Shown: positions 1 to 64,000 of the stretch, in pieces
Position numbering within the stretch: the stretch's first letter is position 1
How the letters are laid out: each line of letters starts with the position of its first letter
NCBI RefSeq assembly: GCF_000014565.1
Contig: NC_008268.1
Span: 3,596,001 to 3,660,000, forward strand
Source: Rhodococcus jostii RHA1
GTDB taxonomy: Bacteria; Actinomycetota; Actinomycetes; Mycobacteriales; Mycobacteriaceae
Length of the DNA: 64,000 nucleotides
Direction: 5' to 3'
Made by a program: the position numbers and the translations under genes
The notes under the pieces: generated by a model
What the model was told of the DNA's origin: nothing
The model's database searches: none
Seen by the model: the letters and a program-made list of their open reading frames with translations, nothing else

Positions 1-300
1 GTCCGTGTAGTGCTCGCGGCTACCCGACTTGGCAATGCCCCGGCTGACGATGTAGGCGATCGTCAGAATGACGATGTAGAACCAGGCGCGGTCCGCCCGG
101 AAATAGTCCTCGTGTGCGTCGGTCGTCTGCACCAGATACGAGGCGATGAGGACACCGATGACTGCGGCGATGTAGACGAAGAACTCGGTGGTCTTGAACG
201 CGGCCTTCGTCTCGGTGCTGCGGCGCTGATCGAGCTGAACGCGCGGACCGGAAGCTACGGCGCCGGTGTTGCTGTGGGTGACAGGATTAGGGGAGGTCAT
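1..300 (-). CDS. Small two-helix membrane protein, 3' end outside window
   Basis: The reading frame starts at an ATG complementary to 298-300 and stays open to base 1, so the C-terminal end is missing. The visible 100 residues have a polar N-terminus of about 38 residues, a hydrophobic helix (FFVYIAAVIGVLIASYLV), a short charged loop and a second helix (AWFYIVILTIAYIVSRGIA). Small actinobacterial membrane proteins of about 105 residues end in this way, so probably only a few residues are lost. The gene diverges from the tetR-type gene at 531 and may be its target. No enzymatic function can be assigned. Confidence 0.75.
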   Translation of the reverse strand, partial: MTSPNPVTHSNTGAVASGPRVQLDQRRSTETKAAFKTTEFFVYIAAVIGVLIASYLVQTTDAHEDYFRADRAWFYIVILTIAYIVSRGIAKSGSREHYTD

Positions 301-530
301 GGATGACTCCTTCAACGGGGTGCCCGGTATTGCAGATTCGGGTCACCATGTACGTCTCCTCGAATGAGGTGGACGTTGGTGAGCGCGACCCTCTGCTGGA
401 GCGAACCCATACAACGCAAGTATACCCATTAGTAACTACAGTGCAAGTGTACGGTGTAGATAAGGGCTGCATAAGACGCGATCCGGCGTGGACGCGTCTC
501 TTATGGTCGGTCTTGCATGAGGAGGCAGTG
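301..530. promoter_or_regulatory. Divergent promoter region with a repeated GCAAGTRTAC motif
   Basis: This is the intergenic space between two divergent genes. It contains the direct repeat GCAAGTATAC (416-425) and GCAAGTGTAC (443-452), 27 bases apart; the first contains the palindrome GTATAC. Direct or inverted pairs of this kind are typical TetR-family binding sites, and the neighbouring regulator is the obvious candidate. The start of the TetR gene is fixed by GGAGGC just upstream of the ATG at 531. Confidence 0.35.
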
Positions 531-1265
531 ATGAGTGCGCGCACGGACTCGGACGAGTCGAATACCCCGAAGGACCGTCCCCGGATGCGAACTCGTCTGA
601 CCCGCTTGACCACCGAGCAGGTGCTGGCCACCGCCCTCGAGATCGTCGACCGCGAGAGCGTCGATGCCCTCTCGATGCGCCGGTTGGCGCAGGCACTCGA
701 CCGGGACGCGATGAGTGTGTACCGCTACGCGGAGAACAAGGCCGCACTTCTCGACGGTGTCGTCGAACTGGTACTCCGGGAACTCGTCATCGACCCGGAC
801 GCGCAGGACTGGACGCAGGAATTGCGGTTACTTGCCCACCGCTACCGTGACCTCGCACTCGCGCACCCCAATGTCGTTCCACTACTGGTGACCCGCCCCC
901 TCGCGACACCACTGGGCTTACGACCCCTGGGCACGCTGCGTCCGCTCGAGGACTTCCTCGAACTGCTCATCCGGGCCGGCTTCTCCCCACCGATTGCGTT
1001 GCGCTCCTACCGGCTGTTCTTCGGATTCCTGCAAGGGCACATTCTCGACGAACTCCAGGAACTGATCGAGGACCCAGAAGAGTCGGAGGATGTTCTCCGG
1101 CTCGGACTGCACCGCCTGCCGCGCAGCAAATTCCCCCGGTTACGCTCTCTCGCTTCCGAACTCGCCGACTACGACGGTGCGCAACTTCTCGACGAGGGCC
1201 TCGATGTCACCATCGGCGGCCTCGAGACCCTCTTCCAGACCACCACCTCCGCAACCGGCACATGA
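531..1265 (+). CDS. TetR/AcrR family transcriptional regulator
   Basis: The product is a 244-residue regulator. An N-terminal helix-turn-helix (about residues 23-70: TTEQVLATALEIVDRESV ... MRRLAQALDRDAMSVYRY) is followed by a large helical ligand-binding domain of the class that includes tetracycline repressor (TetR_C_1 type). The ATG at 531 is preferred over an upstream frame-open ATG at 303 because GGAGGC sits at the correct distance and the upstream extension is not protein-like. It is divergent from the membrane protein at 1-300, so local repression of both genes is the simplest model. The ligand is unknown. A fragment of a related 3' end lies at 13607-13653. Confidence 0.85.
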   Translation: MSARTDSDESNTPKDRPRMRTRLTRLTTEQVLATALEIVDRESVDALSMRRLAQALDRDAMSVYRYAENKAALLDGVVELVLRELVIDPDAQDWTQELRLLAHRYRDLALAHPNVVPLLVTRPLATPLGLRPLGTLRPLEDFLELLIRAGFSPPIALRSYRLFFGFLQGHILDELQELIEDPEESEDVLRLGLHRLPRSKFPRLRSLASELADYDGAQLLDEGLDVTIGGLETLFQTTTSATGT

Positions 1266-1322
1266 TCGGGCCCCGGCGATCCTTCCGCGTGTAACGACGC
1301 CCGGGGCCGGGCACTCTCGAAT

Positions 1323-1811
1323 ATGGGATCGAACGCACGCCGCCCCATCAGCTCGTCGGCCGCGACTCTCGGCGGTCGGCTGGTGCAGCTGGTCGGTGAT
1401 CGCGACGCCGCCGGGTTCTCGTTCGAGGTATCCCGAGTATGCACCGAACCGCACCCCGTCGGAGAGCGGCCGGAATACGGCGATGTGATTGCGTGGGTTG
1501 TCGATGCCATCGTCGGCGTGGTCATCGCGCGCCTGGGCGCCGCGGGCCCAGGGGAGAGGTTCGTTCTCGACCTGCGCTTCGCGGACGGCGGGTACGTCGA
1601 CGTCGACGCCCTGCCGGCATCGGCACGCTGGGTGCTGCGGACGGTGTCGGCCTTTCTCGCCGAGGATCACGCCGAGGTGGAGCGGTCGCTTGCCGACGAG
1701 CAACAATTCGACCTCACCATGCGCGCGGAAACCCTGGCCGACGCGGTCATCTGGCTCGACTTCGTCCTCGATGTCGACCTCCCCGATCCACCCGACGTCA
1801 CCACCGCATAG
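1323..1811 (+). CDS. Conserved hypothetical protein, acidic
   Basis: The product is 162 residues with no recognised domain. The C-terminal two-thirds is typical coding sequence (RFVLDLRFADGGYVDVDA, then an amphipathic helical stretch ending DFVLDVDLPDPPDV), rich in Asp, Ala and Leu and without membrane segments. The overlapping minus-strand open frames have an Arg/Gly-rich composition and look like shadows. It lies 57 bases after the TetR gene on the same strand, so co-transcription is possible. The start is uncertain; in-frame alternatives lie within the first 40 residues. Confidence 0.6.
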   Translation: MGSNARRPISSSAATLGGRLVQLVGDRDAAGFSFEVSRVCTEPHPVGERPEYGDVIAWVVDAIVGVVIARLGAAGPGERFVLDLRFADGGYVDVDALPASARWVLRTVSAFLAEDHAEVERSLADEQQFDLTMRAETLADAVIWLDFVLDVDLPDPPDVTTA

Positions 1812-1872
1812 GGAGAGTTTCCTGTGCGGAAAGCAGTTCCTGCGGGTCTCGGTCCAGGTTCAGGTCTGCCGG

Positions 1873-2556
1873 TCAGGCCGGGTGGTCCGCCTGTTCGTCG
1901 GGGTATTCGTGTGCGGTCAGGAGCAGGTGGTCGAACCGGGCGCGAAACGACGCCGGGAGGGTCGCCTCGGCGGCGAGGGCCCCGACGAAGCGCTCGGCCA
2001 GGGTGTGAAGTTTGATGTTCGTCTCCTGTGAGCGCCAGGTGAGGATGCCGAAGGCACGCTCGGAGGAGATGCCGTAGACGAGCATGAGAGCACCCTTCGC
2101 CTGCTCGATCACCGCCCGCGATTTCTCGAGTCCGGCGACGGCCTCGGTGAGCGCCTCGTTGAATTCCCTGAGGTCGGTCTCCAATGTTTCGGTGACGTCG
2201 ATGTAGTACCCGGATGTGCCGATGACCTGGCCGTTCTCGTCGAGCATTCGATCGCCGACCACGATGACGTGGTGGATGCGGCGGTCGGTATCGATGATGC
2301 GGTGCTTGCTGCTGAACGGTTCGCCGGCATGGATCATCTTGTCGAAAAGTGCAGCAACCTGTGATTGATCGTCTGGATGCTTGTGGGAGAGCAGAATTTC
2401 GTTGGTGGGGATGACCTCACCCGGTTGGTAGCCGTGCATCCGGGCAACGGAGTCGGACCATTCCCAGCGCTCGCCGTCGAGGTAGAACCGGAAACTTCCG
2501 CCCTGTGGCGGTGCATTCGCGCCGAGGAGCTCATCTCTGTCCACAGCCACGCCCAC
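1873..2556 (-). CDS. PAS-ANTAR domain regulator
   Basis: The product is 227 residues. Residues 20-125 form a PAS_3-type sensor domain (WEWSDSVARMHGYQPGE ... GTSGYYIDVTE). Residues 140-205 form an ANTAR RNA-binding domain (AVIEQAKGALMLVYGISSERAFGIL). ANTAR proteins bind paired hairpins in leader RNA and prevent termination, so this is likely a signal-dependent antiterminator. It is one of two ANTAR proteins in the first 11 kb. The start is uncertain: GTG codons at 2556, 2550 and 2544 are in frame and none has a strong ribosome-binding site. It converges with the gene ending at 1811. Confidence 0.85.
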   Translation of the reverse strand: MGVAVDRDELLGANAPPQGGSFRFYLDGERWEWSDSVARMHGYQPGEVIPTNEILLSHKHPDDQSQVAALFDKMIHAGEPFSSKHRIIDTDRRIHHVIVVGDRMLDENGQVIGTSGYYIDVTETLETDLREFNEALTEAVAGLEKSRAVIEQAKGALMLVYGISSERAFGILTWRSQETNIKLHTLAERFVGALAAEATLPASFRARFDHLLLTAHEYPDEQADHPA

Positions 2557-2881
2557 TGCCCGCCGTGCTCAACCCTCGCCTCGATCCCACTGCCACAGTA
2601 TGCCGAGCACCCATACCGGCGTGCACAGAAATAGTCCACACCGGTGTACCCGACGGCGTCACCACGCCCGAGAGCACGGTCACGAGACGGCTGGAACCGG
2701 GTGAGTGCTGTTCGTGATCTCCGCACTACCGCTTCCTGCAAGCCCCTGCGCTGATGATTAATCGCCGCTGTCCGGGGTACGCACGGCTTACGCACCCCGC
2801 CGGGCGCGGACCCAAGTCGTGTCTCGCCGCCCGCCGACGCCGAGGTGCGTGGGTGACACTCGGCAACTGTGGGTGAGGGAG
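2557..2881. other. Intergenic region with a weak stress-type promoter match
   Basis: No convincing gene is visible in these 325 bases between two divergent genes. GGGTAC at 2775-2780 matches the -10 of SigB/SigF-type promoters for the gene at 2882, but the sequence about 15 bases upstream (TGATT) is only a weak -35. The open frames here are shadows. Confidence 0.3.
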
Positions 2882-3400
2882 ATGAAGACCAGAGGTCAAT
2901 TGGTGGTAGCCGTCGGCGCGGGATTTCTCCTGGGGCGGAGGACCGCGAAGCTCGCGAGTTCCCCGGAAGTCGCCAAACTGATCGAGACCATTCGGGGAGA
3001 CCTGATGAGCTCCGCGAAAGCCGCGGCGGTCACCGCGGTCAGCTCGCGTATCGATTCGCTGAGCAGCCGGCTCCAGTCGAGCGGCGAGAACCCGGTGGGC
3101 GGCGTGGGCCAGGTGGCCGACACCAAGCGGAGGTCGAGCGAGACCCGCGACAGCCACCCCGCCGAGCCGGAAGAGAGTGCAGGAGAGGAGCAGGCCGAGG
3201 AGACGGGCGTTACCGACGAAGACGGCACCGAACCGCCGCAACAGGAGGAACAGCCGAGGCGCCCTCCCCGCGTCAGACGGACCCGGGACGCAAGCACAGC
3301 CAAGGAAATTCGGGAGTGGGCCGTTCAGCAGGGACTCGAGATCTCCTCGCACGGCCGCATACCTGCGAACATCGAGCACGCTTTCCGCGACGCCCACTGA
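2882..3400 (+). CDS. Gas-vesicle-associated-type protein with Lsr2-like DNA-binding C-terminus
   Basis: The product is 172 residues. The N-terminus (AVGAGFLLGR, then SSPEVAKL and a helix AKAAAVTAVSSRIDSLSSRL) is closely related to the protein of the gas-vesicle operon at 7550-8307. An acidic, probably disordered linker covers residues 70-135. The last 30 residues (REWAVQQGLEISSHGRIP ... AFRDAH) resemble the C-terminal DNA-binding domain of Lsr2, whose RGR core is here HGR. The ATG at 2882 follows GGGAGA. The inference is a protein that links the SSPEVAKL module to DNA. The Lsr2 similarity is by eye and should be confirmed by a profile search. Confidence 0.75.
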   Translation: MKTRGQLVVAVGAGFLLGRRTAKLASSPEVAKLIETIRGDLMSSAKAAAVTAVSSRIDSLSSRLQSSGENPVGGVGQVADTKRRSSETRDSHPAEPEESAGEEQAEETGVTDEDGTEPPQQEEQPRRPPRVRRTRDASTAKEIREWAVQQGLEISSHGRIPANIEHAFRDAH

Positions 3401-3467
3401 CAATCGAGCGAGGATGCGGCGGTACCGGACGGTGATGGTCGACGGCAGGCGTCGGATCCTGTGTGGC

Positions 3468-3493
3468 CTTGGGTTCGATTGCTTGGGTTCGAT
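3468..3493. repeat. Tandem direct repeat CTTGGGTTCGAT
   Basis: CTTGGGTTCGAT occurs at 3468-3479 and again at 3482-3493, a 14-base period. It lies 49 bases upstream of the start at 3542, a position suited to a regulator-binding site. No matching family is recognised. Confidence 0.5.
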
Positions 3494-3541
3494 GCTGTCA
3501 CCCCGTCGTTCGGCTCGGCGCGAACGGGGTACACGCAGTCC

Positions 3542-3979
3542 ATGCCGGATCAGCAGATACCGAATCCCCCCGACCACTCGAGGCCCACCCGAGCGCGTGA
3601 CGAAGAGGTTGCCGCTGCCGGCAAGCTCTCCGAAGCCCTCGAGACCGTAGAACGTGCGCGTGGACGTCTGTACGACTTTCACCAATTGATCGGTCATGCC
3701 GATCTGATGCTCGATGAGGCCGTCCAGAAGTTGCGTGAGTCCGGTCGCGACGATATGGCGGAACAGGTGGAGAAGGAGCTGATCGGCCGCAACGTCCTCA
3801 ACGGTCGGTGGACGTTCCAGATCGTCGAGGATTTCGACGACCACTACTGGTCCGCTTTTCGTGAATGTGAGGCGATCGTGCGCAGCGAACTGTGCGACGA
3901 ACGCCGGCACGTGTTCGAATCCGAAATGAAGGAATCTCGTCGAACACATGGGCATCCCCGGCACGACGCGCGACCGTAG
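3542..3979 (+). CDS. Conserved hypothetical helical protein
   Basis: The product is 145 residues, charged and soluble. The central part (residues 25-95) is predicted helical (SEALETVERARGRLYDFHQL ... AVQKLRESGRDDMAEQVEKE) and is followed by a Trp/Phe-rich segment (RWTFQIVEDFDDHYWSAF). The ATG at 3542 is preferred over the longer frame because the upstream codons do not look protein-coding and overlap a repeat. Similar proteins of unknown function occur in actinobacteria. The position beside the gas-vesicle cluster hints at a stress role but does not prove it. Confidence 0.65.
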   Translation: MPDQQIPNPPDHSRPTRARDEEVAAAGKLSEALETVERARGRLYDFHQLIGHADLMLDEAVQKLRESGRDDMAEQVEKELIGRNVLNGRWTFQIVEDFDDHYWSAFRECEAIVRSELCDERRHVFESEMKESRRTHGHPRHDARP

Positions 3980-4221
3980 CCGCACCAATTGGTTGCGATG
4001 CGCAACGCAACCCTCGATCCCGGCGGTTCCAGTACCCCGCTGGGGGGTTCGATCCGGCGGGGTACCGGGCCACCGCGCCGGGCAGGCGCGGCGACATCAT
4101 CAACGGTAACCGTGTCGTGGGCAGTTCCGGGTGCGAGCGGTCTTCACGCGGAACCACAGACCGGGCCGAAGATCAAGCACTGATCCAGATGCTGTCGAGC
4201 GTGCGGACGCGGTGATCATCG

Positions 4222-4626
4222 TTACTCGTCACCGTTATCGCCTCGCCGCCTGCCCGCCACCTCCATCGGCGTACCCGACTCCACCTCGAGATGTATCGAC
4301 CGGTCGGACTCGAGTGCGGCTATCCGCTCCTTCAGCTTTCGATTCTCGAGTTCGAGGTCACTGCTCTTGCCGGTCAGCCAGGGATCGTTCTCCCACCAGT
4401 TGATCCCGACCTCCTTCGCCGTCTCCAGCGAGGCGATGACCAACCGCACCTTGATCGTCAGCAGTTCGATGTCGACGAGGTTGACCTGAATGTCCCCGGC
4501 GATCACCAGGCCCTTGTCGAGTACCCGCTCGAGGATTTCCCCGAGATTCGTCGACTGGTGCCCGCCGCCCATGCCACCGGCGGGGCTCTGCGGGAGACGC
4601 CCGGAGTCGCCACTGGACAAGGTCAT
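4222..4626 (-). CDS. gvpJ: Gas vesicle protein GvpJ/GvpA family (GvpJ-like)
   Basis: The product is 134 residues. Residues 23-75 are the GvpA/J fold (LGEILERVLDKGLVIAGDIQ, then VDIELLTIKVRLVIAS), which forms or nucleates the gas-vesicle shell. After it come NWWENDPWL and a coiled-coil-like tail (ELENRKLKERIAALES), both features of GvpJ/GvpS proteins rather than the major shell protein. It is the last gene of the operon; its ATG overlaps the stop of gvpO by four bases (ATGA). The tail is polar and ends in Gly/Asp-rich sequence. Confidence 0.85.
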   Translation of the reverse strand: MTLSSGDSGRLPQSPAGGMGGGHQSTNLGEILERVLDKGLVIAGDIQVNLVDIELLTIKVRLVIASLETAKEVGINWWENDPWLTGKSSDLELENRKLKERIAALESDRSIHLEVESGTPMEVAGRRRGDNGDE

Positions 4627-4913
4627 GACTGCCCGCCCGTGCTGTCGCAGGCGCCGCGGCCGTAGCGCCGGGTTCTGTGGTAGGCCAACAACTCTCCATC
4701 CAGCTCCAACACCACTTCGTACAGGGCGAGCAGGTCGGTCGAGGACGGGATGCGCCGATCCTCGACCACTTCCACTTCCACGGTCCACCCGTCGTCGGTC
4801 GGCATCACCGACGTCGCACCGAGCGGCTTCTTGCCCGTCAGCTGGGTGATGTCCCGCACCGCGACCTCGGCGATGTCCTGCGCCGGCAGTGTCGGTGGCT
4901 GCTCCTGCGCCAT
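4623..4913 (-). CDS. gvpO: Gas vesicle protein GvpO
   Basis: The product is 96 residues. The core (AVRDITQLTGKKPLGATSV, then GWTVEVEVVEDRRIPSSTDL and YEVVLELDGELLAYHRTRRY) matches the GvpO family found in actinobacterial gas-vesicle clusters, an accessory protein required in haloarchaea but of unknown mechanism. The ATG at 4913 is chosen because the family core begins about 20 residues later; the longer frame is basic and unlike the family. It is coupled to gvpJ downstream and separated from gvpF by 125 bases that contain an inverted repeat. Confidence 0.85.
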   Translation of the reverse strand: MAQEQPPTLPAQDIAEVAVRDITQLTGKKPLGATSVMPTDDGWTVEVEVVEDRRIPSSTDLLALYEVVLELDGELLAYHRTRRYGRGACDSTGGQS

Positions 4914-5000
4914 GACCTGCTCACTCCTTCTCCCGAGTGGTGGCCGCGCCCGTCTGGTCATCCGGTGGCGAGGTCACGCCACGCACCCGCGCCCGCGCGA

Positions 5001-5027
5001 GGTGTCGGCGTGACGATCAACGACACC
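5001..5027. repeat. Inverted repeat GGTGTCG / CGACACC in gvp operon
   Basis: Perfect 7-base arms lie at 5001-5007 and 5021-5027 with a 13-base loop. It occupies the only sizeable gap inside the operon, between gvpF and gvpO, so it may act as an internal attenuator or mRNA-processing hairpin. It has no T-tract. Confidence 0.4.
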
Positions 5028-5038
5028 TGCCCATCGCC

Positions 5039-5845
5039 TCAGCCCTCCGGCGTCGGGGACAGCACGAAGTCGTAGGCGGCGAGCGGTCCGAGCAGCCGCA
5101 TCTCGACCCGGCCGTCCCACTGCTCCGCCAACGCTCCCACCGCCTGCTCGAGCTCGTCCTGCCGGGCAACCTCGACCAGGACCGCCACCTGGGCGGCATC
5201 CTCCTCGTGGGTGGGTTCGCGGACGTTGACCGAGTCGGCCAGCGAGTCGAGGGCCTCGACCACCGTGGCCGTATCTTCCTCCCGCTTCGCGACGATGGCG
5301 TTGGCCACGATCTCGCCGAGGGCCATCCGGGCGTCGCGGGTGGCGGCCTCCGGCTGGTCCCGGATCGTGTCGCGCAGGGCGCTGGCCCGCTCGTTCTCGC
5401 CGATCACCTCCCACAGGATGGCGTGTTCGACGTAGCGGCCCTTCACCACGTATTGGGCCTTACCCTCGAGTTCCTCCATGGCGGCGGCGAACTCGTCGGC
5501 GTGCGCGGTGAGCAGTTCGTCCTTCACTGCGTCGGTGTCGGTCAGGACCGCCCCGAACCGCAGCGGCAGTACCGGTGCCACCCGCGCAACACCGTCCAGC
5601 AGGTGGGCGTGGGCCTGGAGGTCCGCGGGTTTACCGATCGGCCGGTCCACCGAAATTTCACTGACCAGCGCCGCGATGTCGCCGTGTTTGATGGTGCTCA
5701 CCCGCGAGTCGTCGACGCCGACCGCGTCGTCTTCGGTCTCCACATCCGCGGGCACGATGCCGTAGACGTAGACGCCGGTGGTACGCGGCTCTTCGGACGC
5801 ATCGGCAGCCTGGTCCGACGCATCGGCCTGCTTCGACGTGGACAT
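5039..5845 (-). CDS. gvpF: Gas vesicle protein GvpF/GvpL family
   Basis: The product is 268 residues. It has the two-lobed GvpF/L organisation: an N-terminal lobe beginning TGVYVYGIVPADV and containing HGDIAALVSEI and VLPLRFGAVL, then a C-terminal lobe ending RLLGPLAAYDFVL. GvpF/L proteins bind GvpA and assist early shell assembly. Start choice: ATG at 5845 overlaps the gvpA stop as TGATG; a GTG at 5848 is also in frame. An acidic linker of about 25 residues precedes the family core. Confidence 0.9.
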   Translation of the reverse strand: MSTSKQADASDQAADASEEPRTTGVYVYGIVPADVETEDDAVGVDDSRVSTIKHGDIAALVSEISVDRPIGKPADLQAHAHLLDGVARVAPVLPLRFGAVLTDTDAVKDELLTAHADEFAAAMEELEGKAQYVVKGRYVEHAILWEVIGENERASALRDTIRDQPEAATRDARMALGEIVANAIVAKREEDTATVVEALDSLADSVNVREPTHEEDAAQVAVLVEVARQDELEQAVGALAEQWDGRVEMRLLGPLAAYDFVLSPTPEG

Positions 5846-6219
5846 CACTTGTCCCCTCTACTGGATTTACGTGACACCCGCTCGCGCTCGGGCTCCTCTT
5901 CTCCGCCGCCGAGGAGGTCACCGAGTTTGTCGCCGGCAGCCTCGAGCGCGCCCTTGGTCTTCGACTTGGCACCGCCCTCAGTGGCGCCGCCCACCAGGTC
6001 GGACAGGCCCTTGGGTTCGCTGCCGATCTCGAGCCGATTCACCGCCTCCGCGAACCGCAGATACGTGTCGACACTGGCCACGACGATGCGGGCGTCGATC
6101 GTCAACAGTTCGATCCCGACCAGCGAGACCCGCACGTACGCGTCGATGACCAGACCCTTGTCCAGGATGGTGTCGATGACGTCGGCGAGGCTGCTCGAGC
6201 TGGGCCCACCGGTGGTCAT
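5845..6219 (-). CDS. gvpA: Gas vesicle structural protein GvpA family
   Basis: The product is 124 residues. Residues 9-60 are the canonical GvpA shell sequence ([49 protein letters not shown]). Unlike the roughly 70-residue major GvpA of cyanobacteria, a 60-residue extension follows, Gly/Lys-rich and ending in a basic segment ([13 protein letters not shown]). This tail could decorate the vesicle surface or place the protein in the GvpJ/M group. The ATG at 6219 overlaps the upstream stop as ATGA, so translation is coupled. Confidence 0.85.
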
Positions 6220-7550
6220 CGGCGGGCTCCTCGCCTCGAGGCGGCGGACTTGGTGGCCGCGGTCTTGCGTGGGCGGCCACGGCGTGCCGGTGCAGTGTCT
6301 TCACCCGACGCCGCGGTCTTGCGTGGGCGGCCACGGCGTTTCGGCGGTTCACTCGCGGCCGCGGTCTTGCGCGGACGGCCGCGGCGTGCCGGCGCGGGCG
6401 CCTCGTCCTCCTCGGCCTCCTCGTCGACCGCTTCCTCACCCTCGTCCTCGTCGGCCTCGTCTTCCTCTGCCTCGGGTTCCTCGTCCTCGGCTTCGTCTGT
6501 TTCCTCCGGCTCCTCGTACTCCTCGTCCTCACCCTCGCCCTCGTCAGCCTCGGCTTCGTCTGCCTCGGGCTCCTCGTACTCGTCCTCTGCCTCGGGCTCC
6601 TCGGTCTCGTCCTCTTCGCCCTCGTCCGGCTGGCTTTCGTCCTGTTCGTCTTCCGTTTCCGCCTCGTCCTCTTCGGGCTCGACCACCTGACCGTCCCGGA
6701 TTTCTCCGCGCCAGCCCTCGACGTCGTCGGGATGGAGGATCGACTGTGTCATGACGTGGCGTGCAAAGTGTTTCAATTCCAGCCGTGCTCGTCGTCCCTG
6801 TGCACGCCAGAGGTTTCCCGTCTTCTCGAACAATCCCTTCGGGTGATACTCGAGGATCAGAACGATGCGGGTGAGATCCGGGGTCACCTCGTGGAACGTC
6901 ACCGCACCGTCGATGAACCCCTTGGCGCCCTTCGAGCGCCACACGATCCGCTCGTCGGGAACCTGCTCGAGGATCGTCGCTTCCCAGGTTCGGTGCGACA
7001 GGAAGATCTGCGCCTTCCACTCGAGCTTCTCGTCCGCTTCCTGCTCGACCCGTTCGACCTTCTTCATGAACGACGGAAAGTCGGCGAATTGGGTCCATTG
7101 GTTGTAGGCCAGCTGAACCGGGACCCCGACATCGATCGTTTCGACGATGTTGGTCAACTTCAGCTTCTTGCCTTTTCCGCTACCGCCACCACCACCGCCG
7201 GTGACCGCGTCCTTGAGGTCGGACGCCTTGTCCTTGACCGTCTGCTTGGCGCCCTCCCACCAGCCGCCACCGGTGTCGGACTCGTCCGGTGACTCATCGT
7301 CATCTGACTCATCGTCATCCGTTTTCTCGGAACCGGTGAGGGCGGCGAGCAGCCCTCCTTCGCCGCCGTTCTCGGCGTACTCGGTGAGCCGCCCGGAGGT
7401 GTTCGCCACCTTGTCCGAGACCGAGGACAGTGCCTTCTCGGCGACCGTGCCGACCAGCCTCTGCATTGCTTCCTGCAGCACGCTCGACGCGCCGTCCCCG
7501 TCACCCGGTGCGGCCTCTCGTAGTTTCTTCGCGGCGCTCGTCATCGCCAT
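6216..7550 (-). CDS. GvpZ-like SRPBCC protein with acidic linker and three AT-hooks
   Basis: The product is 444 residues. Residues 1-130 are helical and Gly/Asp-rich. Residues 130-280 form a cyclase/dehydrase-type SRPBCC fold ([50 protein letters not shown]). A Glu/Asp-rich tract of about 110 residues follows, then three copies of [10 protein letters not shown], the classical AT-hook that binds AT-rich minor grooves. Streptomyces gvp clusters carry a similar SRPBCC gene called gvpZ. ATG 7550 overlaps the upstream stop (TGATG); GTG 7553 is an alternative. Its link to gas-vesicle assembly rests on operon position only. Confidence 0.8.
6256..6386. repeat. Three 29-base repeats encoding AT-hooks
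   Basis: Near-identical units begin GCCGCGGTCTTGCG at 6256-6284, 6310-6338 and 6358-6386. Each encodes [10 protein letters not shown] on the minus strand. The third unit has the most changes. Unequal exchange between units could change the hook number between strains. Confidence 0.75.
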
Positions 7551-8307
7551 CACCTCCGTGCCCGTCGGACGGGCGCTGAATCAGTGGTGGCCTTGGCCCG
7601 TGTCCTGCGTTTGCGGGCAGGAGCCTCTTCGTCGTCTTCGTCTGACTTCGCGGTTGACTTCGCGGTCCGCGATCTGCTCGCGGTGGGCCGGGTGCTGCCG
7701 GAGTTCGAGGCCCGGCGGCGCGGCGTGGGCCGCTTACGGGGGGCCGGTTCCTCGTCGGCCTCGTCTTCGTCCGGCTCCTCGGCCCCTGCCTCGTCCTCGG
7801 CCCCTGCCTCGTCCTTGGCCGCTGCCTCGTCTTCGCCGCGCTCCTCGTAGTCGTCGGCCTCGTCTTCCTCGTCGGCGAGTTCGTCCTCCGGCTGTTCGTC
7901 GGTACCGGGCTGCTCGTCGTCCCGCGAGCGAGTGCGCTTCTTGCGACCGAATCTGCTCACCTTGGTGACATCGGTGACGTTGTCCGTGGCATCACCGACG
8001 GTGCCCGTGATCTCCTGGCCGCCCGATTGCAGCCGGTTGCTCAGCGAGTCGATGCGCTGGCTGGCAGCGGTGACCGCTGCCGCCTTCGCCGCGCTGACTA
8101 GTTCACTCCGGACCGTGTCGCCGAGTTTGGCGACCTCCGGGGAATTCGAGAGCATCTTGGTGCCGAGGGTGAGCAGCTCCCGCGGCCCGCCGGGGAAGCG
8201 CCCGGCCGTCCGGCCCCGGCGAGCATCAGTGCCAGCTTCATCCGGCGGGTGCGCCCCAGCAGATAGCCCGCACCGATCGCGGCCGCCATCTGAGTCTTGT
8301 TGTTCAT
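7550..8307 (-). CDS. GvpY-like membrane-anchored protein, interrupted by a frameshift
   Basis: The start is ATG 8307 (AAGGGG upstream), giving MNNKTQMAAAIGAGYLLGR and about 33 residues in one frame. After about 8211 the protein continues in another frame (RFPGGPRELLTLGTKML, then SNSPEVAKL) to the stop at 7550. The homologous protein at 2882 has both parts in order, so one base is missing, or two are extra, in the GC-rich run near 8203-8213. As written, the first frame ends after about 70 residues. The C-terminal half is acidic repeats (EDEAGA) followed by basic RKRPTPRRR and RKRRTRAK tails. Either a sequencing error or a true lesion is possible. Confidence 0.7.
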
Positions 8308-8636
8308 CGTGGAACCCCTTTTTTGCCGAGTGGTCACTTAGCACCTCTCGCCAACCTCGGAGATGTGCCGCAGGACCGTTTCGGAGATGTGCCGCAAGAC
8401 CGTGCGCGGTAGGGGTGCGCGTTTTTTGACTACCCCAACCCGGGAATACTCAATCACCATGCCGGTCGGCGACGAAGACACCCTGTTTCCCTGTCATGCG
8501 CGTAGCGATCGGCCGAACCTGAGACTGACTCGCACGGCACTGCCTCTCGGATATGTTGCCGTGCAGGCATTGAGCACTGTGCGGTCGTCGTGTGCCGCCT
8601 GCTCACGAAATCGGTACTGCCCGCCCGTCGATCAGG
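8308..8636. other. Upstream region of the gas-vesicle operon
   Basis: These 329 bases lie between the stop of the gene at 8637 and the operon start at 8307. They contain the 22-base direct repeat at 8357-8402 and a T-run followed by CCCGGG near 8421-8443. No gene is supported. A clear SigB/F-type promoter for the operon was not found here. Confidence 0.5.
8357..8402. repeat. 22-base tandem direct repeat upstream of gvp operon
   Basis: TCGGAGATGTGCCGCA, followed by G/A and GACCG, occurs at 8357-8378 and 8381-8402 with one mismatch and a 24-base period. It lies 50-95 bases upstream of the first operon gene, so it could be an activator site or a remnant of a mobile-element end. Confidence 0.7.
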
Positions 8637-9548
8637 TCAGCCTGCGGCGGCCCGTACCGCCGCGACGATCGCCATGACAAGCAGGGCCAGCAGCAGGACC
8701 ACGAGCAGTACCGGCCCGAGGAGGAGTCCGAGGGCCAGGAGGAGGAGCAGGGCGATCTTGGCCTTGGTGCTCAATCCGGAGGCCAGTCCTTTGATCGCCG
8801 CCCACACCGGATTCTTACCCGTCAGGGCGGCCCGAACGCCCTCGAGTCCGGCTTGCATGCCCACCCCGCCGTGCGCGACCTCGTCGACGAGGGTTTTGAT
8901 CCACTCCTGGATCTTTCGTTGGATTTTGTCCGTCAGCACGGCGCCGCGGTCTCGCGCCGCCTCCAGCAGCCGGTGAAAGTGGGTTTTGAGCCATTCGATG
9001 GCGGCCTCGACCGACCGCGACACCATGCCCGGGGTGGTGTCGGCGGACCCCCCGCGGTCGGTGTCCTTCGCTGACGAGTCCGGTCGGCTTGGGCGAGTCG
9101 GTGCGGTGGACCGCGGGTGCGCGGACGTGCGCGGCCCCTCACCTCGGGGATGCGTGCGGGCCGCCGGCTTCGCGGTGGTGGCCCGCGCCGGCGCACGCCC
9201 GGAGGACTCCTCGCCGTCGGCGCGCCGCCGACGGGGTGTGCCCGAGGCCGACGCGGCGGCGGTGTCCGTTCGCTTCGGTCGTGGCGTCGGCTCCGCCGTC
9301 CGTGGGCTGCTGCGCCGCGAGGTGGCTCTGGTCGAGGTCGCGGCGGCCGGACGCCTGCGCGGCAGCCGCCCCGCCTCGGTTGTGGCGGTCGCCGCGAACC
9401 TTTTCGCCGCCGTGGATGCTCGGGCCTTCGGCTTGGTTTCGGCGGCCGTAGCCAGGCTGCCGGCGCCCGTGTTCTTGCCCGTGCCGACCGCGCCGCGACG
9501 GCGCGATGTGACCGGCGTCCGGCCGTCCGTTCTCGCTCGTGCACCCAT
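8637..9548 (-). CDS. Basic H1-like, C-terminally membrane-anchored protein
   Basis: The product is 303 residues. Residues 1-170 are low-complexity Arg/Ala/Thr/Pro-rich, strongly basic and histone-H1-like. Residues 180-255 are amphipathic helices (VEAAIEWLKTHFHRLLEAAR). Two closely spaced hydrophobic stretches at 258-300 (KIALLLLLALGLLLGPVLLV) form a membrane anchor. The ATG at 9548 is chosen because a near-perfect GGTTT-N16-GGGTAC promoter ends 10 bases upstream, leaving almost no leader. The gene lies directly upstream of the gvp operon on the same strand. Function unknown. Confidence 0.7.
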   Translation of the reverse strand: MGARARTDGRTPVTSRRRGAVGTGKNTGAGSLATAAETKPKARASTAAKRFAATATTEAGRLPRRRPAAATSTRATSRRSSPRTAEPTPRPKRTDTAAASASGTPRRRRADGEESSGRAPARATTAKPAARTHPRGEGPRTSAHPRSTAPTRPSRPDSSAKDTDRGGSADTTPGMVSRSVEAAIEWLKTHFHRLLEAARDRGAVLTDKIQRKIQEWIKTLVDEVAHGGVGMQAGLEGVRAALTGKNPVWAAIKGLASGLSTKAKIALLLLLALGLLLGPVLLVVLLLALLVMAIVAAVRAAAG

Positions 9549-9557
9549 ACATCGCAA

Positions 9558-9584
9558 GTACCCCCGGGTCGATCCGCGGAAACC
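9558..9584 (-). promoter_or_regulatory. SigB/SigF-type promoter, GGTTT-N16-GGGTAC
   Basis: On the minus strand GGTTT (9584-9580) and GGGTAC (9563-9558) are separated by 16 bases. This is the best match in the window to the general-stress promoter consensus of actinobacteria. It lies immediately upstream of the ATG at 9548. Confidence 0.6.
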
Positions 9585-9716
9585 GGATTCAGCGCCGAAC
9601 ACTGCACCGACGCGACACCACCGTCGCTATTCGACCACTGGATCTGGAACTGCTCTCGGCTGAGACGGGCTCCGAGTCCCGGACCGTTGGGATGACCGAG
9701 TGACCGGTGTGGAACG

Positions 9717-10130
9717 TCAACCGAAATCCTTTGCGGGAGCACCATCCCACAGCAATTCGGTGACGTCGTGGAAGCAGACGAGCGTGACGGGGTCGTCGTG
9801 ACGCTCGAGCACCGACTCGCTGACGAATGCGCGAACGGTCGAGCCGTCTCGATGCGTCAACGCGACGAGTTTCCCGGCGCTCTCCCGTAACTCGGCCACG
9901 GCCGACGGGCCCGGGGACGCCGTCTGCATCAGATCACCGATCAAGTGGTTACCGACCTCGTTCGGTGGATAATCGAGCATCCGCTCGAACGCCCGGTTCG
10001 AGTACACGACGACACCGTCGTGTTGCACCGCGAGGACGGGCACCGGCAACCGCTCGAGCAACACGAGAGCGGGTAACCGCTCGAGGTAACCCAGCGCGGT
10101 GTCCGGGTCCGGGCGTCGTCTCTCGTCCAT
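9717..10130 (-). CDS. PAS domain protein
   Basis: The product is 137 residues. A single PAS domain covers residues 22-130 (LERLPVPVLAVQHDGVVVYS, NRAFERMLDYPPNEV, GSTVRAFVSESVLE, VTLVCFHDVTELL), ending with the characteristic D-V-T-E-L. No output domain is attached, so it must act through a partner, perhaps the GAF-ANTAR protein encoded 107 bases upstream on the same strand. The ATG at 10130 is the first codon giving a sensible N-terminus; the longer frame is Cys/Val-rich and not family-like. Confidence 0.75.
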   Translation of the reverse strand: MDERRRPDPDTALGYLERLPALVLLERLPVPVLAVQHDGVVVYSNRAFERMLDYPPNEVGNHLIGDLMQTASPGPSAVAELRESAGKLVALTHRDGSTVRAFVSESVLERHDDPVTLVCFHDVTELLWDGAPAKDFG

Positions 10131-10237
10131 ATGTCGATCATCAACCTTCGTCGTCTTCCTTACAACGACCGGCGGCACCACCGCACAATAACGTACCTGA
10201 CATTCGAAGCCGAGCAGTGCGCAATCGTGGCCGGTTC

Positions 10238-10918
10238 TCAACTACGTTCGGTAATCCGCTGCGCGATAACACTCAACCGGGTATTAGTCTCCTGGGAGAG
10301 TCTGCTGAGCAGCTCGAACGCACGGATCGCGTCGATGTCGAATCGCTCCATCAGCATTCCCTTCGCCTGCCCGATGACGTCACGTGAGGCTACCGCTGAT
10401 CGCAGCTGCTCTTCGGTCCGCGCGGCGGTCAGCGCCAACGCGGCATGGGCTGCGAGCACCTCGCCCGCTACTTCCTCGTCAGGACCGAACGCGCTCGGAG
10501 TGAACGCAAACAGGTTGAGAGCTCCCATCTTTCCTTCCGAGGTATACAGCTGAAAGGACATCGAACTGAGAATCCCCACATCGACGGCGGCCGCAGCGAA
10601 CTGCGGCCACCGCGGTTCCGAGCGAAAGTCCTCGCTTCGCACCACGAGGTTGTTGAGCGCCGCCGCCACGCACGGTCCTTGCCCGAGTTGCTGCTGAGCG
10701 TGGTCGAGCTTTCGGAGCAGCTCGGATGTCGGCGCAACGGTCTCGAATTTCTTGCCACCGGAGATGAGCAGAATGCCCGCGCACGTTTCGTGCGGCATCA
10801 GCTCGACCACTGCGGCGGTGACAGCGCGCAGGCGTTCGTCAAGGGTGCGCGGTGCGGAGAGACTGCGAGCCAGATCGGCCATGGTGCGACTGAGGTCCCC
10901 GGCGCTGGAATCGCTCAT
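10238..10918 (-). CDS. GAF-ANTAR domain regulator
   Basis: The product is 226 residues. Residues 10-160 form a GAF sensor domain (CAGILLISGGKKFETVAPTS, QQLGQGPCVAAALNN, GALNLFAFTPSAFGPDE). Residues 165-225 form an ANTAR domain (ASRDVIGQAKGMLMERFDID, AFELLSRLSQETNTRL). GAF-ANTAR proteins regulate termination in target leaders in response to small ligands. The ATG at 10918 follows GAGGAG at good spacing. It may be co-transcribed with the PAS gene downstream. Confidence 0.88.
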   Translation of the reverse strand: MSDSSAGDLSRTMADLARSLSAPRTLDERLRAVTAAVVELMPHETCAGILLISGGKKFETVAPTSELLRKLDHAQQQLGQGPCVAAALNNLVVRSEDFRSEPRWPQFAAAAVDVGILSSMSFQLYTSEGKMGALNLFAFTPSAFGPDEEVAGEVLAAHAALALTAARTEEQLRSAVASRDVIGQAKGMLMERFDIDAIRAFELLSRLSQETNTRLSVIAQRITERS

Positions 10919-11137
10919 AACCGCTCCTCGGTTCGATCGAAAAGGATGACTGCAGGTAGCCACCCACACCACCATAAGCACCCCGTCTCCTGGGCCGAAC
11001 CGGAAATGCAGGTTCTTTCCATTGGCGGGGAGTGCGGCGCTGTTTCGCTGAAGGGAACGGCACGTCTTTTCGCGGTGATCGGGGTGAAGCAGCATCGGTG
11101 CGCGTAACGCCGTGGCACCCGTTCCGCTGTCGCCGTG

Positions 11138-11320
11138 TCAGCGGTGCGCGTGGTGGTATGCGGTGGTGGCACAGCCCGGGCACAAGGTGAGTTCAGTGAA
11201 AGCCCAGCCGTTGATCTGTGCCGCTCCGGCCGCCGCAGTCCGATCTCCGGTACCGGTGCGGAATCCGTGATCGCACCGATCGCAGCGCGCTTCCCACACC
11301 CCGTCATCCGCGCAAATCAT
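11138..11320 (-). CDS. Small zinc-ribbon-like protein
   Basis: The product is 60 residues. Two Cys pairs (CDRCDHGF and CPGCATT) are spaced 28 residues apart, with an internal AAQINGWAF segment, which suggests a treble-clef or zinc-ribbon binding one metal ion. The ATG at 11320 follows GGGAGGGG. A GGGTAT-type -10 lies at 11399-11404. No recognised family. Confidence 0.6.
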   Translation of the reverse strand: MICADDGVWEARCDRCDHGFRTGTGDRTAAAGAAQINGWAFTELTLCPGCATTAYHHAHR

Positions 11321-11398
11321 CACCGATTGCCCCTCCCTCGTCGAGCGAGCTCGATGCGGGAAGACCCTCAGTCCGCGCTCGCTGCACATGGAAGCCGA

Positions 11399-11426
11399 AT
11401 ACCCTTCACCGAGAAGGATAATCACC
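11399..11426 (-). promoter_or_regulatory. Possible stress-type promoter, GGTGA-N17-GGGTAT
   Basis: On the minus strand GGTGA (11426-11422) is followed after 17 bases by GGGTAT (11404-11399). The -10 is perfect but the -35 is poor. It lies 79 bases upstream of the zinc-ribbon gene. Confidence 0.35.
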
Positions 11427-11491
11427 GAATCGACGCCCCCCGTCGGTCCACCCAGGACGGCCGTCTGGTCACCCGGAGGACGGTCCGTTGC

Positions 11492-11956
11492 TCACAGCCT
11501 CCCGGCTCGTGGCGCGGTCGTGGCGGTGTTACGGGAGAGCACGAACCCGAGCGCAACCATGGCGACACCGAGTACGAAATGCAGCCAGTTGTCGGCGCTG
11601 TTGACGGGCACGAAGTTCACAGCACTGTTCTGGTCGATGAGCAGGCCATAGATCCACAGGACGAGGTAGATGACTCCGCCGCCGACGAGGAACAGCTTCG
11701 CCGTGTCCGCTCGACGGGACAGCGCGATACCGGCAACACCGAACAACAGGTGCACGATGTTGTGCAGGATCGACACCTCGAACACGCCGAGCAGCTTGGC
11801 TTCGGAGTGGTGGCCGGCGAAGGTGAGCATGTCGTAGTCGGTGGTGACACCCGGAATGAAGCCGAGGACTCCTACCAGGAGAAAGACCGCACCGACGATC
11901 AGGGCGGCAAGTTGGAGTGGTGAACGCGTCGTTGATGACGCGGCCGGTCGAGTCAT
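11492..11956 (-). CDS. DUF4383 family membrane protein
   Basis: The product is 154 residues with four predicted membrane helices: LAALIVGAVFLLVGVLGFIP, ILHNIVHLLFGVAGIALS, LFLVGGGVIYLVLWIYGLLI and WLHFVLGVAMVALGFVLS. The pattern (G-V-T-T-D-Y-D and S-I-L-H-N-I-V-H-L-L-F-G-V-A-G) matches DUF4383, a family common in actinobacteria with no known biochemical role. The ATG at 11956 follows AAAGG. A GTTT-N15-GGGTAC promoter starts about 50 bases upstream, opposite a similar promoter for the divergent hemerythrin gene. Confidence 0.85.
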   Translation of the reverse strand: MTRPAASSTTRSPLQLAALIVGAVFLLVGVLGFIPGVTTDYDMLTFAGHHSEAKLLGVFEVSILHNIVHLLFGVAGIALSRRADTAKLFLVGGGVIYLVLWIYGLLIDQNSAVNFVPVNSADNWLHFVLGVAMVALGFVLSRNTATTAPRAGRL

Positions 11957-12005
11957 GGGAGTGCCTTTCTCGGAGGGTAGGGACTCGAATATCTGTTCCC
12001 GAGTG

Positions 12006-12030
12006 GTACCCCTGCACCCCACCGTGAAAC
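12006..12030 (-). promoter_or_regulatory. SigB/SigF-type promoter, GTTT-N15-GGGTAC
   Basis: On the minus strand GTTT (12030-12027), 15 bases, then GGGTAC (12011-12006). It is 50 bases upstream of the DUF4383 gene. Confidence 0.55.
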
Positions 12031-12050
12031 AGTGACGGGAACAGCGGGCC

Positions 12051-12077
12051 GTGTTAGCGAACGGCGCGGTTGGGTAC
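12051..12077 (+). promoter_or_regulatory. Stress-type promoter, GTGTT-N16-GGGTAC
   Basis: GTGTT (12051-12055) and GGGTAC (12072-12077) are separated by 16 bases. It lies 79 bases upstream of the hemerythrin ATG and is back-to-back with the promoter at 12006-12030. Confidence 0.5.
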
Positions 12078-12155
12078 AGCGTAAGTACGACGTCACCGTG
12101 CCCGCGATCAGTTGCGATGGACGACGTGCACGTCCCGGCCAACTGTGAGGTACTC

Positions 12156-12656
12156 ATGTCCACTGATGCGATCGTGCTCCTGAAGAACGACCACAAGGAG
12201 ATCCGGAAACTGTTCCGTGACTTCCGCGGTGCCGGGCCGAACGCCCGCGTGGAGAAAGGTCGCATCGTCGACGACATCATCGAAGCCCTCACGGTGCACA
12301 CCTACATCGAGAACGAGGGCATGTACCCGGAGGTGCGCGATCTCGCCCCCGACCTCGAGGACGACATCCTCGAATCCTACGAAGAGCATCACGTCGCGGA
12401 CGTGCTGGTCGTCGAGCTGGCCGCCATGAAGCCCGACGACGAGCGGTTCGACGCGAAGACTACCGTCCTGATCGAGAACGTCGAACACCACATCGAAGAA
12501 GAAGGGCAGAAATGGTTCCCCAAGGTGCGAGAAGCGCTGGGACGTAAACAACTTCGGGAGATGGGTGCGCGGATGCTGGAGCTCAGAGACAAGGCACCGA
12601 GGTCTCCCGCCCGGCCGTCGGCCCTGAAGAAGACGGTCGACGCGGTGATCAAATAG
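12156..12656 (+). CDS. Hemerythrin HHE-domain protein
   Basis: The product is 166 residues. The four-helix HHE cation-binding pattern is visible: LLKNDHKEIRKLFRDF, VHTYIENEGMYPEV, YEEHHVADVLVVEL and NVEHHIEEEGQKWFPKVREA supply the His and Glu ligands of a di-iron site. Actinobacterial single-domain hemerythrins are linked to redox and NO or oxygen stress. The ATG at 12156 follows GTGAGG. The C-terminus is a basic Ala/Pro/Lys tail. Its stress-type promoter and the neighbouring catalase support an oxidative-stress role. Confidence 0.9.
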   Translation: MSTDAIVLLKNDHKEIRKLFRDFRGAGPNARVEKGRIVDDIIEALTVHTYIENEGMYPEVRDLAPDLEDDILESYEEHHVADVLVVELAAMKPDDERFDAKTTVLIENVEHHIEEEGQKWFPKVREALGRKQLREMGARMLELRDKAPRSPARPSALKKTVDAVIK

Positions 12657-12681
12657 CGGCGAGCGTGTCAGGGGCGGCACG

Positions 12682-13392
12682 GTGAATCCGACCGGACGCG
12701 CTGTGGGTGCAGCGAGGACCGTGTTCGTCCGGGGGCCGTTTCAGGTGGCCGCCGCGTTGCGGGGCGGCGTCCGGGTCTTCCATCCGCGTGGCCTGGTAGG
12801 TACCGGGCACGTCGAACTCGACTCCCCCTGGTGGACGCTGAAGACCGGAACACCGATCGACGTGGTGGCGAGACTGTCCGGGGGAGTGGGAACTCCGACA
12901 GGAGTACCGGACGTGCTCGGGCTCGCGTTGAAGATCCCGCTCGACCCGCCTGATACCGAGTGGGATCTTCTGCTGGCCAGCTCGGGCACCTCGGTGGTGA
13001 CTCGGATTCTCCCGCTCCCTGCACGGGCGTGGAGCAGTGCCCGGTACAGCAGTCTGATGCCCTATTCGTCGAACGGAACGGACACCCGATGGGTCCTGGC
13101 CGTCCCGGTGGGACCGCATCCGGCGACGACCTCACTGGACGCGTTGAGGCAGGCCCTCACCGACGCGCCGCTGAGGTTCCGTCTGGACCTCGTCTCGGCG
13201 ACCGGGCCGGCCGTTGCCGGCGGGCATGTCGAACTGACACGGGTGCAGGAACTGCCGGACGACGACCAACCCACCTTCGACCCGGTACTCCACTGTCCAC
13301 CGGGGTTGGCGCTGCGCCCCGCCTGGCTCGCCGGGGTGCGGGTCGGCGCGTATCGGGGAAGTCGCCACGGACGCGGCGACCCGTCCCCGTAG
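12682..13392 (+). CDS. Catalase-superfamily-like hypothetical protein
   Basis: The product is 236 residues. The segments GVRVFHPRGLVGTGHVELDS, DVVARLSGGVGTPTGVPDVL and LALKIPLDPPDTEWDLLLAS resemble the fold elements of catalase-related proteins that lack a complete haem site. No catalytic His-Asn pair or Tyr haem ligand is obvious, so true catalase activity is unlikely. The GTG at 12682 starts 25 bases after the hemerythrin stop, so the two are probably co-transcribed. The family assignment is from memory and uncertain. Confidence 0.55.
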   Translation: MNPTGRAVGAARTVFVRGPFQVAAALRGGVRVFHPRGLVGTGHVELDSPWWTLKTGTPIDVVARLSGGVGTPTGVPDVLGLALKIPLDPPDTEWDLLLASSGTSVVTRILPLPARAWSSARYSSLMPYSSNGTDTRWVLAVPVGPHPATTSLDALRQALTDAPLRFRLDLVSATGPAVAGGHVELTRVQELPDDDQPTFDPVLHCPPGLALRPAWLAGVRVGAYRGSRHGRGDPSP

Positions 13393-13606
13393 AACCCGCC
13401 GGTCTGCGATCTCTCCACCTCGTGCGTTGTGCCGTGACTCGTTGTCTCCCACACTCGTTGGCAGCCCCGTCGGCTGTGGACTCAACCGGGGAGCCTAGCC
13501 GTCGTCGCGTCCGGACACGACGATGACCTGACTATCGAAGTACCCTAGGGCGAGCGAGAGTAACCCGCATCACCGCAATTGCTTTCGTCTCGAACGAGAG
13601 TCGGGC

Positions 13607-13653
13607 GACGAGGGCCTCGACACCATCGGCGGCGTCGAGACCCTCGTCCAGAC
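13607..13653 (+). pseudogene. Fragment of a tetR-type gene 3' end
   Basis: These 47 bases match bases 1191-1240 of the TetR gene, apart from one missing codon and two substitutions. Both read DEGLD ... IGG-ETL-QT. No other part of the gene is visible nearby, so this is a relic of a second related regulator gene or of a rearrangement. Confidence 0.55.
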
Positions 13654-13674
13654 AATTCACTTCACACGGTCACG

Positions 13675-15813
13675 TCATACCTGGCGCTCCCAGACGCGGT
13701 GGGACTTCATCAGCGCAGTGAGGCCGTCGAACAGTGCGGACGCGTCGTCGGCGATCACGATGCCCGGGGCCTCGGCCGAAATTCCGGCCGCTTCGAGGAG
13801 GCCGCGACCGGCGGCCCATCCCCCGATCGCCTTGCAGTGCCGGAACGCTTCGGTCAGCAACACCTGCACCCGCGGGTCCGACGCCGGCGCCGCAACGAGG
13901 ATGGCGTCGAACTCCACCGATCGCATCGTGAGGAACGTCCGGGACACCGGGACGGCGCCCTTGCCCGACCCCAATTTGCCACCGTGCGGTCCGATGACGA
14001 GCGGCACCATACCGTTCTTGCCGATCATCTCGACCGCGTCGGCCACCTCGGACAGATCCGACTCGTCGTCGGCGACGATGCCGATGATCCGGCCGTCCAG
14101 CGGCCACTCGGCACCGACCTGTGACAGCGCGGGACTGGGCGTCGGAGCCGCGTCGTAGGCGACGGTCGGCGCGGGCGCCGGGAGTCCGAGACCCGCGGCC
14201 ACCTGCTCACACAGTTCGGGATCGATGTTCGCGACGACCTCGAGGGCGCGCTCCTTGATCACCTGCTCATAGCACTTGCCCAGCTCGAACGTATAGGCCT
14301 CCGCGACGTGCGCCTGCTCGACCGGGCTGAGGCTGGCGTAGAACAGTCTTGCCTGCGAGAAGTGGTCGTCGAAACTCGCGGGGGCGGCGCGCAGTTTCGT
14401 CGACTCCGGCATCGGCACCGGCACCTCGACGAACGCCGTGTCCGCTCCGGCCAGGAACGGGCAACCTGCGTCGAGCGAATTCGGCCGATACGGCGCGACA
14501 CCCGGATGGACTCCCGTCTGGTGCATACCGTCGCGCAGCATGTCGTTGACGTCGGCCTGGGGCCGATTGATCGGTATCTGCCCGAAGTTGGGCCCGCCGA
14601 GCCGGCTGATCTGGGTGTCGAGGTAGGAGAACAACCGCGCCTGCAGTAGCGGGTCGTCGGTGACGTCGATCCCTGGTACGAGGTGCCCGGGGTGGAACGC
14701 CACCTGCTCGGTCTCGGCGAAGAAGTTCGTCGGATTCGCGTCGAGCGTCATCAGCCCGATCGGCTGCACGGGGGCCAGTTCCTCGGGCACCATCTTGGTC
14801 GGGTCGAGCAGGTCGATGCCCTCGAACGTCTGGTCCGGGGTGTCCGGGAACGCCTGGATGCCCAGCTCCCATTCCGGGTACGCGCCGGACTCGATCGCGT
14901 CGGCGAGATCGCGGCGGTGGTAGTCGGGGTCCATGCCGTTGACGATCTGAGCTTCTTCCCACACCAGCGAGTGCACACCGAGTTTCGGCTTCCAGTGGAA
15001 CTTCACGAGCGAACTCTCGCCCGCCGCGTTCACCATCCGAAAGGTGTTGACGCCGAAGCCTTCCATCATCCGATACGACCGCGGGATACCGCGATCGGAC
15101 ATGTTCCACAACGTGTGCGCGGTAGCTTCCGTGTGCAGGGACACGAAGTCCCAGAAGGTGTCGTGCGCGCTCTGCGCCTGCGGAATCTCGCGATCCGGAT
15201 GCGGCTTGGCAGCATGGACGACGTCGGGAAACTTGATGCCGTCCTGAATGAAGAAGACCGGAATGTTGTTTCCCACCATGTCGAAAGTGCCTTCGCCGGT
15301 GTAGAACTTGGTCGCGAACCCTCGGGTGTCGCGGACGGCGTCGGCCGATCCTCGGGAGCCGAGGACGGTGGAGAACCGGACGAAGACCGGCGTCTCGACG
15401 TCCTTGCCGAGGAACGCCGCCTTGCTGATCGGGTCGGCGGAACCGTATCCGCGGAAGACGCCGTGGGCAGCCGCGCCGCGCGCGTGTACCACCCGCTCCG
15501 GGATCCGCTCGTGATCGAAGTGCGTGATCTTCTCACGAAGATGGTGGTCCTGGAGCAGGGTCGGTCCCCGGGTTCCCGCCTTGAGCGAGTGGTCGGTGTC
15601 GTACAGCCGCGCGCCCTGCGACGTGGTGAGGTGCTCACCTTGCTGGCCACGGGCAGTGTCCGGGCCTTCGACGGGTTGCCCGGTCGCGCTGCCCAGCGCG
15701 GGAGCCCGCTGATCCGGCTTCGGGGGCAACGGCTCAGTGGGTTCCGTGGGCTCGGCGAGCGTCGGGGTACCGGAACCGGGAGTTCCGGGGATGGGCGGGT
15801 TCTTTTTGGGCAC
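13675..15813 (-). CDS. katE: Large-subunit catalase, HPII/KatE type
   Basis: The product is 712 residues, the size of clade II catalases, which split hydrogen peroxide to water and oxygen with haem. Visible elements are the distal His in RIPERVVHARGAAAHG, the Asn segment GNNIPVFFIQD, and the proximal Tyr in RLFSYLDTQISRLGG. The C-terminal 140 residues (GRIIGIVADDESDLSEVADA ... ) are the flavodoxin/DJ-1-like domain typical of HPII. GTG 15813 is chosen because CGAGGAGC precedes it; the longer frame is not family-like. A Pro/Thr-rich 60-residue extension precedes the core. Confidence 0.93.
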   Translation of the reverse strand: MPKKNPPIPGTPGSGTPTLAEPTEPTEPLPPKPDQRAPALGSATGQPVEGPDTARGQQGEHLTTSQGARLYDTDHSLKAGTRGPTLLQDHHLREKITHFDHERIPERVVHARGAAAHGVFRGYGSADPISKAAFLGKDVETPVFVRFSTVLGSRGSADAVRDTRGFATKFYTGEGTFDMVGNNIPVFFIQDGIKFPDVVHAAKPHPDREIPQAQSAHDTFWDFVSLHTEATAHTLWNMSDRGIPRSYRMMEGFGVNTFRMVNAAGESSLVKFHWKPKLGVHSLVWEEAQIVNGMDPDYHRRDLADAIESGAYPEWELGIQAFPDTPDQTFEGIDLLDPTKMVPEELAPVQPIGLMTLDANPTNFFAETEQVAFHPGHLVPGIDVTDDPLLQARLFSYLDTQISRLGGPNFGQIPINRPQADVNDMLRDGMHQTGVHPGVAPYRPNSLDAGCPFLAGADTAFVEVPVPMPESTKLRAAPASFDDHFSQARLFYASLSPVEQAHVAEAYTFELGKCYEQVIKERALEVVANIDPELCEQVAAGLGLPAPAPTVAYDAAPTPSPALSQVGAEWPLDGRIIGIVADDESDLSEVADAVEMIGKNGMVPLVIGPHGGKLGSGKGAVPVSRTFLTMRSVEFDAILVAAPASDPRVQVLLTEAFRHCKAIGGWAAGRGLLEAAGISAEAPGIVIADDASALFDGLTALMKSHRVWERQV

Positions 15814-15952
15814 GGCGTAGCTCCTCGCTGAAAATCCGTGGGATCGGCGCCGCATCGTGGCTGTACGGGCCGTTCTTCTCGGAGTGCCCAAACGTTCGCA
15901 AAACGAATCAGCGTTGGCGCAGCGCCACAACTTGTCCCCAATCGGAAGATGC

Positions 15953-15978
15953 GGTTTCGCGTTCGCATCCCAGGGCAT
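15953..15978 (+). promoter_or_regulatory. SigB/SigF-type promoter, GGTTT-N15-GGGCAT
   Basis: GGTTT (15953-15957) and GGGCAT (15973-15978) are separated by 15 bases, 70 bases upstream of the start at 16048. Confidence 0.5.
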
Positions 15979-16047
15979 AGCTACAACAGATGTCAACCAC
16001 GAAGAAAGTGAGAATCCGGCGTTCCGCTGCGCCGGCAAGGAGTGAAC

Positions 16048-16497
16048 ATGAGTACCGAATCAGGCAAGCAGTTGCATGAGGAACCGCAGTCGGAGCGTGG
16101 CCCCAAGGGCTCGCGAGACGCGGGCCCGGACCAGGCCGGCGCGGGCCAGACGGACCGTAAGGCGGGTTCTCTGGACCAGGAGGAGGTCACCTCCTCCGGG
16201 GAGCCGGGCACGAACCCTGCGCCCGCCGGCGGCTCGCTGCCTCCCGGCGATGCGGAGCCGGCCACACCGCCGTACGACGGCCGGACGACCAGCACTAAGG
16301 AAGGGCGCCCGGAGCACGACGACCATGTGGACTCCAGCGGAATGCAGTCACCGAAACCCGGGGAGACCCCACGCGGCGCCGTGGCCTCACCAGCCGAGGA
16401 GACACCCGCCGCACAGGCCGCCGAGACCGAGGGCAGCGACTCCGGAGTCGGACCCGCGCATCAGGGAGGCGTCGGCAAAGCCGAAGACAAGAAGTGA
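16048..16497 (+). CDS. Hydrophilic, probably disordered stress protein
   Basis: The product is 149 residues, almost entirely Gly, Pro, Ser, Glu, Asp, Ala and Thr with very few hydrophobic residues, so it is probably disordered. It resembles hydrophilin or stress-induced proteins in composition only. AAGGAG sits six bases before the ATG at 16048; a GTG at 16042 is also in frame. The GGTTT-N15-GGGCAT promoter upstream supports stress induction. It diverges from katE. Confidence 0.65.
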   Translation: MSTESGKQLHEEPQSERGPKGSRDAGPDQAGAGQTDRKAGSLDQEEVTSSGEPGTNPAPAGGSLPPGDAEPATPPYDGRTTSTKEGRPEHDDHVDSSGMQSPKPGETPRGAVASPAEETPAAQAAETEGSDSGVGPAHQGGVGKAEDKK

Positions 16498-16719
16498 GCT
16501 ACTGCGGGTGCCGACGGCATTTCTGTCGTTTCGACGGCGGTGCGGCCGCACCGGCTCTCGATTCTGAACCGGTGCGGCCTGAGCCCTCTGATGATCCGGA
16601 ACATCACAGCACCTGATGGCCGAATACCCAACGTCACAAGGCTGAACCCGACATCGGAGGCGCCCCCGTCACCCTGACAATCGAAGACGATGGTGCGCCA
16701 GGCTGCAGGCCCGACCCCG

Positions 16720-17073
16720 TCAGTTCGGGCCCTGGGCGTGCTTGCCGTCCGTCGGCGAAGTAACGGTCGCCGGCGGCGTCGGGGTGCGGCCCGCAGCTTC
16801 CTCCAGTGACACTCCGTTGGTAGGGGCGCTCGTTGCGCTCGTGTCGGTGCCGCGGTGGGTAGCCTTCTTCGCCAGTTCGCCGACCTTGTGCTGCACCTGT
16901 GGCGCCTTGTCCTTCACAGTCTCGGTCGCCTCGCTCACCTTCTCCTGCACGGTGGGGTTGTGCCAAAGTTCGAGGGACTGATGCCTCATCTTCTCGTAGG
17001 TCTGTCGGCCGGACCGAGTGCCCAGGACGAAACCCGCGGCCGCCCCCGCTGCGAAGATCAACACTTTCTGCAT
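16720..17073 (-). CDS. YtxH-like membrane-anchored stress protein
   Basis: The product is 117 residues. A single N-terminal helix (VLIFAAGAAAGFVLGTRSG) leads into RQTYEKMRHQSLELW and a heptad-rich segment (EKVSEATETVKDKAPQVQHK), the arrangement of YtxH/general-stress proteins. The last 35 residues are Pro/Thr-rich. The ATG at 17073 follows CAGGAGAT. The GGTTT-N15-GGGCAA promoter 70 bases upstream places it with the stress genes. It has a general likeness to the GAGxLLGR anchors of the gas-vesicle proteins. Confidence 0.8.
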   Translation of the reverse strand: MQKVLIFAAGAAAGFVLGTRSGRQTYEKMRHQSLELWHNPTVQEKVSEATETVKDKAPQVQHKVGELAKKATHRGTDTSATSAPTNGVSLEEAAGRTPTPPATVTSPTDGKHAQGPN

Positions 17074-17142
17074 GACATCTCCTGATCGTTGTGTGGCACG
17101 AGCGGTCAGCCGAATCATCGTCCGAACGCCCACCTGGACAGC

Positions 17143-17168
17143 TTGCCCTCAACTGCCGAGCCCAAACC
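17143..17168 (-). promoter_or_regulatory. SigB/SigF-type promoter, GGTTT-N15-GGGCAA
   Basis: On the minus strand GGTTT (17168-17164), 15 bases, then GGGCAA (17148-17143), upstream of the YtxH-like gene. Confidence 0.5.
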
Positions 17169-17249
17169 GCGCCGGCGAGGAGGTCCGAACTAACTCACAT
17201 CTCATCTGCACGTAACCTACGCTTCCGTAACTTGCCGTAGCGTGACGTT

Positions 17250-18458
17250 ATGGCGATTTCGGATGTCAAGATGTACACCCACCTGACCGAGGCCGATGTA
17301 GAAGCGCTCGGGATCGAGTTCGACGCGATCCGGCGAGACATCGAAGCTTCACGCGGGGAGAGTGATGCCCGGTACATCAAGAACGCGATCCGTTTGCAGC
17401 GGTCGCTCGAAATCGGTGGACGCGCAATATTGTTCGCGAGTCTGTTTCCGCCGGCGTGGCTTGCGGGGACCGCGATGCTCGGCACCGCCAAGATCATCGA
17501 GAACATGGAACTCGGTCACAACGTGCTACACGGGCAGTGGGATTGGATGAACGATCCGGAGATCCACTCGTCGTTCTGGGAGTGGGACATCGCCGGCCTG
17601 TCGGAGCATTGGAAGCAGACCCACAACTACGTTCACCACAAGTACACGAATGTGCTGGGGATGGATGACGACGTGGGCTACGGCATGCTGCGTGTCACTC
17701 GCGACCAGCAGTGGACGCCGTTGAGCGTCGGCAACCCGGTCTACAACCTGTTGCTGCAGTTGTTCTTCGAGTACGGCGTTGCCCTCCAGCACCTCGAACT
17801 CGGCAAGGTGGCAATGGGCGGTGTCGATCGTGAGGAGTTCGAGCGTAGGTGCCGCGAGGTGCTCGAGAAGGTCGGCCGCCAGGTGCGTAAGGACTACGTC
17901 GTCTACCCGGCGCTCACCGGTCCGGCCTTCCTGACGACATTCACAGCCAATCTGACGGCGAACGTGATCCGCAACGTATGGACGAACGCCGTGATCTTCT
18001 GCGGTCATTTCCCGGACGGCGCCGAGAAATTCACAACGAAGGACCTCGAGAACGAGACACGAGGCCAGTGGTACCTGCGGCAGATGCTGGGTAGCGCGAA
18101 CTTCGAGGCCGGCCCGGTCATGGAGTTCATGAGCGGCAACCTGTGCTACCAGATCGAGCATCACCTGTTCCCGGACCTGCCGAGCAACCGCCTGCGGGAG
18201 ATCTCCGTACGGGTGCAGGCGCTGGCCCAGAAATACGATCTGCCCTACACCACGGGTTCGCTGCCGGAGCAGTACTTCGAATCGTGGCGGACCATCGCCA
18301 AGCTGGCGCTGCCGAACAAATTCCTCACCGCCACCGCCGACGACGCCCCTGAGACGGCGTCGGAACGCAAGTTCACCGACCCGCGCCCGCAGGTCGATCC
18401 GGTTACGGGTAAGCGCCGCGGGTTGTTGACCGCGCTTCGCGCTCGTGCGGGAATCTGA
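17250..18458 (+). CDS. Membrane acyl-CoA/fatty acid desaturase (DesA3-like)
   Basis: The product is 402 residues. The three His boxes of membrane desaturases are present: ELGHNVLHGQWDW, KQTHNYVHHKY and YQIEHHLFPDLPSNRL, which bind the di-iron centre. Hydrophobic stretches at about 55-80 and 225-250 anchor it. The family inserts double bonds into long acyl chains, in mycobacteria together with an oxidoreductase partner that is not present here. The ATG at 17250 has a weak ribosome-binding site; upstream bases 17217-17240 hold repeated TACG motifs (CTACG/CGTAG arms) that could bind a regulator. Confidence 0.9.
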   Translation: MAISDVKMYTHLTEADVEALGIEFDAIRRDIEASRGESDARYIKNAIRLQRSLEIGGRAILFASLFPPAWLAGTAMLGTAKIIENMELGHNVLHGQWDWMNDPEIHSSFWEWDIAGLSEHWKQTHNYVHHKYTNVLGMDDDVGYGMLRVTRDQQWTPLSVGNPVYNLLLQLFFEYGVALQHLELGKVAMGGVDREEFERRCREVLEKVGRQVRKDYVVYPALTGPAFLTTFTANLTANVIRNVWTNAVIFCGHFPDGAEKFTTKDLENETRGQWYLRQMLGSANFEAGPVMEFMSGNLCYQIEHHLFPDLPSNRLREISVRVQALAQKYDLPYTTGSLPEQYFESWRTIAKLALPNKFLTATADDAPETASERKFTDPRPQVDPVTGKRRGLLTALRARAGI

Positions 18459-18516
18459 CATCGTTGGGGTGTAACTCGAACGCCGGCTGTGGTTCTCGCC
18501 GGCGCCCAGTGTGCGC

Positions 18517-18700
18517 CTAGGTGTTGTCCGCCGTCTTCGGAGTGGCGTTGCGCGTTTCCTCGAATGTTCTTGCCGTCACGGACCACGGCGGCGTCGACGT
18601 CGGTCGTCCCGCCGGGCCGGCGGGTGAGGGTGTAGGTGTAGGTGTGGCCGGAGTTTCCGCCCCACAGGTTGGAGTCGGTGGTCGTCATGACGACGCGGAT
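18517..18700 (-). pseudogene. Degraded C-terminal fragment of an SRPBCC-type protein
   Basis: On the minus strand one frame reads IRVVMTTTDSNLWGG, then HTYTYTLTRRPGGTTDVDAA and VVRDGKNI. It resembles the last strands of SRPBCC proteins as I know them. A neighbouring frame then continues RTFEETRNATPKTADNT to a stop at 18517, as expected if an internal segment had been lost. No start or N-terminal part is present. Confidence 0.4.
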
Positions 18701-18754
18701 ACTCGGGATTTGTCGAACAGGTGGGTGGGTGTGCGGAACCTCCTCGAGGGCGGT

Positions 18755-19693
18755 CTACCCGTCGACTGCTGCGAGGGACAGCGTCCAGAGTCGTTGCGCC
18801 GATTCAGGGTTGAGGGCGTAGTCGGCGACTCCGACTCGCTCGGGTCCGCCCACGTAACGGACGGCTTGATTGCTGTCTTCGAAGTAGCGTCCCCCGATGC
18901 CGCGGAGGAGGGGTGACGTGGCGACGAACACGGATGTCGCCGCTCCCTGCTGTGGTGACTTGTACTCGGCGGTGGGGTCCGCGCGCAGGCTGTTGTACAC
19001 GTTCTCGGGCAGATGTCGGGTCAAGTTGGTCCAGATCCCGCCGGGATGCAGCGCGTTTGCCGTGATTCCGTCGTGTGCCCGGCGGCGGGTCGCCTCGACT
19101 GCGAACAACACATTCGCGGTTTTGGATTGCCCGTATGCAAGCCACGGGTCGTACTCGCGGTTGTCGAAGTTGATGTCGTCGAAGACGATGTCGGAGCTCA
19201 GGTGTCCGCGGGAACTCAGGGACACGATTCGCGCACCGTTGGCGTGTGCGAGCGCGTCGTGAAGGGCGTTCGCCAGCGCGAAGTGACCGAGGTGGTTGGT
19301 CGCGAACTGCGATTCCCATCCGGACCTCGTTCGGCCGAGCGGGGTGGCCATGATTCCGGCGTTGTTGATCAGCACGTCGAGTGCAGTGCTGCCCCATTGT
19401 TCGGCGAAGCGGTGAACTGAGCTGAGATCGGCGAGATCGAGCGTCCGGACTGCGACACGTTCCTGACCGAGGGCGGTGTTGATGTCGTCGGCGACGCCGC
19501 GGCCGGCGTCCGGGTTTCGGACGGCGATGGTGACGTCCGCGCCGGCAGTCGCGAGCGCGCGAGCGGTCTCGAGGCCGATGCCGGACGAGGCGCCCGTGAC
19601 GATGCTGCGCTTGCCGCGCAGGTCTATTCCTTCGAGGACCTCGGCGGCGGTCGAGGCCGCGCCGAAGGGACTGGTGATGCGGTGCTGTGTCAT
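18755..19693 (-). CDS. Short-chain dehydrogenase/reductase
   Basis: The product is 312 residues. A Rossmann NAD(P) motif (SIVTGASSGIGLETARAL) is at residues 30-48, NNAG at about 110, the catalytic Ser in RIVSLSSRGHLSS and YGQSK as the active-site Tyr-Lys pair. It belongs to the WW-domain-oxidoreductase/retinol-dehydrogenase-like group of SDRs, which act on varied alcohols and ketones; the substrate is not predictable. It starts at ATG 19693. An exported-protein gene lies upstream on the same strand. Confidence 0.9.
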   Translation of the reverse strand: MTQHRITSPFGAASTAAEVLEGIDLRGKRSIVTGASSGIGLETARALATAGADVTIAVRNPDAGRGVADDINTALGQERVAVRTLDLADLSSVHRFAEQWGSTALDVLINNAGIMATPLGRTRSGWESQFATNHLGHFALANALHDALAHANGARIVSLSSRGHLSSDIVFDDINFDNREYDPWLAYGQSKTANVLFAVEATRRRAHDGITANALHPGGIWTNLTRHLPENVYNSLRADPTAEYKSPQQGAATSVFVATSPLLRGIGGRYFEDSNQAVRYVGGPERVGVADYALNPESAQRLWTLSLAAVDG

Positions 19694-19764
19694 TGGTAGC
19701 TGTCCTTGTTCGGCGGCTGGCGTGACGGTTCGGGTTGCCTGGACGGCCCAGGCAAGTCGCCGCT

Positions 19765-20082
19765 CTACATCTGGTTGCTGCTGTTCCAGCCGACCAGGAT
19801 CTGGTCGAGCACGATGGTTTCGGCGCGGCGGTCCTGCCGCTGGTCACGCTGACGGTCGTGCTGGCGTTGCTCCTGCATGTCGTTGTCGCGGTCGAGCGGG
19901 CTGTCGTGGGTGACTGCGGCGGCAACCGGCTGCGCGGCGTTCGGCGGTGCGATGGTGGCGTTGGCGGCACCGACCGGGACGAGGCCGAGTGCCGCGGTCG
20001 CGGCGGCGACGGCAGCCAGTCGCTTCCAGGAGGAGGTGCTGGTGGCGGAGTGGGTGATCGAGTGAAGCTGTGTGGTGCTCAT
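19765..20082 (-). CDS. Small exported protein with signal peptide
   Basis: The product is 105 residues. The N-terminus has Lys/Arg followed by LAAVAAATAALGLVPVG and AANATIA, a typical signal peptide with cleavage near residue 42. The mature part is short and highly charged (QEQRQHDRQRDQRQDRRAE), ending in VLDQILVGWNSSNQM. The ATG at 20082 follows GAGGAA. No family is recognised; the charged repeat is unusual for an exported protein. Confidence 0.6.
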   Translation of the reverse strand: MSTTQLHSITHSATSTSSWKRLAAVAAATAALGLVPVGAANATIAPPNAAQPVAAAVTHDSPLDRDNDMQEQRQHDRQRDQRQDRRAETIVLDQILVGWNSSNQM

Positions 20083-20449
20083 GGCGGTAGGTGTTCCTCA
20101 TCCGAGTGCCGCGGGCCCAGCGTCTGCGGCTATTCGAACGGTGTCGGGGAGGGCCGGGAGCGTTACACCGGCAGAACCCGGGATAGCTGTGATGTGCGTC
20201 ACTCGGGTAGGCGGCCTTCGACACCGCGAGCAGGGGACACCGGGGCCGACCGAGCGCTCGACTCGACTTGATGGCCGGCGCGCGTCGAGTCCGGCGACGC
20301 TGGGTGCAGGTGCCGCCCAACCAGCAGCTCGGGCTACACCTGCACCCCACCCCTCGCGTGAACCGACTCGTGTGCCCGAGGCGTCCGCGTTGCCATGTGA
20401 CCACCATGACGGCCGAGACGTTACCAGAAAACGGGCCGATTGGTTTGTT
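20083..20449. other. Intergenic region without recognisable gene
   Basis: These 367 bases contain several overlapping open frames on both strands, all with Arg/Pro-rich shadow-like composition. No ribosome-binding site, repeat or terminator was recognised with confidence. Confidence 0.4.
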
Positions 20450-20761
20450 TTATTTGCGGAGGGCAGACATGTCGTCAGAAGTGGGTATCCGCCTGCTTTT
20501 GCTGCCAGAGTCCACACGCCGCGAGCGGGAAACCGAACCCGGGAGTCGTGAGTATCCGAGTGGTCTCGTCGTCAGCGGCCGATAGATCGAAGTAGCCCAA
20601 TGGACAGCGCGCGTCAGCTGGGTTTCGTCGATCCCGAAGACGGCATCGACGTCCAGAGACAGGGGGCCGCAGGGACAGTGACCATTGGCTGGTCCCGCAT
20701 ATGTCGAGAGCACGTCGCGACCCTTGACGACGAACACCTCCGGATAGATCTCACACGCCAT
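20450..20761 (-). CDS. Small hypothetical protein with CPCG motif
   Basis: The product is 103 residues. The first 75 (IYPEVFVVKGRDVLSTYAGP, then HCPCGPLSLDVDAVFGID) look like a folded domain with a single CxC pair; the rest is basic and Ser/Arg-rich. GAGGAA lies six bases before the ATG at 20761, which is the main support for coding. Codon use is less GC-rich than in the neighbours, which may point to acquired DNA. No family recognised. Confidence 0.45.
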   Translation of the reverse strand: MACEIYPEVFVVKGRDVLSTYAGPANGHCPCGPLSLDVDAVFGIDETQLTRAVHWATSIYRPLTTRPLGYSRLPGSVSRSRRVDSGSKSRRIPTSDDMSALRK

Positions 20762-21085
20762 CGTTTCCTCACATTCGCGAGGTGGGTGCCTTGACCTCGT
20801 ACATTCGCGTTCCTTCCGGCGAGCGCCGCGGGGTGCCCGATTGCCGTGTCTTCCGGACCTTAATGGGTATGCGCCGACAGTTCCGTGCCTTCCCCGCGTG
20901 TCGGGGCGGGCACACCGCGGGCCGCATGGCAGTTATCTGCGGTCCGATCGCGCCGGAGTTGGCTGTTGCAGCCGCCACCGATCCAGTACTCGCGTATGGC
21001 TGGAGGACCCCGCCACGACGGCATGCCGGCTCGGCAACAGGAATCGGCCTGTTGCAGAGTCGGCAGTGTGCGCTTTGCGGGGCGG
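20762..21085. other. Intergenic region downstream of the HNH gene
   Basis: Open frames exist on both strands, including one on the minus strand that runs into the HNH gene, but none has protein-like composition together with a ribosome-binding site. I see no repeat or RNA gene. Confidence 0.35.
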
Positions 21086-22402
21086 TCAGGATGCTCGGGG
21101 CCGTGCCTGGTTGTGTGCCGGTATCGGCTTCCGTTCCCAGTCGACCTGCCGCGGTGGGATGAACGTGGGGTGCCGATCGGTTCCCATCTCTACTTCCCAC
21201 TCACTGTGGTGGAGGAGTCGGTGGTGGAATCCGCAGAGCAGGACCAGGTTTCCCATGTCGGAGGGTCCCCCGACGGACCAGTGAACGATGTGGTGACCCT
21301 CGCACCATGATGGCGGCGCACCACACCCGGGGAACGCGCATCCTCGATCCCTCGCCACCAACGCTTTTCGCTGCCTCTTGGTCACTGTTCGAGTGGAAAT
21401 ACCGAGGTCGAGTGGCGCCCCGTTCTCGTCGAGCACGATCGGCGTGTAGATCGAATCGCAGCTGAGGAGCCGGGCTGCCCTGAGGCTCAGTGGCCCCATC
21501 CACTCGGTCCAGGCGACTCCGTCGACGGCGAAAAGCGACTCGTCAGTGGCGGAGGCATCGCGCTGTTGTCGCGCGCTGCAGTCAGTGTGGTCGGCGAGAT
21601 CCTTGACGTTCACGTGAAGTGAGACGTGTGGCCGTTCGCCGCCTTCTTCGCCGGCGATCCCGGAGTCGAGGTAGCGGCGAAGGAGTTCGGTGAACCCGTC
21701 GGCTCGTCGCTGTCCGGGCGTGCGGCTGTCTTTGGTGCCGTCCTGCGCCGGTCGCGGCTTGGACAGTCCGGAGAGAGCCGAGAGCAGCATTTCGCCGGTC
21801 ACGGCATCCAGGTCGCCTTTGACGGCGACGCGGCCGTTGAGTGTCTTGGACGCGTGGAATTCGTTGAGTTCGGTGTCTTCACTGGGCGGCGGGTCGTCGG
21901 ATTCGAAGGTGCGTTCCAGTCTGGCGATAACGGCGCGCACTGCGTCCGTGTTGGCTGTAGGGCCGGTTGCGGCGAACAGCAACGCATTTCGGCAGTCATC
22001 CAACGCCTCGAGCGGCATCCCCTTGGGTGGCCGTTCGCAGAACTTCATGATCAGCGCTGCGTGCTCTGCCGAAATGTTGGTGTCGAAGTACTCGTCCGCG
22101 ATTTCCGGTTGGAGACGCAAGCCTCGGCCCAACAGCACGATTCGCCCTGCCGCACCTACCTCGAGCAATGTCTTGGAGGCCAGCCACATCTTGGCGTTCG
22201 GAAACCCCAGCACATCAACCTTGCAGCGGTGGTCGACGGCACCGACGAGCTTGACGCGCAGGGCTTCGAGTCTTTGAATCTCCTCCGAGATACGAATGAC
22301 CGATTCGAGCAGTTCCGCTTCGGCCAGACGCCACGCATCACCGACCGCGGTCGCCAAAATCTCTTCCGACAACGCCCCCTGGACATCTCCCCCGAGCCCC
22401 AT
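21086..22402 (-). CDS. DUF222-HNH endonuclease (13E12 repeat family)
   Basis: The product is 438 residues. The N-terminal 300 residues are the helical DUF222 domain (LRVKLVGAVDHRCKVDVLGF, AEHAALIMKF, GDLDAVTGEMLLSALS). The C-terminal part has an HNH nuclease motif: RDRGCAFPGCGAPPSWCEGH, HIVHWSVGGPSDMGNLVLLC and GFHHRLLHH, giving the Cys pairs and catalytic His residues. These proteins are numerous in mycolate actinomycetes and often lie in mobile or phage-derived islands; their target is unknown. The ATG at 22402 is used. Confidence 0.92.
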   Translation of the reverse strand: MGLGGDVQGALSEEILATAVGDAWRLAEAELLESVIRISEEIQRLEALRVKLVGAVDHRCKVDVLGFPNAKMWLASKTLLEVGAAGRIVLLGRGLRLQPEIADEYFDTNISAEHAALIMKFCERPPKGMPLEALDDCRNALLFAATGPTANTDAVRAVIARLERTFESDDPPPSEDTELNEFHASKTLNGRVAVKGDLDAVTGEMLLSALSGLSKPRPAQDGTKDSRTPGQRRADGFTELLRRYLDSGIAGEEGGERPHVSLHVNVKDLADHTDCSARQQRDASATDESLFAVDGVAWTEWMGPLSLRAARLLSCDSIYTPIVLDENGAPLDLGISTRTVTKRQRKALVARDRGCAFPGCGAPPSWCEGHHIVHWSVGGPSDMGNLVLLCGFHHRLLHHSEWEVEMGTDRHPTFIPPRQVDWERKPIPAHNQARPRAS

Positions 22403-22979
22403 CCGTGAATTCTAGTTCGAACACCCTTTCGAGTCAATGGTTTCAAGCCATCGGAATCGGGGCTGCGAGGAGGACGAGGATGCCCGCGACATCACAGCCG
22501 ACGGCTGAGTGTGCTTGCCTCAGCGGCTCACCCGGGTCTCGCCCATCACCACGCGTAGGTCCACCGCGAACCCGGCCTACCGCGCCAGGAACTCATGGTC
22601 TCAGGCCGGTGTCTAATTCGTAAGCGAAAACGGCTGTAGCGCATGCCAAAGAGATTCGTCCAGTCCCCATTATCAGATTGCCGCCACGAACCGTCCTGTC
22701 CGACGCTTGCCCCGGCATCGAGGTCGCGGCAGCAGCCGATTGGATCGGTGTAGGTTCCGGACTCACTTGTCCGCTCGACCTGGGAATTTCGAGATCTTCC
22801 ACGACACTTGTCTCGGAGTTTCCGCGGGAAGATGTCCCATTTCTGCGACTCCGCTCACTGCCGCCTCCACCCGGTTACGAACGATGAGCTTTCAGCGGCG
22901 AGGCCCACCGAATACGCGACGACGCCCGGGAGAGCAGCCACTGCTCGTCCCGGGCGTCGTGAACCTACGGTGGCGCCGG
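22403..22979. other. Intergenic region ending in the GAPDH terminator
   Basis: No gene is supported in these 577 bases between the HNH and GAPDH genes; open frames on the plus strand are shadows of low quality. The only clear structure is the hairpin at 22919-22960. Confidence 0.5.
22919..22960 (-). terminator. Strong hairpin downstream of GAPDH
   Basis: Perfect 13-base arms ACGACGCCCGGGA (22919-22931) and TCCCGGGCGTCGT (22948-22960), with a further inner GAGCA/TGCTC pair. It lies 20 bases after the GAPDH stop on the minus strand. No T-run follows, as is common for actinobacterial terminators. Confidence 0.7.
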
Positions 22980-24440
22980 TCAGCCCACGGACATCGCATC
23001 AGCGGCGTCGACCGCGGGGTAGATGGGGTACTCCACACCGGACAGGTACTGGACAGTGCGCACCACCTGGCACGAGTATCCGAACTCGTTGTCATACCAG
23101 ACGTAGAGGATGGCGGTGTCGCCGTCGACGATCGTCGCGTTCGCGTCGACGATGCACGCGGCGCGCGAACCGATGAAGTCACTGGACACGGCATCGGTTG
23201 CAGCGGTGTAGTCGAGGTTCCGGCTCAGCGCTCCGGTGAGCGACTCCTGGCTGAGATGCTCGAGCACCTCCTCCCTGGTGGTCTCACGACCCAGCTGAAG
23301 GTGGAGGATGGCGACGGATACGTCCGGAGTGGGAACGCGGATCGAGTTGCCAGTGATCTTGGCCTTCAGCTCGGGGAGCGCCTTGGCGACCGCCGACGCG
23401 GCGCCGGTCTCGGTGAGCACGAGGTTGAACGGCGCCGAACGACCACGACGGTCGGCCTTGTGATAGTTGTCCAAGAGGTTCTGGTCGTTGGTGAACGAGT
23501 GCACGGTCTCGACGTGGCCTCGGGACACACCGAATTCGTCGTCCATGGTCTTCAGCGGCGGGACGATGGCATTGGTGGTGCAGGACGCGCACGACACGAT
23601 CTGCTCGTTCGGGTCGAGGTCGCGGTGATTGACGCCGTGCACGATGTTCGGGACGTCTCCCTTGCCGGGCGCGGTGAGCACCACCTTCGCGACTCCGGGG
23701 CGGAGGTGCTTCGACAGTCCGTCGCGGTCGCGCCAGATTCCGGTGTTGTCGATCAGGATGGCGTTGTCGATGCCATGCTCGGTGTAGTCGAGGCTCTCCG
23801 GGTCGTTGCTGTAGATGAACTTGATGACGTTGCCGTTGGCGATCAGCGTGTTGTTGTCGGTATCGACCTTGATCGTGCCGTTGAACTGCCCGTGGACGGA
23901 GTCACGGCGCAGCAACGATGCGCGCTTGGTCAGATCGTCGCTGCCACCTTTGCGGACCACCACGGCACGCAGGTTCAGCCCATTGCCCGAGCCGGCCTTC
24001 TCGATAAGCAGTCGAGCGACGAGGCGACCGATTCGCCCGAATCCGTACAGGATCACGTCCTGCGGCTGCGCGGGACTCGTCTGGGCGCCGCCGACCAGGT
24101 CGGCGAGGCTCCGTGCAACGAACTCTGGGACCGATGCTCCGTCACCGTTGGCGCGATAGGCCATCACCAGCAGTCCGAGGTCGATCTTCGAGGGCCGAAG
24201 ATTGAGGTGAGTCAGCGCTTCGAGGAAGGGGAACGTCTCCTCGACCGACAGTTCATCGCCGCTGATCTGCCGGGCGAAACGATGGGTCCGCAGGATACTG
24301 ATGACCGACTTGTTCACCAGGGAGCGACTGTGAAGCAGAATGGTCACCGAGCGTCTGCGGTGCAGGCCGCCGATGATCGGGATCATCGCCTCCGCGAGAG
24401 CTTCCTCGGAGTTCCACTGGGCCAGTTCCACTGTGCTCAC
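22980..24440 (-). CDS. Glyceraldehyde-3-phosphate dehydrogenase, N-terminally extended (GapB type)
   Basis: The product is 486 residues. A helical N-terminal extension of about 125 residues precedes a standard GAPDH: ILYGFGRIGRLVARLL (Rossmann), catalytic Cys in SCASCTTNAIVPPLKTMDD, then TGAASAVAKALPELKAKITG and WYDNEFGYSCQVV. It catalyses reversible oxidation of glyceraldehyde 3-phosphate. The extended form is about 480 residues in corynebacteria (GapB), where it serves gluconeogenesis. GTG 24440 starts VSTVELAQW behind GGGAAGG. It is a lone gene followed by a strong hairpin. Confidence 0.9.
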   Translation of the reverse strand: MSTVELAQWNSEEALAEAMIPIIGGLHRRRSVTILLHSRSLVNKSVISILRTHRFARQISGDELSVEETFPFLEALTHLNLRPSKIDLGLLVMAYRANGDGASVPEFVARSLADLVGGAQTSPAQPQDVILYGFGRIGRLVARLLIEKAGSGNGLNLRAVVVRKGGSDDLTKRASLLRRDSVHGQFNGTIKVDTDNNTLIANGNVIKFIYSNDPESLDYTEHGIDNAILIDNTGIWRDRDGLSKHLRPGVAKVVLTAPGKGDVPNIVHGVNHRDLDPNEQIVSCASCTTNAIVPPLKTMDDEFGVSRGHVETVHSFTNDQNLLDNYHKADRRGRSAPFNLVLTETGAASAVAKALPELKAKITGNSIRVPTPDVSVAILHLQLGRETTREEVLEHLSQESLTGALSRNLDYTAATDAVSSDFIGSRAACIVDANATIVDGDTAILYVWYDNEFGYSCQVVRTVQYLSGVEYPIYPAVDAADAMSVG

Positions 24441-24781
24441 TGCGCTTGTCTGCCTTCCCGGCTCATGTGGCGTGTCCTTAGGTGGGTTGCCGGCGAGCGC
24501 ACACCGTTCCACCAGCGGTGACCTGGATCACCGGACCCGGTTTCGCGACTCGCGGACACCGGCGCGCCCGACGCACTCATCATATGGAAGCGTTTCGTCG
24601 GGCCGACAAGCCGGTCGCCGAAACGTCCGGCGGGACGAGAATCCGGCCATCTCGCAGGTCTGACGACCGACGAGTTGCCCGAGCGGTAACCGTCAGACAA
24701 CAGGCCGAGGGTAGGAGGTGGGAGGGGCGGCGGCAGCAAGCAGGCAAGCTGCTGCTGCTGTTGCCGTCGGCGGCGGCGGTA
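24441..24781. other. Intergenic region between dnaB and GAPDH
   Basis: No gene is supported here. Bases 24732-24776 contain runs of GGCGGCAGCA and GCTGCTGCTGCTG that can pair imperfectly and may form the dnaB terminator on the minus strand. Confidence 0.4.
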
Positions 24782-26173
24782 CTAGCCCCGCGCCATGTCG
24801 ACGAACTTGGACAGGTGAAGCTGGTGCGCCACCGTGATTGTCGCGGTCGGGCCGTTACGGTGCTTGCCGAGGATGAGGTCGGCCTCACCGCCGCGGGGGT
24901 CGTCGCGTTCGGTGGCGTCGGGGCGGTAGAGCAGGATCACCATGTCGGCGTCCTGCTCGAGCGATCCCGACTCACGAAGGTCGGCGACCTGGGGGCGCTT
25001 GTCCTGTCGCTGCTCGGGACCACGGTTCAGCTGGCAGATCGCGACCACGGGAACCTCGAGTTCCTTCGCCAAAAGCTTGAGGCTACGGGAGAACTCGGAG
25101 ACTTCCTGCTGACGTGACTCGACCTTCTTACCTGAGCTCATCAGCTGCAGGTAGTCGATCACGATCAGCTTGATGTCGTGTTTCTGCTTGAGCCGCCGGG
25201 CTTTTGCGCGGATCTCCATCATCGTGAGGTTGGGGGAGTCGTCGATGAACAGCGGCGCTTCACTGATCTCACTCATACGTCGAGCGAGCTTCGTCCAGTC
25301 GTCGTCGGTCATCTTGCCGGAGCGCATGTCGCCGAGCTTGATCTTCGCCTCCGCCGACAGCAGACGCATGACGATCTCGGTCTTGCTCATCTCGAGCGAG
25401 AACATGACGCTGGCCATGCCGTGCTTCACGGAGCAGGAGCGCAAAAAATCCATTCCGAGTGTGGACTTACCCACACCGGGTCGGGCCGCGACGATGATCA
25501 TCTGGCCGGGGTGGAGGCCGTTGGTGATCTCGTCGAGTTCGACGAAGCCGGTGGGCACACCGAGGGAGATGCCGCCGCGGCTGGCGATGGAGTCGATCTC
25601 GTCCATCGTGGGCTGCAGGAGCTCCTCGAGGGGGACGAAGTCCTCGGTGGTGCGGCGTTCGGTGACCTCGAAGATCTCGGCCTGCGCGCGGTCGACGACC
25701 TCGGCGACGTCCTGACCGTCGGCGCCGGTGTAGCCGTACTGGACGATGCGGGTGCCGGCGTCGACGAGGCGGCGCAGGATGGCCTTCTCCGCCACGATCT
25801 CGGCGTAGTAGCCGGCGTTGGCGGCGGTGGGCACGGTCTGGGTGAGCGTCACCAGATAAGGCGCTCCACCGATGCGACGGAGCTCGCCACGACGATCCAG
25901 CTCCGCGGACACCGTGACCGGGTCGGCGGGCTCACCGCGGCTGTAGAGGTCCAGGATCACGTCGTACACCGACTGGTGCGCGGGACGGTAGAAGTCGCCG
26001 GGACGGAGCACCTCGAGCACGTCCGCGATGGCGTCCTTGCTGAGGAGCATGCCGCCGAGCACGGACTGCTCCGCCGCCATGTCCTGAGGTGGCTGCCGGC
26101 CGAACTCTTCGCCGGGCTCCGCGTCAGGCGGACCCGGGTATTCGGAACGGCCCCGATCGTCTACTACAGCCAC
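24782..26173 (-). CDS. dnaB: Replicative DNA helicase DnaB
   Basis: The product is 463 residues. The N-terminal DnaB domain (PQDMAAEQSVLGGMLLSKDA ... TQTVPTAANAGYYAEIV) is followed by the RecA-like ATPase with Walker A AARPGVGKSTLGMDF, KLIVIDYLQLMSS (Walker B) and VAICQLNRGPEQRQDKRPQV. It unwinds DNA ahead of the fork as a hexamer. No intein is present, unlike M. tuberculosis DnaB. GTG 26173 (VAVVDD) is preferred: it follows GGAAGG and matches the mycobacterial start; ATG 26191 is an alternative. Confidence 0.95.
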   Translation of the reverse strand: MAVVDDRGRSEYPGPPDAEPGEEFGRQPPQDMAAEQSVLGGMLLSKDAIADVLEVLRPGDFYRPAHQSVYDVILDLYSRGEPADPVTVSAELDRRGELRRIGGAPYLVTLTQTVPTAANAGYYAEIVAEKAILRRLVDAGTRIVQYGYTGADGQDVAEVVDRAQAEIFEVTERRTTEDFVPLEELLQPTMDEIDSIASRGGISLGVPTGFVELDEITNGLHPGQMIIVAARPGVGKSTLGMDFLRSCSVKHGMASVMFSLEMSKTEIVMRLLSAEAKIKLGDMRSGKMTDDDWTKLARRMSEISEAPLFIDDSPNLTMMEIRAKARRLKQKHDIKLIVIDYLQLMSSGKKVESRQQEVSEFSRSLKLLAKELEVPVVAICQLNRGPEQRQDKRPQVADLRESGSLEQDADMVILLYRPDATERDDPRGGEADLILGKHRNGPTATITVAHQLHLSKFVDMARG

Positions 26174-26355
26174 TCGACCGACCTTCCCCATCACTGTTGC
26201 GCCACCCCGGAAAATGCTTCCCGGCGTTGGTGCCCCGAACTCTTTGTACTCGCCCCTACCGACAACCTTCGCAGGCTCTTCGCGGCAGCCGGCGTCGTGA
26301 TCGCGAGACACGCCGGGACGACGTTAGGGATTAGCTACCCGGTGTTCAAACCAGC

Positions 26356-26497
26356 CTGTGTACACAGTTGGGGATAAATTGTGTAAACCGCTGGGCATCT
26401 TTGTTAACCCCATGGGGATAACCTGAGGATAAGTGCATATCACAATCCCAAAAACCCAGATCAGAGCCGTTTTTTGGTTTCTCACCACTGTGGATGA
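26356..26497. promoter_or_regulatory. Cluster of four DnaA-box-like nonamers and a palindrome upstream of dnaB
   Basis: TGGGGATAA at 26369-26377 and 26413-26421, TGAGGATAA at 26424-26432 and TGTGGATGA at 26489-26497 each differ by one base from TGTGGATAA, the complement of the E. coli DnaA box. All have the same orientation. The perfect palindrome CTGTGTACACAG is at 26356-26367. The region is also relatively AT-rich. Confidence 0.4.
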
Positions 26498-26695
26498 AAA
26501 CCCGTTCGGCGTGTCTTTCACGTTGACGACTCGGGCGTGTTGAGTTGGTCGCCCCCTGCGTGGCAATATGATTCACCTCACAGATCGCCGGCGGGGCGGC
26601 TAACTTCCAGACACAGCTGGAAGCCGCTCTCCTGCGTGCTTCACACCGGTGAAACCGGCCTCGAGAGGGCGGCTGTGAGCCGGAATCGACAAGCA

Positions 26696-26731
26696 CAGGC
26701 CCCCCACACGCCGAGGCGTCCGGGGGGCCTG
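26696..26731 (-). terminator. Terminator hairpin after rplI
   Basis: Arms CAGGCCCCCC (26696-26705) and GGGGGGCCTG (26722-26731) pair perfectly, with an inner ACGCC/GGCGT stem. It lies 17 bases after the rplI stop and separates the ribosomal operon from dnaB. Confidence 0.75.
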
Positions 26732-26747
26732 TGAGTAAACGAGTCGA

Positions 26748-27203
26748 CTAGGCGCCGACGACGTTCAGGTGGAACTTCGCAACCACGTCGGGGTGCAGGT
26801 TCACGACGATGGCGTGCTTGCCGGTCGCCTTGATGTGAGCCTTCGGCAGCTCCAGGTTGCGCTTGTCGACGACGGGTCCACCGGCGGCCTTGATGGCACC
26901 GGCGACATCGGCGGCGGTAACCGAACCGAAGAGCTTGCCCGAGTCACCGGCGGTCTTGACCGACAGCGAGATGTTCTCGAGGCCCTCGATGGCGTCCTTG
27001 AGCTCCTTGGCGTGGTCGAGTCCGCGCACGGCGCGGGCTTCCTGCGCACGACGGATGCCCTCGACCTGCTTCTCGGCGCCACGGGTGGCGACGATGGCCA
27101 GGCCGCGGGGCAGCAGGTAGTTGCGGCCGTAACCGTCCTTGACCTCGACGGTGTCGCCAGGCGCACCGAGGTTGTCCACGTCAGCGGTGAGGATGAGCTT
27201 CAT
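26748..27203 (-). CDS. rplI: 50S ribosomal protein bL9
   Basis: The product is 151 residues, the normal length. The N-terminal domain ([40 protein letters not shown]) binds 23S rRNA; the C-terminal domain is joined by a long helix. It is the last gene of rpsF-ssb-rpsR-rplI. The ATG at 27203 follows GGGAGGAAAG. Confidence 0.97.
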
Positions 27204-27220
27204 GTCTTTCCTCCCTTTCC

Positions 27221-27463
27221 TTAGCGAGCCACGGTGGCGTAAGGCAGCAACGCCACCTCACGTGAGTTCTTGACGGCAATGGCAACGTCGCGCTGGTGCT
27301 GGACGCAGTTGCCGGTGACACGGCGCGCGCGGATCTTGCCGCGGTCGCTGACGTACTTACGCAGAAGCGTCGTGTCCTTGTAGTTGATCTGCGTGTTCTT
27401 CTCTTTGCAGAAGATGCAGATCTTCTTCTTCATTACCTTGTCGCGCAAGGGCGGCTTCGGCAT
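27221..27463 (-). CDS. rpsR: 30S ribosomal protein bS18
   Basis: The product is 80 residues. It carries a Cys set ([19 protein letters not shown] and VTGNCVQHQ) of the zinc-binding (C+) type of S18; many bacteria keep a C- paralogue for zinc starvation, not present in this window. It binds S6 in the platform of the 30S subunit. The ATG at 27463 is used; rplI follows after 17 bases. Confidence 0.96.
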
Positions 27464-27501
27464 TAGTTTGCTCTTTTCTGGATGTTCCGATCAGGTACGG
27501 A

Positions 27502-28023
27502 TCAGAACGGGGGTTCGTCGCTCCCGCCACCAGAGCCTCCGAAGGAGCCGGACGCCTGCGGCGCGCTGCCCCACGGATCATCTCCGCCGGTGTTGGATTG
27601 CGGACGTCCGCCGCCCGATCCGCCGGAGGAACCGAAGCCACCGCCGCTGCCGCCACCACGGTTGGCCTTGTTGACCTTGGCCGTGGCGTACCTCAGCGAG
27701 GGGCCGATCTCGTCGACCTCGAGCTCGACGACAGTGCGCTTTTCACCTTCACGAGTTTCGTACGAACGCTGCTTGAGCCGGCCACTCACGATCACTCGCG
27801 AGCCACGGGTCAAGCTCTCCGCGACGTTCTCGGCTGCCTCGCGCCAGATGTTGCAACGCAGAAACAGTGCTTCGCCGTCTTTCCATTCATTGGTCTGACG
27901 GTCGAAGGTGCGGGGCGTGGACGCGACAGTGAAGTTCGCGACCGCGGCTCCCGCGGGGGTGAATCGAAGCTCCGGATCAGCCGTCAAGTTTCCGATGACG
28001 GTGATGACGGTGTCGCCTGCCAT
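27502..28023 (-). CDS. ssb: Single-stranded DNA-binding protein
   Basis: The product is 173 residues. The OB-fold occupies residues 1-115 ([56 protein letters not shown]). A Gly-rich linker then leads to the acidic tip SDEPPF, which recruits partner proteins. It is located between rpsF and rpsR, as is standard. The ATG at 28023 follows CAGGAGG. Confidence 0.97.
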
Positions 28024-28088
28024 ATGGTTCCTCCTGCAGAATGTGGAGTTCGGTTGGGCACGAGCCTAGGGCTGGTGACCGACAGAAA

Positions 28089-28376
28089 TCACTTGTTGTG
28101 GCGCAGAACCTTCGTACGCAGCACCGACTCGTTCAGACCGAGCTGACGGTCGAGCTCTGCGACGGTGGCGGGAGTAGCGCTGATGTCGATCACCGCGTAG
28201 ATGCCTTCGCTGTGCTTCAGGATCTCGTAGGCGAGACGACGCTTACCCCAGACATCGACCTTGTCGATCTTGCCGCCGTCCTGGCGAACAACATTGAGGA
28301 ACGTATCCAGCGAAGGAGCAACAGTGCGCTCGTCCAGGCTGGGGTCAAGGATGACCATCAATTCGTAATGACGCAT
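28089..28376 (-). CDS. rpsF: 30S ribosomal protein bS6
   Basis: The product is 95 residues, full length ([20 protein letters not shown] ... [20 protein letters not shown]). It is the first gene of the operon. AGGAGGTGA lies about ten bases upstream of the ATG at 28376. S6 pairs with S18, which is encoded downstream, and the complex often regulates its own operon through the leader. Confidence 0.97.
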
Positions 28377-28411
28377 AAGACCTCATCACCTCCTATGGAC
28401 TAGTGAAAACG

Positions 28412-28453
28412 GCCACGGACTGTCCGTGGCAGGAGGGTCGTTGCGTCAGCAAC
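28412..28453 (-). promoter_or_regulatory. Structured rpsF leader, possible S6:S18 autoregulatory site
   Basis: GCCACGGA (28412-28419) pairs perfectly with TCCGTGGC (28423-28430), and GTTGC (28440-28444) pairs with GCAAC (28449-28453). Both hairpins fall in the rpsF leader just before the ribosome-binding site. S6:S18 leaders are known to contain a hairpin with a conserved CCG; whether this one is a true example needs a covariance search. Confidence 0.35.
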
Positions 28454-28537
28454 CTTTGCAGGTTACACGACGAGCCCCTGACCAGCGAAATCAGGCAAGC
28501 CGGTGTGACACCGGGAACCGCGGGGTACGCCGACGCG

Positions 28538-28759
28538 ATGGCAGAAGAGAAGAAATTCCGACAGGGCGACGAGGTGGAGTGGAAGACCCACGGCACCACC
28601 ACGTCGGGGACGGTCGAGGAGGAGATCACCGAGGACACCGAGGCGGCGGGCCGCACGGTGCGGGCGTCCGAGGACGACCCGCAGTACCGCGTCGTCAGCG
28701 ACAAGAGCGGGCGGGACGCCGTCCACAAACCCGACGCCCTGCGCCGGGCGAGCGACTGA
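28538..28759 (+). CDS. DUF2945/HVA1-family small protein
   Basis: The product is 73 residues. KFRQGDEVEWKTHGTTTSGT, then VRASEDDPQYRVVSDKSGRD and AVHKPDALRR is the pattern of the hypervirulence-associated TUDOR-like (HVA1, DUF2945) domain, an SH3-like barrel of unknown function in bacteria. The ATG at 28538 starts the domain; the open frame upstream overlaps the rpsF leader and is not protein-like. It is divergent from rpsF. Confidence 0.8.
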   Translation: MAEEKKFRQGDEVEWKTHGTTTSGTVEEEITEDTEAAGRTVRASEDDPQYRVVSDKSGRDAVHKPDALRRASD

Positions 28760-28819
28760 CCTCCGCACCCGCGGCGTTCCGCTTCGCACGCGGAGGCCCA
28801 CGCACCCTAATGTGGATTC

Positions 28820-30181
28820 ATGCACATCGGAGCTCGGCAGCGGTCGCCGATCACGGCGCTCGTCGTCGGGTTGGCGGGCCTCTCCATGCTCGCCGGCTAC
28901 CTGCAGAAGGCGCGGTGCGCCGGGGCTCCGTTCGACGGCGTCGGGCGATCCCTGATCTTCGACCGCATCAAGGACACGCAGGTCTGCTACTCCGACATCC
29001 AGTTCCTGTGGCTCGGACGCGACGTCAACCTGCACGTCTTCCCGTACGTCACCGGGGGGATCAACGCCGACGGCATCCTCACCGGCGGCACCGTGGAGTA
29101 CCCGGTGCTGAGCGGTGTGCTGATGTGGCTCGGCGGCATCGGTTCACACACCGACGCCGACTTCCTGCTGCACTCGGCGCTGATCCTCGCCCCGTTCGGC
29201 CTGCTCACGGCGTGGATGCTCGGACGTCTGGCCGGCTGGTGGGCACTGTTGTGGTCGGCCACGCCGCCGCTGGTGCTGTACGCCTTCCACAACTGGGAAC
29301 TGCCGGTGGTCGCGACGTCGGTGGCCGCGATCTTCGTCATGACACTCGAACGGATCCCCCTCCGTGCCCGAGCCGTCCTCGCGGCGGTGCTCCTCGCCGT
29401 CGGCTTCTGCCTGAAGGTGTATCCGGGTGCGTTCGTGCTGCCGCTGATCGCCTACGTCCTCACCCGGAACGGCACCGCCGGGCGGCGCTACGACGTGCGC
29501 GGCGCGGTGATGGTCGCGGTGGCTGCGATCTCCACCGTCGTGGCGGTGAACCTGCCGTTCGCCCTCATCTCCTACAGCGGATGGCGGGCGTCGTTCACGT
29601 TCCAGGAGAACCGTCAGGCCGACCTCACCACCAACTCCATCTGGTACTGGGGCCTGCGACCGCTGTTCGGGCCGGTCGCCGACGACGTCCCGCTCCCCGC
29701 GTACGACCAGACGGTGAGCCTGCTGTCGCCGCTCCTCGTGTGCGCGGCGTTCGCGATCGCCCTGCGTCTCGGCTGGCTGCGGTTCCAACGCGACGGCGCC
29801 TACCCGTGGATCGCCGTCAGCGCCGCCATGCTCTGCGGATTCCTGCTGCTGCACAAGGTGCATTCGCCGCAGTACACGTTGTGGCTGATCCCGTTCTTCG
29901 TCTTGCTGCGCGTCCCGTGGGGGCTCGTCGCGGCGTATCTGGTGGCCGACCTGTCGATGGGGATCGGCGTCTTCAAGTACTTCGGCGCCCTCGCCGCTCA
30001 GACCGACGCGTCGACGTTCGAGGTTCTCGTGAAGTTCGGGGTCTGGGGCCGCGCGGGACTGCTGGTGGTGCTGTTCTTCGTGTTCCTGCGTGCCGCCCAA
30101 CGGCATCCGCCCGTCCGCGGGCGCACCGGTCCCGAGTCCGGCCGACGGCCGGTGCTGAAATCTCCCGAGCCGGTGCGATGA
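28820..30181 (+). CDS. GT87/DUF2029-type polytopic membrane glycosyltransferase
   Basis: The product is 453 residues with about ten predicted membrane helices. It has the GT-C signature of an early extracellular Asp/Glu-bearing loop (YSDIQFLWLGRDVNLHVFPY, EYPVLSGVLMW) and LLLHKVHSPQYTLWLIPFFV near the end. Related mycobacterial enzymes use polyprenyl-phosphate mannose or arabinose for lipoglycans and arabinogalactan. A second, larger relative is at 36304-37908. The last codons overlap the next gene as ATGA. The substrate is not predictable. Confidence 0.8.
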   Translation: MHIGARQRSPITALVVGLAGLSMLAGYLQKARCAGAPFDGVGRSLIFDRIKDTQVCYSDIQFLWLGRDVNLHVFPYVTGGINADGILTGGTVEYPVLSGVLMWLGGIGSHTDADFLLHSALILAPFGLLTAWMLGRLAGWWALLWSATPPLVLYAFHNWELPVVATSVAAIFVMTLERIPLRARAVLAAVLLAVGFCLKVYPGAFVLPLIAYVLTRNGTAGRRYDVRGAVMVAVAAISTVVAVNLPFALISYSGWRASFTFQENRQADLTTNSIWYWGLRPLFGPVADDVPLPAYDQTVSLLSPLLVCAAFAIALRLGWLRFQRDGAYPWIAVSAAMLCGFLLLHKVHSPQYTLWLIPFFVLLRVPWGLVAAYLVADLSMGIGVFKYFGALAAQTDASTFEVLVKFGVWGRAGLLVVLFFVFLRAAQRHPPVRGRTGPESGRRPVLKSPEPVR

Positions 30182-30762
30182 GCGAATCCTGGTTCGCGCA
30201 CCCCACACTGACCGGACGGCACGTACGACTCGAACCGCTGGGCGACAACCATGTCGACGGCCTGGTGGACGCCGTCGACGACCCCCGCATCTTCCACTGG
30301 ACGTCCGCCGCGATCGCCGACCGCGGCGACGCGGTGGCGTTCGTCCGCACCGCCGACGAGGATCCGACCCGCCTCGCGTACGCGCAGATCGACGTCACCA
30401 CCGAGAGGATCGTCGGCTCGACGTCGCTGTATCTGATCGACCCGAAGAATCGCAGCCTCGCGATCGGGCACACCTGGTTGTCCCGTTCCGCGCAGGGCAC
30501 GCTCATCAATCCGGAGGCGAAACTGCTGTTGCTGAGGCGGGCGTTCGAAGACCTCGGCGCGGTCCGCGTCGAATGGCACACCGACGAACGCAACGCCCAC
30601 TCCCGCGGCGCCATCGCGAAGCTGGGGGCCGAGTTCGAGGGAATCCTCCGCAAGCACCGACGTCGCCGCGACGGGACGTGGCGCAACACCGCACTGTTCT
30701 CGATGATCGACGAGGAGTGGCCGCGCATCTGCCCCCGACTCGAGGCTCGAGTCGAGGGCTGA
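30178..30762 (+). CDS. GNAT-family N-acetyltransferase (RimJ/RimL-like)
   Basis: The product is 194 residues. The pattern LTGRHVRLEPLGDNHVDGLV, then IVGSTSLYLIDPKNRSLAIG, LLLRRAFEDLGAVRVEWHTD and RNAHSRGAIAKLGAEFEGIL is that of acetyltransferases acting on protein N-termini or small amines. The acetyl-CoA site is implied by the region before LLLRRAF, although the usual Q/RxxGxG/A loop is altered to QGTLINPEAK. Translation is coupled to the glycosyltransferase by a four-base overlap. Confidence 0.88.
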   Translation: MSESWFAHPTLTGRHVRLEPLGDNHVDGLVDAVDDPRIFHWTSAAIADRGDAVAFVRTADEDPTRLAYAQIDVTTERIVGSTSLYLIDPKNRSLAIGHTWLSRSAQGTLINPEAKLLLLRRAFEDLGAVRVEWHTDERNAHSRGAIAKLGAEFEGILRKHRRRRDGTWRNTALFSMIDEEWPRICPRLEARVEG

Positions 30763-30777
30763 CACGGTCGGGTCACG

Positions 30778-31722
30778 TCACACGACGGGAGCGGTGGCCG
30801 TCACCCTCTTCACGAACTCGACGACCGCCGAGCGCATTTCGGCGCTGCGCGGCACCACCCCGGACATCCAGAACGATCCGTGAATCAGCCCGTCGAAGCG
30901 GATCGCCTCGGTATCGACGCCGGCCTGCCGCAACGACTCGGCGTACGCCTCCGCCTCGTCGCGGGCCACCTCGTTCTCGGTGGTGAGCACGAGGGCCGGC
31001 GGCAACCCCTCGAAACCGGCGGCGCGACTCGGTACGGCGTACGGGTGTTTCGCATCCTCCGGCGAGGACAGGTAGTTGCTCCAGAACCAGTCGAGGTCCC
31101 CGGCGCCGATCACGTACCCCTCGGCGAACTCCTGCCGGGACGGGAGGTCCGCGTTCGGATCGATCACCGGGTAGATCAGCACCTGCCCCCGCAGGCGCGG
31201 TCCGCCCTCGTCCCGGGCCCGCAGCGCGGTGACGGCGGCCAGGTTGCCGCCGGCGCTGTCACCCATGACGACGACGTTGCCGGGGTCACCGCCGTAACTT
31301 GCGACGTTGTCGGCCACCCACTGCAGGGCGGCGGCAGCGTCGTCGGCGGCGGCCGGGAACCGGTGTTCCGGGGCGCGGCGGTACGTCGCGGCAACGACGA
31401 TTGCGCCCGCGCCGTTCGCGACCGCCCGCGCCGGTTCGTCGACGACGTCGATGTCGCCGGCGACGAACCCGCCGCCGTGGAAGTACAGGACCACCGGGTG
31501 CGGTGCCCGGCCCTCCGGCACGTAGACCCGCAGCGCGATCTGCGCTCCGCCGCTCTCGTAGTGCGCGTCCTCCACCCGGGCGACGGGTTCGGGCGGCGCC
31601 TGCAGTCCGGCGAACGTCGCCACCACCGCCCGCGCCTCCTCCACGGTGCTGTGCTCGAAAGCTTTCAGCCCCTGCGCCTGTAGTCCGGCGATCAATTCTG
31701 CTGCGTGTGCGTCGAGTGCCAT
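30778..31722 (-). CDS. Alpha/beta-hydrolase, hormone-sensitive-lipase family esterase
   Basis: The product is 314 residues. The oxyanion motif HGGG is at 82-85, the nucleophile Ser156 in GDSAGG and the catalytic His281 in IHGSF. The usual acidic member sits in a D-x-L-R-D context; here it reads TTENEVARDEA, so Glu probably replaces Asp. The family hydrolyses short-chain esters. It lies 28 bases downstream of the monooxygenase gene on the same strand, so the pair may convert a ketone to an ester and then hydrolyse it. Confidence 0.9.
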   Translation of the reverse strand: MALDAHAAELIAGLQAQGLKAFEHSTVEEARAVVATFAGLQAPPEPVARVEDAHYESGGAQIALRVYVPEGRAPHPVVLYFHGGGFVAGDIDVVDEPARAVANGAGAIVVAATYRRAPEHRFPAAADDAAAALQWVADNVASYGGDPGNVVVMGDSAGGNLAAVTALRARDEGGPRLRGQVLIYPVIDPNADLPSRQEFAEGYVIGAGDLDWFWSNYLSSPEDAKHPYAVPSRAAGFEGLPPALVLTTENEVARDEAEAYAESLRQAGVDTEAIRFDGLIHGSFWMSGVVPRSAEMRSAVVEFVKRVTATAPVV

Positions 31723-31750
31723 TTCGGTCTCCTTTGGTGGGGGGTAGGGG

Positions 31751-33394
31751 TCAGGACACGGTGGAGGCCGCGCGGGCCTCCGCCCGGGTGAGCGCGAAAC
31801 CGGAGTAGCCGCCTGCCACTACCTCGTCGCACGTCGCCCGGTAGGTGGGGGCGCCGCCGAGGTAGACCATGCAGGCACGAGGCTTGCCGGGAATGTTCGC
31901 GCCCATGTACCACGAGTTCGTCTCCGGCAGCAGGGTCTGGTCGGCGATCTCGTTGGTCAAGGCACCCCAATCGCTTTCGGCCTGCGCGGTGGGCTCGATG
32001 ACGTCGAGGTCGCGTCGGTCCAGGTAGTCGATCGCGTCGGTCGCGAAGTCGACGTGGTCCTCGATGGCGAGTGGCATGTTGTAGAGCACCGACGGCGACT
32101 GCGGTCCCGTGATGAGGAACAGGTTGGGGAACTCGTTGACCATGATGCCGAGGTAGGTCCTGGGTCCGTGCTCCCACTTCTCGGCCAACGGCAAACCGCC
32201 CCGACCGCGGATGTCCATGGCCATCAACGGACCGGTCATCGCGTCGAATCCGGTTGCGAGGACGATGGTGTCGACCTCGTAGACGCGGTCACCGACCCGG
32301 ACTCCGGTCGGCGTGATCTCGTCGATCGGCGTGGACTTCACGTCGACGACACTCACCGAGTCGCGGTTGAACGCCTCGTAGTAGTTGGTCTCGAGCGGGG
32401 GACGCTTGGTGCCGTACGCGTAGCCCGTCGGCGCCAGCGTCGCGGCCTTCGCCGGGTCCTGCACCCGCTCGTGGATCCGGTCGCGGATGTAGTCGGCGAT
32501 CGTGTCGTTGGCCTTCTTGTCGAACAGGATGTCCTGGTAGGAGTCGATGAACAACCGGAACCCGCCGGCGTTCCAGCGCTCGTCGAACGTGCGGCGGCGC
32601 TCCTCGGCGTCGACGGCGAGCGCGGACGGCTGCACCTGATTGAACGGGACGCCGAGGAAGTGGTTGCGGGCCGCGGTCCGCACGTCCGCATAGTTGCTCT
32701 TGATGTCCGCCAATTCGTTCGGGTCCATCGGACCGTTGCCGAGAGGGGTCGCGAAGTTGGGGGTGCGCTGGAAGACCACCAGTTCGGCGGCGTCCTCGGC
32801 GATGAACGGGATGGCCTGGATGCCGCTGGCCCCGGTCCCGATCACGGCCACCCTCTTGCCGGTGAAGTCGGCGCCCTCACGTGGCCAGTTGCCGGTGAGC
32901 AGCACCTCGCCGCGGAAGTTGTCGATACCGCCGAACTCCGGCGTCTTCGGCACCGACAGGTTGCCTGCCCCCGAGATGAAGTACCGGCTGCGCACGACGG
33001 CGCCGTCGTCGGTGCGGACCGTCCACACCGAGTTCTCGTCGTCCCAGTGCACGCCGACCACGCGGGTGTCGAACGTGATGTCTTTGCGCAGGTCGAAGCG
33101 GTCGGCGACGTGTTCGAGGTAGCGGAGGATCTCCGGCTGTCCGGCGAACCGCTCACTCCACTGCCATTCCTGCTGCAGATCCTCGTCGAACGAGTACGAA
33201 TAGTGGACGCTCTCGATGTCGCAGCGGGCACCCGGATAGCGATTCCAGAACCAGGTGCCGCCGACCTCCGAGCCGGCTTCGAACACCCGTGTCGACAGCT
33301 TCATCGTGTCGCGCAGCTTGCGCAGGGCGTAGAGGCCGGCGAATCCGGCACCCACGACGACGACGTCGACGTCGGCAGAAATGGTCTTTGACAT
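31751..33394 (-). CDS. Baeyer-Villiger-type flavin monooxygenase with altered fingerprint
   Basis: The product is 547 residues. The FAD Rossmann motif GAGFAG is at 15-20, the NADPH motif GTGASG at 186-191 and ATGFDAMTG at about 385. The BVMO fingerprint F-x-G-x3-H-x3-W appears at 160-170 as FRGEVLLTGNW, so the conserved His is Leu166. The rest matches cyclohexanone/steroid-type BVMOs, which insert oxygen next to a ketone using NADPH and O2. The ATG at 33394 follows GAGGAGC. The esterase downstream supports a ketone-ester pathway. Confidence 0.88.
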   Translation of the reverse strand: MSKTISADVDVVVVGAGFAGLYALRKLRDTMKLSTRVFEAGSEVGGTWFWNRYPGARCDIESVHYSYSFDEDLQQEWQWSERFAGQPEILRYLEHVADRFDLRKDITFDTRVVGVHWDDENSVWTVRTDDGAVVRSRYFISGAGNLSVPKTPEFGGIDNFRGEVLLTGNWPREGADFTGKRVAVIGTGASGIQAIPFIAEDAAELVVFQRTPNFATPLGNGPMDPNELADIKSNYADVRTAARNHFLGVPFNQVQPSALAVDAEERRRTFDERWNAGGFRLFIDSYQDILFDKKANDTIADYIRDRIHERVQDPAKAATLAPTGYAYGTKRPPLETNYYEAFNRDSVSVVDVKSTPIDEITPTGVRVGDRVYEVDTIVLATGFDAMTGPLMAMDIRGRGGLPLAEKWEHGPRTYLGIMVNEFPNLFLITGPQSPSVLYNMPLAIEDHVDFATDAIDYLDRRDLDVIEPTAQAESDWGALTNEIADQTLLPETNSWYMGANIPGKPRACMVYLGGAPTYRATCDEVVAGGYSGFALTRAEARAASTVS

Positions 33395-33616
33395 GCGTTG
33401 GGCTCCTCGGGACGATGGGTTCCGGCTGGAGTCGAGCGGGCAACCGGGGTATGCCAACGACAATGGCCCACGTCACATCACCCCCACACCGGGTAAAACA
33501 CCCCCTCGGTTACCTGTGTTGTCCGTCACATTCGGTGGGGGTAGGTTTCGTTCCACACCTGGCTAACCGGACACGGGAGAAATCCACTGACTCGCTCGAG
33601 AGAACTCACGAGGTCG

Positions 33617-35908
33617 ATGACCAGCTTCGTCGGCCGACGCCGCGAGATCGAGGAAGCCCGCGCACGACTGCAGCAATCCCGGCTCGTGTCGCTGCTCGGT
33701 GCCGGCGGCGTGGGCAAGACGCGGCTGGCCGAGGAACTCGCGGTCCGCTCCGCCCGCGCCTTCCGCGATTCCGTCCGGTGGATCGACCTCGCGCCCGTCC
33801 GCGATCCCGACGCACTGCCCTCCGCGGCCGCGGCCGCGCTCGGCGTCACCGACCAGTCGAGCCGTGCGGTGATGGACAAGGTGATCGACCAACTGCAGTC
33901 CCGGCATATGCTGATCGTCCTCGACAACTGCGAGCACCTACTGTCCGCGGCAAGCGAATTCGTCAGCACCGTCCTCGCCTCCGCGCCGGAGGTCCGGATC
34001 CTCACCACGAGTCGCGAACCGCTCGGGATCGCCGGCGAATTCACGTACCTCCTTCCACCGCTGAGCACTCCGGGTGACATCGAGGACTGCCGCGCCGCGG
34101 ACATCGCCACGTTCGAATCGGTGTCGTTGCTCGTGGAGCGCGCGCAGGGCGTCGTCGCCGACTTCCGCCTCACCGACGCGAACGCCCCCGCCGTCGCACA
34201 GTTGTGCAATCAGCTCGACGGGATCCCGCTCGCCATCGAACTCGCCGCCGCCCGGCTGCGGTCGCTGTCCGCGTCGCAGCTCGTCGAACGCCTCGACCAG
34301 CGTTTCGCACTCCTCACCGGCGGTGACCGGGCGGCGATGCCTCGCCAGCAGACGCTGCGCGCCCTCATCGACTGGAGTTACGAACTGTGCTCGGACACCG
34401 AGCGGCTGCTGTGGTCGCGGCTCGCCGTGTTCCCCGGAAGCTTCGATCTCGAAGCCGCGGAAGCCGTCAGCGGGTTCGGTGCGCTGTCGGACTCGCCGGT
34501 CATCGACGTCCTCGACCGCCTGGTCGGAAAATGCCTTGTCACCGTGGACCGTTCGACCGAACGTCTCCGCTACTCGCAGCTGATGACGGTGCGGGAGTAC
34601 GGGCACGAGCTCCTCGAACTGAGCGGGGAGCGCGACGAGCTGTACCGGCGACATCTCGAGCATTATTCGGAGCGCGCCCGCCGGTCGTCGCTCGACTGGT
34701 GCGGGCCAGGACAATCGGAGATCCTCGCGGGACTGCGGATCGACCACCCCAACCTCGTGGCCGCCCTGGACTGGGCCCTGCACGACGACTCGCAGCGGGC
34801 GGCGGCCGCGGAACTGGCCGTCTCGCTGCGGTACCACTGGATCGCGGGCGGCAACCTGTCCGACGGGAGGACCCGGCTCGAGCGGATACTGCTACGGCTC
34901 ACCGACCCCACCCGGGAACGGGGCGACGTGCTGTGGGTGACCGCGTGGACCGCGCTGATCCAGGGTGACCGCGACGCCGCGCGCGAACACCTCGACGAGT
35001 GCACGGCGATCGCGACCGCGCTCGGTGACGAACGACTTCGCGCGCACGCCGACCACTGGGCGGGGATCCACGCCGTGTTCTCCGGCCGCCCCGACGAAGC
35101 CATCGGGCTGTTCCGTGATGCCATCGCCGTCCACCGCGCCGTCGGCGACACGGCCTCGGTGCTGACCGCGTCGTTCGAGATGGGCATGGCGCAGACCTAC
35201 GACGGCCGGCTCGACGACGCCCTCGAGACGTGCCGGGACGTGATCGCGGTGGCGGACGTGCACGGCGAGAAGTGGAACAAGGCCTACGCCCTGTGGGTTT
35301 CGAGCGTCGCGTACTTCCACCTGGGCCGGGGCGACGATGCCGTCGACGCTGCCCAGCAGGCGCTGCGGATCCAGCGCGACTTCAAGGACAAGATCTGCAC
35401 GGCTCTGTCGATCGAGGTGCTGTCGTGGGTGGCCACGTCGAGCGGTGACGCGAACGCGGCGGCCAGGCTGTGCGGCGCCGCGAAGGGTGTGTGGCATCGG
35501 CTGGGCACGTCCGTCGCCGCCTTCGGCCCCCATATCACCGACGACTCGCTGTCGTCGGAGCGCGACGCCGCCCGCATGGTCGGGCCCGACGAGTTCGCCC
35601 AGCTCGCAACGCCTGCGGTCCGGCTCACCATCGAGGAAGCCGTCGACCTCGCACTGGGCACCCCCACCGAGCGCAGGGCGCCGCGCGCCGAGGCGTCGCC
35701 GCTCACCAAACGGGAACAGGAGATCGCCGACCTGCTCGCCCAGGGCCTCAGCAATCGGCAGATAGCCGAGGCGTTGGTGATCTCGCGGCGCACCGTCGAC
35801 GGACACGTCGAGCACATCTTCGACAAGCTGGCCGTCAGCTCCCGCACGCAGGTGGCGGCGTGGGTCGCAGCCCGGGCGCATCCCCCCGTCGTGGAGACCG
35901 GCCGATAG
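33617..35908 (+). CDS. LuxR-family regulator with NB-ARC-type ATPase and TPR-like middle
   Basis: The product is 763 residues. The P-loop GAGGVGKT is at 28-35, LIVLDNCEHLL (Walker B) near 97, and GIPLAIELAAARL near 205. A helical TPR-like region covers about 340-640, and a LuxR HTH (LTKREQEIADLLAQGLSNRQ, RRTVDGHVEHIFDKL) covers about 697-755. Such large ATP-dependent regulators often control a neighbouring pathway; the divergent monooxygenase-esterase pair is the obvious target. No in-frame ATG or GTG exists between the preceding stop and 33617. Confidence 0.9.
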   Translation: MTSFVGRRREIEEARARLQQSRLVSLLGAGGVGKTRLAEELAVRSARAFRDSVRWIDLAPVRDPDALPSAAAAALGVTDQSSRAVMDKVIDQLQSRHMLIVLDNCEHLLSAASEFVSTVLASAPEVRILTTSREPLGIAGEFTYLLPPLSTPGDIEDCRAADIATFESVSLLVERAQGVVADFRLTDANAPAVAQLCNQLDGIPLAIELAAARLRSLSASQLVERLDQRFALLTGGDRAAMPRQQTLRALIDWSYELCSDTERLLWSRLAVFPGSFDLEAAEAVSGFGALSDSPVIDVLDRLVGKCLVTVDRSTERLRYSQLMTVREYGHELLELSGERDELYRRHLEHYSERARRSSLDWCGPGQSEILAGLRIDHPNLVAALDWALHDDSQRAAAAELAVSLRYHWIAGGNLSDGRTRLERILLRLTDPTRERGDVLWVTAWTALIQGDRDAAREHLDECTAIATALGDERLRAHADHWAGIHAVFSGRPDEAIGLFRDAIAVHRAVGDTASVLTASFEMGMAQTYDGRLDDALETCRDVIAVADVHGEKWNKAYALWVSSVAYFHLGRGDDAVDAAQQALRIQRDFKDKICTALSIEVLSWVATSSGDANAAARLCGAAKGVWHRLGTSVAAFGPHITDDSLSSERDAARMVGPDEFAQLATPAVRLTIEEAVDLALGTPTERRAPRAEASPLTKREQEIADLLAQGLSNRQIAEALVISRRTVDGHVEHIFDKLAVSSRTQVAAWVAARAHPPVVETGR

Positions 35909-36019
35909 CCGGACCGTAACCGCCGGCCGCGCGAAAGGCACTGCACAGTCGGGAATCTCGACGGTCTATACTCCACCTCGTCGCCCACGGTCGTGGGCTC
36001 CACCACGGGGAGGCAACGC

Positions 36020-36307
36020 ATGACGTCGCAGCAGCAGGACACCTCGGCGGACCACAGCGGGCCGCTGGCACCGCCGCCCGCCAGCAGTCTGCCGCTCGCC
36101 ATTGTTGCGATCATCGCGTTCGTGCCGTTCGGCATCGTCGCACTGCTGCGCTCGCTCACCGTCCACCGACTGTGGGAGCGCGGCGAATACGACCTTTCGG
36201 TGCGCGCCGCCGCCGACGCCCGACAGTGGTCGATCCGCGCGATCGCCCTCGGCCTGTCGATCGCGGTGTTCGCGGTCGGGGCGGCGCTGGTGCTGTCGAA
36301 GCCCTAA
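36020..36307 (+). CDS. CD225/dispanin-family small membrane protein
   Basis: The product is 95 residues. A Pro-rich N-terminus leads into LPLAIVAIIAFVPFGIVALL, the loop HRLWERGEYDLSVRAAADAR and a second helix (AIALGLSIAVFAVGAALVL). This is the bacterial CD225 layout, of unknown function. The ATG at 36020 follows GGGGAGG. Its TAA stop shares four bases (CTAA) with the stop of the convergent glycosyltransferase gene. Confidence 0.8.
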   Translation: MTSQQQDTSADHSGPLAPPPASSLPLAIVAIIAFVPFGIVALLRSLTVHRLWERGEYDLSVRAAADARQWSIRAIALGLSIAVFAVGAALVLSKP

Positions 36308-37908
36308 ACGCTGTGAGCGGGAGCCGTTTCTACCGGCGGCCGTGGCCGTAGCCAGGCGGGTAGCCACTGCGGCTGCGCATCGGGCGCCTGGTCGAGCACG
36401 CCGCCCGCAGGATCGTCGATGAAGCCGTACCGCACGAGGTCCTCGCCGGGCCGGTAGATCTGGCGGATGATCAGCGCGCAGATGACCACGACCGCAATGT
36501 CGCGGACCACCACCGCGGCGGTGAACCACTGCTCGGGGAGTCCCTTGTCGGCCACGCCGAGGTAGTAGAACATCCGCGGCACCCACACCAGCGCGTCGAT
36601 CGTCATCCAGGCCAGCAGGATCCGCCGGTGCGGGAAGGCGAGCACGGCCAGCGGGACGAGCCACAGCGAATACTGCGGGCTCCACACCTTGTTGGTGAGC
36701 AGGAAACCCGCGACCAGCAGGAAACACAGTTGGGTCAGTCGCGGCCGTCGCGGCGCCGTCAGCGCGATGTACCCGATCCCGACGCACACGAGGGCGAACA
36801 GCATGAACGACACCGCGTTGAGGACGGTGGGCGCCTGACCGGCCGACAGGATCCCGTCGAACCCGGTCCAGCCCGTGAACGACGAGATGACGTTGTAGAC
36901 GGAGTCCGGGTCGGCGCCGCGTTCGGAGTTGAGCCGGAAGAATTCGGCCCAGCCGCGTGGGAACAGCAGGGCGATCGGCAGATTGACCGTCAGCCAAGCG
37001 CCGATACCGGTCAGCGCCGTCACCGACCACTCACGGACCTTGCCCGTGCGCAGGCACAGCACCAGCAGAGGCCCGAGGAGGAGCAGCGGATACAGCTTGG
37101 CGGCACCACCGAGGCCGAGCAGGATCCCGGCGAGCACCGGCCGTTTCCGCGACCACGCCAGCAGCCCACCCGCCGCGAAAGCCGTTGCGAGGGGATCGAA
37201 ATTCGTGAACGCGTGCACGATCACCAGCGGGGACACGGCGATCAGCGCGGCGTCCCAGATGCGGCGTCCGGCCAGAAGCGCACTCGCCCAGACGGTGACC
37301 AGCCACGCCAGCGCCAGACCGAGCGCGACGACGTTGAAATAGATCGCGACCTGCAGCGCACCGGGCAGCCAGTGCACCGCGTCCCACGACTTCGCGATCG
37401 TCATCGCGCCGTACTGGTAGAGCCCGGAGATCACCGGGTACTCCATGTAGCGGCGCTGGGTCTGGCCGTTGCCGGCGTCTTCCTCCCACCACTTCTTGTA
37501 GGGGAAGGCGCCCTCGTTCAACCGTTCCGCGCCATACAGCGGGACCGTGTCCGAGTAGCACATGGCGACGTACTGCCGGCTGCCACTCCAGTCGAGCCCG
37601 AGCGCGCCGTTCTCGCCGACCGGCGCCTGCTGGATGCACGGCGCCTTCGCGAACCAGCCGAGCGCGAGAAACACGATCGCCAGCAACAGAATGGCGCGCA
37701 TCGGCGTGAAGAACCGGCTGCGCCCGACGACCGCATGCCGTCCGACCGGACCACCGATCACCCCGGAGAGGTCGGCGGTCAGCGGATCGGTGCGCCCGGG
37801 AAGGTCCCGCCAATCCGCGGAACGCCGATCCTTCGCCAGCGGCGCGGGCGAGACGAATCCCGTCTCACCCGCGTCGCTGAAGGCGTGCGCGTCAGGGTTG
37901 TCGGCCAC
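36304..37908 (-). CDS. DUF2029/GT87-type membrane glycosyltransferase (Rv0051-like)
   Basis: The product is 534 residues. After a 65-residue cytoplasmic lead it has about eleven membrane helices, with GT-C features (CYSDTVPLYGAERLNEGAFP, YMEYPVISGLYQY, LTNKVWSPQYSLWLVPLAVL). The position directly downstream of ponA1 matches Rv0051 in M. tuberculosis, a gene of uncertain role in the envelope. The gap to ponA1 is 22 bases, which suggests an operon. The ATG at 37908 is used. Confidence 0.85.
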   Translation of the reverse strand: MADNPDAHAFSDAGETGFVSPAPLAKDRRSADWRDLPGRTDPLTADLSGVIGGPVGRHAVVGRSRFFTPMRAILLLAIVFLALGWFAKAPCIQQAPVGENGALGLDWSGSRQYVAMCYSDTVPLYGAERLNEGAFPYKKWWEEDAGNGQTQRRYMEYPVISGLYQYGAMTIAKSWDAVHWLPGALQVAIYFNVVALGLALAWLVTVWASALLAGRRIWDAALIAVSPLVIVHAFTNFDPLATAFAAGGLLAWSRKRPVLAGILLGLGGAAKLYPLLLLGPLLVLCLRTGKVREWSVTALTGIGAWLTVNLPIALLFPRGWAEFFRLNSERGADPDSVYNVISSFTGWTGFDGILSAGQAPTVLNAVSFMLFALVCVGIGYIALTAPRRPRLTQLCFLLVAGFLLTNKVWSPQYSLWLVPLAVLAFPHRRILLAWMTIDALVWVPRMFYYLGVADKGLPEQWFTAAVVVRDIAVVVICALIIRQIYRPGEDLVRYGFIDDPAGGVLDQAPDAQPQWLPAWLRPRPPVETAPAHSV

Positions 37909-37930
37909 TCCGCGAGGCTACCGGTCGCCG

Positions 37931-40519
37931 TTAACGGGCCGGAACCTGCTGCTGGGCGTTGCCATTACCGGCGTTCGGCGGCGTCGTCGTCTCCGGTTCC
38001 GCCGGAACCGCCGGGGCCGCGGTGGTGAGCCTCGGTGCCAGACCCGGAATCGGGATGGTGATCCCGGGCAGGATCTCGACCGGCGACGGCGTCACGACCA
38101 CCGGCGGCACGAGCTCCGTCGGCAGCTGGAACGTGCTCGTCGGCGGCGCTGATGTCTTGGTCGGTGCCGGTGCCGAATAGGCCGGGATACCCGACTGGCC
38201 ACCGATCGCACCCGGCTTCGGGAACTTCTCGACGTCGGTGCCCTCGAGGGCGCCGTCCATCGTGTCCTTCCAGATGTCGGACGGCAGACCGGAACCGTAG
38301 ATCATGGCGCCGCTGCTGTTCTCCAGCGCCTGACCGTCCGTGGTGCCCACCCACACCGCCGTGGACAGCGACGGGGTGTATCCGACCATCCAGGCGTCCT
38401 TGTTCTTGCCGGTGTCACCGAGCTGCGCGGTACCCGTCTTGGCCGCCGACGGGCGTCCGCCCGCCAGGTTGTGGCCGCGCGAGTACCCGGCGATGGGTTC
38501 CATCGCCGACGTCACGTTGTCGGCGACGTCCTTGTCGATGCGGTCCTCACCGGTGTCACCGCCACGGTCGAGCAGGACCGTTCCGTCGGCGCTGACGACC
38601 TTCTGCACGAAGTGCGGCGGGTGGTACGTACCCGAGGCGGCCAACGTGGCGTACGACGACGCCATGTCGAGGACCCTCGACTGGTACTGGCCGAGCACGA
38701 TGCCGTTGTTCGGACCGCTGCCGTCGGGCTCGGTCAGCGAAGGCCCGACACCGGGGATCTCCTTCGGGATACCCGCCTTGTGGGCCATGTCGGCGATCGC
38801 CTGCGGTCCACCGTCGAGTTCGAGCTCCTGACGGTAAAAGCTGGTGTTCAGCGAACGCTTCAACGCCTCGGCGATGGTGCAGGTGCCGCAGCCCTCGCCT
38901 TCGACGTTGCTGATGGTGATGCCGTTGACCGTGAGCTCCGAGCTGTCGTACATCTGTGACAGCGGGATGCCCTGATCCAGGGCCGCGGCGAGACCGAACA
39001 CCTTGAACGACGAACCGGTCTGCAGTCCGGCGTTCGCGAAGTCGTACCCCCCGCCGTCCTCGCCGCCGTAGTACGCGCGCACCGCGCCGGTCTTCGGGTC
39101 GACCGACACGACACCGGTACGCAGGTTCTCCGGCTCACCCTCCATGTTGGAGCGCGCCGAATCCACCGCCGCCGCCTGGGCGACCGGGTCGATCGTCGTG
39201 GTGATCTCGAGGCCCTCGGTGTTGAGCAGCTGCTCGCTGATCCCCGCCTCACCCAGCTCACGCAGAACCTGATTCTTGATCAGGCCCTCCGGTCCGGAGT
39301 CCTGGTTGCCGTTATCGACCTGCGCGATCGGCACGTACGGCGGATACTGCATCACCGACCGGGCCGACTGCTCCAGCGTTCCCGCCGACACCATGCCGTC
39401 GAGCACGTAGTTCCAGCGCGCCTGAGCACCCTCCGGGTTGGTCTCCGGATCGAGCAGCGACGGCAGCTGGATCGACGACGCCAGCACCGCGCTCTCCTCG
39501 ACCGTCAACTGGTCGACGGGCTTGTTGAAGTACGCCTTCGACGCGGCCGCGATGCCGTACGCACCACGCCCGAAGTAGATGGTGTTCAGGTACGCGGCGA
39601 GGATGTCGTCCTTGGACCACTCGCGGGCCATCTTCGACGAGATGACGAGTTCCTTCATCTTTCGCGTCAGCGAACGCTCGGAACCGACCATCGTCTTCTT
39701 CACGTACTGCTGCGTGATGGTCGAGCCACCGCCGGCGCTGTCCTTGCCCAGGACGTTGTCGCGGGCGGCACGCGCGAACCCACCGATCGAGAAGCCGGGG
39801 TTCGAGTAGAAGTCCCGGTCCTCGGCAGCGAGCACCGCGTCACGGGTGTGCTTCGGGATCTGGTCGAGCGTCACCTCGGTGCGGTTGCCCTCCGGCGGCA
39901 CGACCTTGCTCAGCACCGACGTTCCGTCGGACGCGTAGATCGTGGCCACCTGGTTGGTCTTGAGGTCGCCGGGCCGCGGGACGTCCTGAACGACGTATGC
40001 CGCCATGAACAGCAGGATCGGGATGATCAGCCCCATCGCGACGCACGCGTACGCCGTCCGGCGCACGATCTTCCACCGCGACTTCTTCACAGCCGTCTTC
40101 TTTCCACCCTTCGGCGGTTCGCCACCGCGGCCGCCGCCGGTCTTGCGACCGTTCGACGGCGGAGGTCCCGGCGGGCGCCCACCGGGACCCGACTGGTTAC
40201 GCGCCACCGGGGGCGCACCTGCAGGACGGCCGGGCGGCGGGCCCGGACGACGCGGCGGGGGACCCGGCGGACGCCCACCACCCTGCGGCGGCGGACCGGG
40301 ACGACGAGGCGGCGGGCCGGGGGGACGGCCACCACCCTGCGGGGGCGGAGGCGGCATCCGACGCGGCGGCGAGCCGCCCGATCGGCCCGGTGGGGGCCCA
40401 CCCGCAGGCTGTCCGCCGCGGGGTGGTGGACCTCCGGGGCGTCCCTGTGGCGGGGGGCCACTCGGTCGTCTCGGTCCGTTCGGTCGATCACCCGGGGCGT
40501 TGCTGCGGGGGGAACTCAC
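37931..40519 (-). CDS. ponA1: Class A penicillin-binding protein PonA1
   Basis: The product is 862 residues. Residues 1-150 are a Pro/Gly/Arg-rich cytoplasmic region with an 18-residue tandem repeat. A membrane helix is at about 155-177. The GT51 domain carries the catalytic Glu in AAEDRDFYSNPG. The transpeptidase domain carries GSSFKVF (S-x-x-K), SLNTSF (S-x-N) and KTGTAQ (K-T-G). The C-terminus is Pro/Thr-rich. It polymerises and crosslinks peptidoglycan. GTG 40519 has GGAGA seven bases upstream; the TTG two codons earlier is too close to it. Confidence 0.95.
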   Translation of the reverse strand: MSSPRSNAPGDRPNGPRRPSGPPPQGRPGGPPPRGGQPAGGPPPGRSGGSPPRRMPPPPPQGGGRPPGPPPRRPGPPPQGGGRPPGPPPRRPGPPPGRPAGAPPVARNQSGPGGRPPGPPPSNGRKTGGGRGGEPPKGGKKTAVKKSRWKIVRRTAYACVAMGLIIPILLFMAAYVVQDVPRPGDLKTNQVATIYASDGTSVLSKVVPPEGNRTEVTLDQIPKHTRDAVLAAEDRDFYSNPGFSIGGFARAARDNVLGKDSAGGGSTITQQYVKKTMVGSERSLTRKMKELVISSKMAREWSKDDILAAYLNTIYFGRGAYGIAAASKAYFNKPVDQLTVEESAVLASSIQLPSLLDPETNPEGAQARWNYVLDGMVSAGTLEQSARSVMQYPPYVPIAQVDNGNQDSGPEGLIKNQVLRELGEAGISEQLLNTEGLEITTTIDPVAQAAAVDSARSNMEGEPENLRTGVVSVDPKTGAVRAYYGGEDGGGYDFANAGLQTGSSFKVFGLAAALDQGIPLSQMYDSSELTVNGITISNVEGEGCGTCTIAEALKRSLNTSFYRQELELDGGPQAIADMAHKAGIPKEIPGVGPSLTEPDGSGPNNGIVLGQYQSRVLDMASSYATLAASGTYHPPHFVQKVVSADGTVLLDRGGDTGEDRIDKDVADNVTSAMEPIAGYSRGHNLAGGRPSAAKTGTAQLGDTGKNKDAWMVGYTPSLSTAVWVGTTDGQALENSSGAMIYGSGLPSDIWKDTMDGALEGTDVEKFPKPGAIGGQSGIPAYSAPAPTKTSAPPTSTFQLPTELVPPVVVTPSPVEILPGITIPIPGLAPRLTTAAPAVPAEPETTTPPNAGNGNAQQQVPAR
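40233..40340. repeat. 54-base tandem repeat encoding PonA1 Pro-rich units
   Basis: Two 54-base units, each ending CCACCACCCTGC (ends at 40286 and 40340), encode GGGRPPGPPPRRPGPPPQ on the minus strand. Unit number may vary between strains. Confidence 0.75.
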
Positions 40520-40606
40520 GTACAAATCTCCAGTGGTTGTGGACCGGCTTCAGTCCTGCGTTACGTCTGTGGGCACTCTTCTGCCCGCGTCCGTGTTCGG
40601 GCGTGT

Positions 40607-41038
40607 CTACTCGCTCGCGGTACGACGGCTCGGAGGCCGCGGCCGTGGCGACGAACGCCTGGGCCGTTTCGGTTCGGGCACGGTACCGAGAACATAGGAC
40701 TGGACCAAATGGTTCCAGCTGCAAGTCCGGCACACCTCGACCACGTGAACCGAGAACTCCTCCTGAGTGGACGCGAGACGCACCAACTCCTCGGCCGTAC
40801 GAGCCGAACCCGACACCGGGCCCAACTTGTCACCGAAGACCCAGGAGACCAGAGTCAACTGCTCCTTACGGCAGATCGGGCACACCACATCACTGCCCTT
40901 GCCGTGGAACTTTGCGGCACGAAGCAGGTAGGGGCTGGCGTCACACACCTCTGTGACACCCGTCCTGCCCGAGTAGACCTCGGCCAGGAGTGACCGGCGC
41001 TGAAGCGCATAGTCCACCACCTGCCGCTGTATCCGCAC
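40607..41038 (-). CDS. DUF5318 family protein (Rv0049-like)
   Basis: The product is 143 residues. IQRQVVDYALQRRSLLAEVY, then CDASPYLLRAAKFHG, VVCPICRKEQLTLVSWVFGD and VEVCRTCSWNHLVQSYVLG match the family that lies next to ponA1 in mycobacteria. Two CxxC pairs form a likely zinc site. GTG 41038 matches the mycobacterial start; GTG 41092 is an in-frame alternative. The basic Pro/Arg tail is species-specific. Confidence 0.85.
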   Translation of the reverse strand: MRIQRQVVDYALQRRSLLAEVYSGRTGVTEVCDASPYLLRAAKFHGKGSDVVCPICRKEQLTLVSWVFGDKLGPVSGSARTAEELVRLASTQEEFSVHVVEVCRTCSWNHLVQSYVLGTVPEPKRPRRSSPRPRPPSRRTASE

Positions 41039-41126
41039 GGAGACCAGAGTACGTGCGTCGCGTCCGGAGAGAAGGGGTCGGTCGAGTGACACTGGTCAAA
41101 CACGGTTGCCGCACTACGATGCCGGT

Positions 41127-41981
41127 GTGGCCTCAGGACCGTCCTCGCAGACTCGCGCACGTGACCTCGATCGGGTCAACGCATGCAGCCAGCTCGACGC
41201 CGCGTACGCCGACGGGCAGCTCGGCGCCGACGAGTACCACGACCGCACCGCCCAGGCCATGTCGGCGAAGACACTCGCCGAGCTGAACCTGCTGATCAGT
41301 GACCTGCAACTGCCGTCGTCGATCACCGCACAGGCACCTGTCCGGACAGCGGGTTCACCCCGCCGGGCGCTGCGGATCGCGGTCGCGTGCGGTGCGGTGA
41401 TCGCGGTCGGCGCGGTCGGTCTCGCGCTCACCGAGCAGGACGGCCCGGACCCCGTCGCCCCACCGGTCCCGGTGCAGGTCGACAAGCCACTGACCCAGCC
41501 GGAAGTCGAGGTGCCCGCGGTCGAACCGATCATCGTGGGCCAGGCGCAGCCCCTCACCCAGGACGGGATCTACGCCCTCTTCGAGCAGTACCGGCAGAAG
41601 TTCGGCGACCTCACCGTCCACGAACTGGGCTTGTACGACGAGTACGCGATCCTGTCGCGGACCGCCCCGGACGCGCCCGACAAGGTCGATCGGTACGACT
41701 TCCGCGGCGGGTTCAAGACGTCGGGGATCCGCACACAGCGCCTCCCCGGAACCGGTGAAGTCGACCTCGCGCAGGTAAACGTGCCGGCACTCGTCGCGCT
41801 CATCGCCGACGCACCCCGGCTGGTCGGAGCCCCGGACGGCACCATCGGGCACGTCCTCCTCGCCGACGGCGGCAAGGGACCGACGATCAACGTGTACGTC
41901 TACGACAAGGCCCAGACCGGCGGCGGCTACCTGCGGGCGACGCTCGGCGGAGACGTGTGGCAGGTGAATCCCGCGAACTAG
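41127..41981 (+). CDS. DUF1707 membrane protein, first of three tandem paralogues
   Basis: The product is 284 residues. The DUF1707 domain (TRARDLDRVNACSQLDAAYA, GQLGADEYHDRT ... ELNLLISDLQ) covers residues 8-62. A basic segment and one membrane helix (LRIAVACGAVIAVGAVGLAL) follow, then an extracytoplasmic domain of about 160 residues with RYDFRGGFKTSG. GTG 41127 is chosen because the paralogues start at the same point. It is divergent from the DUF5318 gene, 88 bases away. Confidence 0.8.
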   Translation: MASGPSSQTRARDLDRVNACSQLDAAYADGQLGADEYHDRTAQAMSAKTLAELNLLISDLQLPSSITAQAPVRTAGSPRRALRIAVACGAVIAVGAVGLALTEQDGPDPVAPPVPVQVDKPLTQPEVEVPAVEPIIVGQAQPLTQDGIYALFEQYRQKFGDLTVHELGLYDEYAILSRTAPDAPDKVDRYDFRGGFKTSGIRTQRLPGTGEVDLAQVNVPALVALIADAPRLVGAPDGTIGHVLLADGGKGPTINVYVYDKAQTGGGYLRATLGGDVWQVNPAN

Positions 41982-41996
41982 CTCTAAGATCCACCC

Positions 41997-42821
41997 GTGG
42001 CCAGCCGATACCCACCGAACACGCGGGCACGCGACGTCGATCGAGCCAACACGTCCGCATTGCTCGACGCCGCGTTCGGCGACGGCCAGATCAACGAGGC
42101 AGAACACCGCGCGATGTCCGAACTCGCCGCGGAGGCGCGCACCCTCGCCGACCTCGAGGTCCTGGTCAGTGACCTGCAGCGACCCGCCGACGCACCACCG
42201 GACGCACGGCCCCCACGCGACACCGCCAAGCACTGGTTCCCGGCGGCCGTCGCCGTCGCCGCAGTGGTGGCGGCCGTCGGCGCCTGCACGCTCGTCGACA
42301 GCGACGACGCGCAGGCCACCGTGACCCCCGTCGCGCAGCAGGTCGATTTCGACTCCGTCCAACCGCTGGTCGTCCCGACGCCGAATCCCGTCACCCCCGA
42401 GGGCATGAAGGTGTTCCTCGACCGGTACCTCGCCAGGTTCGGCGACCTGATCGTCGACGACCTCACCCTCTACGAGGGCGGCCACGCCGGCCTCGAACGC
42501 GCGCTGCCCCTCGAACCGAACCGGATGGTGAGCTACGACTACCGCGGCGGCTTCACGCCGTCGGGAACCCCGACCACCCGGAAGGTCGACACACCCGTGT
42601 TCGACCTGTCGACGCTGAACCTCGACAAGATCGGCGGAACGGTCGTGGGTGCCCCGGTGAGCCTCAACGTCCCCGACGGAGAAGTCAGCCACATCTCGTT
42701 CGAGGCCGACGGCGACGGCCCCACCGTGTCGATCTACGTGACCAACGAATTCAGCGAGAGCGGACACATGGAACTCGCCCCGTCCGGTGAACCACTGAGC
42801 GTCTACCCCTTCGGCCGATAG
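41997..42821 (+). CDS. DUF1707 membrane protein, second paralogue
   Basis: The product is 274 residues with the same layout as its neighbours: DUF1707 (NTRARDVDRANTSALLDAAF ... VLVSDLQ), a membrane helix (FPAAVAVAAVVAAVGACTLV) and an outer domain containing MVSYDYRGGFTPSG. The GTG at 41997 lies 15 bases after the stop of the first copy. The shared YD-RGGF-SG core shows that the outer domains are homologous although overall identity has fallen. Confidence 0.8.
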   Translation: MASRYPPNTRARDVDRANTSALLDAAFGDGQINEAEHRAMSELAAEARTLADLEVLVSDLQRPADAPPDARPPRDTAKHWFPAAVAVAAVVAAVGACTLVDSDDAQATVTPVAQQVDFDSVQPLVVPTPNPVTPEGMKVFLDRYLARFGDLIVDDLTLYEGGHAGLERALPLEPNRMVSYDYRGGFTPSGTPTTRKVDTPVFDLSTLNLDKIGGTVVGAPVSLNVPDGEVSHISFEADGDGPTVSIYVTNEFSESGHMELAPSGEPLSVYPFGR

Positions 42822-42828
42822 GACGCAG

Positions 42829-43620
42829 ATGCCCAGGACCACACTCGCCGGTATCCGCGCACGCGACTCCGACCGCGCCGACGCCTGCGGGATGCTCGAC
42901 GCGGCGCTCGCCGACGGGCAACTGTCCGCGGAGGAGCACGCGTCCCGCACCTCCACGGCAATGCGGGCGAAGACGTTCGACGAACTCGACCGCCTCGTCG
43001 GCGACCTGCAGATCCCCAGCCGCCTCGCGGCCAGCCCCGTCGTGTCCCCGCGACGCCGCAGATCGTCGCGGCGGTGGGTGTACGCCGCGGTCCTCGTCGT
43101 CGCCGCGGCCGCCGTCGGCGGCATCGCCGGGGCCGTCGCGAACAGCGACCTCGGCCCGTCGGAGTCGGTGCCGAACCTGACCACCGGCGCCGGCCTGCAC
43201 TTCTTCCTCGACGAATACCGCGCCGAATACGGCGACACCGTCGCCGACGAACTCGGCCTCTACCCGGCCCACGCCGTCTTCGACCGGCCGACCGTCGGCA
43301 ACGCGCGGCAATCCGACTCCTACCTCTACGACGGCGAATTCGACGACTGGGGCAGCTCGTCCACCCGATCCGACGACGAGAAGTCCTTCGACCTCGGCAC
43401 CGTCGACCAGGTCGCGATCGCACGACTGCTCGCCGGGGCACCTGAAACCCTGCACGTCCCCGACGGCGCGGTGGAGATCGTGTCCTTCCGGTACGAACCC
43501 GGGTCCGACGACGGACCGCCGACCATCTCCATCCACGTGAAGAACGCCGCCGGCCACACCGGACACATGGTCGTCGGATTCGACGGCGAACCGTTCGACA
43601 TCTACCCCTACGAGGGCTGA
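42829..43620 (+). CDS. DUF1707 membrane protein, third paralogue
   Basis: The product is 263 residues: DUF1707 (GIRARDSDRADACGMLDAAL ... RLVGDLQ), an RRRRSSRR stop-transfer segment, a helix (WVYAAVLVVAAAAVGGIAGA) and an outer domain (LHFFLDEYRAEYGDTVADEL, LYDGEFDDWGSS). It begins at ATG 42829, seven bases after the second copy. The RGGF core seen in the first two copies is replaced by DGEF, so it is the most diverged. Confidence 0.8.
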   Translation: MPRTTLAGIRARDSDRADACGMLDAALADGQLSAEEHASRTSTAMRAKTFDELDRLVGDLQIPSRLAASPVVSPRRRRSSRRWVYAAVLVVAAAAVGGIAGAVANSDLGPSESVPNLTTGAGLHFFLDEYRAEYGDTVADELGLYPAHAVFDRPTVGNARQSDSYLYDGEFDDWGSSSTRSDDEKSFDLGTVDQVAIARLLAGAPETLHVPDGAVEIVSFRYEPGSDDGPPTISIHVKNAAGHTGHMVVGFDGEPFDIYPYEG

Positions 43621-43805
43621 GCGTTCGGGGTCGTTGACCGGCGGGTGCCACCGGCCGCCGGCCACCAGGCGTCCCCGGCGCCCGATGTGACATCCGTTCA
43701 GTCAGACGGCACCGGTGTGACATTCGGCGACGCGGCCGGCCACCCGGACCTGTGTTGAAAACCTGTGACGGCTTGTCTCATGTATCGAGCGCGCGTATCC
43801 TCCTA

Positions 43806-43822
43806 TATATCGGTGCGATATA
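43806..43822. promoter_or_regulatory. Palindrome TATATCG-GTG-CGATATA upstream of padR, candidate PadR operator
   Basis: Perfect 7-base arms flank GTG, 48 bases before the padR start. It is AT-rich in a GC-rich genome and overlaps the likely -10. PadR proteins bind AT-rich palindromes over their own promoters, so autoregulation of padR-ino1 is plausible. Confidence 0.5.
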
Positions 43823-43870
43823 GTTTTGAATCGCATCACACGGTTAGGTCGGGCGACTCAGGGGGTGGAC

Positions 43871-44428
43871 GTGCTCGAATTGGCAATTCTCGGGCTGCTC
43901 CACGAGTCACCCATGCACGGATACGAGCTGCGCAAACGGTTGACGGGACTGCTGGGTGCATTTCGCGCCTTTTCGTACGGGTCCCTCTACCCGACGCTCC
44001 GACGCATGCAGGCAGACGGTTTGATCGCCGAGGACGCAGGCCCTCCGGGGACCGTCAAGCGTCGCGCCCGCCGCGTCTACCAGCTCACGCCGATCGGTAA
44101 GGAGCGGTTCAAGGAACTGGTCGCCGACACGGGTCCGCAGAACTACACCGATGACGGATTCGGCGTTCATCTCGCCTTCTTCAGCCGCACTCCCGCAGAG
44201 GCGCGGATGCGGATTCTCGAAGGCAGACGACGCCAGGTCGAGGAGCGTCGTGAGGCGCTTCGAGACGCGATCGGAAAAGCGAGCGGCACGCTGGATCGCT
44301 ACACCAAGCAGCTCCACCAGCTCGGTCTCGAATCCAGTGAGCGTGAAGTGCGCTGGCTCAACGAGCTGATCGCCGCCGAGCAATCGACAGCAACACCTAA
44401 GAAAAAAGGAGAACCCGACCATGGGTGA
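43871..44428 (+). CDS. PadR-family transcriptional regulator
   Basis: The product is 185 residues. The winged helix ([60 protein letters not shown]) is followed by a helical dimerisation domain. It closely follows Rv0047c of M. tuberculosis in sequence as I recall it and in position before ino1. GTG 43871 has GGGGG five bases upstream and matches the mycobacterial start. Its 3' end overlaps ino1 by eight bases. Confidence 0.88.
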
Positions 44429-45506
44429 GAACAGCACCGCGGTGCGCGTGGCCATTGTGGGCGTGGGGAACTGTGCCTCGTCCTTGGTTCAGGGCGTGCA
44501 GTACTACAAGGACGCCGACGAGACGGCGACCGTTCCCGGCCTCATGCACGTCAAGTTCGGCAAGTACCACGTGCGCGACGTCCAGTTCGTCGCCGCGTTC
44601 GACGTCGACGCCAAGAAGGTCGGATTCGACCTGTCCGAGGCCATCTTCGCCAGCGAGAACAACACCATCAAGATCGCCGACGTCCCGCCGGCCGACGTTC
44701 CGGTGTTGCGCGGCCCCACCCTCGACGGCATCGGCAAGTACTACGCCGAGACCATCGAGATCTCCGAGGCCGAGCCCGTCGACGTCGTCAAGGCTCTGAA
44801 GGACGCCAAGGTCGACGTGCTGGTCTCGTACCTGCCCGTGGGTTCCGAGGACGCCGACAAGTTCTACGCCCAGTGCGCCATCGACGCGAATGTCGCGTTC
44901 GTCAACGCTCTGCCCGTGTTCATCGCTTCCGACCCCGAGTGGGCTGCGAAGTTCAAGGACGCCGGCGTCCCGATCGTCGGTGACGACATCAAGTCGCAGG
45001 TCGGCGCCACCATCACCCACCGCGTGATGGCGAAGCTCTTCGAAGACCGCGGCGTGCAGCTCGACCGCACGATGCAGCTGAACGTCGGCGGCAACATGGA
45101 CTTCAAGAACATGCTCGAGCGTGACCGCCTGGAGTCGAAGAAGATCTCCAAGACGCAGGCCGTGACGTCGAACCTGACCCGCGACCTCGGTCCGGGCAAC
45201 GTACACATCGGCCCGTCGGATCACGTCGGCTGGCTCGACGACCGCAAGTGGGCGTATGTCCGCCTCGAGGGGCGCGCCTTCGGTGACGTTCCACTGAACC
45301 TGGAGTACAAGCTCGAGGTCTGGGACTCCCCGAACTCGGCCGGCATCATCATCGACGCCGTCCGCGCAGCCAAGATCGCCAAGGACCGCGGCATCGGTGG
45401 ACCCGTCTACCCGGCGTCCGCGTACCTGATGAAGTCCCCGCCGGTCCAGATGGCGGACGACAAGGCTCGCACCGAGCTCGAGGCGTTCATCATCGACGCG
45501 GAGTAA
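44421..45506 (+). CDS. ino1: Inositol-3-phosphate synthase
   Basis: The product is 361 residues, full length. The NAD-binding motif [17 protein letters not shown] is at residues 8-24; [18 protein letters not shown] and [15 protein letters not shown] line the active site. It converts glucose 6-phosphate to inositol 1-phosphate/3-phosphate, the first step towards mycothiol and phosphatidylinositol lipids. The ATG at 44421 overlaps padR, so both are probably transcribed together under PadR control. The terminator is at 45525-45573. Confidence 0.96.
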
Positions 45507-45524
45507 TCCGCGCAGCAGCTCCCG

Positions 45525-45573
45525 GGCGAATGCACCTTTCGTCGTCTTCACGGCGATGAAAGGTGCATTCGCC
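45525..45573 (+). terminator. ino1 terminator hairpin
   Basis: GGCGAATGCACCTTTC (45525-45540) pairs perfectly with GAAAGGTGCATTCGCC (45558-45573) and is followed by TTTGTGTTCGATTTCTT. It begins 19 bases after ino1. Its ends resemble those of the palindrome at 58220-58270. Confidence 0.8.
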
Positions 45574-45640
45574 TTTGTGTTCGATTTCTTGTCAGACCCT
45601 CCCTCTACGGTGACACCCAGGATTCATCGAGGGAGGCGTG

Positions 45641-46891
45641 ATGTCCGACAACACTTTCGATCGAGAGATCGACGACGCCTGGACCGAGCTCCAGGACCGT
45701 CTGACCGGGTACGTGCACGCTATGGAGGACGACGACGAACTGGTGCTGCAGTCGCAGTACGACAGCGTCGACGACGGCCTCGTCGAGACCGCCGCGTGCG
45801 TGCGGTTCTTCGCATGGGCCGGCGACAAGGTGCGGTGCGAGGTGCCGTCCAACCGCTTCCTGCACCCGGCGCGGGCACTCACCGCCGAGGAGCACGATCG
45901 GCTGATCGAGCTCGGCTGGAACCGCCCCGACCTGTGCGAGCACGTCGACGAGGGCAACGGTTCCGCGTCGTACTACCTCGACGCCGACCGGGAGGACGCC
46001 CACCTGCTGGCGTCGATGACGGTCACCGTGTTCCGGGAGATCTGGGACCTTCTGCATCCCTCGTTCCTGAAGGCGATCACCGGTGGCCGAGGCGAGACCC
46101 CGGAGTTCGGCTCTGCTGACGTCCCGGCCCAGCTACGCGACGGCGCCGGTTTGCGCGACCGTGTCGACGCCGCGGTCGAATCGATGCTCGAGCAGGCACC
46201 GGGCAAGGACGCGGACGGCGACATCCTCGTGTGGGTCGGCGACCTCCCGACGTATGTGCGGGTGATCGAGGAGGACGCCCGCGTCGAAGTGTTCGCCCGC
46301 GTGGTCCACACGATCAGCGATCGCACACGCAGCGCGGAGGCGCTCGCCGACCTCAATCGCGAGTGGCCCGACATCAAGTTCCTGCTCGTCGTCGACAACG
46401 TGGTCGCCGTCATGCGCGTCGACGGGTCACCGTTCGTCGCGGATCATCTGGTGTCGGTGTTCCGGATGTTCGAGCGTTTCGTGGACACCGTCGACGACGC
46501 GTTCGCCGAAAAGCTCGGTGGCAAACTCAATTCCACACCCGGCGCCACGTCCTCGTACGCCGAGCACGAGTGCGAGGACGATTTCCCCGCCGCGCTCGTG
46601 ACCCTGATCCACCTCGACTCCGAGAGCGGGCTCGACCCGGACGACGTGGCCGAGATCTGCGGACGCGACCGCGACACCATCCTCGAGTTCCTCCGGCTCT
46701 GCACCGAGCAGGAGATCGAGTGGCGCCACAACGCGGAACTCGCCCGCGACGAGGAGCCCGAAGAGGCCGACATGTGCGAGGACGAGGCGAGGGCCTGGGC
46801 CAAGACGAAGGAAAGCCTCCGCGCCGCGCTGCGGGTTGTGGTGCTGCCGAACAGGACTCCGCCACGCGGCGGGATTCAGAACCTCGGCTAA
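45641..46891 (+). CDS. TY-Chap/YbjN-type chaperone-like protein
   Basis: The product is 416 residues. An N-terminal YbjN-like part (DDGLVETAACVRFFAWAGDK, EEHDRLIELGWNRPD, ASMTVTVFREIWDLLHPSF) is followed by a central TY-Chap-like part (DILVWVGDLPTYVRVIEEDA, FARVVHTISDR, EALADLNREWPDIKFLLVVD) and a helical acidic C-terminus. Related actinobacterial proteins are annotated as T3SS/YbjN peptide-binding chaperones; the role is unknown. The ATG at 45641 follows GGGAGG. Its TAA shares CTAA with the stop of the convergent PBP gene. Confidence 0.7.
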   Translation: MSDNTFDREIDDAWTELQDRLTGYVHAMEDDDELVLQSQYDSVDDGLVETAACVRFFAWAGDKVRCEVPSNRFLHPARALTAEEHDRLIELGWNRPDLCEHVDEGNGSASYYLDADREDAHLLASMTVTVFREIWDLLHPSFLKAITGGRGETPEFGSADVPAQLRDGAGLRDRVDAAVESMLEQAPGKDADGDILVWVGDLPTYVRVIEEDARVEVFARVVHTISDRTRSAEALADLNREWPDIKFLLVVDNVVAVMRVDGSPFVADHLVSVFRMFERFVDTVDDAFAEKLGGKLNSTPGATSSYAEHECEDDFPAALVTLIHLDSESGLDPDDVAEICGRDRDTILEFLRLCTEQEIEWRHNAELARDEEPEEADMCEDEARAWAKTKESLRAALRVVVLPNRTPPRGGIQNLG

Positions 46892-49110
46892 CCGGGCAGC
46901 GGGATGATGACGCCCGGGAGGATTTCGATCTGGGTCGGCGCCGGGACGGGCGCGGGCACCGGCGGGACGGGCGGGACCGGGACGGCCGCCGGGGGCGGAA
47001 CCTCGACGGGTGCGGGGGTGGGGGCACCGGGCGGCGGGACTACCCCGCTGGTGCCGGTTCCCGTTCCGTCGCCGCTGGTTTGGCCGGACCACGTAGGCAC
47101 CCCGGCTTGGCCGCCGATCGGGTCGGGCCACGGGAAGTCTTCCCAATCGGTGTCTTCGAGGGCGCCGTCCATCGTGTCTTTCCAGATGTCGGACGGCAGA
47201 CCCGAACCGTAGACCAGTCCGCCCCAGCTGTTGTTGATGGCGGTGGCGTCGGCCTTGCCGATCCACACCGCCGTCGCCAGCGACGGCGTGTAACCGACCA
47301 TCCAGGCGTCCTTGTTCTCGCCGGTGTCCCCGAGCTGAGCCGTGCCGGTCTTCGCCGCGGACGGGCGTCCCCCCGCCAGGGCGTGGCCCCGCGAGTAGGA
47401 GGCGATCGGCATCAGTGCCTGGCTGATGTTGTCGGCCACCGCGGCATCGAGCCGACGCTCACCCGGGCTCGGCGCACGGTCCAGGAGCACGACGCCGTCG
47501 GCGGTCACGACCCGCTGCACGAAGTACGGCTGGTGGTAGATGCCCGACGCCGCGAGCGTCGCGTACGCGGACGCCATGTCGATCGGCCGCGACAGGTACT
47601 GGCCGAGAACGATGCCACCCTCGGGTTCGCCGCCGTTCTCGCTGAGCGTCTTGCCCTGCACCCCGGGGATGAACTCCGGGATCCCCGCCTTGTGGGCGGC
47701 GTCGGCGATGGCCTGCGGACCGTTGTCCAGCGACATCATCAACCGGTAGAAGCTCGTGTTCAGCGACCGCTTCGTCGCCTCGGCGATGGTGCACGTGCCG
47801 CAGGACTCGCCCTCGACGTTGCCGATCTGCACGCTGCCGACCGTCAGCGGAGCACTGCTGAAGCGGGCGGAGAGGGGGATGCCCTGCTCCAGCGCGGCGG
47901 CCAGGCCGAACACCTTGAACGACGACCCCGTCTGCAACGGCGCCTGGGCGTAGTCGAAGCCGGCGCCGTCCTCGCCGCCGTAGTACGCGCGCACACCGCC
48001 GGTGCGGGGATCGATCGACACGACCGCGGTCCGCAACCCCGGATCCTCCCCTTCGAGGTTGTCGTGGACGGCCTCGATCGCGGACTGCTGCGCCCGCGGG
48101 TCGATCGTGGTGGTGATCTGCAGACCCTCGGTGTTGAGGGTCTGCTCGGAGATCCCCGCATCCGACAGCTCGCGCAGCACCTGGTTGCGGATCAGGCCGT
48201 CGGGGCCCGGCGCGGAGTTGGCGTCGGTGGGGCGGTTGGACGGCGCGGTGATCGGGAATTCCGCTGCACTGCGGTCCTGCTGACCGAGCACGCCCATCGC
48301 GACCATGCCGTCGAGGACGTAGTTCCACCGGGCCTGCAGCTGGTCGAGGTTGGCCTCGGGGTCGAGGTAGGACGGGCTCTGGATCACGGAGGCGAGCACC
48401 GCGCCCTCGGCCACCGACAGGTCGCCGACCGGCTTGTCGAAGTAGGCGCGCGACGCCGCCTCGATGCCGTACGCGCCGCGGCCGAAGTAGATGGTGTTCA
48501 GATAGGCGGCGAGGATCTCGTCCTTGGACCACTCGCGGGCCATCTTGGTGGAGATCACGAGTTCCCGCATCTTGCGGTACACGTTCCGGTCCGCGCCGAC
48601 CAGCACGTTCTTGACGTACTGCTGTGTGATCGTCGACCCGCCGCCCGCGCTGTCCTTGCCGAGGACGTTGTCGCGGGCGGCACGCATGAAGCCGGTGACG
48701 GAGAAGCCGGGGTTGGAGTAGAAGTTGCGGTCCTCCGCCGACAGGACGGCGTCGCGGACGTGCTGGGGAATGGCGTCGAGCGCGATCTCGGTGCGGTTGC
48801 CCTCGGGCGGGATCACCTTGGTCAGCTCGGTGGTGCCGTCGGCGGCGAAGACGGTGGCCACCTGGTTGGTCTTCATGTCCGACGGGCGCGGGACCTCGGC
48901 GCGGACGTAACTGACCAGGAAGACGACGAGCGGGATGACCAGCAGCAATGCGATCACGACCAGGCTCACCCGGCGGACCGTGCGCCACCGGTTGCGCTTC
49001 TTCGTCCCGTCCGGTGATGGAGTGGTCGTGTCAGCCGAACCGTCGTCTACGGGCGGTGTACCCCCCGGTTCGGAGGCATGGTTGCCCGTCGCGTCGTTGC
49101 CAGAACTCAC
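46888..49110 (-). CDS. Class A penicillin-binding protein, second PonA-type copy
   Basis: The product is 740 residues, closely similar to PonA1 at 37931 through the GT51 domain (catalytic Glu in SAEDRNFYSNPG) and the transpeptidase domain (GSSFKVF, SLNTSF, KTGTAQ). It lacks the long Pro/Arg-rich N-terminus; its cytoplasmic part is 40 residues and acidic. A membrane helix (VSLVVIALLLVIPLVVFLVS) follows. The C-terminus is Pro/Ala/Val-rich. GTG 49110 has GGGAGGG five bases upstream and mirrors the PonA1 start (VSS). It is probably a duplicate with a specialised role. Confidence 0.93.
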   Translation of the reverse strand: MSSGNDATGNHASEPGGTPPVDDGSADTTTPSPDGTKKRNRWRTVRRVSLVVIALLLVIPLVVFLVSYVRAEVPRPSDMKTNQVATVFAADGTTELTKVIPPEGNRTEIALDAIPQHVRDAVLSAEDRNFYSNPGFSVTGFMRAARDNVLGKDSAGGGSTITQQYVKNVLVGADRNVYRKMRELVISTKMAREWSKDEILAAYLNTIYFGRGAYGIEAASRAYFDKPVGDLSVAEGAVLASVIQSPSYLDPEANLDQLQARWNYVLDGMVAMGVLGQQDRSAAEFPITAPSNRPTDANSAPGPDGLIRNQVLRELSDAGISEQTLNTEGLQITTTIDPRAQQSAIEAVHDNLEGEDPGLRTAVVSIDPRTGGVRAYYGGEDGAGFDYAQAPLQTGSSFKVFGLAAALEQGIPLSARFSSAPLTVGSVQIGNVEGESCGTCTIAEATKRSLNTSFYRLMMSLDNGPQAIADAAHKAGIPEFIPGVQGKTLSENGGEPEGGIVLGQYLSRPIDMASAYATLAASGIYHQPYFVQRVVTADGVVLLDRAPSPGERRLDAAVADNISQALMPIASYSRGHALAGGRPSAAKTGTAQLGDTGENKDAWMVGYTPSLATAVWIGKADATAINNSWGGLVYGSGLPSDIWKDTMDGALEDTDWEDFPWPDPIGGQAGVPTWSGQTSGDGTGTGTSGVVPPPGAPTPAPVEVPPPAAVPVPPVPPVPAPVPAPTQIEILPGVIIPLPG

Positions 49111-49242
49111 TTCCACCCTCCCGGTCAGTTATCCGGTCACGGAGGATCATCGCACCCACCGGTACGTATGTTATGTGAAGGGCCTCGAGTGTGACGCGCG
49201 CCGCGCTAACGCTCAGCAAATATCCATACCGACCGTACTGTT

Positions 49243-49434
49243 TCAGCGCACCCGATTCCGGGCTACGATCGCCAGCCCCGACAGCACCAGGCAGCCGAGC
49301 AACACCAGCGCGGGGGTGACGCCGGGGTCGCCGCGGACGACCTCGACGACCGCGGCGATGAACGCCATCACCGTGAAGAACCCGAGGATGCCGATCAGAA
49401 CCTCGAGCCGCTGCCTCTTCGCCACCGGATGCAT
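49243..49434 (-). CDS. Small two-helix membrane protein
   Basis: The product is 63 residues: a short basic N-terminus (HPVAKRQRLE), helix VLIGILGFFTVMAFIAAVVE, a short loop and helix ALVLLGCLVLSGLAIVA, ending NRVR. The ATG at 49434 has GGGAAAGG eight bases upstream; GTG 49443 is also in frame. It precedes the end of the sugar transporter operon on the same strand and is separated from it by 24 bases. No family is recognised. Confidence 0.6.
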   Translation of the reverse strand: MHPVAKRQRLEVLIGILGFFTVMAFIAAVVEVVRGDPGVTPALVLLGCLVLSGLAIVARNRVR

Positions 49435-49467
49435 GACCGACACCTTTCCCCTCGCTCCGCTCGACCG

Positions 49468-50361
49468 TTAACTCTTCACGCCGCCGGCCGTCAGGCCCGA
49501 CACGATGCGACGCTGGAACAGCAGCACCATGATCACCAGCGGAATGGTGACGATCGTGCCCGCCGCCATGATCGCCGCGTATGGCACGACGTGCGGGTCG
49601 TTGCCGGAGAACCGGGCGATCGCGACCGTGACCGGTTCGGTGGCGTCGCTGGAGAGCTGGCTGGCGAGCAGGTACTCGTTGACGGTCGCGATGAACGCGA
49701 GGATGGCGGTGGTGAACAGGGCGGGCGCCGCGAGCGGCAACATCACCAGCCGGAACGCCTGACCGCGGCTGGCGCCGTCGATCCGGGCCGCCTCCTCGAG
49801 CTCCCAGGGGAGTTCCTTGAAGAACGACGTCAGCGTGTAGATGGTGAGCGGCAGGACGAACGAGATGTTCGGGATGATCATCGCCTGGTAGGTGCCGATC
49901 CAGCCGATGTTCGTGAACAGCTGGAACAGCGGGGTGACGAGGGCGACGACGGGGAACATCGACGCGCCGAGCACGATGCCGACCACCACGTACTTGAACC
50001 GGAACTCGATGCGGGCCAGCGCGTAGGCGGTGAAGATGCCGACGGCGAGGGCGACAACGGTGGTGATTCCGCCGATGATCATGCTGTTGACGACGGCCCG
50101 GGTGAAGTTGTTGCCGCTGCTCGTCGACAGGGCGTTCTGGAAGTTCTCGAGCGTGACGTGCGTGGGCCAGGGTGTGGTGTCGAACGTGTAGTCGGGGTCG
50201 CGGAACGCCGTCACCATCATCCAGTAGAACGGGGCGAGCCCCCAGACGAGGATGATCGCGACACCGATGTAGATGCGGGAGTTCTTGAAAGCGAACCGCT
50301 TCGAACGGTTGCGGCGGACGGGCCTGCTCGGGAGTTCGAGCTCCGGGGCGCGATGGGTCAC
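49468..50361 (-). CDS. Sugar ABC transporter permease, SugB-type
   Basis: The product is 297 residues with six membrane helices and the binding-protein-dependent permease EAA motif (ELEEAARIDGASRGQAFRLV). It starts at GTG 50361, which overlaps the stop of the other permease (GTGA). Together with the genes upstream it forms an importer of the trehalose/maltose class. It is the last gene of the operon. Confidence 0.88.
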   Translation of the reverse strand: MTHRAPELELPSRPVRRNRSKRFAFKNSRIYIGVAIILVWGLAPFYWMMVTAFRDPDYTFDTTPWPTHVTLENFQNALSTSSGNNFTRAVVNSMIIGGITTVVALAVGIFTAYALARIEFRFKYVVVGIVLGASMFPVVALVTPLFQLFTNIGWIGTYQAMIIPNISFVLPLTIYTLTSFFKELPWELEEAARIDGASRGQAFRLVMLPLAAPALFTTAILAFIATVNEYLLASQLSSDATEPVTVAIARFSGNDPHVVPYAAIMAAGTIVTIPLVIMVLLFQRRIVSGLTAGGVKS

Positions 50362-51407
50362 GACTTCGGCCCCTTTCGCTGGGCTTCCTGAGTCTCGACG
50401 GCGTTGGCGCCGAGGAACTTCACGAGGACGAACGCCACCGCGAAGATCAGGAGGAACGTGATGGTGGAGAGTGCGGACGCGCTGTTGAACCCTTGCCGCA
50501 CCTGGTCGACCACGAGGATCGACACCGTCGTGGTGGCCGGGTTGCCGCCGGTCAGGATGGCAGGGAGGTCGTACATGCGCAGGGCGTCCATCGTGCGGAA
50601 CAGGATCGCGACCATCAGCGCCGGCTTCACCAGCGGGAGCGTGATCTGCCGGAACCGCTGCCACGCGGAGGCGCCGTCGACCCGCGCCGCCTCGTACACG
50701 TCCTGCGGGATCATCTGCAGGCCGGCGAGGATCAGCAGGGCCATGAAGGGTGTGGTCTTCCAGACATCCGAGATGATCACCGCGAATCGCGCGGGCCACG
50801 CGTCCGACGTCCACAGGATCTCGGTGCCGAGGAGGCGGTTGGCGATGCCGTCGTAAGCGAAGATGAAGTACCAGAGCTTGGCGGTGACCGCGGTCGGGAT
50901 GGCCCACGGGATCAGGACCGCCGCACGCAGCAGGGCGCGGCCCTTGAACGTCTTGCCCATGATGATCGCCATCCACAGGCCGATCGCGACCTCGAGGCCC
51001 ACCGTGACGACGGTGAAGAACGCGGTGTTCCCGACGGCCGACCAGAACTGCGAGCCGAGCGTGCCGGGCGGGCACGCCACGGCCACCCCGCTCGGGGAGG
51101 TGCACTGCTGCAGAATCCAGTGTGTGTAGTTGGTGAACCCGGCCCAGCCGCCCTCGACGAACATGCCGGTCGACGGATCGAGTCCCGCGTCCTTCTGGAA
51201 CGACATCACCACTGCCCGGATCACCGGGTAGCCGATGACGACGGCCAGCACGGCCAGCGTCGGGACGACGAACAGCCACGCGCGGCGACTGCTCAGCCCA
51301 AAGCGTCGCCTGTTCTCGTTCTTCTCACGCGAACCGCGGCCGGGGTCGTTATCCCCGGCCGCGGGACGGGCCGGCGCTCCACTGGTGGTCCCAGTCGGAA
51401 CGGCCAT
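50358..51407 (-). CDS. Sugar ABC transporter permease, SugA-type
   Basis: The product is 349 residues. A polar 45-residue N-terminus precedes six or seven membrane helices. The EAA loop is YEAARVDGASAWQRFRQITL. An extracytoplasmic loop has two Cys (QQCTSPSGVAVACPPG) that may form a disulphide, which is unusual for this family. The ATG at 51407 follows AGGAG. Confidence 0.88.
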   Translation of the reverse strand: MAVPTGTTSGAPARPAAGDNDPGRGSREKNENRRRFGLSSRRAWLFVVPTLAVLAVVIGYPVIRAVVMSFQKDAGLDPSTGMFVEGGWAGFTNYTHWILQQCTSPSGVAVACPPGTLGSQFWSAVGNTAFFTVVTVGLEVAIGLWMAIIMGKTFKGRALLRAAVLIPWAIPTAVTAKLWYFIFAYDGIANRLLGTEILWTSDAWPARFAVIISDVWKTTPFMALLILAGLQMIPQDVYEAARVDGASAWQRFRQITLPLVKPALMVAILFRTMDALRMYDLPAILTGGNPATTTVSILVVDQVRQGFNSASALSTITFLLIFAVAFVLVKFLGANAVETQEAQRKGPKS

Positions 51408-51422
51408 GTTCACTCCTGTGCT

Positions 51423-52697
51423 CTACGAGCCTGCGGACTGGATGCCGGACTGCATGTCCGTGATCGCCTGATCCACCGACTTCTCACCCTTGATGGCAGC
51501 GTAGGCGTTGTCCTGCACTGCCTTCGACACAGCGGGGTAGTACGGGGTGACCGGACGGGGGACGGCGTTCTCGATCGACACCTTCAGCGTCGGCATGAAC
51601 GGGTAGGCCGCGATGATCTCCGGGTCGTCGTACAGTGCGGCGCGGACCGGGGGCAACGAGCCCAGCGCGATGATCCGCTGCGCCTGCTCACCCTGCAGGA
51701 AGGTGAGGAAGTCGCGGGCCGTCGCCTTGTTCTCGGAGTACGCGCTGATGGCCGCGTTGTAGCCACCGAGGGTCGAGGCACCGATGCCGTCCTTGCCGGG
51801 CAGCGGGGCGACCGCGAACTTGCCCTTGACCGCGGACGAATCCTTGTCGGCGGTGCCGTACACGTACGGCCAGTTGCGCAGGAACAGCGCCTTGCCGTCC
51901 TCGAACGCCTTCTGGCTCTCGGGCTCCTTGAACGTGGTGTCCTGGGCCGGGATGTCACCGTTCTTGAAGTTGTCGACCAGCACCTGCAGGCCGGCGCGGG
52001 CCTCGGGGCTGTCGACGGTCGGGGTCTTGCCGTCCTCGCCGACGAACGAGCCGCCGTACGCGTTGATGACCTCGGCGGTGTTCACCGTCAGGCCCTCGTA
52101 CGGTGCGAACTGACCGGCGTAGCAGTCGATGTTGTTGGTCTTCGCGACCTCACACGCGGCGGCCAGCTCGGCCCACGTCTTCGGTGCCGCGGGCAGCAGG
52201 TCGCTGCGGTAGTACAGCAGGCCGCCGTTGGTGTTCTTCGGCGCCGCGTACTGGGTGCCGTTGTAGGTGGCGCTGTCGACCGTGGCGGGGAGGATTCCGG
52301 TGTTGTCCACCGCGAACTCGCCGGTCAGCGGCTGCAGCCAGCCCTTGGCCGCGAACTCCGCGGTCCAGGGGACGTCGAGTGCGACGACGTCGTAGTCGGA
52401 CTGCTTGGCCTGCAGGTGCTGGACCAGGTCGTCGTGCGCCTGATCGGCGTCGTTCGACTGCTCCTTGAACGTCACCTGCTCGTCCGGGTGCTCGGCGTTC
52501 CACGCGTCGATGATCTGGCGGACGACACCGGTCTCGGTGGTGTCCTTGCCCTCGACGTACGTGATGGGTCCGCGACCGTCGAGGTTCTCCGACGTGGAGT
52601 CGCTGCCGCTGTCGCTCGAGCAAGCGGTGAGCGTGACCAGCGAGGCAGCGGTGGCAAACACCGCGGCGCGCCGGACCGCTCTCGAAATCTGAACCAT
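51423..52697 (-). CDS. Sugar-binding lipoprotein, LpqY/MalE-type
   Basis: The product is 424 residues. The lipobox LTAC follows a signal peptide (AAVFATAASLVTLTAC). The mature protein has the MalE-like fold (YDVVALDVPWTAEFAAKGWL, NTNGGLLYYRSDLLP, KALFLRNWPYVYG). The sequence ALDVPWTAEF closely resembles LpqY, the trehalose-binding protein of mycobacteria, as I recall it, which makes trehalose or a related disaccharide a reasonable ligand. The ATG at 52697 is used. Confidence 0.88.
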   Translation of the reverse strand: MVQISRAVRRAAVFATAASLVTLTACSSDSGSDSTSENLDGRGPITYVEGKDTTETGVVRQIIDAWNAEHPDEQVTFKEQSNDADQAHDDLVQHLQAKQSDYDVVALDVPWTAEFAAKGWLQPLTGEFAVDNTGILPATVDSATYNGTQYAAPKNTNGGLLYYRSDLLPAAPKTWAELAAACEVAKTNNIDCYAGQFAPYEGLTVNTAEVINAYGGSFVGEDGKTPTVDSPEARAGLQVLVDNFKNGDIPAQDTTFKEPESQKAFEDGKALFLRNWPYVYGTADKDSSAVKGKFAVAPLPGKDGIGASTLGGYNAAISAYSENKATARDFLTFLQGEQAQRIIALGSLPPVRAALYDDPEIIAAYPFMPTLKVSIENAVPRPVTPYYPAVSKAVQDNAYAAIKGEKSVDQAITDMQSGIQSAGS

Positions 52698-52856
52698 GGA
52701 GTCTCCCCGTAGGTAGATGTGGATGAACCCGTTACCGGCACGACTGAACTCGCGGCACCGGCGCGGTGTCGGAACATACTGTGGCATGGAACACCGCAGA
52801 AGTCCGGCATTACCCCCGACCTGAATCGGTCAGGAACCGCTCTGGCCACCGCCGGA

Positions 52857-53930
52857 TCAGCTCAGCCGGTAGCCCTCGGACGCCGAGAACAGGTGCACCT
52901 GGGACGGGTCGACGTGCAGTTTCACCAGGTCACCCTTGCGGGGCGGGTTCCGCCAATCGGCACGGGCCACCAACTGCTGCGTCTCCCCGTTGACGGTGCT
53001 GCGGCCGTAGATGTAGGCGTCGGATCCGAGTTCCTCCACCACCGCGACCTCCATCGGAATGCCGGTGGTCGACAGTTCCAGGTGTTCGGGGCGGATCCCG
53101 ACGACCACCTGACGTTCGTCGCTGTCCGAGCGCAGCTGCCGGGGCAGCGGGATGGTCGCGTCGCCGAGCACGACCCCGTCGGGGGTGATCGGCAGTGTGA
53201 AGAGGTTCATCGACGGCGACCCCATGAAGCCGGCGACGAACACGTTGGCGGGCCGGTTGTAGAGGTCGCGGGGCGACGCACACTGCTGCAGCACCCCGTC
53301 CTTCAGCACCGCCACCCGGTCGCCCATCGTCATGGCCTCGACCTGGTCGTGCGTCACGTACACCATGGTCGTCTCGAGCCGACGCTGCAGCTGCGCGATC
53401 TGCGTGCGTGTCTGCACGCGGAGCTTGGCGTCGAGGTTGGACAACGGCTCGTCCATCAGGAACACCTGCGGCTGCCGGACGATGGCGCGTCCCATCGCGA
53501 CGCGCTGCCGCTGACCGCCGGACAGTGCCTTCGGCTTGCGGTCCAGGTACGGCTCGAGGTCGAGGAGTTTCGCCGTCTCCTCGACCCGCGTGCGGATGTC
53601 GTCCTTCGCGGCGCCGGCGAGCTTGAGCGCGAAACCCATGTTCTCGGCCACCGACATGTGCGGGTACAGCGCATAGTTCTGGAACACCATCGCGATGTCG
53701 CGTTCCTTGGGTTCCTGGGTGGTGACGTCGCGGTCACCGATGAGGATCCGGCCGCTGTGGACGTCCTCGAGCCCGGCCAGCATCCGCAGCGACGTCGACT
53801 TGCCGCAGCCGGACGGGCCGACGAGGACCAGGAACTCACCGTCCTCGATCTTCAGGTCGAGCGTATCGACGGCCGGTTTGTCCGAGCCGGGGAACAGGCA
53901 GGTGGCACCGTCATAGGTCACTGTGGCCAT
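52857..53930 (-). CDS. Sugar ABC transporter ATPase, SugC/MsiK/UgpC-type
   Basis: The product is 357 residues. Walker A GPSGCGKS, Q-loop FQNYALYPHM, signature LSGGQRQR, Walker B VFLMDEP and the TOBE-type C-terminus (VVVGIRPEHLELS) are present. It energises carbohydrate importers and can serve more than one. It is the first gene, with the binding protein following after 159 bases; in mycobacteria sugC is last. The ATG at 53930 is used. An inverted repeat upstream at 53968-54003 may be its operator. Confidence 0.93.
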   Translation of the reverse strand: MATVTYDGATCLFPGSDKPAVDTLDLKIEDGEFLVLVGPSGCGKSTSLRMLAGLEDVHSGRILIGDRDVTTQEPKERDIAMVFQNYALYPHMSVAENMGFALKLAGAAKDDIRTRVEETAKLLDLEPYLDRKPKALSGGQRQRVAMGRAIVRQPQVFLMDEPLSNLDAKLRVQTRTQIAQLQRRLETTMVYVTHDQVEAMTMGDRVAVLKDGVLQQCASPRDLYNRPANVFVAGFMGSPSMNLFTLPITPDGVVLGDATIPLPRQLRSDSDERQVVVGIRPEHLELSTTGIPMEVAVVEELGSDAYIYGRSTVNGETQQLVARADWRNPPRKGDLVKLHVDPSQVHLFSASEGYRLS

Positions 53931-54273
53931 GAACGTCGAAGTCCCTTCTACCCGGCGCCGCGCACAGGTGCGTGAGAATGTACCTGTTGACGCACTTTCT
54001 CACTCACCGCTGGGTCGGTGGATGATCGGTTCGCACAACCGCCGTCAGGCCTCGTCGCGAAGCCCCGATGACGATTCGGCCGAATTACGCTCGGTCCGAA
54101 ACATGTTGGTGGCATTCATGTACAGGTTTCTCCACAGCTGGGGATGAATGTGCCGATGAATCGGCGCAGTGAATTCCGCGTGAACACCACGAGTCGCCGG
54201 CGCAACCGCAACGAGACCTCCTGCCGCAAGAGGCGCTTCGCGCCCGTGCGCGGTTGAGGAGTCTCTGGACTCG
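53931..54273. other. Intergenic region upstream of the sugar operon
   Basis: These 343 bases hold the overlapping inverted repeats at 53968-54003, a near-palindrome TCCACAGCTGGGGA at 54133-54146, and the beginning of the long palindromic element at 54232. No gene is supported. Confidence 0.5.
53968..54003. promoter_or_regulatory. Overlapping inverted repeats upstream of the sugar operon
   Basis: GTGCGT (53968-53973) pairs with ACGCAC (53990-53995), and GTGAGAA (53972-53978) pairs with TTCTCAC (53997-54003). They lie 38-73 bases before the sugC-type start, a position suited to a LacI- or GntR-type sugar regulator. Confidence 0.4.
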
Positions 54274-54301
54274 TCAAGCGCGCACGGGTGGCGGAGCCGC
54301 C
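54232..54301. repeat. Long palindromic element, copy A
   Basis: A near-perfect palindrome of about 70 bases: CCCGTGCGCGGTTGA ... GAGT pairs with ACTCGTCAA ... GCGCACGGG, with outer GGCG/CGCC. It overlaps the 3' end of the sucrase/ferredoxin-like gene and supplies its stop codon and last residues. Confidence 0.8.
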
Positions 54302-55200
54302 TCGAACCGGTCCGGGCTGTCCACGACACCCGCGCTACAGGCGGTCAGGCGGGGTTCGTCGCGGGTCGTGCGCACCCGGACCCGGTCGGTGCCGTCCGGG
54401 TGCCGGACCAGGACGTCGGTGTCGCCGTCCGCGCGTGGGACCGCCGACAGCGGGATCACGTCGTCGAGTCCGAGCAGCGACCGCTCGGCCCGCACGGTGT
54501 GCTCGGCGAATTGCAGCACCAGGTCGTCGGTGCACCGGCCGCGGTAATGCTCGAGCACCACCCGTCCGCGATCGTGTTCGGCGACAATGTGTTCCGCGGA
54601 CTCCGCGGTGACCCGGCCGTAGTAGATGCCCGACGGCAGGCACACCACGGTCGCGGCGAACCGGTCGCCGCCGACGTGCGTCGACTCCCAGACCCGTCCG
54701 TCGCGGTGGCCGAGACCGGTGACGACGGGGCGTCCGAACGACGCGCAGCAGGCGTCCTTCTTGCCGTGGGTGCAGACGAGGAACAGCGATTCGGTGGGGT
54801 CGAGACGTTCCCCGACTCCGGGTGGCAGGTCGATGGCGAGGTCGAGGTCCAGCAGCTCCCGGTCCTCGCGCACCAGCAGTCGCTCCGCCCAGCCGTCGGC
54901 TCGTCCGGGACGCACGAGGTAGACGTGACGTCCCGCGGCGACGTCGCGGCGCTCTCGGGTGCGGATCAGCACCGGACGCACCCCCGCTTCGGCGCACAGG
55001 GTGGCGAGCGCGTCGCCGAGGACCGGGTCGAGGCGGCTCTGCCGGAGCCGGTCGCGGCCCCACGGTCCGGGTTGCTCGATCAGCAGCCAGCCGTGCACCC
55101 GGGGCGCAGTGCCGCACAACGGCTCCTGGAGTGACCGGGAGAGCGCCGCGCAGGCCGGTGGCGTCCACCCCTCGGGCGACGTCGTCGTCTGCACGCTCAC
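54274..55200 (-). CDS. Sucrase/ferredoxin-like family protein
   Basis: The product is 308 residues. The signature CTHGKKDACCASFGRPVV, followed by WESTHVGGDRFAATVVCLPS and GIYYGR, is that of the Suc-Fer-like family with a thioredoxin-like [2Fe-2S] fold. In actinobacteria these proteins often sit with siderophore uptake genes and may reduce ferric siderophores. The GTG at 55200 has no ribosome-binding site, and a DtxR/IdeR-like box ends 14 bases upstream, so the mRNA may be leaderless. The last residues (APPPVRA) are encoded in a repeat element. Confidence 0.88.
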   Translation of the reverse strand: MSVQTTTSPEGWTPPACAALSRSLQEPLCGTAPRVHGWLLIEQPGPWGRDRLRQSRLDPVLGDALATLCAEAGVRPVLIRTRERRDVAAGRHVYLVRPGRADGWAERLLVREDRELLDLDLAIDLPPGVGERLDPTESLFLVCTHGKKDACCASFGRPVVTGLGHRDGRVWESTHVGGDRFAATVVCLPSGIYYGRVTAESAEHIVAEHDRGRVVLEHYRGRCTDDLVLQFAEHTVRAERSLLGLDDVIPLSAVPRADGDTDVLVRHPDGTDRVRVRTTRDEPRLTACSAGVVDSPDRFEAAPPPVRA

Positions 55201-55213
55201 GCAACAGACTGTA

Positions 55214-55232
55214 TAAGGTTAGGTTCGCCTAT
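55214..55232. promoter_or_regulatory. Candidate IdeR/DtxR iron box
   Basis: TAAGGTTAGGTTCGCCTAT matches 14 of 19 positions of the consensus TTAGGTTAGGCTAACCTAA. It lies in the 62-base divergent promoter between the Suc-Fer-like gene and the siderophore-binding protein gene, so it could repress both when iron is plentiful. Confidence 0.55.
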
Positions 55233-55262
55233 CCTCTACCCTCTTCGAGGTCGAGGTCCAGG

Positions 55263-56231
55263 ATGCGTTCAGCCACGTGCTCCCCGAATGTCACCGACGC
55301 CCAATGGCAGGAGATCGTCGACGCCCTCACGCGACGCGAATTCGGGGCCGGACTGGGAGCAGCCGCACTGGCCGCACTCACCGCGGCATGCGCGCGACCC
55401 GACGCCGCAACCGGCAGCGACAGCGGCGCCCAGCGCACCGTCACCCACGCCATGGGCACGACGACGGTGAGCAACAGGCCCAGTCGCATCGTCGCCCTCG
55501 ACAACCTGCCCATCGACACCGTCGTCACGCTCGGGACGACACCGGTCGGCGCTGCTCAGGCCGGTTCCGCCGACGCGCTGCCCGCCTACCTGGGCGGCGG
55601 ACTGGACAGCACCACCGTCGTCGGGTCGATCGCCGAACCGAACCTCGAGGCGATCGCCGCGCTGCAGCCCGACCTCATCCTCAGCAGCAAGCAGCGGCAC
55701 GGCGACCTGTACGACGCGCTGTCGGCGATCGCGCCCACCGTCTTCTCGGTGTCGCCCGCGGTCGACTGGCAGGGGACGCTGCGGCTGTTCGCCGAGGCCA
55801 TGGGTGAGACGGAAGCAGCCGAGCAGAAGCTGTCGGCCTTCCACGCCCGCGCTGCCGCGTTGAGCGAAACCAACCGGGGCCGCACCGCGCACGTCATCCG
55901 CGTGATGGACGACGGTCTGCGCCTCCACGGACCCGGCACGTTCTCCGGTTCCGTGCTGACCGCGGCCGGCTACACCATCACCGGGCAACCGTGGGACGCG
56001 AAGAACGACATGTCCGAGATCTCGCTCGAGAACGTCGCCCAGATCGACTCCGAAATCGCGTTTGTCGCGAACACGTCCGCACCCGGGGAACTGGGGATCG
56101 ACCCCGTCCTCATCGGGCAGATGGGGCCGTCACGACGCGACGGCGTCCGCCAGACCGACTACCGGGTGTGGATCACCGGCATCGGCCTCACCGGCGCAAA
56201 CCTGATCCTCGACGACCTCGAGCGACTGTAG
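55263..56231 (+). CDS. Ferric siderophore-binding lipoprotein (Tat-exported)
   Basis: The product is 322 residues. The N-terminus has TRREFGAGLGAAALAALTAA ending in a lipobox Cys, a twin-arginine lipoprotein signal. The mature part is a class III periplasmic-binding fold (RIVALDNLPIDTVVTLGTTP, LEAIAALQPDLILSSKQ, WITGIGLTGANLILDDLERL). These proteins deliver ferric siderophores or haem to ABC permeases, not present here. The ATG at 55263 is used. It shares the iron box with its divergent neighbour. Confidence 0.88.
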   Translation: MRSATCSPNVTDAQWQEIVDALTRREFGAGLGAAALAALTAACARPDAATGSDSGAQRTVTHAMGTTTVSNRPSRIVALDNLPIDTVVTLGTTPVGAAQAGSADALPAYLGGGLDSTTVVGSIAEPNLEAIAALQPDLILSSKQRHGDLYDALSAIAPTVFSVSPAVDWQGTLRLFAEAMGETEAAEQKLSAFHARAAALSETNRGRTAHVIRVMDDGLRLHGPGTFSGSVLTAAGYTITGQPWDAKNDMSEISLENVAQIDSEIAFVANTSAPGELGIDPVLIGQMGPSRRDGVRQTDYRVWITGIGLTGANLILDDLERL

Positions 56232-56292
56232 GCGGCTTCGCCGCCCGTGCGCGGTTGAGGAGTGTCACGACTCGTTAACCGCGCACGGGGGC
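56231..56292. repeat. Long palindromic element, copy B
   Basis: It begins at the last base of the preceding stop codon with GGCGGCTTCGCCGCCCG, then GTGCGCGGTTGAGGAGT, and returns through ACTCGTTAACCGCGCACGGG. It is the same element as at 54232 and 59161 and probably terminates the upstream gene. Confidence 0.8.
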
Positions 56293-56304
56293 TAGCCTGC
56301 CTTG

Positions 56305-57123
56305 GTGAGTTCCGACAAGATGCTGACCCGCATCGGTGGGCTCCTCCGGCAGGCGGAATCCACCGACAACCCGCACGAGGGCGAGGCCTTCATGGCCGCC
56401 GCCCAGCGGCTCGCCACCGCCTCCTCGATCGACCTCGCGGTCGCGCGCGCACACGCGGCAGGCAGGGAGAAGCGGGCCACTCCCACGCAGCGCCTGATCA
56501 CGATCGGCGAACCGGGCAAGAAGGGCCTGCGGACGTACGCGCAACTGTTCCTGGTGATCGCCGCCGCCAACGACGTCCAGTGCGACATCGCCCAGACGTC
56601 GGCCGTCATCTACGCGTACGGGTTCGCCGGCGACATCGACGTCTGCGAGGCCCTGTACGCGAGCCTGCTGATCCAGATGGTCCGGGCATCCGACGCCTAC
56701 ATCAAGTCGGGGGAGTACCGCGGCGAGACGACGGTGCGGACGCAGGTCGAGAGGCGCGGACGCCGCCGCGTCGCGACACGGGTGCGACGCCCCGTCGCCG
56801 GTGTCACCGCCCGGTTGAACTTCCAGCTCGCCTACGCCGCGCGGATCGGGCAGCGCCTCGCCGACGCCAAGAAGGAGACCGAGGAGCAGGCGGTGTCCGT
56901 GCCGGAGTCGTCGGCGGAGACGGCGCTGGTCCTGCGCGACAAGCAGCTCGAGCTGAAGGACTACTATTCGGAGAACTCGCAGGCCCGCGGCACGTGGCGC
57001 GGAGGCCGGGCGTCCGCCGGACATTCGTCGAGCGCCCGCCGGGCCGGCGACCGCGCCGCCCGGACTGCACGCCTGAGCAACTCACCCGAACTGTCGACCG
57101 CCCGCAAGCAGATCCCGTCGTGA
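56305..57123 (+). CDS. DUF2786 family protein
   Basis: The product is 272 residues. The DUF2786 domain (MLTRIGGLLRQAESTDNPHE, GEAFMAAAQRLATASSIDLA) is at residues 5-45. The middle is a mixed fold (QLFLVIAAANDVQCDIAQTS) and the C-terminus is basic and Ser/Arg-rich. GTG 56305 has no ribosome-binding site; TAGCCT lies seven bases upstream and may be a -10 for a leaderless mRNA. It overlaps the next gene by four bases (GTGA). The pairing with a metallohydrolase is typical of actinobacteria; the function is unknown. Confidence 0.8.
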   Translation: MSSDKMLTRIGGLLRQAESTDNPHEGEAFMAAAQRLATASSIDLAVARAHAAGREKRATPTQRLITIGEPGKKGLRTYAQLFLVIAAANDVQCDIAQTSAVIYAYGFAGDIDVCEALYASLLIQMVRASDAYIKSGEYRGETTVRTQVERRGRRRVATRVRRPVAGVTARLNFQLAYAARIGQRLADAKKETEEQAVSVPESSAETALVLRDKQLELKDYYSENSQARGTWRGGRASAGHSSSARRAGDRAARTARLSNSPELSTARKQIPS

Positions 57124-57644
57124 AGCGACCCCGCGACACCCAGCGGACCGCCGTGTACGACGCGGAAGCCCTCGTGCGCACCATGTTCGACCGCGCCGAC
57201 GAGCGCGGGCTGCGCGTCGTCGACGTGATGGGGTCGCAGGTGACGCTGCCGGTGGAACGCAAGTTTGCGTCGATCGACTCGGTGCAGGACTACGTCGACC
57301 GGGTGCTCGCCCTGAACTGGGTGCGGTCCACGTGGACGCGGGCGGCCACGCCGGTTCACGTCCGCGCGCGGTCGGGCAACAAGGCCGCCCACTACGAAAG
57401 CGATTGCGCCACAATCGCTGTCCCCGAGCATCGGAACGGCAACGCCTGGGCGTTCCGCGAACTGGTGGTGCTCCACGAGGTGGCCCATCACCTGGATCCG
57501 TCCGACCCCGAGTACCCGACGGTCGCCCCGCACGGACCGGAGTACGTGGACCGCTACCTCACCCTGGTCGGGGAGATCATCGGCCCCGAGGCGGCATTCG
57601 TCCTGCGCACCATGCTCCTCGCGGGCGGGGTGCGGCTGAACTGA
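57120..57644 (+). CDS. TIGR04338-type zinc metallohydrolase
   Basis: The product is 174 residues. The zinc motif HEVAHH is in ELVVLHEVAHHLDPSDPEYP, followed by APHGPEYVDRYLTLVGEIIG, where His and Glu could complete the site. The N-terminal half is probably a substrate-recognition domain. GTG 57120 overlaps the DUF2786 stop. The pair may form a toxin-like or protein-quality module, which is inference only. Confidence 0.85.
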   Translation: MKRPRDTQRTAVYDAEALVRTMFDRADERGLRVVDVMGSQVTLPVERKFASIDSVQDYVDRVLALNWVRSTWTRAATPVHVRARSGNKAAHYESDCATIAVPEHRNGNAWAFRELVVLHEVAHHLDPSDPEYPTVAPHGPEYVDRYLTLVGEIIGPEAAFVLRTMLLAGGVRLN

Positions 57645-57650
57645 GGCACC

Positions 57651-58130
57651 TCAGGCGCAGGGGCGCAACCGGACGAAACGGATCTCACGGCCGGCCGCCC
57701 GGAAGTCGGCCGCGCTGCCGTCGACGTCGAAGCCCATGCCCCGGGCGATCCGCATTCCGAGTTTCGGATGCTCCGACCCGTAGTGCGCCATGAAGTCCGC
57801 ACCGGTCTCGGGATCGAGGAATTCGGCTGTGACGGACAGTCGCCGGCGGCCCACCTGAATCCTCGCATTCGGCTGCGCCCGCAGGTTCCGGTACCAATCC
57901 GACTTGGGACCGAACCCGGCGGCCAGCACGTACCCGTCGCCGACGGCGTCGTGGTTGACCACCTCGAGCACGACCTGCCGCCGGGCGCCGGTCTTTCGCC
58001 CGACGTGTTCGAGGAGCAGGAATCTGCCGCCGAGGAGAAAGCCGAGGTGGACGCGGTAGAGGTAGATCGGCGCGCGGAAGAACGCCCGCCGGATGCCGGT
58101 GGGCGGGTCAGGCCTCTGCGTGACCTTCAC
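57651..58130 (-). CDS. Deazaflavin-dependent (DDN-family) nitroreductase-like protein
   Basis: The product is 159 residues. The split-barrel pattern of DDN proteins is seen: FLLGGRFLLLEHVGRKTGAR, RQVVLEVVNHDAVGDGYVLA and FGPKSDWYRNLRAQPNARIQ. Members use F420H2 to reduce quinones or nitro compounds and protect against redox stress. GTG 58130 is the only plausible start near the family N-terminus. It converges with the metallohydrolase gene, leaving six bases between stops. Confidence 0.85.
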   Translation of the reverse strand: MKVTQRPDPPTGIRRAFFRAPIYLYRVHLGFLLGGRFLLLEHVGRKTGARRQVVLEVVNHDAVGDGYVLAAGFGPKSDWYRNLRAQPNARIQVGRRRLSVTAEFLDPETGADFMAHYGSEHPKLGMRIARGMGFDVDGSAADFRAAGREIRFVRLRPCA

Positions 58131-58219
58131 ACACCCAGTCTTCCAGTCCGCCGTGTGGTCGGGTGGTGATGCGTCCTCGTCCGTTTCGAAGACGATGGGC
58201 GGAAGGTGCGCCGACAACC

Positions 58220-58270
58220 GGGTGAATGTACCGCTTGGCGCATCTGGGGCGCCGGACGGTACATTCGCCC
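58220..58270. repeat. Palindrome GGGTGAATGTACCG / CGGTACATTCGCCC
   Basis: Arms at 58220-58233 and 58257-58270 pair with one G-T mismatch, with an inner GGCG/CGCC stem. It lies between divergent genes, so it is not a simple terminator. Its ends resemble the ino1 terminator at 45525-45573. Confidence 0.65.
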
Positions 58271-58366
58271 GCTCAGATCGTCCGCTCGGCGGGTTCGTTG
58301 TGCGCCCGACCGTCGCGCGAGCACTATGGATCGAGAAGGCCCAACGTCTACTCCGAGGAGCCACGA

Positions 58367-59161
58367 ATGACTCGTCCAGTTCGCATCGGTGTCCAACTTC
58401 AGCCGCAGCACGCGCCCGACTACGGGCTGATCCGCGACGCGGTACTGCGCGCCGAGGACGCAGGCGTCGACATCGTCTTCAACTGGGACCACTTCTATCC
58501 GCTGTACGGCGACCCGGCCGGCGCCCACTTCGAGTGCTGGACGATGCTCGGGGCGTTCGCCGAGCAGACGGAGCGGGTGGAGATCGGCGCGCTCGTCACG
58601 TGTGCCGGCTATCGGAACCCGGATCTGCTCGCCGACATGGCCCGCACCGTCGACCACATCAGCGGCGGACGGCTGATCCTGGGCATCGGCTCGGGCTGGT
58701 TCGAGCGCGACTACGACGAGTACGGCTACGAATTCGGTACCGCGGGGTCGCGGCTGAACCTGCTCGCCGAGTACCTTCCACGGATCACCGCCCGGTTCGG
58801 CAAGCTGGAACCCGCACCCACCCGGCACATTCCGATCCTCATCGGCGGTGGCGGCGAGAAGAAGACGCTGCCGCTGGTCGGGCAATACGGCGACATCTGG
58901 CACAGCTTCAGCGACATGGACACGTACAAACGTAAGTCGGGGATCCTCGCCGGATACGCACGGGATGCCGGACGCAGCCCCGACAGCATCCAGCACTCCA
59001 CGTCGTGGCCGGGGGTCGACGACGCGGCAGCCCACGTCGACGCCGGCGTCACCCTCTTCACCGTCGGTGTGGGCGGTCCCGACTACGACCTCGGCACGCT
59101 GAAGGAGGCCATCGCCTGGCGCGACGAGAACACCCCGCCGCCGCTGTCGGGCCTGGCCTAG
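58367..59161 (+). CDS. LLM-class F420-dependent oxidoreductase
   Basis: The product is 264 residues. The TIM-barrel features are RIGVQLQPQHAPDYGLIRDA, GVDIVFNWDHFYPLYGDPAG, VEIGALVTCAGYRNPDLLAD and LILGIGSGWFERDYDEYGYE. Members use F420 or flavin for oxidoreduction. The ATG at 58367 follows GAGGAG. The neighbouring DDN-type gene may share the F420 cofactor. The stop codon touches palindromic element copy C. Confidence 0.9.
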   Translation: MTRPVRIGVQLQPQHAPDYGLIRDAVLRAEDAGVDIVFNWDHFYPLYGDPAGAHFECWTMLGAFAEQTERVEIGALVTCAGYRNPDLLADMARTVDHISGGRLILGIGSGWFERDYDEYGYEFGTAGSRLNLLAEYLPRITARFGKLEPAPTRHIPILIGGGGEKKTLPLVGQYGDIWHSFSDMDTYKRKSGILAGYARDAGRSPDSIQHSTSWPGVDDAAAHVDAGVTLFTVGVGGPDYDLGTLKEAIAWRDENTPPPLSGLA

Positions 59162-59230
59162 GCGCTTCGCGCCCGTGAGCGGTTAACGAGTCTCTGCACT
59201 CGTCAACCACGCACGGGCGGCGGAGCCGCC
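59161..59230. repeat. Long palindromic element, copy C, between convergent genes
   Basis: It begins at the last base of the LLM gene stop and ends at the first base of the thiolase stop. GGCGCTTCGCGCCCGTG, then AGCGGTTAACGAGT, pairs with ACTCGTCAACC, then ACGCACGGGC and GGCGGAGCCGCC. It fills the whole gap and probably terminates both genes. Confidence 0.85.
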
Positions 59231-60444
59231 TACAGCCGCTCGAGCACCATCGCCATGCCCTGTCCGCCTCCGACGCACATGGTTTCGAGGCCGAACTGCT
59301 TGTCGTGGGTGGTCAGGTTGTTGAGCAGCGTGGCGGTGATGCGGGCACCGGTCATGCCGAACGGGTGACCGAGGGCGATCGCACCGCCGGACACATTCAG
59401 CTTGTCCTCGTCGATCCCGAGCTCCCGCGCCGACCCGATCACCTGCACCGCGAACGCCTCGTTGATCTCGACGAGGTCGATGTCGGAGATACCCAGCCCC
59501 GCGATGGCGAGGGCACGCTTGGACGCCTCGATGGGGCCGAGACCCATGATCTCCGGCGAGAGACCGGACACCCCGGTGGACACGATCCGGGCCAGCGGGG
59601 TCAACCCCAGCTCCTTGGCCTTGGTGTCGGACATGATCACCAGGGCGGCGGCACCGTCGTTGAGCGGGCACGCGTTACCGGCGGTCACGGTGCCGTCCGG
59701 GCGGAACACGGGCTTGAGCTGGCTGACGGCCTCATAGGTGGTGCCGGCGCGGGGACCGTCGTCCTTCGTCACGACGGTGCCGTCGGGCAGGGTCACCGGG
59801 GTGATCTCCCGCTCGAAGAAACCGGCGCCGATGGCCTCCTCCGCCCGGTTCTGCGAGCGCACCGCCCACCGGTCCTGCTCCTCGCGGGTGATGCCGGTGA
59901 TCTGCGCGACGTTCTCCGCGGTCTGGCCCATCGCGATGTAGGTGTCCGGGACCAGCCCCTCCTGCCGGGGGTCGACCCAGGTCTGCCCGCCCTGGGCCAG
60001 CTTCTCGGTGCGGGTCTGCGCGTCGGCGTACAGCGGGTTCTGGGTGTCGGGCAGCGAGTCGGAGTTGCCCGCGGTGAACCGGGACACCGTCTCGACGCCG
60101 GCGGAGATGAACACGTCGCCCTCACCGGCCTTGATCGCGTGCAGTGCCATGCGGGTGGTCTGCAGCGAAGACGAACAGTACCGGGTGATGGTGGTGCCGG
60201 GGATGAAGTCGTAGCCGAGCTGGACCGCGACGTTGCGGCCCATGTTGAACCCCTGCTCGCCGCCGGGCAGACCGCAGCCCAGGATGAGGTCGTTGATGTC
60301 GGTGGGGTCGAGGGCGGGCACCTTGTCGAGTGCCGCCTGGACCATCTGCGCGGCGAGGTCGTCCGGGCGCATGCCCTTGAGCGATCCCTTCATGGCGCGA
60401 CCGATCGGGGAACGGGCGATGGAGACGATGACGGCCTCGGGCAT
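59230..60444 (-). CDS. Acetyl-CoA C-acyltransferase (thiolase)
   Basis: The product is 404 residues. The acyl-accepting Cys90 lies in TRYCSSSLQT, His360 in GGAIALGHPFGMTGAR and the second Cys390 in CVGGGQGMAM. The enzyme cleaves 3-ketoacyl-CoA or condenses acetyl-CoA in beta-oxidation. The variant SSS after Cys90 replaces the more common SSG/ASG. The ATG at 60444 is used. It diverges from the acyl-CoA synthetase gene at 60700, with palindromic sites between. Confidence 0.93.
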   Translation of the reverse strand: MPEAVIVSIARSPIGRAMKGSLKGMRPDDLAAQMVQAALDKVPALDPTDINDLILGCGLPGGEQGFNMGRNVAVQLGYDFIPGTTITRYCSSSLQTTRMALHAIKAGEGDVFISAGVETVSRFTAGNSDSLPDTQNPLYADAQTRTEKLAQGGQTWVDPRQEGLVPDTYIAMGQTAENVAQITGITREEQDRWAVRSQNRAEEAIGAGFFEREITPVTLPDGTVVTKDDGPRAGTTYEAVSQLKPVFRPDGTVTAGNACPLNDGAAALVIMSDTKAKELGLTPLARIVSTGVSGLSPEIMGLGPIEASKRALAIAGLGISDIDLVEINEAFAVQVIGSARELGIDEDKLNVSGGAIALGHPFGMTGARITATLLNNLTTHDKQFGLETMCVGGGQGMAMVLERL

Positions 60445-60507
60445 GGGTAACTCCTACCGATTGACGTGGTGGACGGCAGTCGGTGCGGACCTGCAGCCCC
60501 TCAGTTC

Positions 60508-60540
60508 TAAGCATATGCTTATTTTCTAAGCGTTTGCATA
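60508..60540. promoter_or_regulatory. Palindrome TAAGCATATGCTTA plus degenerate copy
   Basis: TAAGCATATGCTTA (60508-60521) is a perfect 14-base palindrome. TAAGCGTTTGCATA (60527-60540) is an imperfect second copy 19 bases on. They lie 64-96 bases upstream of the thiolase start, suited to a TetR/FadR-type fatty-acid regulator that could also act on the divergent gene. Confidence 0.5.
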
Positions 60541-60661
60541 TATTGACCACGTCTGCGGTGCGGTGTCAACCCCCGGACACCAGCCGTTGTGCTCAACCGA
60601 CAACGAACCGATCGAACTCGAGCCCCTGAGGACGTTTCTTGTACGAAACCCCGTCGATAGT

Positions 60662-60681
60662 GTTGTGGATCACACCACAAC
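60662..60681. promoter_or_regulatory. Inverted repeat GTTGTGG-N6-CCACAAC
   Basis: Perfect 7-base arms lie at 60662-60668 and 60675-60681, 18 bases before the acyl-CoA synthetase start. It is a candidate operator or leader hairpin. Confidence 0.45.
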
Positions 60682-60699
60682 GAAAGGGCGGACGAAATC

Positions 60700-62166
60700 G
60701 TGTCGCACATCGGCTATTTCGCTTGGGACCTCGCCGCACAGCGCGGAGATGCGCCATGCCTGCGCGACGACCGACTCGAACTGACCTACGCACAGTTCGC
60801 GGAGCGGGTGGACGCCTTCGCCGCACAGTTGTCCGAGAACGGTGTCGGCCGTGGCGACGTCGTCGCGATCATGCTGCCGAACCGCACGGAACTGCTCATC
60901 GCCCTGATGGCCTCCTGGCGGATCGGTGCGGCCGCGACCCCGGTCAATCCCACGTTCACCGCCAGCGAGGCGGAGTACCAAATCGACGACGCCACAGCGG
61001 TTCTCGTCGTCAACGAGGGATCCGGCGCACCGACCGGTGGACGTCCCGTGATCGCCGTCGACGACATGGCGACCATCCCCGACCCCGCCTGGGCACCCGG
61101 CACCACCGCCTGCGGAGACGACCTCGCGTTGCTCATCTACACGTCCGGGTCGACCGGACGGCCCAAGGGCGTGATGCTCACCCACGACAACCTGCAGGTC
61201 ATGAGTTCCTCGATGGTGCGGCATTTCTCACTGACCGCCGACGACCACTGCCTCCTGATCCTCCCGCTGTTCCACGTCAACGCGATCTGCGTCAGCTTCC
61301 TGACCCCGATGCTCGCCGGCGGTCAGCTGAGCGTCACCGGACGCTTCTCACCGGCCCGGTTCTTCGACGACGTCGCCCGCCTGCGGCCGACGTACTTCTC
61401 CGCCGTCCCGACCATCTATGCCCTTCTGGTCTCCCAGGACACCGTCGGCGACACCTCCTCGCTGCGCTTCGCGGTCTGCGGGGCCGCCCCGATCTCCAAG
61501 GAACTCCTCGAGCACGCCGAGCAGCGTTTCGGACTCGTCATCGTCGAGGGCTACGGGCTGACGGAGGGCACCTGCGCGTCCGCGTGCAACCCGCCGGACG
61601 GCCTTCGCAAGCTGGGCACCGTCGGCCCCGCACTGCCGGGGCAGACCATCGCGATCGTCGACGAGTCCGGGGCACCGGTGCCGGCGGGGGCAGTCGGTGA
61701 GGTGGTGATCCGGGGCGCGAACGTGATGCGCGGTTACCTCGGCCGCCCCGACGAAACGGAACGCACCGTCGTCGACGGCTGGTTGCACACCGGCGACGTC
61801 GGCCGACTCGACGAGGACGGCTACCTCACCCTCGTCGATCGCATCAAGGACATGATCATCCGCGGCGGGGAGAACATCTACCCCAAGGAGATCGAGAACG
61901 CTCTCGCCACTCACGACGACGTCCTCGAGGCGGCCGTGATCGGAGCCCCGCACGACGTGTACGGCGAGGTGCCGGTGGCATACGTCGTCACGTACCCGGA
62001 GACCGCCGTCACCGACGTCCTCCTGGCCGAACACCTCGGCAGCCGGCTCACGAAAGTCAAACTGCCGGTGGCTATTCACATCGTCGACGCACTGCCCCGC
62101 AACCCCGTCGGCAAGATCGACAAACCGGGACTGCGGAGTCGCCACCGGTCTGCCGCCGTCAGCTGA
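60700..62166 (+). CDS. AMP-binding acyl-CoA synthetase
   Basis: The product is 488 residues. The ATP motif YTSGSTGRPKGVMLTH is at about 147, the adenine motif VEGYGLTEG near 285, WLHTGDVGRLDEDGYLTLVD near 360 and the catalytic Lys in RNPVGKIDK near the end. The size and the short N-terminus fit the medium/long-chain FadD group. It activates a carboxylic acid for the beta-oxidation partner encoded divergently. The GTG at 60700 follows GAAAGGG. Confidence 0.93.
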   Translation: MSHIGYFAWDLAAQRGDAPCLRDDRLELTYAQFAERVDAFAAQLSENGVGRGDVVAIMLPNRTELLIALMASWRIGAAATPVNPTFTASEAEYQIDDATAVLVVNEGSGAPTGGRPVIAVDDMATIPDPAWAPGTTACGDDLALLIYTSGSTGRPKGVMLTHDNLQVMSSSMVRHFSLTADDHCLLILPLFHVNAICVSFLTPMLAGGQLSVTGRFSPARFFDDVARLRPTYFSAVPTIYALLVSQDTVGDTSSLRFAVCGAAPISKELLEHAEQRFGLVIVEGYGLTEGTCASACNPPDGLRKLGTVGPALPGQTIAIVDESGAPVPAGAVGEVVIRGANVMRGYLGRPDETERTVVDGWLHTGDVGRLDEDGYLTLVDRIKDMIIRGGENIYPKEIENALATHDDVLEAAVIGAPHDVYGEVPVAYVVTYPETAVTDVLLAEHLGSRLTKVKLPVAIHIVDALPRNPVGKIDKPGLRSRHRSAAVS

Positions 62167-62230
62167 TCCAGTAACACCCCACACCTCGGGACGCACCCGA
62201 GGCGATGCCCCCTACCCTCAGGAGCCTCCC

Positions 62231-64000
62231 ATGGGATTCAAGACCGGGAACTTCCCCGAAGTCGACCCCGCCACCTTCCTCGACCTCCCGTTCCGCGACC
62301 GCCTGCGCGCCATGTCGACCCATTGGGTCGACTACGGTTTCGGAACCCCGAAGATGGTGCACACCATCTACATTCTCAAGCTGCTCGTCCTCTACCTCGG
62401 CGTCGGTTTGACGTTGGCGACGTTCACATCCGGCCTGAACGTCCTCGACGTGGGTGCCTGGTGGAACGAGCCGATCATCTACCAGAAGCTGATCCTGTGG
62501 ACGGTGCTGCTCGAAGCGGTGGGTCTCGCCGGTTCGTGGGGTCCGCTCGCCGGCCACTTCAAGCCGATGACCGGCGGCATACTGTACTGGTTGCGCCCCG
62601 GGACCATCCGGCTCCCACCGTGGCCGGGGAAGGTGCCGCTCACGTCGGGCGACACCCGCACCGTCGGCGACGTCCTGATCTACGCGGCCGTGCTGGTCAA
62701 CATCGTTGTTGCGCTGATACTTCCGGGGGTACATACGTCTTCGATCGACGCGGCCATCACCGACAACTCCGGACTCGTCCGCCCCGCGGTGCTGTTTCCG
62801 CTGATCGCGCTGCTGGTGCTGATCGGTCTGCGCGACAAGGTCATCTTCATCGCGGCCCGCAGCGAGCAGTACCTGCCCGCGATCGTGTTCTTCGGTGTCC
62901 TTCCGTTCGTAGACATGATCGTCGCGCTGAAGCTGCTGATCGTCTCGGTGTGGGTCGGGGCGGGCGTCTCCAAGCTCGGACACCACTTCTCGATGGTGGT
63001 GCCGCCGATGCTGAGCAACACCCCGTGGATGCCGTTCAAGAAGATCAAGCGCGCCCACTACCGCAACTTCCCCGAGGACCTGCGGCCGTCGATCGTCGCC
63101 GGTGGCGTGGCCCACGTGCTCGGGACGGTCGTGGAGGTGGTGACCCCGCTGGTGCTGCTGTTCTCCACCAACCGCACGCTGACGCTGCTCGCGGTCGTGC
63201 TGATGGTCGCGTTCCACCTGTTCATCCTGTCCACGTTCCCGCTGGCGGTACCGCTCGAGTGGAACCTGCTGTTCGCCTACGCGTCGATTTTCCTGTTCCT
63301 CGGATTCCCCGCCTGGGACGGATACGGCGTCGCCGACATGTCCTCGGTGTGGCTGACCGCGGTGATCGTAGCCGCCCTGGTGTTCTTCCCGATCCTCGGC
63401 AACCTGCGCCCCGACCTCGTCTCGTTCCTGCCGTCGATGCGTCAGTACGCAGGCAACTGGGCGTCCGCCACCTGGGCCTTCGCGCCGGGCGCCGAGGAGA
63501 AGCTCGACGAGCACATCGTCCGTCCCAGCAAGAACACGCGCACCCAGCTGCTGGCCACCTACCCGCCCGAGGTCGCGGACGTCGTGATGCACCAGCTGCT
63601 CGGCTGGCGGTCGATGCACAGCCAGGGGCGAGCGTTGTTCTCGCTGATGATGCGCCACCTCGGCGACGACATCGACACCTACTCGCTGCGCGAGGCCGAG
63701 TTCAGCTGCAACTCGCTGGTGGCGTTCAACTTCGGTGACGGTCACCTGCACAACGAGTTCCTGATCGCCGCACTCCAGCGGCGCTGCAACTTCGCGCCCG
63801 GCGAGTTCGTCGTCGCCTGGATCGAATCGCAGCCCATCCACAAGGGCACTCAGCAGTACAAGGTGATCGACGCCGCGCTCGGTGTCATCGAGCGGGGAAC
63901 GTACAAGGTGTCCGACGCGATCAACGAACAGCCGTGGCTGCCGAACGGTCCCATTCCGTTCGACGTGCAGTGGACACTGGACGGAGACGGCTCGAACGTG
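62231..64000 (+). CDS. DUF3556 family membrane protein, 3' end outside window
   Basis: The open frame starts at ATG 62231 behind AGGAGCC and runs to the window end, giving 590 residues without a stop. The N-terminal half has about ten hydrophobic helices (LVLYLGVGLTLATFTSG, AVLVNIVVALILPGV, LIVSVWVGAGVSKLGHH). The visible C-terminal part is soluble (DDIDTYSLREAEFSCNSLVA, NFGDGHLHNEFLIAALQRRC). It matches the DUF3556 family of actinobacteria, of unknown function. It lies 64 bases after the acyl-CoA synthetase, so both may belong to one lipid-related operon. Confidence 0.85.
   Translation, partial: MGFKTGNFPEVDPATFLDLPFRDRLRAMSTHWVDYGFGTPKMVHTIYILKLLVLYLGVGLTLATFTSGLNVLDVGAWWNEPIIYQKLILWTVLLEAVGLAGSWGPLAGHFKPMTGGILYWLRPGTIRLPPWPGKVPLTSGDTRTVGDVLIYAAVLVNIVVALILPGVHTSSIDAAITDNSGLVRPAVLFPLIALLVLIGLRDKVIFIAARSEQYLPAIVFFGVLPFVDMIVALKLLIVSVWVGAGVSKLGHHFSMVVPPMLSNTPWMPFKKIKRAHYRNFPEDLRPSIVAGGVAHVLGTVVEVVTPLVLLFSTNRTLTLLAVVLMVAFHLFILSTFPLAVPLEWNLLFAYASIFLFLGFPAWDGYGVADMSSVWLTAVIVAALVFFPILGNLRPDLVSFLPSMRQYAGNWASATWAFAPGAEEKLDEHIVRPSKNTRTQLLATYPPEVADVVMHQLLGWRSMHSQGRALFSLMMRHLGDDIDTYSLREAEFSCNSLVAFNFGDGHLHNEFLIAALQRRCNFAPGEFVVAWIESQPIHKGTQQYKVIDAALGVIERGTYKVSDAINEQPWLPNGPIPFDVQWTLDGDGSNV

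Follow-up and report, generated by a model that had tools for sequence, protein, structure and literature searches.

Why soil actinobacteria that do not float carry gas-vesicle genes is a standing question, and the available text of PMC5839063 states that gas vesicles have never been found in soil-dwelling bacteria. The described systems closest to the locus considered here include those of Streptomyces coelicolor, the genome of which has two gvp clusters, cluster 1 (SCO6499-6508) and cluster 2 (SCO0649-0657), with genes named O, A, F, G, Y, Z, J, L, S and K. In the accessible parts of two reports their expression is linked to stress (PMC5839063, PMC2631018). A cluster 2 without gvpL and gvpS was considered and rejected: the table available from PMC5839063 ends at gvpJ2, and the corresponding part of PMC2631018 names gvpL2 and gvpS2. 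The likeness to S. coelicolor lies in the gene names, in the two clusters of one genome and in the reported link to stress. Serratia sp. ATCC 39006, a vesicle-forming host, also has gvpY and gvpZ in its cluster, again with only the letters shared as far as the available text goes (PMC4982088, PMC10344784), and the accessible sections of PMC4982088 contain no mention of a partition gene or a nucleoid link.

Here, we analyse a gas-vesicle operon of Rhodococcus jostii RHA1, which spans positions 4222-9602, on the minus strand, of the window (the whole 64,000-nucleotide stretch of DNA under analysis). Profile searches and alignment with a sister copy elsewhere in the genome (L016) indicate that the observed genes are genuine, confirming in part what an earlier note had described from the letters alone. 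The usual first gene of such clusters, encoding an Arg-rich protein with a hydrophobic C-terminus, lies at 8637..9602 (minus strand, as are all genes of the operon). It is followed by gvpY in two parts, a 5′ part with the hydrophobic N-terminus (8098..8307) and, in another frame, a 3′ part with the basic tail (7550..8203). Next come gvpZ (6216..7553), in which an SRPBCC core (PF03364, 67 bits) is joined by an acidic linker to a basic tail, the shell protein gene gvpA (5845..6219; PF00741, 54.7 bits; NCBIfam NF006872, 161.6 bits against a cut-off of 151) and gvpF of the GvpF/L family (5039..5848; PF06386, 206.6 bits). A degraded gvpG remnant (4968..5038) separates gvpF from gvpO (4623..4913; PF05800, 90.1 bits), and gvpJ (4222..4626; PF00741, 55.6 bits) is the last gene, the starts of these two genes having been set by alignment with the L016 copies. 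Upstream of the operon, a PAS-domain gene (9717..10205, minus strand; PF00989, 35 bits) falls within the duplicated segment and has its second copy in L016.

These profile matches confirm the GvpA-type, GvpJ-type, GvpF/L, GvpO and SRPBCC-type GvpZ proteins called in the earlier note. The basic membrane-anchored protein that it placed upstream also proves genuine, with a hydrophobic C-terminus and with relatives before gvpY in seven of the eight complete clusters examined (the copy in the complete cluster of this genome, L014, being broken) and also in L016, L052 and L055; no match to it was found in the complete cluster L045. For the GvpY-like anchor with a basic tail the outcome is mixed: both parts are present, but the hydrophobic N-terminus and the basic tail lie in different frames owing to a frameshift relative to the L016 and L014 copies, which could be a sequencing error. 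Compared with an actinobacterial gas-vesicle cluster, the operon retains GvpA, GvpF/L, GvpO and GvpJ, and contains no intact GvpG or GvpY and no GvpL, GvpS or GvpK; in contrast, G2, J2, L2 and S2 are listed for S. coelicolor cluster 2 in the available parts of the reports (PMC5839063, PMC2631018). The absence of gvpK and gvpG thus stands as far as intact copies are concerned but overlooks the gvpG remnant between gvpF and gvpO, at which no GvpG match was obtained in the whole-genome profile search.

How these genes were probably lost is suggested by L016, another gvp cluster of the same genome with 91-96% identity to the operon. Positions 4238-10174 of the window align with L016:2601-8753 in three pieces (96.2, 96.2 and 90.9% identity), and the genes missing from the operon coincide with gaps in this alignment. 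About 139 bp of L016 (7892-8030) in gvpG are absent from the window copy, and the region of L, S and K measures 864 bp in L016 versus 121 bp in the window. At the expected place of gvpL-S-K there is a 97-bp stretch (4020..4116, minus strand) that resembles the DNA downstream of gvpK in L016 (82% to L016:9618-9713). Few differences underlie the comparison of the two copies, with 3 sites each in gvpA and gvpF. GvpF is the same at 269/269 amino acids and GvpJ shares 117/134. Synonymous divergence is uneven along the operon (0.015 in F, 0.22 in J), and dN/dS is 0.94 for the upstream gene and 0.54 for gvpO. The sequence comparison suggests that the window operon is an additional, partly degraded copy of such a cluster, from which G, L, S and K have likely gone by deletion.

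A complete cluster, Y-Z-A-F-G-O-J-L-S-K, is present in the same genome (L014, C1:258-263.5 kb). It has the genes of the window operon in the same order, with a Z core identical over 180 amino acids, and differs in keeping G, L, S and K and in its broken upstream Arg-rich gene. The genome-wide search with GvpK, GvpG and GvpN profiles that the earlier note had proposed located the first two elsewhere: an intact GvpK lies at C1:263286 and an apparently broken one, matching in two frames, at C1:766303, and GvpG occurs only at C1:261313 and C1:764848. PF00741 matches at 12 places. GvpN stayed below the cut-off throughout the genome, also in the complete cluster (best 39.7 bits against 266.8). A GvpN hidden elsewhere in the genome has been rejected, as the sub-cut-off signal is equally seen in 12 of 14 control genomes.

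The earlier note had taken the missing genes to mean that the reduced operon makes its own non-buoyant, vesicle-like shell, tethered to the nucleoid or membrane, with no need of K, G or N. This argument fails because gvpK and gvpG are present in a complete cluster of the genome, because the absences are gaps relative to a sister copy of 91-96% identity and because genomes with GvpA-type genes and no GvpK are almost absent from the family. PF00741 (GvpA-type) was found in 48 of 251 family genomes and GvpK in 47, so the idea of an operon that works by itself without K has been rejected; the locus in the single genome that has PF00741 and no GvpK is broken. Genome G003 has a second, partial GvpK match (61.3 bits). 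The lack of gvpG and gvpK does not speak for a special organelle. A separate tethered shell would find some support in the DNA-binding type of the GvpZ tails with an Lsr2 fusion nearby, in the hydrophobic C-terminus of the upstream protein and in the recurrence of Y-Z-A-F loci without K among the loci examined. Against it, besides the near-universal company of GvpK, the relatives keep differing gene sets (L016, L052, L055 and L063, three of them in other genomes, are each broken at different genes) and GvpZ of the complete cluster bears a similar type of tail, which together make it highly improbable.

What the remaining genes may do is indicated by their conservation. In the genus, 14 genomes with PF00741 places were sampled, with long loci from 11 and parts of G004 and G005; G016 contributes table rows only, small automatic loci being left out, and numbers of complete and K-less loci refer to the loci examined rather than to every listed place. 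Among the pairs computed, dN/dS was 0.00-0.05 for A, 0.00-0.13 for the Z core and 0.26-0.94 for the upstream gene, and for A and the Z core it was near zero between K-less loci from different genomes; gene conversion may account for part of these low values, given the uneven synonymous divergence along the operon. Since GvpA and GvpZ are kept at low dN/dS, the extra K-less loci likely feed the complete cluster. Our main reading, to which we assign a probability of about 0.72, is that the window operon is a partly degraded copy whose remaining proteins would act together with the one complete cluster of the genome. The extra loci would be retained as an added source of GvpA for the shell, together with GvpF as its partner and GvpZ as an accessory protein, with K, L and S being supplied by the single complete cluster. 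The operon might instead be a decaying duplicate, functionless and independent of the complete cluster, as the gvpY frameshift, the gvpG gap, the loss of L, S and K, the damage to related clusters at differing genes and the weak constraint on the upstream gene and gvpO between the window and L016 would suggest. We regard this alternative as possible but less probable, as GvpA, GvpF and GvpZ of the window are intact and dN/dS of A and the Z core is about 0 across K-less loci of different genomes, a pattern that gene conversion could mimic.

The tail of GvpZ contains three AT-hook-like RRGRPRK motifs (6264-6284, 6318-6338 and 6366-6386, minus strand). In a whole-genome pattern search using CGN-only arginine codons at positions 1, 2 and 4 and allowing serine at position 6, this DNA pattern occurs 8 times in 9.7 Mb, seven of them within gvpZ. 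The window GvpZ scores 16.6 bits with Pfam AT_hook, just below the cut-off of 17.4, as do all three scores obtained (16.6, 17.1 and 16.8). A histone-H1-like tail is found on a different gvpZ copy (HC2, 52.5 bits, above the Pfam cut-off of 40), and a second tail of this type scores 28.2 bits, below that cut-off. AT-hooks are not general: RGRP is found in 2 of 17 GvpZ proteins sampled from 7 genera and is missing from 8 of 20 GvpZ tails in the genus. Among the best 120 of 7997 GvpZ matches, 80 have RGRP, 4 are H1-like, 2 are basic and 34 are neither, by a rough classification in which partial proteins are included.

On these features the accessory tails of GvpZ are predicted to bind DNA. They may instead bind another polyanion, such as RNA, polyphosphate or the acidic linkers of partner proteins: 16 of the 17 sampled GvpZ proteins have an acidic linker (at least 15 D+E), their basic ends (3-15 basic residues per last 40) are mostly free of AT-hooks, and in both Y and Z acidic stretches alternate with basic tips. 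The near-confinement of near-consensus AT-hook motifs to gvpZ in the genome, the HC2 match and the Lsr2 domain on a GvpY paralogue weigh against this alternative, which seems to us possible rather than probable.

This paralogue is encoded next to the operon, on the plus strand (2882..3400), as a protein of 172 amino acids in which a GvpY-type N-terminus, matching the GvpY copies in BLAST, is followed by an Lsr2 DNA-binding domain (PF23359, 38.8 bits, cut-off 26.9). PF23359 is its sole profile match at E 0.1, and the N-terminal oligomerisation domain of Lsr2 was not found in it. When 13 Lsr2-domain proteins including the fusion were aligned, 11 had RGR, which we take to be the DNA-contact motif; the window copy has HGR. 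Structure prediction gave a mean pLDDT of 59, with confidence (82-91 per block) confined to the C-terminal domain. In a separate comparison, the C-terminal DNA-binding domain aligns with the Lsr2 nucleoid protein (PDB 6qkq, 6qkp and 2kng) over 38-39 residues (E 0.003-0.004), from which the fusion differs in its GvpY-type N-terminus and in HGR for RGR.

The AT-hook-type motifs, the H1-like tail and the fusion strengthen the earlier suggestion of DNA-binding-type accessory proteins, so that the interpretation in that note is supported in part. Under our main reading, GvpA assemblies would be kept on the nucleoid by the basic C-terminal GvpZ tails, which bear AT-hooks or H1-like repeats, and by the GvpY-Lsr2 protein encoded beside the operon, for example for their partition at division. 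More broadly, and quite tentatively, Gvp proteins of large-genome Rhodococcus could have been recruited to a nucleoid-bound system, in which interchangeable modules (AT-hooks, H1-like repeats and Lsr2) on GvpZ and GvpY paralogues would hold GvpA assemblies on AT-rich DNA of the chromosome, and numerous satellite Y-Z-A-F loci would supply this system. The repeated occurrence of satellite loci that lack K but retain GvpA and GvpZ, together with three kinds of DNA-binding-type module, turns the standing question into a testable one, namely whether these proteins are located on the nucleoid. A nucleoid location would give gas-vesicle proteins a role linked to the chromosome; otherwise the locus is an ordinary case of gene duplication and decay.

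Among the matches listed, five of the six clear Lsr2 fusions of the genus lie at most 14 kb from gvp genes, this proximity zone being defined by the largest distance observed (13.9 kb), and one lies away; the two in G005 (C3:307 kb and C5:192 kb) are located in blocks that resemble each other and so are probably not independent cases. Three weaker long fusion matches (G008:C5:456621, G005:C3:8815275 and G010:C6:4205307) are separated by more than 100 kb from the nearest listed PF00741 place. A pattern scan of named genomes gave three clear fusions (L037-L039) and five matches spanning the Lsr2 part only.

The window spans C1:3596001-3660000 in a genome of 9.70 Mb made up of four contigs. Its gas-vesicle-type operon, on the minus strand, opens with a gene (8637-9602) for an Arg-rich protein whose C-terminus is hydrophobic, followed in order by gvpY, gvpZ, gvpA, gvpF, gvpO and gvpJ, with 4-bp overlaps, taken from the coordinates, at Y/Z, Z/A, A/F and O/J. 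Close protein matches that carry names are mostly from Rhodococcus. GvpA, GvpF, GvpO, GvpJ and the SRPBCC core of GvpZ all exceed their Pfam cut-offs, which confirms these assignments of the earlier note.

Does this operon build a vesicle-like shell of its own, tethered to the nucleoid or membrane, as was proposed from its lack of gvpK, gvpG and gvpN? In a profile search of the whole genome, GvpK was found as an intact copy at C1:263286 and an apparently broken one at C1:766303, and GvpG was found in two copies; only the absence of GvpN extends to the genome, with no match over the cut-off anywhere. PF00741 is present at 12 places and GvpL/F at seven, one of which is a fragment. The complete order Y-Z-A-F-G-O-J-L-S-K is held by a cluster elsewhere in the genome (L014). 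The proposal of an autonomous organelle without GvpK is not supported. As a separate observation, the Arg-rich gene is open in the window but broken in the complete cluster (L014:4532-4906).

Positions 4238-10174 of the window align with a sister copy of the operon (L016, C1:759.6-765.8 kb) in three pieces of 96.2, 96.2 and 90.9% identity. At gvpG, about 139 bp of the sister copy are absent between two aligned pieces, and past gvpJ an 864-bp stretch of the sister copy, with a fragmentary gvpL, gvpS and a broken gvpK, gives way to 121 bp in the window; the alignment then resumes for another 97 bp. Judged from these alignments, duplication and loss would, as the main explanation, mostly account for the absent genes. 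The basic tail ascribed to GvpY is there, but a frameshift relative to both the sister copy and the complete cluster, at a site where a sequencing error is possible, separates it from the hydrophobic N-terminus.

Divergence among the retained genes is uneven. In the computed pairs, dN/dS is 0.00-0.05 for GvpA, 0.00-0.13 for the GvpZ core, 0.00-0.32 for GvpF, 0.05-0.26 for GvpJ, 0.12-0.54 for GvpO and 0.26-0.94 for the upstream Arg-rich gene. Between the window and the sister copy, gvpA and gvpF each differ at three sites, all synonymous, and gvpJ differs at 38 of 402. Such unevenness agrees with constraint acting on A, F and Z but also with gene conversion, and does not tell the two apart.

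PF00741 is found in 14 of 28 genomes of the genus (GvpK in 13) and in 48 of 251 genomes of the family (GvpK in 47), the exception being G009, where gvpA, gvpF and gvpO are all broken. An intact gvpK together with the complete order is held by eight examined loci (L014, L045, L046, L047, L048, L049, L053 and L061), and in no other examined locus was an intact gvpK found. The window-like clusters are each damaged differently: gvpL is fragmentary and gvpK broken in L016, gvpJ is truncated in L052, gvpF is truncated and gvpJ broken in L055, and L063, the G009 locus, has A, F and O broken and is without G. Smaller Y-Z-A-F loci, some with G or additional A and F, recur (L015, L050, L059, L060, L062, L064, L092, L093 and L094), as do Y-A pairs (L017, L051 and L054). 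Small gvpF-like fragments lie 5′ of gvpY in four satellites, that is, extra gvp loci without gvpK (L015:8637-8750, L050:11113-11226, L064:10307-10504 and L093:8173-8438), and are possibly traces of tandem duplication.

Most likely, the window operon serves as a satellite of the complete cluster, to whose product it would contribute additional GvpA, GvpF and GvpZ. The feature that still stands out, as far as sequence can tell, is that GvpZ and GvpY paralogues carry several modules of DNA-binding type. At the DNA level, the pattern for RRGRPRK has eight matches in the genome (reversed control pattern, one): one in gvpZ of the complete cluster, three each in gvpZ of the sister copy and of the window, and the last in a short open frame of no noted gvp likeness. 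This sole match outside gvpZ (L090, C1:5076167) belongs to an acidic protein, roughly 115 residues long, that has a single C-terminal RRGRPRK. Three GvpZ score 16.6, 17.1 and 16.8 with Pfam AT_hook, narrowly below the cut-off of 17.4. GvpZ of L015 has a long AKK-repeat tail that reaches 52.5 bits with HC2, a histone-H1-like family (cut-off 40), with which another tail of this kind (P0088) scores 28.2, below the cut-off. AT-hooks appear to have been elaborated locally on a GvpZ tail that is itself more general, because RGRP is found in 12 of the 20 tails read in the genus and in two of 17 GvpZ from GvpK-positive genomes of seven genera (a weak match, L113, excluded), 16 of which have an acidic linker; across the 17, 3-15 of the last 40 residues are basic. 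Among the eight genus tails without RGRP, those of L015 and L050 are of AKK type and those of L059 and L060 of KSTRT type. At E 1e-30, no GvpZ match was found in two genomes of one genus carrying GvpA and GvpK.

Beside the operon, a plus-strand gene (2882-3400) encodes a protein in which an N-terminus of GvpY type is fused to the DNA-binding domain of Lsr2 (38.8 bits; cut-off 26.9), which also matches Lsr2 entries in the PDB. In the predicted structure of this protein, a disordered linker lies between two N-terminal helices, whose confidence is low to moderate, and a pair of C-terminal helices predicted with confidence. Of 24 proteins retrieved by a protein search, 13 have the Lsr2 domain, the window copy among them; the window domain has HGR where 11 of the 13 aligned proteins have RGR, a motif that contacts DNA. 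Among the matches listed, six clear fusions occur in four of the 28 genomes of the genus, five of them no more than 13.9 kb from a gvpA-type place, in zones that make up 1.4-2.3% of those genomes; the sixth is on a 44-kb contig, outside such a zone. For three weaker long matches, even the nearest PF00741 place listed is over 100 kb away. Runs of four consecutive Lsr2-domain matches were also seen (L040:10031-11323 and L063:3416-4615), the latter about 2.6 kb from the gvp locus.

A possible link to DNA through the GvpZ and GvpY modules would be a testable extension of the satellite picture. Among open-licence papers that bring gas vesicles together with Lsr2, AT-hooks or the nucleoid, none has a title or opening lines of an abstract about DNA-binding gas-vesicle proteins. 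Streptomyces coelicolor is reported to have two gvp clusters with expression tied to stress, and vesicles are said never to have been found in soil-dwelling bacteria (PMC5839063, PMC2631018); another paper describes enrichment of gas-vesicle formation terms in a Rhodococcus with arsenite added (PMC13118703).

The stress-gene surroundings noted earlier include genes for a hemerythrin-domain protein (12051-12656) and a large catalase (13675-16038) near the operon. Genes for PAS-ANTAR, PAS and GAF-ANTAR regulators flank gvp loci (1873-2556, 9717-10205 and 10238-11095 in the window, all on the minus strand, and L015:3823-4554); ANTAR proteins are RNA antiterminators. Relatives of the PAS gene adjoin gvp genes in L016, L050 and L056, and fragments are present in L052 and L055.
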